NCBI GenBank assembly: GCA_945870155.1 | Contig: CAMBSB010000029.1 | Location: 1 to 41,846, forward strand | Source: Paludibacter jiangxiensis | GTDB taxonomy: Bacteria; Bacteroidota; Bacteroidia; Bacteroidales; Paludibacteraceae | Reading direction: 5' to 3' | DNA length: 41,846 nucleotides | Part shown: positions 1 to 41,846 of the stretch, one piece after another | Position numbering within the stretch: the stretch's first letter is position 1 | Layout of the letters: each line of letters starts with the position of its first letter | The notes under the pieces: model-generated | Told to the model about the DNA's origin: nothing | Seen by the model: the letters and a program-made list of their open reading frames with translations, nothing else | Databases searched by the model: none | Translations under genes and position numbers: made by a program

Positions 1-2
1 CA

Positions 3-176
3 CAAACCATCCAGACCTTTACGCAAATCAACGCCTTGCAAGCATACTACAAACCGATTTCCTTCATTCAAACAGAACATAACTTTTTTCGACAAAGATC
101 TGAATTTGATCTTCTTGAAAAAATACGGCTAATTTGGGATGCTTACGTATATTGGAATAGCAGTCCATTTCGTTGA
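3..176 (+). other. Possible 3' end of an unidentified open frame
   Basis: An open frame enters from the left edge and stops with TGA at 174-176, giving 57 codons. The end of the peptide (LLEKIRLIWDAYVYW) has a plausible protein composition. A second frame at 131-249, after a TAA near 129-130, also stays open for about 40 codons, so this could be the remnant of a frameshifted gene rather than a working 3' end. I recognise no family. The sequence to the left is needed to decide. Confidence 0.2.
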
Positions 177-613
177 TATCAGCAATAAAAAATGGATGAA
201 GCCTAAAAACAATTTTGCGCATATTGGCTGGCTTCTTCATCAGTGATTCTTTAATCTATCCATTTGTTACACTTCCTTTCCATTCCCGAATTGATTAAAC
301 TGCTATTGATGCCAATAAAATGTACTCCTTTATAAAAAACTCAAATTTATCAGTTGAATAATGCTTTAAATAGAAATCAAGACTCTCCTTATTAGGTATT
401 TGTCTAACTTAGTGTTTAAACTGCTTATATTAAGGGTTGTGTTTATTTGTCGTTTACAAGGAATCTATTTTTTTAAGTATTATAAGTGAATTCTTGTTAA
501 TGTAAACAGATTTATTGAATGTGCTTTCAATTAATTATTTTGTCAAATAGATTTGGAAATAAGCGATAATATCTTGTTATTTAGTTTTTTATGCCTTTTT
601 CAAAGTACTAAAT

Positions 614-647
614 ATATATAAAAATATTTAGTAATATTTTTATATAT
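614..647. repeat. AT-rich perfect inverted repeat, 15-bp arms, 4-base loop
   Basis: Arms 614-628 and 633-647 are exact reverse complements and consist only of A and T. The loop is TAGT. It lies 310 bp upstream of susC. No T-run outside the arms marks it clearly as a terminator. It may be a terminator of leftward or rightward transcription, a cruciform-forming element, or a chance product of very AT-rich DNA. Confidence 0.5.
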
Positions 648-873
648 GAACCGAAATGAATATTAGTGCTAGGCCATTCCCACATAAGAACTCAATTATA
701 GATTCAACGTTTTCACTATTAAGTAGATACAAAATAAGTTGTTTTATCAAGAGGTAAATTGTAAATTTATACACACTCACATTTCGTTTGTATGGAAGCG
801 AAAATTTACTCAAAATTACCAATCATACATTATTTCTTATCATTTAACTCAGCTAGATTCAATTTTGTGAACT

Positions 874-881
874 TAAATTTG
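874..881 (+). promoter_or_regulatory. Bacteroidota -7 element upstream of susC
   Basis: TAAATTTG matches the Bacteroidota -7 consensus TAnnTTTG. No TTTG lies at the expected 19-21 base spacing upstream; the nearest is at 864-867. An activator-dependent PUL promoter could tolerate a poor -33 box. This would give a leader of about 70 nt before the ATG at 960. Confidence 0.4.
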
Positions 882-959
882 CAAACGAAATTTTAAAGAT
901 TTTAAAGTCTTTTGGATTTCAAAAACTAATCTTAAATTTATTCATTTAATGTTCAATGT

Positions 960-3900
960 ATGAAAAAAATCATTTTCATTTTTTCGTTATGTTTTACTTT
1001 TTCTATGCTTAATGCACAGAATAAAAGTATTACAGGTAAAGTTTTGGATGAATCCAACGAACCTTTGCCTGGTGTTAATATCGTGTTAAAAGGGACAACA
1101 ATTGGTACCATTTCCGATACAAATGGTAGCTTTAAATTACAAGTTCCGCAGGATGCAAAAACAATTTCATTTACCTATATTGGGTATATTGTTCAAGAAA
1201 TTAATGTCGCAGGTAAAACTAATATCGAAGTTAAACTTGTTCCTAATTCTCTAATGTTGGATGAAGTTGTTGCTATCGGTTATGGGTCGGTTAAAAAGAG
1301 TGATTTAACAGGTGCGGTAGGAGCAATTAGTGGTGCAAGTATTTCAAAACGGAAAACCACACAGGTTTCACAGGCATTACAAGGTGCAGTTCCGGGTTTA
1401 ATGGTTACACGAAATAACAATACACCCGGATCTACAGCAACCATTCGGGTTAGAGGTATAACCACCATTGGTGATAGCAATCCATTAATAATATTAGATG
1501 GTGTACCCGTTGATGACATAAACAATATTAATCCAAACGATATAGAGAATGTCTCTGTATTAAAGGATGCTGCTTCTGCCTCAATATATGGTTCACGTGC
1601 AGCATCGGGTGTAATTCTTGTAACTACCAAAAGAGCCAAAGCCGGAGAAGTAAGCATGGATTATAACTACGAATACGGTTTTGAAAAAGCTACAAAGTTG
1701 CCTGACTATGTTGGAGCTAAAAGGTATATGCAAATGGTTAACGAATTGCGTTGGAACGATGCAGGAAACGGAACAAACGAATACCCTACTTATGCCAAAA
1801 ATACCATCGAAAAATACGATTCACTAAACATTGTAAATCCTAATTTATATCCCAATACCGATTGGCGAGGTTTGATTTTGAAAAATAGTGCTCCACGTCA
1901 GAGCCATGTGCTAAATATAACTGCAGGAACAAATACAGTTCGTACTAAAATCTCCTTGGCTTATGATAAAACAGATGCTTTGTACAACTATCGCTCGTAC
2001 GAAAGGATTACTGCAAGGGTGAACAACGACATAAAGATAAGTGAAAAATTATCGGCTACTGTTGACCTGAATTTTAAACGAAGTATTTCGAATACCCCTA
2101 CTATAGATCCAATATATAATATGCAAATTACGCCTTCGGTGTATGCTGCAAAATGGTCCAATGGATTAATTGCCTCAGGTAAAGATGGTGCAAATGTGTA
2201 TGCTGCATTAGAAAAAGGTGGATCAGTAAAAAATATCTATAATACTTTAGCTGGAAAAATTGCGATAGATTATACTCCATTTAAAGATTTCAGACTGTCG
2301 GCTGTTGTTTCACCTAGTTTTGGTGTGGACAAAGGCAAAAACTTTAGAAAAGCGATTCCTTACACTACATACGACAATCCCGATGTTGTAAAAGGTTATA
2401 TTCAGGATTATACACAAACTTCATTGTCGGAAACACGAAATGATAATTACAGGATAACCAGTCAGTTATTGGCTAATTATTCAAAATCGTTTAATAGTCA
2501 TAATCTAAATTTAATGGCTGGTTACGAATCATTTAATTCATTCAACGAAAATCTTGGAGCCTCAAGAGGTAATTATTTATTGGATGGATATCCTTATTTA
2601 AATATTGGTCCTTTAGAGTTACGAGACAATTCTGGTGACGCATACGAAAATGCTTACAGTTCATATTTTGGTCGCCTTATGTATAATTATAACAATAAAT
2701 ACTATTTGCAAGCCAATATTCGTCGCGATGGATCTTCCCGATTTTATAAAGATTATCGATGGGCTAATTTCCCATCATTTTCTGGTGGTTGGATTGTAAG
2801 TGAGGAATCATTCCTAAAAGGATTTTCAGCGCTCTCATTCCTGAAACTTAGAGCATCTTGGGGTACACTTGGTAACGAACGTATTGGTAATTATCCTTAT
2901 CAGGCGGCTTTAAATTTTGAAACAAATTCTTTATTTTATCAGGGAACCTCAATTGTTTCTGCCCAGTCAGCTGCCCAGTGGCAATATGCCATTCAGGACA
3001 TTTCGTGGGAAACAACACAGTCGCTCGATTTTGGTATTGATGCCAACTTCTTCAATAATAAATTGAGATTAACAGCCGATTATTATGACAAAACAACCAA
3101 GGATATGTTGTTAGCTCTCGAAATTCCGAAATATTTAGGATTCGATAATCCAAACCAAAACACTGGAAAAATGAATACCAAAGGTTGGGAAATTGAGTTA
3201 GGTTGGAACGACAAAATGGGCGATTTTGACTATGCTATTAGTGCCAATTTATCAGATTTTAAATCAAAAATGGGCGATTTAGGCGGAACAGAGTTTCTTG
3301 GCGATCAGATTAAAAAATTAGGTAGTGAATTTAACGAATGGTATGGTTATCAGTCGGATGGATTATATCAAACTGATGAACAAGTAAATACTTTGCCTAA
3401 GTTAAATGCAAATGTAAAAAAAGGTGATGTTATTTACAAAGATTTAAATGGGCCTGATGGAGTACCCGATGGTAAAATAACTCCTGATTACGACAGAGTA
3501 TTGTTGGGTGGATCGCTTCCTCGATTTATGTATGGAGGTAACCTTCAGATTGGATACAAAGGTTTTGATTTCTCAATGGCTTTTCAGGGAGTAGGAAAAC
3601 AGAATGCACGTATGACAGGATTCATGGTTGCGCCGCTACGTGATAACTGGGGTAATGTGCCAGCCTTATTGGATGGAAACTCATGGAGTAATTATAATAC
3701 ACCTGAACAAAATTTGACTGTTAAATACCCCCGTTTAACTTACAATGCTGCCGGAAATAATTATGCTATGTCCGACTATTGGTTGTTCGATGGATCTTAT
3801 TTCCGTTTGAAAAACATTACTTTGGGCTACAATATCCCTAAAAATATAATCAATGTAATTGGCGTACAAAGTGTAAGATTTTATGTTACTGCATCCGATT

Positions 3901-4004
3901 TGTTGACATTTAATAATTATCCAACAGGTTGGGATCCGGAAATGGACTCTTTCTCTTATCCAATTACTCAGTCTTATCTATTTGGTGTATCAGTTAAATT
4001 CTAA
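960..4004 (+). CDS. SusC/RagA-family TonB-dependent outer-membrane receptor
   Basis: A 1014-residue outer-membrane importer of oligosaccharides powered by TonB-ExbBD. A signal peptide (MKKIIFIFSLCFTFSMLNAQ) is followed by a carboxypeptidase-D-like/CNA-B domain at about residues 22-105, containing SITGKV and PLPGVNIVLKGT. The SusC signature LDEVVAIGYG follows. The plug domain (about 115-230) contains LDGVPVDDINNINPNDIE and LKDAASASIYGSRAASGV. The rest is the beta-barrel, ending in an aromatic-terminated strand (SVKF). Length is normal for the family. It is followed 11 bp later by its SusD partner, so the two form one transcriptional unit. The substrate cannot be read from the sequence; the GH78 gene downstream points to a rhamnose-containing glycan. 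Confidence 0.96.
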   Translation: MKKIIFIFSLCFTFSMLNAQNKSITGKVLDESNEPLPGVNIVLKGTTIGTISDTNGSFKLQVPQDAKTISFTYIGYIVQEINVAGKTNIEVKLVPNSLMLDEVVAIGYGSVKKSDLTGAVGAISGASISKRKTTQVSQALQGAVPGLMVTRNNNTPGSTATIRVRGITTIGDSNPLIILDGVPVDDINNINPNDIENVSVLKDAASASIYGSRAASGVILVTTKRAKAGEVSMDYNYEYGFEKATKLPDYVGAKRYMQMVNELRWNDAGNGTNEYPTYAKNTIEKYDSLNIVNPNLYPNTDWRGLILKNSAPRQSHVLNITAGTNTVRTKISLAYDKTDALYNYRSYERITARVNNDIKISEKLSATVDLNFKRSISNTPTIDPIYNMQITPSVYAAKWSNGLIASGKDGANVYAALEKGGSVKNIYNTLAGKIAIDYTPFKDFRLSAVVSPSFGVDKGKNFRKAIPYTTYDNPDVVKGYIQDYTQTSLSETRNDNYRITSQLLANYSKSFNSHNLNLMAGYESFNSFNENLGASRGNYLLDGYPYLNIGPLELRDNSGDAYENAYSSYFGRLMYNYNNKYYLQANIRRDGSSRFYKDYRWANFPSFSGGWIVSEESFLKGFSALSFLKLRASWGTLGNERIGNYPYQAALNFETNSLFYQGTSIVSAQSAAQWQYAIQDISWETTQSLDFGIDANFFNNKLRLTADYYDKTTKDMLLALEIPKYLGFDNPNQNTGKMNTKGWEIELGWNDKMGDFDYAISANLSDFKSKMGDLGGTEFLGDQIKKLGSEFNEWYGYQSDGLYQTDEQVNTLPKLNANVKKGDVIYKDLNGPDGVPDGKITPDYDRVLLGGSLPRFMYGGNLQIGYKGFDFSMAFQGVGKQNARMTGFMVAPLRDNWGNVPALLDGNSWSNYNTPEQNLTVKYPRLTYNAAGNNYAMSDYWLFDGSYFRLKNITLGYNIPKNIINVIGVQSVRFYVTASDLLTFNNYPTGWDPEMDSFSYPITQSYLFGVSVKF

Positions 4005-4015
4005 AAATTAAATCA

Positions 4016-5710
4016 ATGAAAAAATATTTTTTTCCTATAATAGGATTAATCGTTTTTGCTTCGTGCAACGATTTGGATTTGAACCCACTGTCGTACGGTT
4101 CAAGCGAAACATGGTATTCGACAGCAACTGAAATCGATATGTCGTTGAATGGATTGTATAAAGATGCTTTTATTGGCAATGATAATGATGAGTGGACAGA
4201 TGACTTTATGTATAGAACATCTTTGACAGAGTTCACAAGTGCCACAGTAAATGGCCTTTCGGGAAATGTTACAAGCCTTTGGAATAATTCATACAAAGCC
4301 ATTACAAGAGCAAATACTGTGTTGGCAGGTATCGATAGAGCAACTACAATTTCAACCGCTACGAGTAAAAAATTCAAAGCCGAAGCACGTTTTATTCGGG
4401 CGTATCAATACTCGAGGCTTATTGCTCATTTTGGTGATGTTCCGTATTATGAAAATGTCCTGAAATTAGAAGATGCTTTTGCAATGGGCAAAACTAGCAA
4501 AACAGAAATCTTAAAATCCATTTATAATGATTTTGATTCGGCAGCTATCTATTTGCCTAAAACATATACTGCAAAAGAAAATAAACGTGCAACTCAAGGA
4601 GCTGCATTAGCTCTCAAGGCACGTATAGCATTGTATATGGGCGATTTTGCTACAGCAAGTGTTGCCGCAAAAGCTTGTATGGACTTGGCTCCAACAGCTG
4701 GATATGATTTACATGCTGATTACTCAAATTTGTTTTTGTCGAGTACCAAAAATTCAAAAGAAACTATTTTTGGAATCCCACGTTCTGTGGTGTTAAAAGT
4801 TACACTTGGTGGTATTCAGGATTATATTCCGCGTCTAGCTGGTGGATGGGGTGCCAAACAACCATCGTGGGATTTATTATGTTCTTATGTTTGTACCGAT
4901 GGTTTGCCTATCGATGAATCTCCTTTGTTCAATCCACGTAATCCTTTCAAAAACCGTGATCCACGTTGTAATGCAACTTTAGTAGAGTTTCAAACTCCGC
5001 ATTTAGGTTATATGTACAATCCTCATCCCGACTCATTGAAGGTATTAAATCTATCAACAAACAAATATGTTACAAATAATGATAATCGTGCAAATGCTCA
5101 ATTTGCTTCGTTCAATGGTTTGTTGTTAAAAAAAGGTGTTGATGGTGATTGTTTGTTGAATTCATGGCAAATTGAACCCGATAAAATTGTTATTCGTTAT
5201 GCAGATGTTTTGTTGATATATGCCGAAGCAAAAATTGAATTGAATCAGATCGATCAATCTGTGCGCGATGCTATGAATAAAGTGAGAGCTCGTGCATACA
5301 AAGTTGCATATACCAGTACTAGTGCGTATCCAGCAATTACTGCTACAACACAAACTGATTTACGCAAAATACTTAGGGCAGAACGCCACATGGAATTTTC
5401 GTTCGAAGGATTGCGATATATGGATTTAATTAGATGGAAAATAGCAGAAAAAGTATTGAATAATCCGAATTATGGAATGCTCGATCCTGCAGAGTTACGT
5501 ACCAAAGTAGTGAAGGCCGGTTTGTGGTTTCTCCCTCAAACTCCTGCTATCGACGATAATGGCATTGCCGATTTCAAACCAATGGCCGATGCTGGTTTAA
5601 TTAAATTAATTACAGTACGTGCTTTTGATGCTACTAAACAATACCTGTGGCCAATACCAACAAAAGAGGTTCAAATTAACAGTAATTTATTGCAAAATCC
5701 AAATTATTAA
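4016..5710 (+). CDS. SusD/RagB-family surface glycan-binding lipoprotein
   Basis: A 564-residue lipoprotein that caps the SusC barrel and binds the glycan at the cell surface. The N-terminus has a lipoprotein signal with lipobox VFASC (Cys17), followed by N-D-L-D-L, an acidic stretch typical of surface-exposed Bacteroidota lipoproteins. The SusD N-terminal region includes TPR-like helices such as KAEARFIRAYQYSRLI and ALALKARIALYMGDF. The C-terminal RagB/SusD part has the usual RYADVLLIYAEAKIEL and LRAERHMEFSFEGLRYMDLI segments. It sits 11 bp after susC. No SusE/SusF-like protein follows; an enzyme gene comes next after a terminator-like hairpin. Confidence 0.96.
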   Translation: MKKYFFPIIGLIVFASCNDLDLNPLSYGSSETWYSTATEIDMSLNGLYKDAFIGNDNDEWTDDFMYRTSLTEFTSATVNGLSGNVTSLWNNSYKAITRANTVLAGIDRATTISTATSKKFKAEARFIRAYQYSRLIAHFGDVPYYENVLKLEDAFAMGKTSKTEILKSIYNDFDSAAIYLPKTYTAKENKRATQGAALALKARIALYMGDFATASVAAKACMDLAPTAGYDLHADYSNLFLSSTKNSKETIFGIPRSVVLKVTLGGIQDYIPRLAGGWGAKQPSWDLLCSYVCTDGLPIDESPLFNPRNPFKNRDPRCNATLVEFQTPHLGYMYNPHPDSLKVLNLSTNKYVTNNDNRANAQFASFNGLLLKKGVDGDCLLNSWQIEPDKIVIRYADVLLIYAEAKIELNQIDQSVRDAMNKVRARAYKVAYTSTSAYPAITATTQTDLRKILRAERHMEFSFEGLRYMDLIRWKIAEKVLNNPNYGMLDPAELRTKVVKAGLWFLPQTPAIDDNGIADFKPMADAGLIKLITVRAFDATKQYLWPIPTKEVQINSNLLQNPNY

Positions 5711-5731
5711 TTTTTAAATACTATGAATCTA

Positions 5732-5770
5732 CAGGGGTGGTTGAGTAAAATCTAATCACCCTTGTTTTAT
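5732..5770 (+). terminator. Terminator-like hairpin after susD
   Basis: The left arm at 5732-5745 pairs with 5752-5764, allowing G-T wobbles and one bulge, across a loop of about six bases. TTTTATTG follows. It lies 22 bp after the susD stop and before a new promoter, so it may separate or attenuate susCD from the GH78 transcript. Confidence 0.55.
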
Positions 5771-5829
5771 TGTGCCACTTTAAGCAAAAAAATATTATTA
5801 TAAACACTTGTTGTTATTTTTACGACATT

Positions 5830-5858
5830 ATTGTTCTCAAAATACTTTATTATCTTTG
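5830..5858 (+). promoter_or_regulatory. Promoter for the rhamnosidase gene
   Basis: The -7 element TATCTTTG lies at 5851-5858 (consensus TAnnTTTG). A weak -33 box ATTG lies at 5830-5833, 17 bases upstream, slightly closer than the usual 19-21. It predicts a leader of about 50 nt before the ATG at 5916. Confidence 0.5.
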
Positions 5859-5915
5859 AACCAAAATTATTGAATCTGATTTTTATAAAATAAATTTTAT
5901 AAACATTTAAAAATC

Positions 5916-8186
5916 ATGCTAAAACAATTATCCACACTTATTTTATGTGTTATCAATTTGATTGTCTTCGCCCAATCTCCCGCACCTACGGGTTTACTTT
6001 GTCAGCTTCTTTCGCATCCCGAGTTGTCAGTAATTACAGAGCGAAAACCTCAATTTGGGTGGATAGTGAATTCCGACAAACAGGGCGATATGCAAAAGAG
6101 CTATCATATTATGGTGGCTTCGTCGCGTGAGTTGTTGAATGCCGATAGACCTGATATGTGGAATTCGGGAAAAGTAAAGTCAGCTCAATCTATAAATGTC
6201 ATTTATGCAGGGAAACCATTGACTTCCAATGTATCATACTTTTGGAAAGTAAAAACATATAACAAAAAATCAGAAGCATCAAGCTGGAGCGAAATACAGC
6301 AGTTTAATACCGGCGAATTCGACCGCGCAAAAAAATGGCCGGGCGAAAGCAAATGGGTCCAAATTAACTTAGCTAATGGATCAAAACAATGGACATTCGA
6401 AAACCGCCATCCGCTTACTTCTTACCCCGTGAGACCGGTGCGTAAAGCTGTTCGTGCCAATGGAGTGCATTTTTTCGATTTCGGTAGATCGGCTTTTGCA
6501 TCCCTCGAAATGAAACTCACGTGGAAACCAAGCAATAGCACCGATACTGTTTTTCAGCTAAAAATTAATATAGGCGAAAAAGGGGTAGGGGACACTATTG
6601 ACCAAAAACCAGGAGGAGGCGTAATTTTCAGAACTTATAGCTTGAAAATTAAACCTGGAACGAAAACTTATATGCTGGAAATTCCGCGTTTTGTGCCTAA
6701 ATATCCGCACAGTCAGCCTATGCCACTGCAAATTCCGGAAGTGGCACCATTCCGTTTTTGTGAATTAATTTGTGGTGCGGAAAATATTGTTGTGCAGGAT
6801 ATTACACATAAAACCTTGTATATGCTCTACAATGACAAGGCAGCTAATTTTAAATGCTCAAACAGCGATGTAAATGCCATTTATGGCCTTTGTAAATACT
6901 CCACCATTGCCAATACTTTCAACGGTGACTATGCCAACAGCGAGCGCGAACGCATGATGTACGAAGCCGATTGTTACATTCAACAAATGGGACATTATGC
7001 TATCGATCGCGAATTTGCCATTGCCCGCTACAGTACCGAAAATCTCATTTATCATGCGACATGGCCTACCGAGTGGATTTCGCATAGTATTTTTATGGCT
7101 TATGCCGATTATCTCTATACCGGAAATACGGATTTAATTTCAAAATACTATGACGACCTGAAAGCAAAAACCATGATAGCATTGCAAACCGAAAAAGGAT
7201 TGATTAGTACGCGCACCGGTCTGCAAACCAAGGAGTTTTTAAAATCAATTCACTTCAATGGAGGAGGACTTAAAGATATTGTGGATTGGCCTCATGGTTC
7301 GATGAGCACTTTACCCGGAGGTGAAACTGATAATTATGAGTTTAAAGATTATAACACGGTAGTGAATGCTTTTTACTATCAATCATTACTTTACATGGCC
7401 AAAATGTCGGCTGCAATTGGTAAAAATAAAGATGCCGTTTTTTTTAATTTAAAAGCCGATTCGGTGAAAGTGGCGTTTAATAAGCATTTTTTCGATAATG
7501 AAACCGGTTTTTATGTGGATGGTATTGACTCTAAACACAGCTCATTGCATGCTAATATGTATCCCTTGTGCTTTGGTTTAGTTCCTGCCGATAACAAAAG
7601 AGCGGTCATCGATTTTATAAAATCGAAACGGATGGCATGTGGTGTTTATAGTAGTCATTATTTGCTCGAAGCCTTATTCAATAATGATGAAGCCAATTAT
7701 GCTATGAGCCTCATAACCGACAATTCCGATCGTAGCTGGCTAAATATGATACGCGTGGGTGCTACTATGACAACTGAAGCATGGGACAATAAATATAAAT
7801 CGAACAATGGTTGGAGTCATGCCTGGAGTGCTTCACCTGTACATATTTTACCTCGAAAATTGTTAGGTATTGAGCCTGCCGCAGCCGGATTTGGCAAAAT
7901 CAATATTCGTCCGCAGCCGGCAGGTATTTTACAGGCGAAAGCCAAATTGCCAACTATTCGGGGCGATATTGAAGCCGACTATACTTTAGTAAAAGGAAAG
8001 TCGTTTGAACTCAATGTTACCACACCTGTAAACACGACAGCTACTGTGTATTTGCCAATTGTAGCCGAACCTTATAAGCTAAAAATGGATGGCAAGTATT
8101 TGAAAGCTAATACAAATAATGGATATGTTGTCCTGAAAAATGTACGTTCCGGAAAACACAGTTTTATGCTTGAGAGTTTACATTAA
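5916..8186 (+). CDS. Alpha-L-rhamnosidase, GH78-type six-hairpin glycosidase
   Basis: A 756-residue secreted enzyme expected to remove terminal L-rhamnose from oligosaccharides, probably in the periplasm. The signal peptide ends at IVFAQ. Residues about 25-135 form the fibronectin-like N-terminal domain of bacterial rhamnosidases (ERKPQFGWIV, YHIMVASS, VSYFWKVKTYN, EIQQFNTGEF). The (alpha/alpha)6 catalytic domain starts near residue 310 and is followed by a C-terminal beta domain. The acid motif of GH78 (D-C-P-x-R-x-E-R) appears here as NSERERMMYEAD, with E345 and D352 in the aligned positions. The likely general base is E621 in MTTEAWD. It is shorter than many GH78 enzymes (about 900 or more residues) because the middle beta-domain region is reduced. 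It is the first enzyme after susCD. GH78 is the best fit; a related six-hairpin family is possible. Confidence 0.85.
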   Translation: MLKQLSTLILCVINLIVFAQSPAPTGLLCQLLSHPELSVITERKPQFGWIVNSDKQGDMQKSYHIMVASSRELLNADRPDMWNSGKVKSAQSINVIYAGKPLTSNVSYFWKVKTYNKKSEASSWSEIQQFNTGEFDRAKKWPGESKWVQINLANGSKQWTFENRHPLTSYPVRPVRKAVRANGVHFFDFGRSAFASLEMKLTWKPSNSTDTVFQLKINIGEKGVGDTIDQKPGGGVIFRTYSLKIKPGTKTYMLEIPRFVPKYPHSQPMPLQIPEVAPFRFCELICGAENIVVQDITHKTLYMLYNDKAANFKCSNSDVNAIYGLCKYSTIANTFNGDYANSERERMMYEADCYIQQMGHYAIDREFAIARYSTENLIYHATWPTEWISHSIFMAYADYLYTGNTDLISKYYDDLKAKTMIALQTEKGLISTRTGLQTKEFLKSIHFNGGGLKDIVDWPHGSMSTLPGGETDNYEFKDYNTVVNAFYYQSLLYMAKMSAAIGKNKDAVFFNLKADSVKVAFNKHFFDNETGFYVDGIDSKHSSLHANMYPLCFGLVPADNKRAVIDFIKSKRMACGVYSSHYLLEALFNNDEANYAMSLITDNSDRSWLNMIRVGATMTTEAWDNKYKSNNGWSHAWSASPVHILPRKLLGIEPAAAGFGKINIRPQPAGILQAKAKLPTIRGDIEADYTLVKGKSFELNVTTPVNTTATVYLPIVAEPYKLKMDGKYLKANTNNGYVVLKNVRSGKHSFMLESLH

Positions 8187-8212
8187 AACTTCAGTTTTAT
8201 ACCAATTTTTAT

Positions 8213-9106
8213 ATGGTGTTTCCAAACAATTTACATAAAAAAATCACTTTGGCAATTTTAGCCATTTGCCTTTGTGTTCATTCTTTTGCATTTACTGTAA
8301 TTCGCGAAACGGTTAAAACAGTTGATAGCATTAATATTGATATTGAGCTAATGATACCGAATAGAAAAGCTAAGTTTCCTGTTCTGTTTTATGTACACGG
8401 TGGCGGTTGGGATCATGGAACAGCTAAAGTTACACCCGGACCGCAAAATCTAAGTTCAGCTTCCTTACTCTTCGATGCGCTTGGAGTAGTTTTTGTTGAA
8501 GTGGACTATCGATGCAAAAATCAGAATGGCGATTTCGATAAAGCTTTACAAGATGTGTTGGATGTGTATGCTTATGCACATAAAAATGCAAAGCGTTTTA
8601 AATGTGATTTCAATAAAGTAGGCTTTGCAGGTTCGTCGGCAGGTACGCCACTTTCGGCAATTGCAGCTCAAAAAATAGCCGCCTGTAAGCTTTATATAGG
8701 CATTTATGGAAAATACGATTTTATAACTCACAATCTGGGTGGCTATTGGCCTAATCACCAAACACTCGAAAAATATAAAATTGTAACACCTGACGAAAAG
8801 AACCGCGCTTCGGCAGTGATGCAAATAAGAGAAAACCCTCCTGCAACATTGCTAATTCATGGCGATGCCGACCCTACCACGGGTTACAAACAAAGTATAG
8901 CTTTTGCCGATGCTATCAAGGAAAAAGGAGGAATGGCTAAAACACTAATTTTGCAGGGTGTAAAACATAGCTTTTTTTTCAAAGCAAATAAAAGCGAAGA
9001 GTATATTGTTAGCAATAAAGAAATTATGGAATTTTTAATTAAACACTTTAAACTTAAAAACACAGATAAAGAGCAAGTAGTTCGCAGTTTGGAGATGAAA
9101 GATTGA
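8213..9106 (+). CDS. Secreted alpha/beta-hydrolase, probable carbohydrate esterase
   Basis: A 297-residue protein with an N-terminal export signal (ITLAILAICLCVHSFAF). It has the BD-FAE/acetyl-esterase pattern: oxyanion-hole HGGGW near residue 65, nucleophile elbow G-S-S-A-G with Ser142, probable catalytic Asp220 in HGDADP, and His252 in GVKHSFF. Such enzymes hydrolyse acetyl or aromatic esters on plant or algal polysaccharides. It starts 26 bp after the rhamnosidase and is likely co-transcribed, so it may remove ester decorations that block GH78. The exact ester is not determined by sequence. No promoter or terminator was seen in the short gap upstream. Confidence 0.85.
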   Translation: MVFPNNLHKKITLAILAICLCVHSFAFTVIRETVKTVDSINIDIELMIPNRKAKFPVLFYVHGGGWDHGTAKVTPGPQNLSSASLLFDALGVVFVEVDYRCKNQNGDFDKALQDVLDVYAYAHKNAKRFKCDFNKVGFAGSSAGTPLSAIAAQKIAACKLYIGIYGKYDFITHNLGGYWPNHQTLEKYKIVTPDEKNRASAVMQIRENPPATLLIHGDADPTTGYKQSIAFADAIKEKGGMAKTLILQGVKHSFFFKANKSEEYIVSNKEIMEFLIKHFKLKNTDKEQVVRSLEMKD

Positions 9107-9164
9107 AGAAGAATATATGCTTTTGTGTGATTTTACTTGTTTATTAAAGGACATCCTCACTAAA

Positions 9165-10013
9165 CTAAATAAGCTTAATGGCCTCTTTTATCGTCATATT
9201 TATGTTGATGTTTCGGGTCTTTGCCAGTTGATTACAAACAGTAATAATGCCATTTTCAAGTACATCTTGCCCGTTAAAAATTTCGGCACTCATGCAGTCA
9301 ACCGTGCATGCAAGGATTCCTGCTTCACTGAGCGAGTCAAGACTTTTAATTCCGGCATTATTTTTACCGATTCCGGCATCATTAAAAAACACGGCTTTAA
9401 GGCGATGTTTCTGAGCATAATGTCCTGCACTTACACCACCATGCGAACCACATACAACAATATCGCCTGCATTGCTCTCGTTTAAAAAGGTGATACTATC
9501 AGTTACGGTAATACTTACTCCCTCTATTTGAGTTTGGGTTTGTTTTTTCAAGTCAAGCTTGCTGATATTTTCTTCTTTATTATTTCTAAGAGATTCAAAA
9601 ATTTTGTTTTCTTGATTCGAAGAAGGTAGATTGATCAAATTGATTATTTTGGCAACGGCTTCTTGTACCGAATTGCCTATTTGGATACCGGTTTTTTCGG
9701 CTATTGTATTGGTGTGACTTATCATTCCGCTTTCCCATGTATCACGGGCAACACCAATTTCGGCACTGAAGTGATCGACGGCACAAGCCAGAATACCTTC
9801 AGCTTCATAATGTGAGAGGCCACTTATACCTGCCTCATTCTTGCCTATTCCGGCATTGTTAAGGAAAACAGCTTTAACCCGGCCATTTTTTAACTTTCGG
9901 GCAAAAACTCCATTGTCACCGCAATGCGATGCGCACACAAGTATAGGGCTTGTATTGTCGGGTTGTAAATCACCTAAACTATCCAGGAGTATTACGCCTT
10001 CAGGTAAATTCAT
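9165..10013 (-). CDS. Unrecognised protein made of two similar halves
   Basis: A 282-residue protein with no signal peptide or membrane segment, so probably cytoplasmic. Residues about 6-115 and 166-282 are clearly homologous. ILVCASHCG pairs with IVVCGSHGG, KAVFLNNAGIGKNEAGI pairs with KAVFFNDAGIGKNNAGI, and GILACAVDHFSAEI pairs with GILACTVDCMSAEI. A charged, Lys/Asn/Gln-rich linker joins them. The predicted alternation of beta strands and helices suggests a tandem alpha/beta fold, or an intramolecular dimer of a single-domain ancestor. Ser-His-(Cys/Gly)-Gly and Asn-(Asn/Asp)-Ala-Gly-Ile-Gly-Lys are repeated in both halves and are the best active-site candidates. It lies downstream of iorA-iorB on the same strand, 114 bp after iorB. 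I do not recognise the family and assign no function. Confidence 0.8.
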   Translation of the reverse strand: MNLPEGVILLDSLGDLQPDNTSPILVCASHCGDNGVFARKLKNGRVKAVFLNNAGIGKNEAGISGLSHYEAEGILACAVDHFSAEIGVARDTWESGMISHTNTIAEKTGIQIGNSVQEAVAKIINLINLPSSNQENKIFESLRNNKEENISKLDLKKQTQTQIEGVSITVTDSITFLNESNAGDIVVCGSHGGVSAGHYAQKHRLKAVFFNDAGIGKNNAGIKSLDSLSEAGILACTVDCMSAEIFNGQDVLENGIITVCNQLAKTRNININMTIKEAIKLI

Positions 10014-10036
10014 TTTATTGTAATGTAAAAGGATTT

Positions 10037-10124
10037 AAACACAATGACACAGAGACACAAATATTTAATCTGTAAAAAACAAGATTCCTATTACAATATT
10101 TTGTGACTTTGTGTTTTCGTGTTT
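10037..10124. repeat. Imperfect 30-bp inverted repeat between iorB and the two-halved gene
   Basis: Arms at 10037-10066 and 10095-10124 are imperfect reverse complements (motif like ACACAGAGACACAAATATT) with a 28-base loop. On the minus-strand transcript this could form a long hairpin after iorB and reduce read-through into the next gene. It might also be a short intergenic element of the genome. There is no T-run typical of a strong intrinsic terminator. Confidence 0.55.
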
Positions 10125-10127
10125 TGT

Positions 10128-10733
10128 TTAAAGAGCAAATGCTCGAGCAATTTCTACTCCCTTTTCGTATGCCTTTATATTTCCTTCAATAAATTTTGCG
10201 GGAACACTTTCGCGTACTATCTCAATCATCTCCTCGTGCGGATAGCCTCTAAATTCGGCATAGATGGCAAGCATAACGATATTCATCATTTTGCTGATAT
10301 CAAAATCAGGGCTTTTATTCTCTTCGGGGTCAATGATAAATGTCTTTTTGCCCGACCGCTTTATCAGCTCTGTTTTCGATTCAGGCATATCTTTTTCCAA
10401 TCGGGTGTTCACGCTGGAAGTGCTTAACTCAAATGTACTTGTAAAAACGATGCCATCATCTTTTAGGCAATGTAAATAACGGAGTGTTTCGGTTTGCTCA
10501 AACGATAGCAGATAATCCACATCACCTGATTTGATAAAAGGTGATAAAACCGGCTTGTTTGAATAGCGGAAATGACTCTCAACACCTCCACCACGTTGTC
10601 CTAACCCAATTACATCCGATATTTTTAACTCATAACCAAGTTTCATGTAATACTTGCTTAAGAGGTTGCTGAAAAGGAGAATTCCTTGTCCTCCCACACC
10701 AGCTATGATAATATTTTTTCCTGTATCCTGCAT
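10128..10733 (-). CDS. iorB: Indolepyruvate ferredoxin oxidoreductase, beta (gamma-domain) subunit
   Basis: A 201-residue cytoplasmic subunit of the 2-oxoacid:ferredoxin oxidoreductase family (POR gamma domain). With IorA it converts aryl pyruvates such as indolepyruvate or phenylpyruvate to the aryl-acetyl-CoA, reducing ferredoxin. The N-terminal IIIAGVGGQGILLFSNLL is the characteristic glycine-rich strand-loop-helix. ISDVIGLGQRGGGVESHFRYS is the second conserved segment. Length fits the family. It starts 2 bp after the iorA stop, so the two are translationally coupled in an operon. The pair usually serves aromatic amino acid degradation, or synthesis run in reverse in anaerobes. Confidence 0.93.
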   Translation of the reverse strand: MQDTGKNIIIAGVGGQGILLFSNLLSKYYMKLGYELKISDVIGLGQRGGGVESHFRYSNKPVLSPFIKSGDVDYLLSFEQTETLRYLHCLKDDGIVFTSTFELSTSSVNTRLEKDMPESKTELIKRSGKKTFIIDPEENKSPDFDISKMMNIVMLAIYAEFRGYPHEEMIEIVRESVPAKFIEGNIKAYEKGVEIARAFAL

Positions 10734-10735
10734 TT

Positions 10736-12541
10736 TTATGAATTTATAGCGTCAAACTTACATGCTGTAGAACATAATCCACAGCCCACACAAAGATCCT
10801 CATTGATAACTATCTCCACTTTCCCGTCTTTGCCTTTTTTACTCTCTATGGCTAAACATCCGATATTGATACATTTCCGGCATTGTGTACAAAGATCCTG
10901 ATCAATTTGATAAATGTCGCTTTTTGGCAACTTAAATTTGGTAACACATGGTTTTTGTACAATAACAACAGAATTTGTATTTGAATTTACCGCATTCAAA
11001 ATTGCCTTTTCGAGGTTTTCAAATTCGTACGCATCAACGGTTACGATATCTTTTACACCAATAGCTTCGCAAACTTTGGCAATTTCCAGCTTATTTTCCG
11101 GTTTGTAATTAAACCCAAACTCGCTGGAGGCAATATGCTGTCCACCAGTCATTGCAAGGCAGCTATTATCAACAATAATCGTAGTTGACTGACTGTCGTT
11201 GAAAATCAGATTCATCAACCCGTTGATTCCGGTTGCCCAAAAGCCACCATCGCCAATCATGGCCACAAAGTTTTCTTTGTGATCGGTTGCTACATTGTAA
11301 CCATGAGCCAGCGCAATACTCGACCCCATGCATTTTTGCAGCGAATAGGATTCCATGTGTGGAAAACATCCAATTAAGCCACATGTAACATCGGCAGCTG
11401 CCTTGATTTTATGATTTCGGAGTATTTGTGAGATAAAAAGGTGAGAACATCCGGCGCAACTAACAGGTAGACGAAACGGAATACCATCCATAAGCGTTCT
11501 TTTTGGTGCATCCGGAACGAGTTTTTCCTCAATAATATCAGGTGTAAAACGCATCATTTCGGGGAATTTAGGGAATAATTCTTTTCCAATGACCGCAATT
11601 CCTAAATCCTTGATATTCTTTTCCATAATATCATGACCGTCTTCAATCACATAGAGTTTCTCAACGTGTGCGGCCAATTCCCTGATTAATTTTTCCGGCA
11701 GTGGCATAACCATACCCACTTTTAAAATGGAGGCATCGGGTAACACTTCTGTTGTGTAAAAGTATGGAGTTCCGGCTGTAATTACCCCAATCTTTTTACC
11801 TTTCAATTCAAGCTTGTTGATATCGAAGTTGTTGCAGTCCTCAGCCAAGCGCCTCATGTGTGCAGGGAAATCATTGAAACATTTGGTCAATTTGGGATGT
11901 TCCGAGCCTTTGGCATTCATCATCATGGTAGTCATAATAACTTTGCTGAAGCTAACCTTATATTTTTGTTTGATTTTAACTTTGTATGTGGCGCTTTCAT
12001 CAATAGATACTCCACTGGTAGTTTTGCATATTACCGATGTGATTTTAAGAATCACGGGAGTGCTGTATTCTTCACTAATCTCGAATGCTTTAATCATCAG
12101 GTCTTTGGCCTCCTGACTGTCGCTCGGCTCCAACACCGGAATATTAAACATATTTCCATAATGACGAACATCATTATAATCATCACCCGCTATACGGCCA
12201 ACATCATCGCCAACTACCAAAACCAGTCCACCGTTAATCTGACTGCCAGCAGCTCCGCCCAATGCATCGGCTGCCACATGCAAGCCTACAGTTTTCATTA
12301 CTGCAAAGCTACGGTAACCTGCAAACGAAGCGCCAATGGCTACTTCTAAACCTACTTTCTCATTTGTCGACCACTCACAATAGATATCCGGATATCTATA
12401 TTTTGTATAATCCATTACTTCGGTGGAAGGTGTACCCGGGAAACCGGAAGCAACTTTCACGCCAGCTTCAAAGGCACCTCTGGCAACTGCTTCGTTACCA
12501 TTCATCATTTTCTTTGTGATAATCTTATTTTCTTTCTTCAT
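10736..12541 (-). CDS. iorA: Indolepyruvate ferredoxin oxidoreductase, alpha subunit
   Basis: A 601-residue thiamine-diphosphate enzyme subunit. The N-terminal pyrimidine-binding domain has GNEAVARGAFEAGVKVASGFPGTPSTE. The central TPP-binding domain has GDGGFWATGINGL followed by VDNSCLAMTGGQ, where the GDG...N pattern binds the cofactor through Mg2+. The C-terminus is a two-cluster ferredoxin domain: Cys551, 554, 557 and 562 (CTQCRKCINIGC), then Cys584, 587, 590 and 594 (CVGCGLCSTAC). The unusual C-x4-C spacing closing the first cluster is typical of IorA. Length is normal. It is first in the operon with iorB, behind a good promoter. Ferredoxin dependence fits an anaerobic or microaerobic lifestyle. 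Confidence 0.95.
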   Translation of the reverse strand: MKKENKIITKKMMNGNEAVARGAFEAGVKVASGFPGTPSTEVMDYTKYRYPDIYCEWSTNEKVGLEVAIGASFAGYRSFAVMKTVGLHVAADALGGAAGSQINGGLVLVVGDDVGRIAGDDYNDVRHYGNMFNIPVLEPSDSQEAKDLMIKAFEISEEYSTPVILKITSVICKTTSGVSIDESATYKVKIKQKYKVSFSKVIMTTMMMNAKGSEHPKLTKCFNDFPAHMRRLAEDCNNFDINKLELKGKKIGVITAGTPYFYTTEVLPDASILKVGMVMPLPEKLIRELAAHVEKLYVIEDGHDIMEKNIKDLGIAVIGKELFPKFPEMMRFTPDIIEEKLVPDAPKRTLMDGIPFRLPVSCAGCSHLFISQILRNHKIKAAADVTCGLIGCFPHMESYSLQKCMGSSIALAHGYNVATDHKENFVAMIGDGGFWATGINGLMNLIFNDSQSTTIIVDNSCLAMTGGQHIASSEFGFNYKPENKLEIAKVCEAIGVKDIVTVDAYEFENLEKAILNAVNSNTNSVVIVQKPCVTKFKLPKSDIYQIDQDLCTQCRKCINIGCLAIESKKGKDGKVEIVINEDLCVGCGLCSTACKFDAINS

Positions 12542-12598
12542 ATTATAAAAGGAATCCTCTCTTGTTGTGTATTTTTATCGATTTTCTGATAATTCGGC

Positions 12599-12629
12599 CA
12601 AAATTACTGCTTTTTTGTTACACTCCAAA
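12599..12629 (-). promoter_or_regulatory. Promoter for iorAB
   Basis: Read on the minus strand, a -33 box TTTG (12626-12629) and a -7 box TAATTTTG (12599-12606) are separated by exactly 19 bases. This is the canonical Bacteroidota spacing. Transcription would start near 12592, about 50 nt before the iorA ATG. It is the best-matching promoter in the window. Confidence 0.7.
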
Positions 12630-12888
12630 ATAAAACAGCAATTTAATTATAGAAATTGTAATATTGTTGACTTGAAATCACTAAGAAAATTTATAGGAGA
12701 GATTAGAACAAAGAGCAACCACAAAATGCATCGGGTCGTCAATCCTAAATTTTTTTGATTTGTAACCTATGCCGAGCAGTGGAGAATATGAGAACCTTTA
12801 AATTTGCAACTTATGCCGAGCAAGCGACAAAGTTGGCAAAAATTTAGTTGAGAACTATGCGTGGCAACTACAAACAGCAAATTTGAAA
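12630..12888. other. Intergenic junction between the iorA promoter and the LRR remnant
   Basis: No gene is convincing here; a 63-codon plus-strand frame at 12567-12758 has no family features and overlaps the iorA promoter. The stretch holds a 20-bp direct repeat (annotated separately) and one copy of the AAAGAGC-type motif at 12705-12718. It forms the left boundary of the unusual minus-strand cluster, so insertion scars could be sought here. Confidence 0.4.
12757..12822. repeat. Short direct repeat, two copies of about 20 bp
   Basis: Copies at 12757-12778 and 12802-12822 share the core TATGCCGAGCA preceded by ATTTG(T/C)AAC(C/T), offset by about 44 bases. They lie just outside the LRR remnant. 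They may be an old target duplication, part of a degenerate intergenic repeat, or a protein-binding pair. Confidence 0.5.
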
Positions 12889-13212
12889 TTAATCAATACA
12901 AATAAACTTGCTGCAACCAGAAAATAAACTTCTTCCGGTTTCTGCATTTGGATTGTTGATATTTATGGTTTCTAGTTCGTAGCAGTTTTCAAATGCCAAT
13001 GAACCTATTTATTTTATGCTTTGTGGAATATTAATTGTTTTCAGACTTTCACAATGTCTGAAAACCTGATCATTAATTGTTTGGATATTTTCCGAAAGGC
13101 GGATTGATTTCAAATTGACACAATGGGCAAACGCTCCGGAGTCTAACAACGTAACACTGTCGGCTAAATAAACCGATTCCAAATGCTGACATAAACCAAA
13201 AGCCATGTCATT
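12889..13212 (-). pseudogene. Remnant of a BspA-type leucine-rich repeat protein
   Basis: The frame encodes LRR_5 repeats of the TpLRR/BspA kind: LESVYLADSVTLLDSGAFAHC, then LKSIRLSENIQTINDQVFRHC, then LKTINIPQSIK. A TAA at 13009-13011 interrupts it. The same frame continues past the stop with IGSLAFENCYELETINI, exactly where a repeat should resume, and ends at TAA 12889-12891. Upstream, an in-frame stop at 13213-13215 removes the N-terminus and any signal peptide. So this is a fragment of a surface or secreted protein with at least one nonsense mutation. It is possible, though unlikely, that the 65-codon piece is translated alone. It follows the thioredoxin-fusion gene on the same strand. 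Confidence 0.75.
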
Positions 13213-13227
13213 TTATTTCTCAAAACA

Positions 13228-13962
13228 TCACACTATTAATTTGTAATGCTTTCTTAACTTCTTTACCAAATCTATTTTTGAATCTGGACAAGAAAACACA
13301 TTCACAAGCTTTGTTTGTTTGAACATCATAAAAAATGGAAAACCTTTTATTTTGTTTTTGTGAATCAAATCATTTTTCTCTGCATATTTAACATCGAACT
13401 TTACGAAATGAAATACATTTGAGTATTCATGCTGTATTTGATTTATAATTGGATGCAGAATTTGGCAAGGAATACACCAATCTTCTAAACAAACTGCAAC
13501 AACATTTGGAGCGGAGCTTGTCATTTCTTCAAAGCTTTTATAATTAGTAATATTTGTTATTTCAAAAGGTTCAGGTTTTGATTCCTCCATTTTCCCACCG
13601 CATTTAGGGCAAAGAGAACTTTCTACATCCCACGCTTTTGTACGAGAATAATTACACCACCCGCATTTCACTTTTTCTAATGGCTCACAAACCATTGGCG
13701 GGTCATACATTTGGTAACAAAGTTCAAAATCCCGAAAATACTTCTTTCTGTCGGCATCGTAAATTAGCCGAAACTCTTCGCGCGTAGGATGAGGATAAGT
13801 TGCTTCTTTCGATATCGATACTACCGACAGTTGATTGCATCGGCTGCATTTAACTGTATCTATTTCTTGCTGACAGGTATATTCATAATGCTTGCTACGA
13901 GTAGCCAATGCAGTGTAATTACATGATGTACAGGTGCGGGTGTGAAGTTGGTTGGGGGTCAT
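13228..13962 (-). CDS. Double zinc-ribbon protein with C-terminal thioredoxin domain
   Basis: A 244-residue soluble protein without signal peptide. Two four-cysteine zinc-ribbon-like modules occur at C11/C14...C39/C42 and C100/C103...C118/C121. They are followed by a thioredoxin fold at about 140-244, with active site W-C-I-P-C (C163, C166) and the cis-proline P209 in GFPFF. The domain order is uncommon for thioredoxins. The ribbons suggest binding to a protein or nucleic-acid partner, while the WCxxC site suggests reduction of a disulfide or delivery of electrons to one. It starts 3 bp after the HD gene stops, so it is the last intact gene of the four-gene cluster. I infer a redox role for the cluster, for instance towards its cysteine-rich DUF1848 member, but nothing in the sequence proves it. 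Confidence 0.8.
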   Translation of the reverse strand: MTPNQLHTRTCTSCNYTALATRSKHYEYTCQQEIDTVKCSRCNQLSVVSISKEATYPHPTREEFRLIYDADRKKYFRDFELCYQMYDPPMVCEPLEKVKCGWCNYSRTKAWDVESSLCPKCGGKMEESKPEPFEITNITNYKSFEEMTSSAPNVVAVCLEDWCIPCQILHPIINQIQHEYSNVFHFVKFDVKYAEKNDLIHKNKIKGFPFFMMFKQTKLVNVFSCPDSKIDLVKKLRKHYKLIV

Positions 13963-13965
13963 GTT

Positions 13966-14991
13966 TTATTTTAAAGGAATAAAAATACGATTTTCAGTAA
14001 CGTTTAAATCGGGAATCAACCACCAATTTAAATCTTTAATTCTTTCAGTGTATTTCCTTTGTAAATATATATTGTTGATCTTAATTTCGAGTATGTCATT
14101 AAAACATTTAAATTCAAAATCTTTCAAATTCTCATAGTCACTTACCAATTTTATTGGGTCAATCGAATCTACTAATTGAAACAGGTAAAGAAAAGTATGA
14201 GTTTTCAATTTGATTTTCGGTTTATTAGTCTTGCTTAAAATTAAATCTTGTAAATTATTTTCAAGGTATTCAAGTTCGTTTGAGTTTCCTTTTTTAGTAA
14301 AATAGATATTATGTGAAAGTATTACCCAACTGGCAAATCTATAAACATTTATCAAATTCTTATTCCAAGAGAAGTATTTAGAATTTTGAAGTTGTTTTTT
14401 GATCAAATTTGAGTTCAAAATATCAAATAAAAGTATTCCACCACAAATACCGTGATCGGGTTTTTTTAGGTTCCTATTACTTGAATTTAGCCGATAATTA
14501 AAATAATTAACGTATGTTTTTTCAAAAACTAAAGGAACACCGACTCTTTCTTTTAGATAATACTTAACCTTACCTTCAATAAATTCATCAAAACTCTTAA
14601 ATGTTTGATTATTTTCTATGTCATAACCCAAGTCATGGAAAAGGCATATCAAATACCAAATAAATGAAAATTTAATTCTTGAATCTAAATTCTGTGATTG
14701 GTATCTATTTACAATTTTATCAGCTAAACATTTAATTTTATCACTATTATGATATAGATATATTCCTAGAAAATAGGTTGAAACAATATGCTTAATTCGC
14801 TTATCATCAAGTTTTATAATATTATCAAAAAGTGGATTACCATCTGCTTTTCCAGACAATTCAATAAACTTTAAAACAAACTCTTTTGAATTTTCAATTG
14901 AAAGAAAAGGATCTATATTTAATTTATTGTAATACCTCCATTTTCCGTAGTCTGCAAATAAATCTTGATATATTTTTAGGAGATCAGTCAT
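13966..14991 (-). CDS. HD-domain protein of unknown substrate
   Basis: A 341-residue predicted cytoplasmic protein. The HD metal-binding pattern is visible: an upstream His (H68 or H81), the H119-D120 doublet in CLFHDLGYD, H180 in PDHGICGG, H227 in VILSHNIYF, and a terminal Asp (D275) in FQLVDSIDP. Proteins of this superfamily are metal-dependent phosphohydrolases, often acting on nucleotides or cyclic nucleotides. No partner domain (GYP, RelA, EAL, Cas3 helicase) is present. The gene is visibly more AT-rich than the enzyme genes on either side. It lies 50 bp after the methyltransferase-FISUMP gene and 3 bp before the thioredoxin fusion. The substrate is unknown. Confidence 0.75.
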   Translation of the reverse strand: MTDLLKIYQDLFADYGKWRYYNKLNIDPFLSIENSKEFVLKFIELSGKADGNPLFDNIIKLDDKRIKHIVSTYFLGIYLYHNSDKIKCLADKIVNRYQSQNLDSRIKFSFIWYLICLFHDLGYDIENNQTFKSFDEFIEGKVKYYLKERVGVPLVFEKTYVNYFNYRLNSSNRNLKKPDHGICGGILLFDILNSNLIKKQLQNSKYFSWNKNLINVYRFASWVILSHNIYFTKKGNSNELEYLENNLQDLILSKTNKPKIKLKTHTFLYLFQLVDSIDPIKLVSDYENLKDFEFKCFNDILEIKINNIYLQRKYTERIKDLNWWLIPDLNVTENRIFIPLK

Positions 14992-15041
14992 TTTATTGGT
15001 AGTTATGTTTATTTATATACAAAATTTAATTCAAACACGTT

Positions 15042-16802
15042 TTATTCAATAATTCTAATTAATGACTCTTTTATGGGACCTTTTCCAATATATTCAAGTA
15101 AAAGAAATCTCGCTTTTTCAATTTGTAATAATTCGCCTGCTTTCAATTTACTATTTCTACTTAAAACAAACCTTATTGAGCCATTACCTTCTAGTTTTAG
15201 TAAGACTTCAAGGCAAAAATCATTTTCTAAAACCACTCCAGTATCTTCACTAAACTTTAATCCCGATTCAATAACTAAACCCTCATCTGTTATGATATAT
15301 TCGTTAATGTGTAACTCTATTATTTTGTCAATCTTTTTTCTATCAATAGTTTTCACACAGCGTACAGAGTTTAAATTGCACCAAATACAAGGATGATTAT
15401 TCAACACATCATTATCATATGAAGTATAATAACTTGATATACAAAGATTACCCAAGCCATCGTTTATTTTTTCTGTTGACCACCATTTACCGATTTTACC
15501 AACGTTCTTTAATCCAGTAATTGTCATATATCCACCCGGCAATGCACAAAAACCAGACTCATTAGTTGCACCTTTATTGGGCTCATTCCAATATTTTGTA
15601 CCTTTTGCTTTTAAAATTCCACCAGCCATTCCAGATTGTTTATAAACTCCAGCTAGTTTATACATTTCATGCCACTCTTGACTGCTTGCAATGTGCCACC
15701 CTTCTGGTGCTAAACCTCTTTTATCATCTACGGCAAACCAGTTATAAAGTTTACCATAAATACAATCGCTATAAGTTTTTCTATTATAATTATACCAAAC
15801 GCCAGTTTTGCTTTCACCCCAATTTTCATCATCTTCAATACTGGCTATTTTATCACCGTTTCGATATCTCGTTACTCTTAAATTTTCAGCCATCCATAAA
15901 TAATTTCCAATTTTCACAGTTTTATATACAATACCATCAATGTCAGTCACATTCATAAATTCCGAATAATAATCTTCTAAAACTGCATCGTAATCGACAT
16001 CTATACTTAAACTGCATTTTACTTCAAAAATTAAATTATTCACTTCTACCACCTTATAATCAATCGTCCAACCACAATGCCATTCCTGATTTACATAGTC
16101 GGCAATTGTATTTGAGTTTTGAAAACAAGAAATAAAATTGATTAGTCGTTGATTTTTAAAGTCATTAATATAAGGGCTAACACAAATCAGTAAGTTGTAG
16201 GCTTTGTTTTGTTGAATTAGTTCGGCTAATTGGTCAATATTAAAATATTCTATATCAAGCACATTCGAGAATAAGTGCAAAATAGTTTGATTGTCAGCTA
16301 TCTGAATATCTTCGGCTATTAGCTTGTCAAAATCCTTCTTTACAGTTTTAATTTCGGCATTCGGGAAAAGTTTACGGGCATGAAGCGCAGCTCGTTTTAA
16401 GGCTAATTCAGAAGGTTCAATCAGGGTTATGGTTTTTACGGTAGAACTTATCGCTTTTTCTTTTATATATTCGTAATAAACCACGGTTGCCATTGCTTGT
16501 CCACAGCCCCAATCAATTAGGTGAATATCTTCTAGTTTGTCAGTGGGTAAGTGTTCAAAAGCTGCTTGTAATTTAGCCGAGTGCATTTTGCCATAAGCAT
16601 ACATATACATCGAAAGCAATGCTTCACTTTCGAGCACTTCTACTCCATTGGATAAAGCTTCCCAAAGTTCTGTTCGTACTTCCTCGGGTAGTTGATTCAC
16701 AAAATTTACCGATAGTTTGCGTAAACTTTCAAACGAAGGTTTCTTTAAAACATCAAGCAAGTAGGAATAATTTGTTCCTTTTTCAATGAGGTAGTTGGTC
16801 AT
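15042..16802 (-). CDS. SAM-methyltransferase fused to a FISUMP domain
   Basis: A 586-residue protein with no signal peptide. Residues about 1-270 look like a class I SAM-dependent methyltransferase: motif I is LIDWGCGQAMA (about 95-105), the motif II acidic strand is TLIEPSELALKRA, and a later strand is YNLLICVSPYI. Residues about 285-487 match the Fibrobacter succinogenes major paralogous (FISUMP) domain: DIDGIVYKTVKIGNYLWMAE, then W-Y-N-Y-N, YGKLYNWFAV, GLAPEGWHIASSQEW, ALPGGY, WWSTE and SVRCVK. That domain usually sits on exported proteins of Bacteroidota and Fibrobacteres. The last 100 residues are unrecognised. It starts 2 bp after the DUF1848 gene, implying coupled translation. The fusion suggests that the FISUMP fold presents a substrate or partner to the methyltransferase (inference). 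Confidence 0.8.
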   Translation of the reverse strand: MTNYLIEKGTNYSYLLDVLKKPSFESLRKLSVNFVNQLPEEVRTELWEALSNGVEVLESEALLSMYMYAYGKMHSAKLQAAFEHLPTDKLEDIHLIDWGCGQAMATVVYYEYIKEKAISSTVKTITLIEPSELALKRAALHARKLFPNAEIKTVKKDFDKLIAEDIQIADNQTILHLFSNVLDIEYFNIDQLAELIQQNKAYNLLICVSPYINDFKNQRLINFISCFQNSNTIADYVNQEWHCGWTIDYKVVEVNNLIFEVKCSLSIDVDYDAVLEDYYSEFMNVTDIDGIVYKTVKIGNYLWMAENLRVTRYRNGDKIASIEDDENWGESKTGVWYNYNRKTYSDCIYGKLYNWFAVDDKRGLAPEGWHIASSQEWHEMYKLAGVYKQSGMAGGILKAKGTKYWNEPNKGATNESGFCALPGGYMTITGLKNVGKIGKWWSTEKINDGLGNLCISSYYTSYDNDVLNNHPCIWCNLNSVRCVKTIDRKKIDKIIELHINEYIITDEGLVIESGLKFSEDTGVVLENDFCLEVLLKLEGNGSIRFVLSRNSKLKAGELLQIEKARFLLLEYIGKGPIKESLIRIIE

Positions 16803-16804
16803 AT

Positions 16805-17821
16805 TTATCCAATTATTGAGTCGGTAGTAGTATTTCCTTTAAATCGTTTCCAATTAGCTAAAGCCAATTCTTTTGAAGTATTTGCATAGCAGTACTCGCA
16901 TAAATGCGGACAAGTATTGTATTCGCCTATATCTTTGCTCATTATGCAGCCGCAAAACTCGCGCTGCCCTTTGTCTTTGTTGTTTTTGGTTTTCTCTATT
17001 CGGTATTCTGTATTAAACATATCCGGAGGAGTTATTATTGCTCCCAGAAAATCCATTAGTATTTTATCGTGTGGAAAAAGCTTAATCATTAAATCGTCGT
17101 CCACACATTTATTATGAACAATTCCGTAGTTTTCCAATGGAATTTTTTCGGCACAAGTGCCTATTTCAAATCCCCAGTTTTTGTTTAACTGTTGTAGTCC
17201 GGCTGCATATTCGTTCATTGTTTTTTCGTCAAACTCTCTATAATTAATCTGGCTCTTTTGTAAGTTGGTTTGTACTTTTTTGTACAGCTTTATGTCGGCA
17301 AAGCTAAAAACCATTTTGTCGGTATAATTTTTTAGTTGATTACCAATATTTTCGGTTTTACGGAGCAATTCATCAACGCCAATTTTGTCAGTAAGAATTA
17401 GTGGGTCAAACCGCCAAATAACTTTGTTGCGTCCAATCTTCTCAGATAGTTCCATAAAGGTGTCGATTCTGAATTGCAAACCCGGCACTTTTAATTCCAA
17501 TTTATCCGCATCGTATTCATTCAGCGTATATTGAAAATAGAAATTAGGGATTTGCTCCTGAATAAAATCTAAATGCTTTATAATTGGTTTAGGATTTTTC
17601 GACCAGAATACAATTAATCGGGCATTTTTAAAAGTTACATACATTGGAACTCCGTTAAATGGATTTTTCCACTTCACATAGCCTGCTTTCATTCGCTCCT
17701 CCAACCAATTGGCATAAAACGCAGGAATATCTGTTGCACGGCTTGCTGAAATAATAATTGGTGCTTGAGCATCAACTATTTCACCATCTTGCCTTGTTAT
17801 TTTTATTTTATCCCAGTTCAT
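16805..17821 (-). CDS. DUF1848 protein with C-terminal radical-SAM-like cysteine cluster
   Basis: A 338-residue protein of the DUF1848 family. Typical segments are IISASRATDIPAFYANWL near the start, PFNGVPMYVTF, LIVFWSKNPKPI, QYTLNEYD and IWRFDPLILTD. The C-terminus carries a cysteine cluster: C290 and C292 (FCGC), then C304-x3-C308-x2-C311 (TCPHLCEYCYAN). The C-x3-C-x2-C spacing is that of radical SAM [4Fe-4S] ligands but lies at the C-terminal end. The family is reported as distantly related to radical SAM/spore-photoproduct-lyase proteins; its reaction is not known to me. It is the first gene of the cluster, 2 bp before the methyltransferase fusion. A cytoplasmic iron-sulfur enzyme is likely. 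Confidence 0.88.
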   Translation of the reverse strand: MNWDKIKITRQDGEIVDAQAPIIISASRATDIPAFYANWLEERMKAGYVKWKNPFNGVPMYVTFKNARLIVFWSKNPKPIIKHLDFIQEQIPNFYFQYTLNEYDADKLELKVPGLQFRIDTFMELSEKIGRNKVIWRFDPLILTDKIGVDELLRKTENIGNQLKNYTDKMVFSFADIKLYKKVQTNLQKSQINYREFDEKTMNEYAAGLQQLNKNWGFEIGTCAEKIPLENYGIVHNKCVDDDLMIKLFPHDKILMDFLGAIITPPDMFNTEYRIEKTKNNKDKGQREFCGCIMSKDIGEYNTCPHLCEYCYANTSKELALANWKRFKGNTTTDSIIG

Positions 17822-17904
17822 TCTATTTGTTCTTTTCAGAGCATCAATATTCTTATCAAAAAAGGGGGTTAATCGACCATTTTTCTGATTGATTTTTCCC
17901 GCTT

Positions 17905-17912
17905 CAAATGTA
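17905..17912 (-). promoter_or_regulatory. Possible -7 element for the DUF1848 cluster
   Basis: Read on the minus strand this is TACATTTG, matching TAnnTTTG, 84 bp before the DUF1848 ATG. No TTTG stands at the right distance upstream, so the assignment is weak. Confidence 0.3.
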
Positions 17913-18268
17913 GTTAATTATTCTTTAATTTTGGGCAGGTGTTAATAAGTATTTTTGTAGTTTTATAAACAAAAAGGGAGGTTTGTTATAATAAGGAGTT
18001 CGAATTTGTCCACTTTAATAATTCTTGTTCAATAAATTAAATATTGTCAAGCTTGATAGTCTCCGCAATGTAGAGACAAATGGGCAATCAAATAACAGGC
18101 ATAAGGTGTCATCAGAATATCATCTATTTTGTTCTTTGCTCTTTATTCTTGAATTTTGGCTCCGACTCTGGTTCTTTGCTTTTGGTTTTAAGCTCTTATA
18201 CTGGCTCTGTTTTCATTACAGACAGTAGTTTGCATGAATTTATACCAAACTGCATTCCTTTTTTTACG

Positions 18269-18276
18269 TATTTTTG
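18269..18276 (+). promoter_or_regulatory. Possible -7 element for the GH29 operon
   Basis: TATTTTTG matches TAnnTTTG and lies 34 bp before the chosen GH29 start. The usual -33 TTTG is not at the expected spacing, which would fit an activator-dependent promoter. Its position downstream of the alternative ATG at 18080 supports the start at 18311. Confidence 0.4.
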
Positions 18277-18310
18277 TGAACCGTTTTTTTCAACAAACAA
18301 TTTACTTACA

Positions 18311-20074
18311 ATGAATCACACAAAAATCAATTTCTTGCTAGTTTTGCTTAGCATTTTTTCGATTAATGCCACTGCTCAGTGGTCGCTTACAAACCGTCCC
18401 ACTACACCCAAGCTTACGGAACCTTACACCGTAAAACCTGCCGACCCTGCCGGGTACAGCGAAGTGAAAATGGATTTTCCCATCGCTTCAGGAAAATATG
18501 CTCCACAATGGGATTCGATAAAAAATACTTACACTGGTACTCCGACATGGTTTCGTGATGCCAAGTTTGGAGTGTTTATTCACTGGGGACCTCAAGCGTC
18601 GGGGCGAAGTGGCGACTGGTATGCACGCAATATGTACAAAGAAGGGCATAAAGCCTACAATAATCACTTGAAAAATTTCGGTCATCCGTCGGAATTTGGC
18701 TACAAAGACGTGCTGAATGCTTGGAAAGCACCAAAATGGGATGCTGGAACTTTAACACAAGCTTTTTATGATGCCGGTGCTCGTTTTGTAATGGCGGTAG
18801 GTGTGCATCACGATAATTTTGATATGTGGAATTCAGCTTATCAACCGTGGAATGTAACGAATATTGGCCCCAAAAAGGATATGATTGGTGCTTGGAAAAC
18901 CGAGGCTCAAAAGCGAGGAATGAAATTCGGCATTACTTTTCACCACGAATATACTTGGTGGTGGTGGCACAATGCTTTTGGTGCTGATAAAATCGGCGAT
19001 AAAGCAGGAGTGCCTTACGATGGGCATTTAACCAAAGAAGATGGCAAAGGAAAATGGTGGGATGGCCTCGACCCGCAGTTGCTTTATACCGTGGATATGC
19101 GTCAGTATAAAGATATTGATGTGATTGCATTTGGCAACAAAGGCATTTTTCAAGACCATCAGGATTATGCCAAATGGTATGCCGAATGGTGGGCGCGACG
19201 CATTATGGATGCGGTGGATAAATACGACCCTGAATTGATTTACACGGATGGTAATGGAAAATGGCCTTTCAGCGGCACACATAGCGCCTCGGGTTACAAA
19301 TGCGATGCGGCAGCTCGCGTGGTGGCCGATTTTTACAACAAAGCAGACAAGCGACATGGCAAAACGGATGTGTTGGCTTGTATTAAATTTGCGCCAAACA
19401 ATCCGGCACTGGGTATTACCTACGAAGTAAATTTCCCCAACAAAATAATGACTGACAAACCGTGGATTGGTGAAAACCCCATTGGCGATTGGTATTATGC
19501 GCCGGGATATACCTACGAAGCATCGAGCATGGTGTATAGTTTGCTTGAATATGCCTCGCGCGATGGAAATTATGCTTGTGCTGTGCCCATTACTCCCGAG
19601 GGCGACCTGGAACCTGCCTGCCTGAAAATGCTCAAAGACATGGGCGAGTGGATGAAAATAAATGGTGAAGGAATTTATGGAAGCAAAGCTTGGAAAATTT
19701 GGGGCGAAGGCATTCTGATTGCCGACCCAAAAAAGCCCGAAAAAGCGCCTGCATTGCGCGTTTTCCCCGGCGGAGGGCTATCAAAATTTCATGCAAATTT
19801 CAAATACGAATCTTCCGATTTCCGATTTACCGAAGGAAAAAATGGAGAAATCTATGCTTGGTGTATGACAACTCCAACTTCAGGTTCGAAAATTCTTGTT
19901 AAATCGTTTGGAAAGGAATCTAATCTGCTCGTTAAAAAAATTAAATCAGTTCAATTGTTGGGCTGTAAACAAAAGCTGAAGTGGAAACAAACTGCTGAAG
20001 GTTTAATAGTTACTTATCCTGAGGGATTAGATTTGAAATACGCATTAGGTTTGAAAGTGATAGTAAGGAAGTGA
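18311..20074 (+). CDS. Secreted GH29-family alpha-L-fucosidase
   Basis: A 587-residue exported glycosidase. The start at 18311 was chosen because it begins a clean signal peptide (MNHTKINFLLVLLSIF...ATAQ); the frame is open further upstream without protein-like content. The GH29 TIM-barrel hallmarks are WFRDAKFGVFIHWGP, GDWYARNMY, the GARFVMAVGVHHDNFDMW segment carrying the active-site HHD, and KRGMKFGITFHHEYTWWW. The likely nucleophile is D313 in PELIYTDGNG. The C-terminal part resembles the family's beta-sandwich. GH29 acts on alpha-L-fucosides, and some branches have other deoxy- or galacto-configured targets. It is first in an operon with the propeller enzyme 41 bp downstream. With GH78 in the first locus it suggests a glycan rich in 6-deoxyhexoses. 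Confidence 0.9.
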   Translation: MNHTKINFLLVLLSIFSINATAQWSLTNRPTTPKLTEPYTVKPADPAGYSEVKMDFPIASGKYAPQWDSIKNTYTGTPTWFRDAKFGVFIHWGPQASGRSGDWYARNMYKEGHKAYNNHLKNFGHPSEFGYKDVLNAWKAPKWDAGTLTQAFYDAGARFVMAVGVHHDNFDMWNSAYQPWNVTNIGPKKDMIGAWKTEAQKRGMKFGITFHHEYTWWWWHNAFGADKIGDKAGVPYDGHLTKEDGKGKWWDGLDPQLLYTVDMRQYKDIDVIAFGNKGIFQDHQDYAKWYAEWWARRIMDAVDKYDPELIYTDGNGKWPFSGTHSASGYKCDAAARVVADFYNKADKRHGKTDVLACIKFAPNNPALGITYEVNFPNKIMTDKPWIGENPIGDWYYAPGYTYEASSMVYSLLEYASRDGNYACAVPITPEGDLEPACLKMLKDMGEWMKINGEGIYGSKAWKIWGEGILIADPKKPEKAPALRVFPGGGLSKFHANFKYESSDFRFTEGKNGEIYAWCMTTPTSGSKILVKSFGKESNLLVKKIKSVQLLGCKQKLKWKQTAEGLIVTYPEGLDLKYALGLKVIVRK

Positions 20075-20115
20075 ATTATTTTTGGTCAATTTTTATTTGT
20101 AAATTCATTTTATTT

Positions 20116-21201
20116 ATGAAAGTAAGTATAAAATTCTTTCTTGTTTTACTTTTTCTTAGTTTCTCTGATATTTCGGCACAAAATATTGAATCGCTCAATT
20201 TTACAAAATTGATTCCTGAATATCCCGAAAAAAACTTTTTTAAGATGGACAACTACAATGTGTGGTGCAACGGCGCGTTGAAAGGCGACGATGGAAAATA
20301 TCACCTGTTTTTTTCAAGGTGGAAAAAATCAAGAGGTTTTGATGCTTGGTGTACACATTCGGAAGTGGCACATGCGGTGTCCGACAAATTGTTTGGACCA
20401 TACAGCTTTTCGGATGTTGCTTTACCAGCCCGCGGCACTCAATTTTGGGATGGGGAGATGACGCATAATCCACATGTTATCAGGCATAAAGGGAAATACT
20501 ACCTCTATTACACAGCCAACACCGGCAGCGGATACTGGAAAACCACCGACGATAGCGTACGCCCGACCATGCGCGATGCCGAATGGTGGGTAAACCGTAA
20601 CAATCAACGCATAGGAGTAGCAGTGGCTTCGAGTCCGTACGGGCCGTGGAAACGTTTCGATAAACCGCTGCTGGACACCGTTGCAGGCAGAAAAACGATG
20701 GGCGTTCCGACGGTTTTTAAACGTCCCGATGGACAATTTTCCATTGCTTATAAATCGGTGATGGGCAACCAAAAAACCACAAAAACGGTAGTAAAACATT
20801 TCATCGCATTGTCGAAAAATCCATTGGGGCCGTTTAAAGATTACGACAAGCCGTTTATCACTTCACCCAAAACCGATTTCCCTATCGACGACCACGTGGA
20901 ATGGTATCAGGATGGAAAATATTATTGCATAGCTAAAGATCATGGTGATAAAATAACCGAACACGGCATTGCACTCCTGCTTTTCGAATCGGCAAATGGA
21001 TTAGACTGGAATTTGTCCAAAAATTCATTGGTGCATAAATTTAATATCACATTTTCGAATGGCGAATCATTTGATTTTGAACGTTTTGAAATGCCAAAAG
21101 TGTATATCGAAAAAGGGAAAGTGGTAGCATTATTTTTGGCAGCGAAAGAAAAAGGAAAAGAACATTCGTTTTCGGTGGTATTGCCGGTAATCTATAAATA
21201 A
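20116..21201 (+). CDS. Secreted five-bladed beta-propeller glycosidase, GH43/GH117-like
   Basis: A 361-residue exported protein. A GTG at 20071 overlaps the GH29 stop, but the signal peptide (MKVSIKFFLVLLFLSF...SAQ) starts at 20116, which I prefer. Repeated blade motifs are visible: GKYHLFFSRW, HNPHVIRHKGKYYLYYTA, IGVAVASSPYGPWKRFDKPLL, GQFSIAYKS and VEWYQDGKYYCIAKDHG. Acidic residues in the N-terminal NYNVWCNG-ALKGDDG region, in FWDGEMTHNP and in PIDDHVEW are candidates for the active site. Homologues are often annotated vaguely as family 43/32 hydrolase or sucrase. The linkage cannot be named. It sits between GH29 and GH3 and probably removes another side-chain sugar. Confidence 0.75.
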   Translation: MKVSIKFFLVLLFLSFSDISAQNIESLNFTKLIPEYPEKNFFKMDNYNVWCNGALKGDDGKYHLFFSRWKKSRGFDAWCTHSEVAHAVSDKLFGPYSFSDVALPARGTQFWDGEMTHNPHVIRHKGKYYLYYTANTGSGYWKTTDDSVRPTMRDAEWWVNRNNQRIGVAVASSPYGPWKRFDKPLLDTVAGRKTMGVPTVFKRPDGQFSIAYKSVMGNQKTTKTVVKHFIALSKNPLGPFKDYDKPFITSPKTDFPIDDHVEWYQDGKYYCIAKDHGDKITEHGIALLLFESANGLDWNLSKNSLVHKFNITFSNGESFDFERFEMPKVYIEKGKVVALFLAAKEKGKEHSFSVVLPVIYK

Positions 21202-21343
21202 TTTAGATTGTTTTTGCAAAAATCAACCATACTGTTATCAAATAATACCTTATATGTTACTATTATGACTAAATAGTTTCGATTATTTTGTGTTATTTTG
21301 TATACTGAATATGCATTAATTCAAATAATCTATATATAAATTC

Positions 21344-23545
21344 ATGAAAACAAAACAATTTTTTATTTTCTCATTCGTACTGCTAGTATTTGGCAGTCTG
21401 CATGCACAAAAAACACCAATTTATCTCGACAACACTCAGCCTATTGAGCTAAGAGTGAAAGATGCCCTTTCTAAAATGACTTTAGAAGAAAAAGTAAAAC
21501 TCTGTACTGCACAATCTAAGTTCAGCAGTCATGGAGTACCTCGCTTGGGAATCCCCGAAATATGGATGAGCGACGGCCCGCATGGTGTGCGTATGGAGAT
21601 TCTGTGGGATAGTTGGGGACATGCAGGCTGGACTAACGATTCTTGTACAGCTTTTCCGGCATTGACCTGTTTGGCAGCAAGCTGGAATCCCGAAATGTCG
21701 GCACTTTATGGTAATGCCATTGGCGAAGAAGCCCGTTACCGTCGCAAAGATGTATTGTTAGGCCCCGGCGTAAATATATATCGTACACCACTCAACGGAC
21801 GAAATTTTGAGTACTTGGGCGAAGATCCGTTTTTGGCTTCCAAAATGGTAGTTCCTTATATTCAGGGAGTTCAGCAAAATGGTGTGGCTGCCTGTGTAAA
21901 ACATTATGCGCTCAACAATCAGGAAAAATGGCGCGGACATATCAATGTGGAACTCAGCGACCGCGCGCTTTACGAAATTTACCTGCCTGCTTTCAAAGCA
22001 GCTGTTGTTGAAGGCAAAGTGTGGAGCATTATGGGTTCGTACAACCAAATCAGAGGCGAATATGCTTGTCATAATAACCTTACATTGAATAAAATACTCA
22101 AAGGCGAATGGAAATTCGACGGTTGTGTAATTACCGACTGGGGTGGAGCGCACGATACCAAACAGTCTGCTTTTAATGGGCTGGATATTGAAATGGGAAC
22201 CTGGACAAATGGTTTTACTTCGAATAAAGCATTTGCTTACGATGATTATTTTTTGGCAAAACCATATCTCAAAATGCTTAAATCAGGAGAAATTCCTGTT
22301 TCGAACGTGGATGATAAAGCATCACGCATTCTTCGTATGATTTTCCGCACAGCAATGAATGTAAATAAACCCTATGGCTCGTTAGCAAACGAAGAACATC
22401 ACAATGTGGGTCGAAAAGTGGGTGAAGAGGGAATTGTTTTATTGCAAAACACAGCAAATCTACTTCCAATTGATGCTTCGAAATACAAAACCATTGCTGT
22501 AATTGGCGAAAATGCTACTCGCAAACTTACCGAAGGTGGTGGTTCGTCTGAATTGAAAGTAAAACGCGAAGTATCGCCATTACAAGGATTGACCGAAAAG
22601 TTTGGTGCAGCAAAAATTAAATATGCAATGGGTTATGCTTCAGGCGAAGTAGCTTATGATAGAGTTTTGAAACCAAAATACAACACCGACTCACTGAAAG
22701 CTGCTGCGGTAAAATTAGCTACCGAATCGGATATCGTTATTTTTGTTGGAGGTTTAAATAAAAACACGCAACAAGACAGCGAAGGCGACGACCGTCGTTC
22801 AATGACCTTGCCTTTCGGGCAAAACGAACTGATTGCTGAAATACAAAAAGTGAATAAAAACGTGGTGTTGGTTATGCTCAGTGGTAATGCTTATGAAATG
22901 CCATGGATAAAGCAAACTACAACGCTTGTTCAGGCTTGGTATATTGGTTCCGAAGCCGGACATGCCATCGCCAATGTACTCTCGGGTGAGGTGAATCCGA
23001 GCGGAAAACTGCCGTTTACTTTTCCGGTAAAACTTGCCGATAATAGTGCGCACGCATTTGGTGCTATTTCGTATCCGGGCGACAGCATAAATCAATACTA
23101 CAAAGATGATATTTTGGTGGGTTACCGTTGGCACGACACCAAGAAAATTGCACCTCAATTTCCATTTGGTTATGGCTTGAGTTATACCACTTTTGGGTAT
23201 GGAAAAGCAACTGCCGATAAAAAGAAAATGTCGTCTGACGAAACTATCGAAATTTCGGTGCCTGTAAAAAATACGGGTACTGTTAAAGGAAAAGAAATTG
23301 TACAGCTATATGTCAAAGACCTGAAATCGACCGAAATGCGTCCCGAAAAAGAACTGAAACATTTTGCCAAAGTGGAACTCAATCCGGGCGAAGAAAGGCT
23401 AATTACTTTCAAACTCGACAAAACAGCCTTGCAATTTTATAGCGATGTAAAAAAAGACTGGATCACCGAAGCCGGAAAATTTACCGTCATGATTGGCGCT
23501 TCGTCGCGCGATATAAAAGCAAAAGTGGATTTCGAATTGCAATAA
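21344..23545 (+). CDS. Secreted GH3 beta-glycosidase (beta-glucosidase-like)
   Basis: A 733-residue exported exo-glycosidase. The signal peptide ends at SLHAQ. The GH3 N-terminal barrel contains MTLEEKVKLC, GIPEIWMSDGPHGVR, GPGVNIYRTPLNGRNFEYLGEDP and CVKHYALNNQE. The nucleophile is D265 in CVITDWGG. The second domain contains VVFVGGLNK-type strands and the probable acid/base E480 in SEGDDRRSMTLPFGQ. The C-terminal fibronectin-III-like domain (about 635-733) is present (EIVQLYVKDL, PEKELKHFAKVEL). Length is typical of bglX-like enzymes. It is followed by a strong terminator at 23559. The gap of 142 bp upstream may contain its own promoter. GH3 acts on beta-glucosides, beta-xylosides and other substrates; specificity is not assigned. 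Confidence 0.93.
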   Translation: MKTKQFFIFSFVLLVFGSLHAQKTPIYLDNTQPIELRVKDALSKMTLEEKVKLCTAQSKFSSHGVPRLGIPEIWMSDGPHGVRMEILWDSWGHAGWTNDSCTAFPALTCLAASWNPEMSALYGNAIGEEARYRRKDVLLGPGVNIYRTPLNGRNFEYLGEDPFLASKMVVPYIQGVQQNGVAACVKHYALNNQEKWRGHINVELSDRALYEIYLPAFKAAVVEGKVWSIMGSYNQIRGEYACHNNLTLNKILKGEWKFDGCVITDWGGAHDTKQSAFNGLDIEMGTWTNGFTSNKAFAYDDYFLAKPYLKMLKSGEIPVSNVDDKASRILRMIFRTAMNVNKPYGSLANEEHHNVGRKVGEEGIVLLQNTANLLPIDASKYKTIAVIGENATRKLTEGGGSSELKVKREVSPLQGLTEKFGAAKIKYAMGYASGEVAYDRVLKPKYNTDSLKAAAVKLATESDIVIFVGGLNKNTQQDSEGDDRRSMTLPFGQNELIAEIQKVNKNVVLVMLSGNAYEMPWIKQTTTLVQAWYIGSEAGHAIANVLSGEVNPSGKLPFTFPVKLADNSAHAFGAISYPGDSINQYYKDDILVGYRWHDTKKIAPQFPFGYGLSYTTFGYGKATADKKKMSSDETIEISVPVKNTGTVKGKEIVQLYVKDLKSTEMRPEKELKHFAKVELNPGEERLITFKLDKTALQFYSDVKKDWITEAGKFTVMIGASSRDIKAKVDFELQ

Positions 23546-23558
23546 ACAAATAAATAAG

Positions 23559-23598
23559 ATAGCTTAGCCCTAATTTCAGCGCTAAGCTATTTTTTTTT
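23559..23598 (+). terminator. Intrinsic terminator after GH3
   Basis: Perfect 10-bp arms ATAGCTTAGC (23559-23568) and GCTAAGCTAT (23581-23590), a 12-base loop, then eight T residues. It lies 14 bp after the GH3 stop and ends the hydrolase operon, so the genes from 23840 on should have their own promoter. Confidence 0.9.
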
Positions 23599-23717
23599 GT
23601 GCAAGAAAGTATATAATTGTTTAGCAAACTGTATTTCTTGTGTTTTTTTATTTACATCTGTTTAAAAGGGGGAAATTTGAAAATCAAAGACGGAATTGTA
23701 AAAGAAAAACACGGTTA

Positions 23718-23753
23718 TTTGAAAAACAATTTCACATATTATAATTAATTTTG
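23718..23753 (+). promoter_or_regulatory. Promoter for the UroD-family/rhaT/rhaM operon
   Basis: The -7 element TAATTTTG is at 23746-23753 and TTTG is at 23718-23721. The spacing is 24 bases, longer than the usual 19-21. A start near 23760 leaves a leader of about 80 nt. The terminator just upstream makes a promoter here necessary. Confidence 0.5.
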
Positions 23754-23839
23754 CCATTGTAAGATGTTGAAAATGAAAACAGACTATTTTTTTTCTGTTT
23801 CATCAACAACTACGATAACCTTTTATTCAAAAATTTAAT

Positions 23840-25090
23840 ATGACTTCACGTGAAAGAGTGCTTGCGGCCATCCGCCATGAGCAACCCGACCAAGTTCCCG
23901 TTGATATGGGAGCAACTCCAAGTTCAGGTATTTCTGCCATAGCTTACAGCAATCTCGTTAAACATTTAGGAAAAGACTTACCAACACGCATTTATGATGT
24001 GGTGCAACAATTGGCACAGCCCGATATGGAAATTATTAATCAATTTGGTATTGATGTACTTGATGTCGGTCGCATGTTCAATGATAAAGATGAAGATTGG
24101 TATCCAATTACCATGGCTAATGGTGATACTGCTTACTATCCGGTGTGGTTTAAACCCGTTTTGCAAGCTGATGGTTCGTATGTAACTTACGATACCGATG
24201 GCACAACCAGACTTGCTCACATGCCTATTGGAGCCACTTTTTTTGATCAAACTTACTTCCCTTATTTAGATGGTTATCCTGAGAATTATGACAACTTGGA
24301 CGCAGAAATGGGTCGCATACTTTGGGCACGCTATGCTCATAGTCCGTGGGATCATGCTTCGGAAGATGACTTTTGGCCAAAACTTCGCGAAAAAGCCTTG
24401 TGGTTGCGCGAAAATACCGACAAAGCTTTGCTCATTGTGTGTGGTTGTAATCTATTTGAATGGGGAACTTTCCTTCGCCGCATGGATAACTTCCTGATGG
24501 ATTTGATGTGTGATCCCGAAAATGTTGAACGCTTGCTGGATGAATTATTGAAACGACATTTGGCAACACTCGAAAAAGTGTGTCATTATTTGGGTGATGT
24601 GGTGGATATTATCCGTTTTGGTGATGACTTGGGTATGACCAATGGTCCATTTATGGGTGCTGATACCTATGATGAACTTTTTAAACCACGTCATAAAATC
24701 CTTTGCGACTACGTGAAAGAACATAGCTCTATGCACACTTTTATACACTCTTGCGGTTCTATTTCTATGCTTATTCCTGGTTTGCTTGAAGCCGGAATTG
24801 AAATCCTGAACCCTGTTCAAACCAATTGTGCTCACATGGAACCTGATTATTTGAAAAAGGAATTTGGCGACAAGGCTACATTCTGGGGAGGCGGTATCGA
24901 AACTGTTGGAACTCTGAATACTGGTACACCTGAACAAATTCGTACACAAATTTTTGAGCGTTTGGATATTTTCAACAAAGGCGGTGGATTTGTTTTTAAT
25001 ACAGTCCATAATATTCTACCTGACGTTCCACCACAAAATATTGTGGCTATGTTCGATGCTATCAAAGAATACAATACGCCTAAGTCCTAA
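23840..25090 (+). CDS. Uroporphyrinogen decarboxylase-family protein (MtaA/CmuA-like)
   Basis: A 416-residue cytoplasmic TIM-barrel protein of the URO-D superfamily. The N-terminus MTSRERVLAAIRHEQPDQVPVD is diagnostic of the non-heme members, together with FGIDVLDVGR, DIIRFGDDLGMTNGPFM, HTFIHSCGSI (H303, C305) and a C-terminal GGGFVFNTVHNILPDVPP. H303-x-C305 resembles the zinc-binding motif of corrinoid methyltransferases such as MtaA, not the decarboxylase active site. True HemE is shorter (about 350 residues) and sits with heme genes. Here the neighbours are rhaT (60 bp downstream) and rhaM, so a role in deoxysugar or methyl-sugar metabolism is more likely (inference). No corrinoid protein is nearby, so the methyl-transfer role is unproven. 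Confidence 0.85.
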   Translation: MTSRERVLAAIRHEQPDQVPVDMGATPSSGISAIAYSNLVKHLGKDLPTRIYDVVQQLAQPDMEIINQFGIDVLDVGRMFNDKDEDWYPITMANGDTAYYPVWFKPVLQADGSYVTYDTDGTTRLAHMPIGATFFDQTYFPYLDGYPENYDNLDAEMGRILWARYAHSPWDHASEDDFWPKLREKALWLRENTDKALLIVCGCNLFEWGTFLRRMDNFLMDLMCDPENVERLLDELLKRHLATLEKVCHYLGDVVDIIRFGDDLGMTNGPFMGADTYDELFKPRHKILCDYVKEHSSMHTFIHSCGSISMLIPGLLEAGIEILNPVQTNCAHMEPDYLKKEFGDKATFWGGGIETVGTLNTGTPEQIRTQIFERLDIFNKGGGFVFNTVHNILPDVPPQNIVAMFDAIKEYNTPKS

Positions 25091-25150
25091 AGGGGAAATA
25101 AATACATTGAGAACATTCAAATTGTAAATGAATAAATTGTAAATAAAAAG

Positions 25151-26179
25151 ATGACAACAATTCTAGGTTTATTATTAATATTTATCGGCGCATTTTCGTC
25201 AGGTAGTTTCGCTGTGCCATTTGGTGGAGTAAAAGGTTGGAAATGGGAAAATTACTGGTTATCAACCGGTTTGTTCTCCTTTATTATACTTCCTTTAATT
25301 GTTTGTTTACTTTTAGTAAATAATTTTGGAGGTTTGATATCTAATGTATCATCATCCGATTTTTGGGCTATCTTCATTATGGGTGCTGTGTATGGCATTG
25401 GTAGCTTAACATTTGGATTATCCATGCGTTATTTGGGTTTGTCATTGGGATATGCTTTGTCGCTGGGATTGATGGCAGCCATTGGCACACTCGTCCCTCC
25501 GGCTTTGGATGGTCGTTTTGGTATGTTGATTGATTCATTCAATGGCAATATGGTGTTGGTTGGCATCCTCATTTCGCTGGTTGGAATTGCGGGTATTGCA
25601 ATTGCCGGATATCAGAAAGACCAGTTTAACTCAAAGAAAGAAAAAGATGAGAGCAGTGAATTCGACTTCAAAAAAGGTGTAATTGCGGCTTTGTTAACCG
25701 GCGTTTTGGCTTCAGCCATGTCGTTGGGTATCGAAAAAGGCAATGTTGTGAGCAACTTGGCTGTTGAAAGTGGCACAAATCCACTTTTTAGTGGAAATCC
25801 CACGATGTTAATCATGTTGTTGGGTACATTTTTAACCACATTGATTTGGTGTACATATTTGATGATAAAAAACAAAACATTAGTGGAATTTAAAAAATAT
25901 AGCACTGCAATAAGTCTTAAAAATATAGCCATGACAGGATTAGCCGGGTCGCTTTGGTACTTACAATTCATTTTCTTTGGAGCTGGTAAAAGCATGTTAG
26001 GACAATATACTTTTGCGGCTTGGGGTATACTTATGGCTTTTACCATTGTTATTGCCATGCTTTGGGGTTTGTTCAAAGGCGAATGGAAAGGCATTCCTTC
26101 GAAAACAAGATTAATTATGTTTATCTCTTTGGGAGTTATTATTATCGGAACGTTTATTATCGGTTTATTTAATAATTAA
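25151..26179 (+). CDS. rhaT: RhaT-family L-rhamnose/proton symporter
   Basis: A 342-residue inner-membrane transporter of the RhaT family in the drug/metabolite transporter superfamily. It shows about ten hydrophobic segments, with a charged cytoplasmic loop in the middle (DQFNSKKEKDESSEFDFKK, about residues 157-175). Conserved features are GAFSSGSFAVPFGGVKGWKWENYWL at the start, GAVYGIGSLTFGLSMRYLGLSLGYALSLG, and SLWYLQFIFFGAGKSMLG near the end. It would import L-rhamnose, or a related 6-deoxyhexose, released by the periplasmic hydrolases. It belongs to one operon with the UroD-family gene and the mutarotase. The isomerase, kinase and aldolase genes that usually accompany it are not in this window. 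Confidence 0.9.
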   Translation: MTTILGLLLIFIGAFSSGSFAVPFGGVKGWKWENYWLSTGLFSFIILPLIVCLLLVNNFGGLISNVSSSDFWAIFIMGAVYGIGSLTFGLSMRYLGLSLGYALSLGLMAAIGTLVPPALDGRFGMLIDSFNGNMVLVGILISLVGIAGIAIAGYQKDQFNSKKEKDESSEFDFKKGVIAALLTGVLASAMSLGIEKGNVVSNLAVESGTNPLFSGNPTMLIMLLGTFLTTLIWCTYLMIKNKTLVEFKKYSTAISLKNIAMTGLAGSLWYLQFIFFGAGKSMLGQYTFAAWGILMAFTIVIAMLWGLFKGEWKGIPSKTRLIMFISLGVIIIGTFIIGLFNN

Positions 26180-26264
26180 AGAGCAAAGAGCCAAGAACAA
26201 AGAGCCAAGACAAAAGATAAAAGATAAAAGACAAGGAAAAGAACAAAGAGCAAAGAGCAAAGAC
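26180..26264 (+). repeat. Purine-rich AAAGAGC-type low-complexity repeat
   Basis: Immediately after the rhaT stop, about 85 bases consist of variants of AAAGAGC/AAAGAAC and AAAAGATA on the plus strand, almost without T. Similar motifs, often in the opposite orientation, occur at 12705-12718, 18131-18150 and 36292-36337. It looks like a genome-dispersed intergenic microsatellite. Confidence 0.75.
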
Positions 26265-26360
26265 CAATTAACAGATGAACCAATTAACAGATTAACCAAT
26301 TAACCGATGAACTAATTAACCGATGAACCAATCAACAAATGAACCAATTAACTAATCAAC
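26265..26360 (+). repeat. Six-copy 16-bp tandem repeat abutting the mutarotase start
   Basis: Six consecutive 16-bp units start at 26265, 26281, 26297, 26313, 26329 and 26345, with consensus CAATTAACCGATGAAC and a few substitutions each. Each unit is itself two related 8-mers. The array ends 4 bp before the ATG at 26365, so it forms the whole translation-initiation region of the mutarotase. Copy number could vary by slippage. There are no unique spacers, so it is not a CRISPR. Confidence 0.9.
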
Positions 26361-26364
26361 TATC

Positions 26365-26736
26365 ATGGAACACGAAATAGTAAGAACTTACTCAAAACCA
26401 TACAAGCGTTTTTGTTTGGCATTAGATTTAAAAAATGATCCGGAATTAATTGCCGAATACTTGAAATATCATTCACCTGAGCATTTTTGGAATGTAATTG
26501 GTGAAGGAATTAAAAAAGCTGGTGTAGATGTTATGGACATTTATAATGTAGACAACCGCTTGTTTATGATATGTGAAATGCCAGTGGAAGTTGATTTGGA
26601 AGAAGCGTGGCAAAAAATGGGCACCTATGAGCGTCAAACCGAATGGGCAGCATTGATGAGTAAATTTCAGCAAGCACTACCCGGACATAAATTGGAATGG
26701 GTAAAAATGAATAAAGTATATCAAAATCCCGAATAA
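26365..26736 (+). CDS. rhaM: RhaM/DUF718-family L-rhamnose (or L-fucose) mutarotase
   Basis: A 123-residue cytoplasmic protein of the RhaM-like ferredoxin-fold family that interconverts alpha and beta anomers of a 6-deoxyhexose. Visible features are an N-terminal strand KRFCLALDLK; the helix AEYLKYHSPEHFWNVI, with H36 in the position of the catalytic His of RhaM; the strand MDIYNVDNRLFMICEM; and a W-rich segment (TEWAALMSKFQQALP). E. coli RhaM is about 104 residues, so this one has short extensions at both ends. It lies after rhaT, separated by 185 bp of repeats. DUF718 relatives in Bacteroidota also act on fucose, and the nearby GH29 leaves that open. Confidence 0.85.
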   Translation: MEHEIVRTYSKPYKRFCLALDLKNDPELIAEYLKYHSPEHFWNVIGEGIKKAGVDVMDIYNVDNRLFMICEMPVEVDLEEAWQKMGTYERQTEWAALMSKFQQALPGHKLEWVKMNKVYQNPE

Positions 26737-26773
26737 ATGTAAAAATTATTACAGCTTTGGAATAGTTTAGTTT

Positions 26774-27631
26774 TTAAATCTGAGAATGCAATTTTTGATA
26801 TCCTTCAGGAGTAGTCAGGGTATATTTTTTGAACATGGTAGAGAAATAACTATAATTAGTAATCCCAACCTTTTCGGCCACCTGGCAAATTGATAAATTT
26901 GTTGTAACCAGTAGCATCTGAGCACGTTCAATCCGTTTTCTGTTGACATATTCCATGGGTCGAACTCCCATTATTTCGTTAAATATCTTTGAGAAATAAT
27001 CATCACTAAGGAAAATCTGGGCAGATAAATCGCTAAGGGTGATTTTTTTATTCAGGTTTTGATCAATGTAATGATATACCTTGCTTAATTTAGCTTTCGA
27101 TTGTAAATTAGGTGTTTTTTCAATTGAGTTCTCAGCAATAAATCTCGACGTAAGTTGAAGCATAATCCCTTGTGATTCAATAAACTCTGAAAAATTCTGG
27201 TTGTTCATTCGTTGAGAAAAAGAAAGCACTGTATTTTGGTTGTCATAAGTTGCCGGATCAGGGTTAACAATTCTACGCCCCGGATTTAATTCATTCAACC
27301 TTTTGAACAAATTAAAATCTTCCGGTCTGGCATCGACTAAATAATTGAATTGAAACAAATCGTACATTCCAATATTATCAACGATTTCATCCAGGAAGCA
27401 CAAATAAAAATGCCCCATCGTTTCATTGCATTTATAGGAATGAAAAGTGAACTTTGGAATAAGAAATAGTTTTCCTGAAGTAAGATGAAATTCCTGGTTG
27501 TTATAATACACCCAACCTTCACCTTCAGTAATAAGATAAAGCCTTGAAAATGGGCTAATTACTTCTTTGAATTTCCACCAATTCCCAACAACATCAAAAC
27601 TATTGAAAAGAAGTGTTTGCCTGATTAACAT
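26774..27631 (-). CDS. AraC-family transcriptional regulator with cupin-type sensor
   Basis: A 285-residue DNA-binding regulator. The N-terminal half is a cupin-like ligand domain (LYLITEGEGWVYYNNQEFHL, SGKLFLIPKFTFHSY). The C-terminal 100 residues hold two helix-turn-helix motifs: ITLSDLSAQIFLSDDYFSKIFNEIMG, then LSICQVAEKVGITNYSYFSTMFKKY, ending TPEGYQKLHSQ. It is convergent with the rhaT-rhaM operon (37 bp between stops) and lies 85 bp downstream of the HTCS gene on the same strand. It could respond to a cytoplasmic deoxysugar or its metabolite and control the transport operon (inference from position). A TATTTTTG element at 27708-27715 on the minus strand could be its own promoter. Confidence 0.92.
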   Translation of the reverse strand: MLIRQTLLFNSFDVVGNWWKFKEVISPFSRLYLITEGEGWVYYNNQEFHLTSGKLFLIPKFTFHSYKCNETMGHFYLCFLDEIVDNIGMYDLFQFNYLVDARPEDFNLFKRLNELNPGRRIVNPDPATYDNQNTVLSFSQRMNNQNFSEFIESQGIMLQLTSRFIAENSIEKTPNLQSKAKLSKVYHYIDQNLNKKITLSDLSAQIFLSDDYFSKIFNEIMGVRPMEYVNRKRIERAQMLLVTTNLSICQVAEKVGITNYSYFSTMFKKYTLTTPEGYQKLHSQI

Positions 27632-27716
27632 TGATTTGCTTTCTATATATTCAATTGAAAAACTTCAAAATAAAAATGCCTGTTTATTTAAATCAAACCG
27701 GATATCACAAAAATAA

Positions 27717-30700
27717 TTACATGTAATTTTTTCGGTATTCCGATGGTAATATTCCGTACTCTTCTTTAAAGTATTTTGAAAAGTATTTGGGGCTATTGTA
27801 ACCTACTTCGTAAGCAACTTCCGATATGGTTAAATCACTCTTCTCCAGTAGATTTGCTGCTTTCCGCAAACGAATAGAACGAACATATTCGCTGGTAGTT
27901 TTACCTGTAAGCGCCGACATTTTTTTGTTTAAATATACAGTACTCATTCCAATCAATTTACTTAAATCCTCTATTCCAAATTCGGAATCAGCAATTTTTT
28001 CAAGTGTATATTTGTTGACTTTTTCTAGTAGTTTTTCATCTAAAGTAGGTAAGTTTACTTCCGAAATACTCAAACCCGACTGATTGTTTAATTTCGAACG
28101 CTGCTCATCTTTTTTTAACAATAAATTGCGGATACGGGCTTTCAGTACACCTACATTGAATGGTTTTGAAATGTATTCGTCGGCTCCGGCTTCAAATCCT
28201 GTAATTTTATCGTCGTCCAATGTATTTGCAGTAAGTAAAACTACCGGAATGTGCGAAGTATTTACCTCTGTTTTTACTTTTCGACAAAATTCAAAGCCAT
28301 CCATTTCGGGCATGGTAACATCCGAAACAATAATGTCGGGCAAAAAGCGATTCGCTTTTTCGTACGCAATTTGTCCGTTATTTGCTTCTATCACATTATA
28401 TAAACTGCGTAGGTTTTCGACCAAATAAAATCGAAAATCGTCGTTATCGTCAACTAAAAGTATCGTTTTTGCTTTTTTTGAAATAGAATCCATGGTTGGT
28501 ATTTTCATGCTTTCCAACGAAACAACTAATTCCTCCTCGGGTAAATCTTCTTTTATAACCGGTGCCCTTTCTTCAGTCATTGGCAGTTCAATTATAAAGC
28601 TGGTTCCTTTGTCAATTTCACTTTCAACGTGTATATTCCCATTGTGTAGTCGAACAAATTCGTAGGTTATTGAAAGTCCAATTCCGGTACCCATATCGGC
28701 AATTGCGCCTTGATTATCGACCTGATAAAAAGGTTTAAAAATGTTTGAAATTTTGCTTTTGTCGATGCCTATTCCTGTATCGGTCACTTCTATGCGTATA
28801 GGCAAATCAATCCCTTCTGTGTACTGAATATTTACTTCGACCGAGCCATGATTTGGTGTGAATTTGAAAGCATTGGAAAGTAAATTAAACAAAATGCGTT
28901 CTAATTTATTGTGGTCGAAATTAGTATATAATTCTTCTACATTACTTTTTACGGTAAGCTTAATGTTCTTATTTTGAGATATATCCATAAAAGGTAAAAC
29001 TATGTCTTTTATGAAACTTACAATATCACCCATCACGGGGTGATAAGTTATTTCGCCTACTTCCAACTTGCGGAAATCGAGAAGTTGGTTTACAATAAAA
29101 AGAAGTCGTTTTGCATTTCGCAAAACCATAGTCAAATTGTTTTTAATACCGGCATCAATATTTTTGGCCAGCATATTCTCAATTGGTAACATGATTAACG
29201 AAACAGGAGTGCGTAATTCATGACTTAGATTAGTGAAGAACTTCACCTTCATGGCGCTAATCTCCTCTATATGTTGCCGTTCCTGATGCTCTTTGCTTAA
29301 ACGCAATTCAAAAGTAGCTCTATCTATCAAGTATCTGTATATGAATACTATAAGAACACTTATAATTATAAAATAGAGTAAAAAAGCTGGCCAACTTAAC
29401 CAAAACGGAGGTTCAACTTCAATAATTAATGAGGTAGGTTTGGAGTCGGTAAAAGTCCCATTATTTTTAACCCGAACATTGAAGGTGTATGTGCCACGAC
29501 TAAGGTTGTTATAAGTTGCTTTGGGGTTTGATGCATCTATTGTAATCCATTTATCATCGAAACCTTTGAGTTGATACTCGTAGTTGTTTTTTTCGGGGTG
29601 TAGAAAATCTAAAGCGGTAAATGCAATTGTAATGGTGCTTTCATCATGTTTTAGTGATATGCTTGGAGTAAACGACAATGATTTTTTGAGTAAAACCCGT
29701 CCTGAAATATTATCACCTATAGCGATTAAATTATTATTTATATATAAATTTGTAAGTACTACATTTTGAAGTGTTTTCTCTGGTTTAATATCATCAGGAT
29801 TAATGACGTTAAAACCATTGATGCCACCAAAAAACAATTTTCCGTTTTTGCTTTGATAAGCCGATTTCCCGTTAAATTTATTGTCTTGTAAACCATCTTC
29901 TTTACCGAAGCGAATAATATTCGTCTTTATATCATTAAGTTGACCATAATCAATTATCTTAATCATATATATTCCCGTTGTAGTGCTTAACCACACAGCA
30001 TTTTCTTTATCAACAATTACCATGTTAATGGATTTGTTTTCGAGTCCGGGTTCAGTATTCAAAAAATGATAATTTCCGGTAGTAATATTCAATACAGCTA
30101 AACCATTTTGAGTTGCTATCCAAAAGTATCCTTTCTTATCCTGAGCTATTGAATTGATGTAATTTCGTTCGGCAAATCTATCGTTATTTTTGTTGAATTC
30201 TAAATATTTATGAAATTTGCCATTAGGTTTGAGTACTGTTATTCCCCATGCCGATCCAAATAACAAATTGTTTTCATTATCTTTCAATGAACATTCAATG
30301 GTTGAATACCTGTTTCTTTCACTATTGAAAGAGACGAACATATTTACCGTTTCATCGAATTTATAAAAACCTACGTTTAGTGTCCCTATCCATATAGCTT
30401 GGTTCGCATCTTCAACCAGACTCCAAATATTGTTGTCGGGTAAAACAGGATTACTTATAACATTATTAAAGTAATGTATAAATTTTTTTCCATCGTAACA
30501 ATATAGGCCATCCATATAAGTGCCAATCCAAAGTCGTCCCTTAGTGTCAAATAAAAGCGAAACAATAGTATTGTCGATATTACCGTTGCTATTGTAATTT
30601 ACGTAGTTGTAGGTGTTGGTTTTAATGTTGTATTTAAATAAACCTTTCCCGTTAGTTCCTATAAAAATATTGCCTTCATTGTCTTCTACAAAGCAATTGA

Positions 30701-31787
30701 TATCATTGTTGCTGGATAATCCGGGTATTTTATTTGTTGAGAAACGCCGATTAAGCGGATGATAATAATCAACTCCTTGTTTATAAGTGCCAACCCAAAT
30801 AGCACCATCGGCATCAGGAAAAAGTGCCGTAATAGTGTTTTCGGAGAGTGAAAAATTGTTTTTTTCATCCTCTAAAATGCTTTTATAGCTGAAATTGAAT
30901 GGATTTAATAAGCATATTCCTCCATGATCGGTTGCTATCCAAATTGTACTATTTTCATCTTCAATCACTGAACGAATTGGAAATGAATTAAAAGGCGCCC
31001 CCCTAAGTTCATTTTTGAAATCAGTAAACTTATTGGTTTTGGTATCAAAAAGATAAAGTAAAGATGAATTGAGAGTTACCCACAGATTATTTCTTTTATC
31101 TACATATAATGATCTGTTATATGTATTTTTTGAATTTGTAAGGTTTTTGAGTCGATTTGTGATTTTTCCATTTTTAGTGTTAATTTTATAAAGCATACAA
31201 GATCTATCAATTAACCAAAGGTTATCGTCATTGTCGAAACAGCCGTTTTCGTAAAAAATTTCCCGATTGTCTTTTTGAACTTTAATAATTGATTTAGTCT
31301 TATGATTATAAATTTTAACTTCTAAATTATTAACAAAGTGCGCGGTAATATTTTTTCCGCAAACAATATTTAACAAATAATTATCGGTAATACCACGTTG
31401 TGAGAGTATTGGTAGGCAATCAGAACTTACTTTCTCAAGCTGATAATCGAATGTGTTTAAACCCGTTTTGGTTTGAATCCATAGCACGTCATCCGCATCT
31501 TGTTTGAGAGATAACACATAATTGTTGTTTAATGAAGTAGGATTGCTCACATCATGTTTGTAGACCTGAGTATTATATCCATCGAATCGGTTTAGACCTA
31601 AATTTGTACCCACCCAAAGATGTCCTTGCTTATCACGTAAAATGGCATTGACCGAATTACTTGACAATCCTTGATCGGAATTAATATTTTTAAAGTAAAA
31701 CTCGGCTTTTGTTGAGTTGATATTCCATGCGATTATGACAAGCATAATTAAAAGCCTGAATTTAAAAATTCGGTGAGATGATTTCAT
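27717..31787 (-). CDS. Hybrid two-component system regulator (HTCS) of the PUL
   Basis: A 1356-residue one-protein sensor, kinase and transcription factor in the inner membrane. The start at 31787 begins a signal/anchor (MKSSHRIFKFRLLIMLVIIAW); a longer frame from 31832 adds 15 residues with no function. Order: Reg_prop two-propeller periplasmic sensor (about 35-700; repeated HLWVGTNLGL, IWIGTLNVGF motifs), Y_Y_Y domain (about 715-790), membrane segment (about 796-820), HisKA with H856 in LSHELRTP, HATPase (NLLSNAFKFTP, DTGIGI, GTGIGLS), receiver with D1156 in VSDVTMPEMDGF, and a C-terminal AraC-type HTH. All key residues are intact. It most likely binds an oligosaccharide made by the PUL enzymes and activates the susCD and hydrolase promoters. 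Confidence 0.97.
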   Translation of the reverse strand: MKSSHRIFKFRLLIMLVIIAWNINSTKAEFYFKNINSDQGLSSNSVNAILRDKQGHLWVGTNLGLNRFDGYNTQVYKHDVSNPTSLNNNYVLSLKQDADDVLWIQTKTGLNTFDYQLEKVSSDCLPILSQRGITDNYLLNIVCGKNITAHFVNNLEVKIYNHKTKSIIKVQKDNREIFYENGCFDNDDNLWLIDRSCMLYKINTKNGKITNRLKNLTNSKNTYNRSLYVDKRNNLWVTLNSSLLYLFDTKTNKFTDFKNELRGAPFNSFPIRSVIEDENSTIWIATDHGGICLLNPFNFSYKSILEDEKNNFSLSENTITALFPDADGAIWVGTYKQGVDYYHPLNRRFSTNKIPGLSSNNDINCFVEDNEGNIFIGTNGKGLFKYNIKTNTYNYVNYNSNGNIDNTIVSLLFDTKGRLWIGTYMDGLYCYDGKKFIHYFNNVISNPVLPDNNIWSLVEDANQAIWIGTLNVGFYKFDETVNMFVSFNSERNRYSTIECSLKDNENNLLFGSAWGITVLKPNGKFHKYLEFNKNNDRFAERNYINSIAQDKKGYFWIATQNGLAVLNITTGNYHFLNTEPGLENKSINMVIVDKENAVWLSTTTGIYMIKIIDYGQLNDIKTNIIRFGKEDGLQDNKFNGKSAYQSKNGKLFFGGINGFNVINPDDIKPEKTLQNVVLTNLYINNNLIAIGDNISGRVLLKKSLSFTPSISLKHDESTITIAFTALDFLHPEKNNYEYQLKGFDDKWITIDASNPKATYNNLSRGTYTFNVRVKNNGTFTDSKPTSLIIEVEPPFWLSWPAFLLYFIIISVLIVFIYRYLIDRATFELRLSKEHQERQHIEEISAMKVKFFTNLSHELRTPVSLIMLPIENMLAKNIDAGIKNNLTMVLRNAKRLLFIVNQLLDFRKLEVGEITYHPVMGDIVSFIKDIVLPFMDISQNKNIKLTVKSNVEELYTNFDHNKLERILFNLLSNAFKFTPNHGSVEVNIQYTEGIDLPIRIEVTDTGIGIDKSKISNIFKPFYQVDNQGAIADMGTGIGLSITYEFVRLHNGNIHVESEIDKGTSFIIELPMTEERAPVIKEDLPEEELVVSLESMKIPTMDSISKKAKTILLVDDNDDFRFYLVENLRSLYNVIEANNGQIAYEKANRFLPDIIVSDVTMPEMDGFEFCRKVKTEVNTSHIPVVLLTANTLDDDKITGFEAGADEYISKPFNVGVLKARIRNLLLKKDEQRSKLNNQSGLSISEVNLPTLDEKLLEKVNKYTLEKIADSEFGIEDLSKLIGMSTVYLNKKMSALTGKTTSEYVRSIRLRKAANLLEKSDLTISEVAYEVGYNSPKYFSKYFKEEYGILPSEYRKNYM

Positions 31788-31809
31788 GTGATTCTCATTT
31801 AAGTGAACA

Positions 31810-31817
31810 CAAAGATA
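31810..31817 (-). promoter_or_regulatory. -7 element for the HTCS gene
   Basis: On the minus strand this reads TATCTTTG, identical to the element before the rhamnosidase gene. It is 22 bp upstream of the HTCS start chosen at 31787 and lies upstream of it only if that start is used. No clear -33 box was found. Confidence 0.45.
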
Positions 31818-31854
31818 CAATCTGTGAGGCATATAATAAAATTTTTCAACATTT

Positions 31855-31875
31855 TACACTATAATTTTTAGTGTA
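31855..31875. repeat. Small hairpin upstream of the HTCS promoter
   Basis: TACACTA (31855-31861) and TAGTGTA (31869-31875) are perfect 7-base arms around a 7-base AT loop. It lies between the terminator of the PepSY gene and the HTCS -7 element, so it could be an operator or only a secondary stem of the terminator region. Confidence 0.4.
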
Positions 31876-31876
31876 T

Positions 31877-31907
31877 AAAAAAGCCGCAAACAGAAAATGT
31901 TTGCGGC
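31877..31907 (-). terminator. Intrinsic terminator of the PepSY lipoprotein gene
   Basis: Read on the minus strand, perfect 10-bp GC-rich arms (GCCGCAAACA at 31883-31892 and TGTTTGCGGC at 31898-31907) enclose a 5-base loop. Six T residues follow (31877-31882). It sits 27 bp after the PepSY stop and separates that gene from the HTCS gene. Confidence 0.92.
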
Positions 31908-31933
31908 AAAATTATATTTTGAAAAATATTGAA

Positions 31934-32785
31934 TTATTTTTCACAACTAATGCTACCATCTGCTTTAATTGTAACTTTTTTGCGAGTATCAGTGCTTTTT
32001 AAATAGACTAAATAATTGATTGAGCCATCATTTAAACTTAAGATTTCGCATTTTTTCATTGCTGTATATGTGCTGTAATGATTGCTTACAGCAACCGAAA
32101 CGGCTGTAGGTACATTGGCGTATTCGAAACGTTCGGCTTTGAGTAAATATACATTTGAAGCATCGAAAACTAATTTTACAGGCTGTGCTGTTGCCAATGC
32201 AACCATCACCTCGGTTACAACTCCCTCACAAATAGTATCAGTTTCGGCATGGATTACTTTGTATCCGGAATAATTAGTACTGATATAACCGTTAATTTCG
32301 GCAGGTAATGAATCGATGGAAATCTCGTTTTTAAAGTAACGATCGTGTCCGTGATGTACTCCAGTTTGCGTGCTGTCATTTCCATGACGACCTCCATCTT
32401 TTCCACCATGCTTTCCGCCTTTATCGCCATGTTTTCCTTTACCATCCTTATGACCAAAATGCGTACTGTCGTTATGCGCACTATCACAAACCAAGCCTAA
32501 ACTGTCTGCCATTAATCCCTTTGTAGCATTATTGCTATAAGAAATAACAATGCCGTTGGTGTTAAAAAAAACTTGTTCCCCTGTATTAAGTTCAGTCACT
32601 ACTGTGTTATTCGATACTTTTGATAATACAATAGAAGCATCAGGAAAATTGTTAGCTACATAACTGTTTATTGTCCCTGCTGCTTCTGAAGTAAGAGACT
32701 CTAAACCTGCTAATTCGTCAGTTGTGCTTGTGCACGAAACCATTACTGTGGCAAAAGCCATTGCCATAAAAAAACTTTTTTTCAT
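31934..32785 (-). CDS. PepSY-like lipoprotein with His/Gly-rich linker
   Basis: A 283-residue lipoprotein. The start at 32785 (MKKSFFMAMAFATVMVSC) gives a lipobox with Cys18; the open frame reaches 32851 but adds an unlikely leader. Two or three small alpha+beta repeats of the PepSY-like/BLIP-like type are seen: AAGTINSYVANNFPDASIVL with VVTELNTGEQVFFNTNG, then EINGYISTNYSGYKVIHAE with PVKLVFDASN, then a last unit ending KKVTIKADGSI. Between them, residues about 104-147 form a low-complexity linker with nine His among Gly, Lys and Asp (GHKDGKGKHGDKGGKHGG), a possible metal-binding stretch. Such proteins are periplasmic or surface-bound and of unclear role, and often lie near two-component systems. 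It has its own terminator. Confidence 0.8.
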   Translation of the reverse strand: MKKSFFMAMAFATVMVSCTSTTDELAGLESLTSEAAGTINSYVANNFPDASIVLSKVSNNTVVTELNTGEQVFFNTNGIVISYSNNATKGLMADSLGLVCDSAHNDSTHFGHKDGKGKHGDKGGKHGGKDGGRHGNDSTQTGVHHGHDRYFKNEISIDSLPAEINGYISTNYSGYKVIHAETDTICEGVVTEVMVALATAQPVKLVFDASNVYLLKAERFEYANVPTAVSVAVSNHYSTYTAMKKCEILSLNDGSINYLVYLKSTDTRKKVTIKADGSISCEK

Positions 32786-32859
32786 ACTGTTGTAATTTTT
32801 AATTGTTTGTAAAAATGATAATTTTAAAAAAGAGAAGTAATCATTTTTCATACGGTTTT

Positions 32860-32867
32860 CAAATTTA
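32860..32867 (-). promoter_or_regulatory. -7 element for the PepSY lipoprotein gene
   Basis: Minus-strand TAAATTTG fits TAnnTTTG, 74 bp before the chosen start and just upstream of the longer open frame's Met. No -33 TTTG lies at the normal spacing. Confidence 0.35.
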
Positions 32868-32950
32868 TTTTTGATACAAAATTATGTTTGAATTATTGGT
32901 TTTATAAACAATTTCAGTGAAAAGTAGCTTTCTTTCAACGGAATGCTTTT

Positions 32951-34102
32951 TTAAATTAATACAACTTTTTGAATCCCAATAAGTTGATTTCCATTTAGTA
33001 TTTTAAGTAGAAAGATGCCACTTAATTCACTAACATTGATAGAGTTGTTGCTCAAAGTACCTTGTTTTACCATTATTCCTGATGTGTTAAATAACATGAA
33101 GTTAACCATTTTAGCTTCTGAATCTATATCTTTTACAAGCAATGATTTATTGCCCGGATTATAAGTAAAATTTATATTTTTGTTCGATTGTGGATTATTT
33201 AGAGCTGTTGTACTCATTAATTGCGCTTTCAGGAAGTTAATAACGGTTGTTTCGGTACTTGTAAGTGTAAAATCGCCTCCGCCATGTGTGCCGTTTGCCA
33301 AGAAAATGTATTGACTTTTGGACGTTCCAAAACGATTTGTTACGCCATTGTGGAAACGAACCGACTGATTGGCTCCGATATTACAATCTTTACCGCCATG
33401 CATCAAAAGAAAACTTGGTAATGGAGTATTTACATTCATGGTATCTACAAACGAAATGGGACTCGCAGCATCACAAAGTGCTTTATTTAAGCTAACTTGT
33501 GCGCCAATTAAAACTGACTCAGGAGAATTGGCATCACCATTGGCACCTGTGCAACGTGTTGTGCCTGCAAGTGCAATATCGGCATCCATATAGTAAAAAT
33601 GCATAGGTGGAAACCAACTAACAGTAGCTTGAATGCGTGTTGCAGGGTCTGATGCTAAAGCTGCTCCCATCATCAATGATAAGTGAGCACCTGCTGAAGC
33701 ACCCCACGAAGCTATTTTGTTCGGATTGATTGAATAAGTTGTCGCATTGGTTTTCAGAAATTTTACACATGCTTTTAGATCATCGAGTTGTGCTGGCCAT
33801 CTTGCCTCGCTACTCAATCTATAATCTATGCTCACTACTGCAAAACCTGCTGTATTCAATGCTGAGAGTGATTGTGGGTTCGATTTGCTACCCATTTTAA
33901 ATGCCCCACCATGAATCCAGATAACTACCGGAAATGGTCCCTCACCCGTAGAAGGAAGAAAAATGTCTAATTTACATGTTGACGAAGCTGTTGAATAACT
34001 TACATTTGTCCACGATCGGGTGCTTGTATCGCTGCTGTTAGCGCAGGCTGTTTGTGTAAAAATACTTGCCAATAGTATGGCAATAGTCAAATGTTTTCTC
34101 AT
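32951..34102 (-). CDS. T9SS-exported esterase of the BD-FAE type
   Basis: A 383-residue alpha/beta-hydrolase with an N-terminal signal (LTIAILLASIFTQTACA). Catalytic features are oxyanion HGGAF in VVIWIHGGAFKMG, nucleophile S136 in W-G-A-S-A-G, Asp in MHGGKDCNIG, and His in ANGTHGGG. Residues about 300-383 form a type IX secretion C-terminal domain (VNFMLFNTSGIMVKQG, INVSELSGIFLLKIL, QKVVLI), so the enzyme should cross the outer membrane and be anchored or released there. The fold family includes feruloyl and acetyl-xylan esterases. It is a single-gene unit divergent from the LytS gene. A surface location complements the periplasmic esterase at 8213. Confidence 0.88.
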   Translation of the reverse strand: MRKHLTIAILLASIFTQTACANSSDTSTRSWTNVSYSTASSTCKLDIFLPSTGEGPFPVVIWIHGGAFKMGSKSNPQSLSALNTAGFAVVSIDYRLSSEARWPAQLDDLKACVKFLKTNATTYSINPNKIASWGASAGAHLSLMMGAALASDPATRIQATVSWFPPMHFYYMDADIALAGTTRCTGANGDANSPESVLIGAQVSLNKALCDAASPISFVDTMNVNTPLPSFLLMHGGKDCNIGANQSVRFHNGVTNRFGTSKSQYIFLANGTHGGGDFTLTSTETTVINFLKAQLMSTTALNNPQSNKNINFTYNPGNKSLLVKDIDSEAKMVNFMLFNTSGIMVKQGTLSNNSINVSELSGIFLLKILNGNQLIGIQKVVLI

Positions 34103-34422
34103 GATTTTTGCTGAATTTTATTTATAATGAAAATGTTGTTTTGATTGGTAGTGCAAAAATAAGCTTAGTGTGGATTACTTTAAATTTAAATTAAGTTGAA
34201 TTGTGATTATTGCACTTTGAATTGAAAAAATATGAGTGCGAAATGAACCGTTCAACTCATAAGCCGGATATAACAATTCAATTCATTGTTCAAACACTTC
34301 AATCATTTTTTATTTTTAGGTCTAAATAATGCTAAGTATTTTTGTAATTAATATTATATGCGTGTATATAATAAGTTAATTTTCTGTATTTTTGTAATTC
34401 AATAAACTAAAAGTCTATTTTT
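34103..34422. other. Divergent intergenic region, esterase / lytS
   Basis: 320 bases without a gene. It contains a minus-strand TATTTTTG at 34154-34161 (possible esterase promoter, leader about 45 nt) and two plus-strand TATTTTTG elements (annotated separately). No operator-like palindrome was noticed. Confidence 0.5.
34337..34394 (+). promoter_or_regulatory. Two repeated -7 elements before lytS
   Basis: The string GTATTTTTGTAATT occurs twice, with TATTTTTG at 34337-34344 and again at 34387-34394, 50 bp apart. Either could serve as the -7 box; the second leaves a leader of about 22 nt before the ATG at 34423. Neither has a clear TTTG at 19-21 bases upstream. Confidence 0.45.
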
Positions 34423-35436
34423 ATGAAACAAACTTTACTTAGTAAACGATATGTATTGCTATATGCTTTAATTGCCGGTTTTTTAATGTCACTTACGCCA
34501 TTTTCGTTGGCGTTTTTGCCCAATCGGCATGGCCCATCGCATCAGGATGTGCAATTGTTGGATGCATTTATGTTGCTTTTCTTAAATATCGCACTATTTT
34601 ACAGTAGTTTGTGGGTAAATCTTTTACTTGTTGAAAAACCAAAATCACGTAAAATACTATTCAATGTGTTGGCTTATATTGGCTTTACACTTTTAGCCAT
34701 CATCATACATAAACCAATTTGGTCGATGCTTGAGCATTTGTCCATTGGGTTTTTTATTCGCGACGAGTTAGGTCGCAATCTTATTATTTTCTCGATAAGT
34801 GCCATTGTTGCCAATGCATTTCATAGCTTTCAGCAAAATCAGCTAATGAAAAACAAAATTCTCGAAATTCAGCGTCAGAGTTTAGCCGGACAAATTGAAT
34901 CGCTAAAGCAGCAAATTAATCCACATTTTTTTTTCAATTCGCTCAATACACTGAGTGGTTTGGCGCAGGAAGACACTCAGAAAACGTTGGAGTTTATCGA
35001 AAAGCTGTCTCAGGTATTTCGATATGTGCTCGAAATTCAGGAAAAGAACGTGGTTAGTGTTGACGAAGAAATGAATTTTGCTCGTGCCTATATTTATTTA
35101 CTCAAAGTACGATTCGAAGAAAAATTCACCATCGATATTCATCCCGATTTGGACGATAATGCCATGGTGCCGTCGCTTTGTACCCAACTATTGCTCGAAA
35201 ACTGTTTCAAGCATAATTCCATGAGCAACTCCCATCCATTAAAAATTGAGATTAAAACCGACAATGGGTATTTGGTAATTTGTAATTCTATAATGCAAAT
35301 GAGCCAGACCAGCGGAAATGGCATTGGGCTAAAAAACTTGGACGAGCGAAGTAAATTACTCACTGGAAAGCCGATTGAAATTACAACGGATAATGAATGT
35401 TTTACTGTAAAAGTTCCTACAATTCAAAAACTATGA
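34423..35436 (+). CDS. LytS-type sensor histidine kinase (His_kinase family)
   Basis: A 337-residue membrane kinase. The first 135 residues contain about four hydrophobic segments with short loops and no large extracellular sensor. A coiled linker (residues about 140-160, KNKILEIQRQSLAGQIESLKQQ) leads to the His_kinase domain, with phospho-acceptor H168 in INPHFFFNSLNTL. The C-terminal ATPase part has LLLENCFKHN and SGNGIGLKNLDERSKLL. Its stop overlaps the start of the regulator gene (ATGA at 35433-35436), so the two are one system. The stimulus is unknown. In Bacteroidota such LytS/LytTR pairs often regulate neighbouring genes; here the neighbours are the two T9SS-exported proteins. Confidence 0.93.
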   Translation: MKQTLLSKRYVLLYALIAGFLMSLTPFSLAFLPNRHGPSHQDVQLLDAFMLLFLNIALFYSSLWVNLLLVEKPKSRKILFNVLAYIGFTLLAIIIHKPIWSMLEHLSIGFFIRDELGRNLIIFSISAIVANAFHSFQQNQLMKNKILEIQRQSLAGQIESLKQQINPHFFFNSLNTLSGLAQEDTQKTLEFIEKLSQVFRYVLEIQEKNVVSVDEEMNFARAYIYLLKVRFEEKFTIDIHPDLDDNAMVPSLCTQLLLENCFKHNSMSNSHPLKIEIKTDNGYLVICNSIMQMSQTSGNGIGLKNLDERSKLLTGKPIEITTDNECFTVKVPTIQKL

Positions 35437-36209
35437 ATATAATACTAATTGAAGATGAGGCAATTGCTATGCGCATGTTGCGTAAAGTGATTTTGGCAAT
35501 TGAAAAGGATGCTGTAATTGTTGCGGAGTTGGAATCGATAGCTGATGCTCTACAATGGTTTGCTGCAAACAGAAATACAGCAGTAGATGTGATTTTCTCA
35601 GATATTCAATTGTCGGATGGTTTATCGTTCGAGATTTTCGAATCCATGTCGTTGCAATTGCCTGTAATTTTTACCACAGCATACAACGAATATGCTATAC
35701 GGGCATTTAAAGTAAATGGAGTGGATTATTTGCTAAAGCCTATTCAGGAAAAAGAGGTAGAAGCAGCGTTAAACAAACTCAAACAAACAAAAACGCTTTT
35801 TAGTCAGCAACAAATGTCCGAAATTCAGCAGCTTATGCAGCAATTTCAACCCGTTCCTATACAGCTAAATCCTACTTTTTTGGCTTTTCAAAAGGAGAAG
35901 ATTATTCCGGTAAAAAGCGAAAGTATTGCTTGGTTGAATACGCAAAATCAGATACTTACAGCAGTTTTAGTAAATAATCAGAAAATGCACTTGGAAGAAA
36001 CTTTGGATAGTATCGAAAAGCGACTACCTAAAACGGAATTTTTTAGAGTTAACCGGCAATACATTGTCTCTCGAAAATCAATTTTAGAAGCAGAATTTTA
36101 TTTCAATAACCGCTTGTCGTTAAAACTTTTGCCATCTGCACCTGAAACAGTAATTGTAAGTCGCGAGCGGGTAGCTTTATTTCGTAATTGGTTACAGGGT
36201 ATTTTATAA
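35433..36209 (+). CDS. LytTR-family response regulator
   Basis: A 258-residue regulator. The start at 35433 overlaps the kinase stop and begins directly with the receiver strand MNIILIEDEAIAM; the frame is open 12 codons upstream but that would lie inside the kinase gene. The receiver domain (1-120) has acidic E7/D8/E9, phospho-acceptor D57 in IFSDIQLSDG, the T in FTTAYNEYAIRAF, and K in YLLKPI. A linker rich in Gln follows. The LytTR DNA-binding domain occupies about 155-258 (IIPVKSESIAWL, FFRVNRQYIVSRKSI). It binds direct repeats in target promoters and is expected to be phosphorylated by the LytS kinase. Confidence 0.95.
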   Translation: MNIILIEDEAIAMRMLRKVILAIEKDAVIVAELESIADALQWFAANRNTAVDVIFSDIQLSDGLSFEIFESMSLQLPVIFTTAYNEYAIRAFKVNGVDYLLKPIQEKEVEAALNKLKQTKTLFSQQQMSEIQQLMQQFQPVPIQLNPTFLAFQKEKIIPVKSESIAWLNTQNQILTAVLVNNQKMHLEETLDSIEKRLPKTEFFRVNRQYIVSRKSILEAEFYFNNRLSLKLLPSAPETVIVSRERVALFRNWLQGIL

Positions 36210-36228
36210 GAGTTATTTCACGAATAAA

Positions 36229-36272
36229 AAATCCTCCCAGAGTTATTGAATTATAACTCTCGAAGGATTTTC
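36229..36272. terminator. Bidirectional terminator between lytTR and GH74 genes
   Basis: Outer arms AATCCT (36230-36235) and AGGATT (36264-36269), and inner arms AGAGTTAT / ATAACTCT, build a long interrupted stem. It is preceded by an A-run and followed by TTTTC, so it can serve both converging units. Confidence 0.75.
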
Positions 36273-36291
36273 AAATTTACATTAAAAGTTG

Positions 36292-36337
36292 TCTTGTCTT
36301 TATTCTTTGATCTTTGTTCTTTGTTCTTTACTCTCTT
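36292..36337 (-). repeat. AAAGAGC-type low-complexity repeat, minus orientation
   Basis: A pyrimidine-rich run on the plus strand (variants of TCTTTGTTCTTTG) immediately after the GH74 stop. It is the reverse complement of the block at 26180-26264, and in both cases it starts right behind a stop codon. Confidence 0.7.
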
Positions 36338-38752
36338 CTACTGTTTCACAATTTTATAAGTCGAACTTCCCAAATTATCAGTAACTTTTACCAAATAGGC
36401 TCCTTTTTGAAGTGTACTTCCCAACTCTATCGATTCATTGTTATACATATCAGTAGCAATTGACTCAACCAATGTGCCTTGTAGATTGTAGATGGCAATG
36501 GATTTTACGTTGCTGTTTTTTGATTTCAAACTGCAACTATTAATAAATGGCACAGGGAAAATTTCGACATTTACTTTGTAGTTGGTTAAGTTTTCCACTG
36601 CTGTAATACCTTGTAATCCCATCCACGGAATACCCATACCTGCCGTACTTTTAAACACGCGTCCATATACATTTTTATCGGCTTCAATATTTCCTGCATT
36701 AGCCAAATGTCCCCATTGGTGCATGTCGTCGTTGGCGCGAATCCATGTTTGGCCTTTGTCGATAGAGCGGTACATTGCTTCGGGACTTCCACTGGTGCTT
36801 TTTCCCCAAATATAAATAGCAGGATAATCGGTTCCAGGTGCCTCTTTGCCCAAAGCAAAAGCCGAACAGTTATAATTGTTAGTGCTTGTAAATGTCTTTG
36901 CTCCATCTACCGAGTATTTAATTTTTCCATTGCTATTCATCCATACATGACCTTCGTTGCCTAAAGCAAATTTTAAAATGCTTGAACCTCCTGTTCCAAC
37001 ATTTGATACTGCTTTGTAGGTTTTACTGCCATCTGTACTTACATAAACATAACCCGATGAAGTGTCTAAAATATAAAATTTTTGTGGATCAATAGCATCT
37101 GGTGTTGGGGTAGCATTTATTGTAAGCGAATTAATCAAATTCCAGGTTACACCTTTGTTTGTCGTCCAATAATGGCGCGTACCGTATGCTGTGTTATTTC
37201 CTTTCCAAAGAATGATATTTCCATCTGCCGAAATTGAAGTGGTAGCTGATCTTATTGTGTCGGGTAAAAATGGTAGTTGTGTCCAGCTAGCTCCATTGTT
37301 TTCACTCAATAAAACAACGGATGTGTTCGCATTTTTGCCATTTATTGATTGAGTTGTGTTAATGGTACGCACAATGCTGCTTGGTTTTGATGGTGCAAAA
37401 GCAAAACTTACCGATTGGCTTAGTGTTGTCGTAGGATAATTGTTGATATCAGTGTGTACAAAACCATTTATATCACCAATAGTTGTAATAAGTGGACCGT
37501 TTGGAATACTTATCATGCCTTGATTTACAGGTACAGTCTCTTCCAATCCATGCGAAACAACTTTCCAAACCGGCGAAGTTGCTGTAATATTCTGAGTAGC
37601 AAAAATGCCATTACCCGAAACAACAAATACCCAGCCAGGTTTGGCATGACTCATAGTGGCACAACCAGCCCAATGTAATGCGCGGCCTTGCATCCAACCT
37701 ATGCCGTTGTTTTCCATGGTACAAACACCATTGTTGCTTTTGTTAATCCAGGTACTACCGCCGTTGGCACTATAATATACTTGGTCACCCCATCCCCAAG
37801 GTTGTTGAGCACTCCAATAGTTGTATGTTGTGGCTACAATTTTTAGTGGTGAATTCAAGTCAACAGCTATTCCACTCCAGTTACGACCTGTAACAGGTGT
37901 AATATTAAGCCACGACTTGGCATCCATATTGTATTTCATTACTGCTCCCGAAGTGGTGTAGGTGATATAAAGGTTTCTATCGAACATCGAAGTAGCCAAG
38001 CGTTGTGGCTTGCCGTTAGTAAAACCATTTATCGATTGCCAGGTAGCTCCAAAGTCACGGCTCACATGTACATTATTTCCTGTTTTAAAATTACCCACAT
38101 AAATAGTAGAACAACCATTATCAGTTGCCGAATCGTAATCGAAATGTACAAAACTAAAGCTTGATTTTAAACCAATACTATCGGGGAAAGTAGTAATTCT
38201 GTTCCAAGTTTTACCTGCATCTAAACTTTTAAATAAGCCGTTGTTATATCGGGTACCAAAATACAGGATATTGCCGTTGGCAGGGTCAACCGCCAATGTT
38301 TCGCCTTTTTGTCGATCCGATCCATTACCGTTAGCCTTAAATTTAGCTGTAACATCAACAACATCCCAGGTATCACCGCGGTCGCTCGACCGCATTACGG
38401 CTGTAATTCCACCATTCCAATAGGTTGTTCCACCAACTGCATACACTTTATTGGGTGTGTTTGGGTCAATGGCAAAAGCCTCGGTTCCCATGTACGAAGT
38501 TTGTCCGGGAGATAACCACTCGTGTAACGGCTTCCAACTTTGTGTGCTCTCAATCCATCGTGAAATGCCGCCAACGTCAGTTTTGGCATAAAAAACATGG
38601 TCTTCAGTTATACTTTCTATTACAGAACATACATATCCACCTCCGCCAATATGAACATATCCGTACGAAGGCGATTGTGCTTTTATGAAACAAGGAAATA
38701 GTAATATTAGAAAGTAGAAAGTAAACTGAAATTTTTGTAGGGAGTTTTTCAT
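36338..38752 (-). CDS. GH74-like double-propeller glycosidase with T9SS tail
   Basis: An 804-residue exported protein. The start at 38752 (MKNSLQKFQFTFYFLILLFPCFIKAQ) gives a clean signal peptide, in preference to eight extra residues upstream. The body consists of BNR/Asp-box blades (MRSSDRGDTWDV, VSRDFGATWQSI, YYSANGGSTWIN, STDGSKTYKAV, YRSIDKGQTWIR), as in GH74 xyloglucanases with two seven-bladed propellers. GH74 signature elements are HVFYAKTDVGGISRW with D59 and IGDINGFVHTD with D427, the two expected catalytic acids. The last 80 residues are a type IX secretion sorting domain (VEIFPVPFINSCSLKS, IAIYNLQGTLVES, KGAYLVKVTD). The enzyme would act at the cell surface on xyloglucan or a similar backbone. 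The substrate is inferred from family only. Confidence 0.88.
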   Translation of the reverse strand: MKNSLQKFQFTFYFLILLFPCFIKAQSPSYGYVHIGGGGYVCSVIESITEDHVFYAKTDVGGISRWIESTQSWKPLHEWLSPGQTSYMGTEAFAIDPNTPNKVYAVGGTTYWNGGITAVMRSSDRGDTWDVVDVTAKFKANGNGSDRQKGETLAVDPANGNILYFGTRYNNGLFKSLDAGKTWNRITTFPDSIGLKSSFSFVHFDYDSATDNGCSTIYVGNFKTGNNVHVSRDFGATWQSINGFTNGKPQRLATSMFDRNLYITYTTSGAVMKYNMDAKSWLNITPVTGRNWSGIAVDLNSPLKIVATTYNYWSAQQPWGWGDQVYYSANGGSTWINKSNNGVCTMENNGIGWMQGRALHWAGCATMSHAKPGWVFVVSGNGIFATQNITATSPVWKVVSHGLEETVPVNQGMISIPNGPLITTIGDINGFVHTDINNYPTTTLSQSVSFAFAPSKPSSIVRTINTTQSINGKNANTSVVLLSENNGASWTQLPFLPDTIRSATTSISADGNIILWKGNNTAYGTRHYWTTNKGVTWNLINSLTINATPTPDAIDPQKFYILDTSSGYVYVSTDGSKTYKAVSNVGTGGSSILKFALGNEGHVWMNSNGKIKYSVDGAKTFTSTNNYNCSAFALGKEAPGTDYPAIYIWGKSTSGSPEAMYRSIDKGQTWIRANDDMHQWGHLANAGNIEADKNVYGRVFKSTAGMGIPWMGLQGITAVENLTNYKVNVEIFPVPFINSCSLKSKNSNVKSIAIYNLQGTLVESIATDMYNNESIELGSTLQKGAYLVKVTDNLGSSTYKIVKQ

Positions 38753-39081
38753 TATAGTATTTTTAATAAAAATCAATCACTGTCAATTGATTAATAAGAT
38801 TATTTGATTTGCTAAATTTAATATTTTATTATTTGGAAATTAAACTTTACAAAAATACAATCATTTATTTTACTAAGTATGCATAAAAAATAAATAACAG
38901 ATGTATGAAATAAATCATTTTTCGAATAAATCAGTATTTTTACATGCTGTTATGATTTGAGACCTATATTGTTATTTTATAAATACCCTTGTATGATTAT
39001 AAATGCTGTTATTTTGTACCGTGATTTTATATAATTCGATAAAATAACAATGTAAAAATAGTAACTTTAATTTTCTTATGT
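38753..39081. other. Divergent intergenic region, GH74 / second susC
   Basis: About 330 AT-rich bases with no gene. A minus-strand TATTTTTG at 38850-38857 may drive GH74 (leader about 90 nt). For the susC, TTATTTTG at 39009-39016 with a TTG 17 bases upstream is a near-consensus candidate. The same TTATTTTG string occurs before the GH3 gene near 21286. No terminator or small RNA gene was identified. Confidence 0.45.
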
Positions 39082-41846
39082 ATGAAAAACAAAAACAAGC
39101 TTGAAATGAGGCATTCATTGAGGAGTTTTATTCTTCGTAATGCCAAGTTGGTTTTGTTGTTGTTCCTTTTAATGACAGGAAGTACAACATTTCAAATCTA
39201 TGCTCAGCAGTCCCGTACAGTGAGTGGCGTTATTGTTGATGAAACAAAAACAGGCGTCCCGGGTGCCAGTGTAGTTATCGAAGGTACCTCAACTGGTACA
39301 GTGACGGATTTTGATGGGAAATTTTCCATTAGAGCCGGTTCAAACGATGTATTAATAATATCGTTTATAGGGTACAAAAAACAACGTATCAAAGTAGGTG
39401 AACAATCTATTATTAATGTTTCATTGATTAGCGACACGCAAATGCTCGACGAAATGCAGGTTGTGGCTTTTGGTAAACAAAAAAAATCGAGTGTAATCAG
39501 TTCTATTTCTACTATCGATACCAAAGAATTGAAAGTACCATCGAGTAACCTTACTACTTCTTTCGCCGGACGATTGGCGGGGGTAATTTCTTATCAAAAA
39601 GGGGGCGACCCAAGCGAAAACAATGTGGATTTCTTTGTACGTGGTGTGTCTACCATGGGTGCTTCGAGTAGTCCATTAATATTAATTGATGGAGTCGAAA
39701 GTTCTTCTACAGATCTTGCCCGTTTGCAACCTGACGATATTGCCACTTTCTCAATTATGAAAGATGCAACTTCTACTGCACTTTATGGCGCCCGCGGTGC
39801 CAATGGCGTAATGTTAGTAACTACCAAAGAAGGTAAAGAAGGACGTGCTAAATTTTCATTCCGTATCGAAAATAATACATCAATGCCTACCAGCACAGTT
39901 GATTTTGCCGATCCTGTAACCTATATGCTAATGCACAATGAAGCAACTTCGACACGTATTAAAAGCAATCCCGGTTTAGTGGAAGTTTATTATCCTGAAA
40001 AAATTGAAAATACCATTGCAGGGACTAATCCTTATGTTTATCCGGCAGTTGATTGGCAGGATATGTTGTTCAAGAAATCCACCAGCAACCAACGTTACAA
40101 CTTTAATGTATCAGGTGGTAGCAAAGTAGCTCGTTATTATGTAGGTACAACCTACAATGTGGATAATGGAGTGTTAAAAGTGGATGGCACCAATAATTTC
40201 AATAATAACATTAGTTTAAATACTTACCAACTTCGTTCCAATGTGAATGTAAATATCACCAAATCAACCGAAGTTATTCTTCGCCTCGGTATAACAATGG
40301 ATAATTATTCAGGACCGATTGATGGTGGTAATGGTTTGTATCGCAAAATGGTTATGGCGAGTCCTGTCGATTTTCCGGCTTATTATCCTAAAACTGATGA
40401 TTTGTCATACATTCATCATGTTATGTTCGGAAATAAGCCTTATTTGTCGGGCTATATGTTGAATCCTTACGCCGACATGGTAAAAGGTTATAAAGAAACC
40501 TCCAAATCAACAGTTGTTTCTACTTTTGAATTAAAACAGGATTTGAATGCAATAACCAAAGGACTTACAGCCCGTGCATTATTTACAACCAACCGTTATG
40601 CCACAAGTGGTGCTAGTCGTTCATATTCGCCTTATTACTACAATGTTATGAAATCGGATTTCGATCCGTTGGCCAACAGCTACAAAGTAACAAATTTAAA
40701 CCCACTTACTGGTCAGGAGTGGTTGTCGTTTTCGCAAGATTTACCTTTTGTGTCGACTACAACTTATGCTGAAGGTGCAATTAACTACGATCGCGTATTC
40801 AATAAACATGGTGTAAATATATTGTTAGTAGGTTATTTAAGAAATTATGATGTAACTGCCAATCAAGATCAAATTTCGAAAGGTACAGCACTAATTTCTA
40901 CATTAGCCCGTCGTAATATGGGTGTTTCGGGTCGTTTGGCTTACAATTACGATTCACGCTTCTTTATTGAAGCCAACTTTGGATACAATGGCTCCGAACG
41001 TTTTGCTAAAGAAAATCGTTTTGGGTTTTTCCCTTCAATCGGTGGTGGTTGGTTAATTTCTAACGAAAAATTCTGGCAAGATAGATATAGTAGAATTATT
41101 TCAAAGTTAAAACTGAAAGCTACTTATGGTTTGGTAGGTAATGATAATTTGAGTAATGACCCGGCGGATCGTTATTTCTATCTCTCGGAAGTTAATTTGT
41201 CAAATCCGACTTATGGTTATGCCTTCGGACAAAATCGCAATTACAGCATGAATGGAGTTTCAATCAATCGCTATGCCAATGCTGATATCAGCTGGGAATT
41301 GTCAACAAAGGCCAATTATGGTATCGAAATTGAATTGCTAAATGCATTGGAGTTACAAGTAGATTATTTTACCGACAACCGTACCAATGTGTTGATGCAA
41401 CGTTCCTATGTGCCTACAACTTTAGGTTTGACCGACTACAGTAAGGTTCGTGCAAATACCGGCTCAATAAGTAGTAAAGGGGTGGATGTTGCTCTTGATT
41501 ACAAAAAGAATTTTAAAAACGGGGTTTGGATAACTTCGCATAATACCTTTACATACGCTACTAATAAAGTTACAAAAATTGATGAGCCGGATTATAGTTT
41601 AACGCCCTGGTTGTCAAAAATTGGAAATAACTGGAATCAGGAGTATGGTTATGTAGCTGAGCGTCTTTTTGTCGACGAACAGGATATAAATAACTCACCC
41701 GATCAAAAAAGCAGCTTTGGTACAGTGGAAGCGGGTGATATTAAATACAAAGATATCAACGAAGATGGAAAAATTGATACTTACGACCGTGTAGCTATTG
41801 GTTACCCTAAAGTTCCCGAAATTACTTATGGTTTTGGTATTTCTGC
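39082..41846 (+). CDS. SusC/RagA-family TonB-dependent receptor, 3' end outside window
   Basis: The frame runs open from the ATG at 39082 to the window edge (921 codons and two bases), so the end of the barrel and any SusD partner lie beyond. An ATG at 39078 is out of frame. The N-terminus has a long polar n-region before the hydrophobic core (KLVLLLFLLMTGSTTFQIYAQ). A carboxypeptidase-like domain follows (VSGVIVDETKTGVPGASVVIEG, FIGYKKQRI). The SusC motif is changed to LDEMQVVAFGKQKK. The plug has LILIDGVESSSTDLARL and MKDATSTALYGARGANGVMLVTTK. It differs clearly from the first SusC, so it belongs to another glycan locus that may include GH74 and the T9SS esterase. Confidence 0.95.
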   Translation, partial: MKNKNKLEMRHSLRSFILRNAKLVLLLFLLMTGSTTFQIYAQQSRTVSGVIVDETKTGVPGASVVIEGTSTGTVTDFDGKFSIRAGSNDVLIISFIGYKKQRIKVGEQSIINVSLISDTQMLDEMQVVAFGKQKKSSVISSISTIDTKELKVPSSNLTTSFAGRLAGVISYQKGGDPSENNVDFFVRGVSTMGASSSPLILIDGVESSSTDLARLQPDDIATFSIMKDATSTALYGARGANGVMLVTTKEGKEGRAKFSFRIENNTSMPTSTVDFADPVTYMLMHNEATSTRIKSNPGLVEVYYPEKIENTIAGTNPYVYPAVDWQDMLFKKSTSNQRYNFNVSGGSKVARYYVGTTYNVDNGVLKVDGTNNFNNNISLNTYQLRSNVNVNITKSTEVILRLGITMDNYSGPIDGGNGLYRKMVMASPVDFPAYYPKTDDLSYIHHVMFGNKPYLSGYMLNPYADMVKGYKETSKSTVVSTFELKQDLNAITKGLTARALFTTNRYATSGASRSYSPYYYNVMKSDFDPLANSYKVTNLNPLTGQEWLSFSQDLPFVSTTTYAEGAINYDRVFNKHGVNILLVGYLRNYDVTANQDQISKGTALISTLARRNMGVSGRLAYNYDSRFFIEANFGYNGSERFAKENRFGFFPSIGGGWLISNEKFWQDRYSRIISKLKLKATYGLVGNDNLSNDPADRYFYLSEVNLSNPTYGYAFGQNRNYSMNGVSINRYANADISWELSTKANYGIEIELLNALELQVDYFTDNRTNVLMQRSYVPTTLGLTDYSKVRANTGSISSKGVDVALDYKKNFKNGVWITSHNTFTYATNKVTKIDEPDYSLTPWLSKIGNNWNQEYGYVAERLFVDEQDINNSPDQKSSFGTVEAGDIKYKDINEDGKIDTYDRVAIGYPKVPEITYGFGIS

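Follow-up and report, generated by a model that had tools for sequence, protein, structure and literature searches.

An earlier note on this DNA had described four closely spaced genes, and these four minus-strand open reading frames were reproduced here, coordinates and gaps (2, 50 and 3 bp) included. All lie in the window, by which we mean the whole stretch analysed (41,846 nucleotides of a contig from Paludibacter jiangxiensis). The genes and the features within and beside them are listed below (MTase, methyltransferase).

16805..17821, minus strand: DUF1848 protein of 338 aa, a radical-SAM-type Fe-S enzyme by prediction; its gene opens a recurrent pair
16889..16912, minus strand: CxxxCxxC motif of the DUF1848 protein (C304, C308, C311), near the C-terminus, followed in the predicted structure by a helix (residues 317-329)
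15042..16802, minus strand: MTase-FISUMP protein, 586 aa
15951..16802, minus strand: residues 1-284 of 586, the class I SAM-dependent methyltransferase domain; second half of the pair
15351..15917, minus strand: FISUMP domain, residues 296-484 (PF09603, E 8.1e-36); the exchangeable part
15042..15350, minus strand: remainder of the MTase-FISUMP protein (residues 485-586, then the stop codon), a C-terminal tail without Pfam match and with a low-confidence model
13966..14991, minus strand: protein of 341 aa resembling HD-type hydrolases; accessory gene with a loose link to the pair
13228..13962, minus strand: zinc-ribbon-like and thioredoxin protein, 244 aa; apparent passenger gene
12889..13206, minus strand: BspA-type LRR stretch, decayed and interrupted by an in-frame stop according to a three-frame reading (its first 65 aa match PF13306, E 1.8e-15)

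The decayed LRR stretch is located 3' of the last gene and had been missed in the earlier note. LRRs related to it form the MTase tail elsewhere, in the MTase-LRR proteins at loci L015, L073 and L075.

The GC content of the HD gene (0.252) is lower than that of the DUF1848 (0.354) and thioredoxin (0.358) genes, which is a sign of separate origins. Between positions 12500 and 18300 no terminator-like site was found against a mean of 2.7 in shuffles, which is compatible with one or several transcripts, and promoter-like sites were at chance level (26 versus a mean of 27.9 expected). A Bacteroidota-type promoter pattern and an Rfam scan of the DNA gave nothing above chance. The neighbours of the cluster in the window, indolepyruvate oxidoreductase genes and an alpha-L-fucosidase, are not defence genes. 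No clean empty insertion site was found in the eight relatives with the IorA gene: DNA conservation stops about 100-170 bp upstream of IorA, two of the eight (L149 and L152) end near that point, and the other six carry different genes there.

Properties of the four proteins

The DUF1848 protein matches the Pfam family PF08902 from end to end of the profile (positions 1-262 of 262; E 6.7e-91; 305.2 bits against a gathering cut-off of 30.5), and it is also matched by the PADLOC model RTasDUF1848 (E 7.2e-36). Residues C304, C308 and C311 are invariant in all 31 aligned rows and have the CxxxCxxC spacing of the radical SAM superfamily cluster motif, which at the sequence level bears out the radical-SAM-like character that the earlier note had proposed. 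C223, C239, C290 and C292 are invariant in the same 31 rows, giving seven invariant cysteines in total. The protein may perform radical chemistry via an Fe-S cluster.

The position of the motif near the C-terminus suggests a circular permutation. The motif aligns with that of the PA0069 radical SAM profile (NF033668) over 24 columns with an hhalign probability of 95.6; the PA0069 family is related to spore photoproduct lyase. When the motif was left out, the match was marginal (E 0.04), and its score of 21.3 was exceeded by one of the 30 column-shuffled controls (21.8). In hhalign global mode the rotated DUF1848 profile aligned over 274 columns versus 141 for the native one, and the local match of the rotated alignment to PA0069 proteins was no longer than that of the unrotated one. 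The Radical_SAM profile PF04055 did not match the window protein, native or rearranged, and reached 14.3 bits, below its cut-off of 29.5, with the relative at L143. The AlphaFold2 model (mean pLDDT 93.2) has strands alternating with helices; its best Foldseek matches were weak (E 9.2e-4, TM 0.26) and many of them were barrel enzymes, with no radical SAM enzyme and no clear relative among the 50 matches listed. No relative of solved structure was found by sequence. A circularly permuted radical SAM fold is only tentatively suggested.

The MTase domain carries the motifs DWGCGQ (motif I), EPS and HxFSN, with E129 as the acidic residue after strand 2 of the Rossmann-type fold. Its model is of good confidence (means over 10-residue blocks of pLDDT 85-97 at residues 11-210 and 71-90 at residues 211-260), and the best Foldseek match was CmoA (E 7.1e-8), other methyltransferases being matched as well. 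No named MTase family fits: the best Pfam score was 17.4 against 27 bits, NCBIfam scores were far under the cut-offs, and the PADLOC model C3a159 'methyl transferase' gave an E-value of only 0.0013. By sequence, solved structures matched the MTase and the HD protein at chance level only.

In the HD protein, H68, H119-D120, H180, H227 and D275 are invariant in all six aligned homologues, in agreement with an H...HD...D metal-binding arrangement. No Pfam family at E 0.1 and none in NCBIfam was matched; the only profile match was the PADLOC Cas3 model at E 0.001. The last protein contains a thioredoxin domain (PF00085, E 2.1e-12, 47.4 versus 23.5 bits) with the CxxC active site WCIPC, and the domain is preceded by CxxC pairs; the cysteine pairs of the protein are C11/C14, C39/C42, C100/C103 and C118/C121.

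A recurrent pair with varied tails

The pairing, fusion, tail variety, phage carriage and neighbours described in this section were established by computation. DUF1848 and the MTase are a recurrent unit, and the four genes are not a conserved pathway. Among 31 MTase loci collected, 24 have a DUF1848 gene within 4 kb, two are cut by contig ends and five are without it; in genome G834, DUF1848, MTase and LRR are fused as one 891-aa open reading frame. Of 198 genomes of the order, only 36 were found to have DUF1848, and this MTase was not among the displayed neighbours of 18 further, hand-chosen DUF1848 loci.

The module is sparsely distributed. Counting the source genome, 9 of 100 relatives carry it, as do 6 of 395 genomes of the phylum and 26 of 393 genomes of the order, some matches being weak (seven in the order-level search). 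Two families and a viral contig share near-identical MTases (L020, L074 and L029; end branches 0.04, 0.03 and 0.08), and family members were also found on the phage-like contigs L028 (with a terminase) and L031 (with tail and endolysin genes).

The MTase gene ends in a FISUMP, BspA-type LRR, Sel1, FGE-sulfatase or helicase part, or in none of these, and at seven further loci the MTase lies behind ADP-ribosylation genes. Helicase-type tails account for nine of the 31 loci, L086 by similarity only (no helicase Pfam match). Between the window gene and L014, dN is 0.52 in the FISUMP part and 0.07 in the MTase domain, with a sharp divide at the domain boundary. The search for a cassette donor or diversity-generating template for FISUMP turned up a single further match in the genome, about 55 bp long at 82%, and no sign of a template. 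The nine architecture labels over the 31 loci need 11 changes on the MTase tree versus a mean of 21.5 for shuffled labels, and 8 of the 28 inner branches are well supported. Thus the tails in part track lineages, which counts against the reading favoured below.

Relatives of the pair adjoin type I restriction, BREX, Zorya-associated and TIR genes. BrxC and ZacC are found near L033, HsdR near L018 and L029, HsdM near L076, a TIR gene directly after the MTase at L032, an annotated viperin-family protein near L035, PDC-S02 at L072 and PDC-S51 at L077, these neighbours having been selected visually without matched control loci. FISUMP, FGE and Sel1 are common outside defence. A literature search over titles and abstract starts returned no description of a DUF1848-MTase system, and nothing on DUF1848, RTasDUF1848, PF08902 or FISUMP joined to a methyltransferase; the passage seen of PMC9503650 has no bearing on such a system.

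Proposed working and alternatives

From gene association and predicted structure, we give slightly less than an even chance to an accessory module with a core of two genes, one for DUF1848 and one for an MTase whose tail can be exchanged, that serves a defence-type modification directed against phages or mobile elements. A FISUMP, LRR, Sel1 or FGE tail would recognise a trigger or target, and helicase tails would provide movement along nucleic acid. The tail would recruit both enzymes to the same substrate, presumably nucleic acid rather than protein, which DUF1848 (by radical chemistry at its C-terminal Fe-S cluster) and the MTase would alter in sequence. As a result, invader molecules would be disabled or marked, or the host's own would be protected or reset. 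The window version has FISUMP as its tail; its HD and thioredoxin genes would have been added later. AlkB-like genes beside three family members (L018, L033 and L076) suggest that the methyl mark may be reversible. The defence-module reading is weakened by the non-defence neighbours in the window, by the five of 31 MTase loci without DUF1848 and by the lack of this MTase among the displayed neighbours of all 18 extra DUF1848 loci. The visual choice of defence neighbours, the wide occurrence of FISUMP, FGE and Sel1 outside defence, and the lack of a radical SAM enzyme among the 50 Foldseek matches listed also count against it.

A bolder version, which we consider rather unlikely, is a new kind of immune module. 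DUF1848, as a radical SAM enzyme with a circular permutation, would form one catalytic unit with the MTase, and interchangeable tails acting as sensors or motors would direct this unit. The module would apply a radical-plus-methyl modification to nucleic acid with AlkB as the eraser, and the ADP-ribosylation-helicase operons that contain the pair would be its second branch. Polymorphic toxins and NLR-like receptors exchange theirs in a comparable way, to which the tails of the module would correspond.

Repair of nucleic acid is an unlikely alternative to the defence-type module. DUF1848 would reverse a lesion as spore photoproduct lyase does, AlkB would dealkylate, helicases and YhcG-type nucleases would process the damage, and the MTase would reset a base mark or signal. 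The match of the cysteine motif to the PA0069 profile, the AlkB-like partners at three loci, the helicase-type tails and a YhcG-type nuclease near L020 and L072 are consistent with such a role. However, a gene pair that is sparse, phage-carried and equipped with LRR, Sel1, FISUMP or FGE tails is odd for housekeeping repair, the TIR gene at L032 also argues against it, and the PA0069 match beyond the cysteine motif is not significant.

Equally improbable is that DUF1848 and the MTase act on a protein, with the FISUMP, LRR, Sel1 or FGE tail as the bait binding it. The MTase carries LRR or FISUMP alone at 5 of 31 loci and Sel1 (once with LRR) or FGE at 7 of 31, and the fold search gave NTMT1 (protein N-terminal), ribosomal and small-molecule methyltransferases alike. 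Helicase-type tails and AlkB neighbours, however, favour nucleic acid, and no constant substrate gene adjoins the pair in the neighbourhoods inspected.

The earlier note had proposed a four-part modification or salvage pathway. The proposal is supported in part, by the recurrence of DUF1848 beside the MTase, and is not supported as a pathway of four parts; the neighbourhood search turned up no other locus that has the complete set. Nothing indicates salvage, and a modification with defence as its probable context is the better fit. An HD homologue lies upstream of DUF1848 at one other locus (L034), and HD homologues occur without the pair in four other genomes of the order (L088-L091). Among 100 relatives the only strong HD match is in the source genome, with one more at E 3.6e-4; none was found in plasmid and phage records (E 1e-3) and none was confirmed in viral contigs. 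The N-terminus of the zinc-ribbon-thioredoxin protein occurs at three places in the source genome and in none of the other 99 relatives, and the two other copies of the gene come after unrelated genes; a pattern search, which reaches close relatives only, found none in viral contigs. Comparison thus lends no support to the supply of electrons to DUF1848 by the thioredoxin, as had been suggested. The nearest relative of the pair, in G021, is without both genes, which seem to be loosely attached passengers and later additions.

A redox/modification or salvage pathway of all four genes, in which the thioredoxin feeds electrons to DUF1848 and HD hydrolyses a nucleotide product, was rejected, since the HD and zinc-ribbon-thioredoxin genes assort independently. 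The tight same-strand arrangement and the HD gene beside the pair at L034 speak for it, but the unequal GC content and the distribution just described make it very unlikely. Chance grouping of four unrelated accessory genes agrees with that independent assortment but is likewise very unlikely. For the pair it is contradicted: DUF1848 and the MTase are repeatedly adjacent in different families and in viral contigs, and in one genome they are fused.

Comparison with known systems

PF08902 is named as a family of unknown function, and it now has a recurrent partner, a tail-swapping MTase carried by phage contigs and present in defence islands. If the defence-type module is true, radical SAM and methyl chemistry would join bacterial immunity beyond the viperins, and one catalytic core would serve many recognition tails.

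The DUF1848-MTase partnership is absent from the profile libraries searched. Through RTasDUF1848 of the DRT group, PADLOC lists DUF1848 in defence, by name as a reverse-transcriptase associate; the partner in the window is, in contrast, a methyltransferase, and no reverse-transcriptase domain was found in nine open reading frames (eight at 9165-17821 and one at 18080-20074). Compared with PA0069 and spore-photoproduct-lyase-like proteins, the cysteine stretch aligns, whereas in DUF1848 it is placed near the C-terminus and the rest of the match is marginal.

Operons of ADP-ribosyltransferase/glycohydrolase and helicase genes (PF22546/PF22545) contain the same MTase family at L016, L079-L081 and L083, with DUF1848 where the contig permits; in the window, genes for ADP-ribosylation and a helicase are missing and the MTase ends in FISUMP. 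The tail at L076 matches the defence helicases DpdF (E 1.2e-70) and PsyrT (E 1.1e-50), and that at L036 matches NERD and UvrD of the NERD-UvrD defence helicases (E 1.9e-25). At both loci the helicase follows the MTase domain within a fused protein, whereas the window is without a helicase.

Gene cluster of the window

ORF calling reproduced the four-gene layout described in the earlier note, including the coordinates, the minus strand and the gaps of 2, 50 and 3 bp. The genes are listed in order of transcription, together with a decayed stretch directly behind the last of them.

16805..17821, minus strand: DUF1848 protein (PF08902, E 6.7e-91, Pfam)
15042..16802, minus strand: 586-aa protein that joins a methyltransferase (MTase)-like N-terminus to a FISUMP domain (PF09603, E 8.1e-36, Pfam)
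13966..14991, minus strand: 341-aa protein without Pfam match
13228..13962, minus strand: 244-aa thioredoxin-domain protein (PF00085, E 2.1e-12), with CxxC pairs ahead of the domain
12889..13206, minus strand: decayed BspA-LRR stretch; in an earlier form of the module it may have been the tail or an LRR gene of its own

Residues H68, H119-D120, H180, H227 and D275 of the 341-aa protein are retained in all six aligned homologues, and this invariant His/Asp set matches the pattern of an HD hydrolase.

The structure model of DUF1848 reached a mean pLDDT of 93.2 from an alignment of 30 rows. C304, C308 and C311 form a CxxxCxxC motif, followed by helix 317-329. C223, C239, C290 and C292 are likewise invariant in 31/31 rows and could be ligands of a second cluster. 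The CxxxCxxC motif aligns with that of PA0069-type radical SAM proteins (95.6% probability, 24 columns), where it lies in the N-terminal third, whereas in DUF1848 it is close to the C-terminus. A circular permutation would be the natural reading, with marginal support beyond the motif. DUF1848 did not reach the cut-off of the Pfam Radical_SAM profile. The MTase domain gave a confident class I model with CmoA as the top structural match, which indicates the fold and not the substrate, while the FISUMP domain was poorly modelled and had few homologous rows.

Pairing of DUF1848 with the MTase

Searches were performed with the MTase domain alone, ignoring the presence of DUF1848, and the window genome is included in every genome count. 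Matches were found in 9/100 relatives, in 6/395 genomes of the phylum (two only near E 1e-4 and outside the locus set) and in 26/393 genomes of the order (best E 1e-7 to 4e-4 in seven, also outside the set). Two plasmid records (one taken further), one phage record and four viral contigs (two near-identical) matched as well. In this way 31 loci (L-numbers) with a substantial MTase domain were collected, the near-identical L029 and L030 counting as one; remnants L019 and L021, a short upstream piece in L020 and a shorter second MTase in L075 were excluded. The MTase of L020 is broken across two frames.

DUF1848 lies near the MTase on the same strand in 24 of the 31 loci, or 24 of the 29 whose contig permits judgement. 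The contigs of L032 and L078 stop too soon to show it, and no DUF1848 was found near the MTase in five loci (L033, L035, L073, L085 and L086). For comparison, 36/198 genomes of the order carry DUF1848 anywhere. It is immediately upstream of the MTase or fused to it in 16 loci, counting viral contig L028, where only a C-terminal, Cys-motif fragment (7648-7986) precedes an MTase-helicase fusion. A single gene separates the two in L020 and L072, and helicase and ADP-ribosylation genes do so in L016, L079, L080, L081 and L083, DUF1848 being cut short by the contig end in L016 and L080; in L087 it lies downstream, one gene off. DUF1848, MTase and LRR form one 891-aa ORF in genome G834 (L075). The converse did not hold: the MTase was absent within three ORFs of DUF1848 at all 18 further DUF1848 loci hand-chosen from the survey of the order. 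We regard the pair as very probably a genuine functional unit.

The four genes had been read as one modification or salvage system, of which only this pair, with its recurrence and one fusion, was retained. The HD gene (GC 0.252, far under that of neighbouring genes) occurs in 5/393 genomes of the order including the window genome, and the other four have it without the pair (L088-L091) and without any MTase match. Among 100 relatives it matched strongly in the window genome only, with one weak match elsewhere (E 3.6e-4, within a longer frame). As HD is linked to DUF1848-MTase-FGE in L034, its link with the pair is occasional. The N-terminal 132 residues of the zinc-ribbon-thioredoxin protein matched, among 100 relatives, at three places in the window genome only. 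Both extra copies (L125:9136-9864 and L126:5247-5975) close a run of uncharacterised genes, as in the window; four of these genes scanned had no Pfam match above cut-off, and the two largest had no PADLOC match. In G021, the nearest relative of the pair (MTase domain 85% identical), neither HD nor zinc-ribbon-thioredoxin was found, although its contig stops just past the MTase gene. Judged from these distributions, both genes seem to behave as passengers.

Other arrangements were also observed, two of them (L138 and L127) among the 18 hand-chosen loci. In L138:3112-8615 and L128:6476-11674, DUF1848 neighbours a helicase and a protein of 690-710 aa lacking any Pfam match above cut-off, a possible second DUF1848 system; in L138 it adjoins a different, CheR-like MTase and the helicase. 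In L127:1310-3314 it is followed by another MTase partner, an N6/N4-type DNA methylase (PF01555). In L019:8310-10608, from a Paludibacter relative, DUF1848 is intact, the MTase is cut to its first 69 residues and a KilA-N gene (PF04383) adjoins. Two contig ends of genome G508 (L073:1-921 and L136:1-1318) each hold part of a YhcG-type gene, which suggests the order MTase-LRR, YhcG, DUF1848 across two separate contigs.

Exchangeable tails and neighbours

The part beyond the MTase domain varies among loci, as assigned by Pfam, by PADLOC (L036) or by phmmer similarity to proteins labelled in these ways.

Tails of the MTase protein (loci of 31)
FISUMP: 2
LRR: 3
Sel1 with LRR: 1
Sel1: 5 (one N-terminal, L087)
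FGE-sulfatase: 1
SF1 helicase: 5
RecQ-like helicase (our label; three with Pfam DEAD and Helicase_C; L086 without helicase Pfam match, grouped by phmmer similarity to the other RecQ-like tails): 4
No tail: 3
N-terminal extension, or placed behind ADP-ribosylation genes: 7

On the MTase tree, tail labels require 11 changes (minimum possible 8; shuffled-label mean 21.5). Thus the tails partly track lineage, with several changes over a tree in which only 8/28 inner branches are well supported. Between the window and L014 of the same genus, dN and dS were 0.07 and 0.59 for the MTase domain versus 0.52 and 2.07 (saturated) for FISUMP, and amino-acid identity drops at residue 250; the FISUMP tail was either replaced or evolves much faster. 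The MTase domain is also a standing part of ADP-ribosylation operons in L016, L032, L078-L081 and L083, with the helicase present where the contig extends to it.

The MTase is carried by phages: terminase and ParB-like genes are close by in L028, and tail and endolysin genes in L031. L020, L074 and L029, from two families and one viral contig, have near-identical MTases. The contigs of L029 and L030 bear restriction genes. Defence neighbours of relatives, selected by eye without a control set, include PADLOC matches to BrxC and ZacC (L033), HsdR (L018, L029), HsdM (L076), PDC-S02 (L072) and PDC-S51 (L077), a TIR-pentapeptide protein gene after the MTase in L032, and an annotated viperin-family protein ~3 kb away on the Moraxella plasmid L035. 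AlkB-like genes (2OG-Fe(II) oxygenase, PF13532) stand ahead of the pair or MTase in L018, L033 and L076, the last assigned by phmmer and PADLOC. The window itself is flanked by indolepyruvate oxidoreductase genes and an alpha-L-fucosidase gene.

Proposed mechanism and known systems

Alongside the observed pairing, fusion, varied tails, phage carriage and named neighbours, we propose that DUF1848 would perform radical chemistry, that it and the MTase may act on one common substrate, and that the tail may pick the trigger or target, in a setting that could be defence. As a whole, this defence-type reading is tentative and falls a little short of even. The helicase-type tails (9/31) and the AlkB-like genes at three loci favour nucleic acid as the substrate; the FISUMP, LRR, Sel1 and FGE versions, that of the window included, may instead act on protein.

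In Pfam, NCBIfam, PADLOC and PHROGs no entry was found for the pair with this MTase, the fusion or the tails, the nearest MTase entry being PADLOC C3a159 (E 0.0013). Nor was a description found in the literature searched, a scope which includes a term search of PMC9503650 and outside which most subscription papers fall. The PADLOC DRT group contains a DUF1848 model, by name a reverse-transcriptase associate. Hence, the defence link of the DUF1848 family itself is not new.
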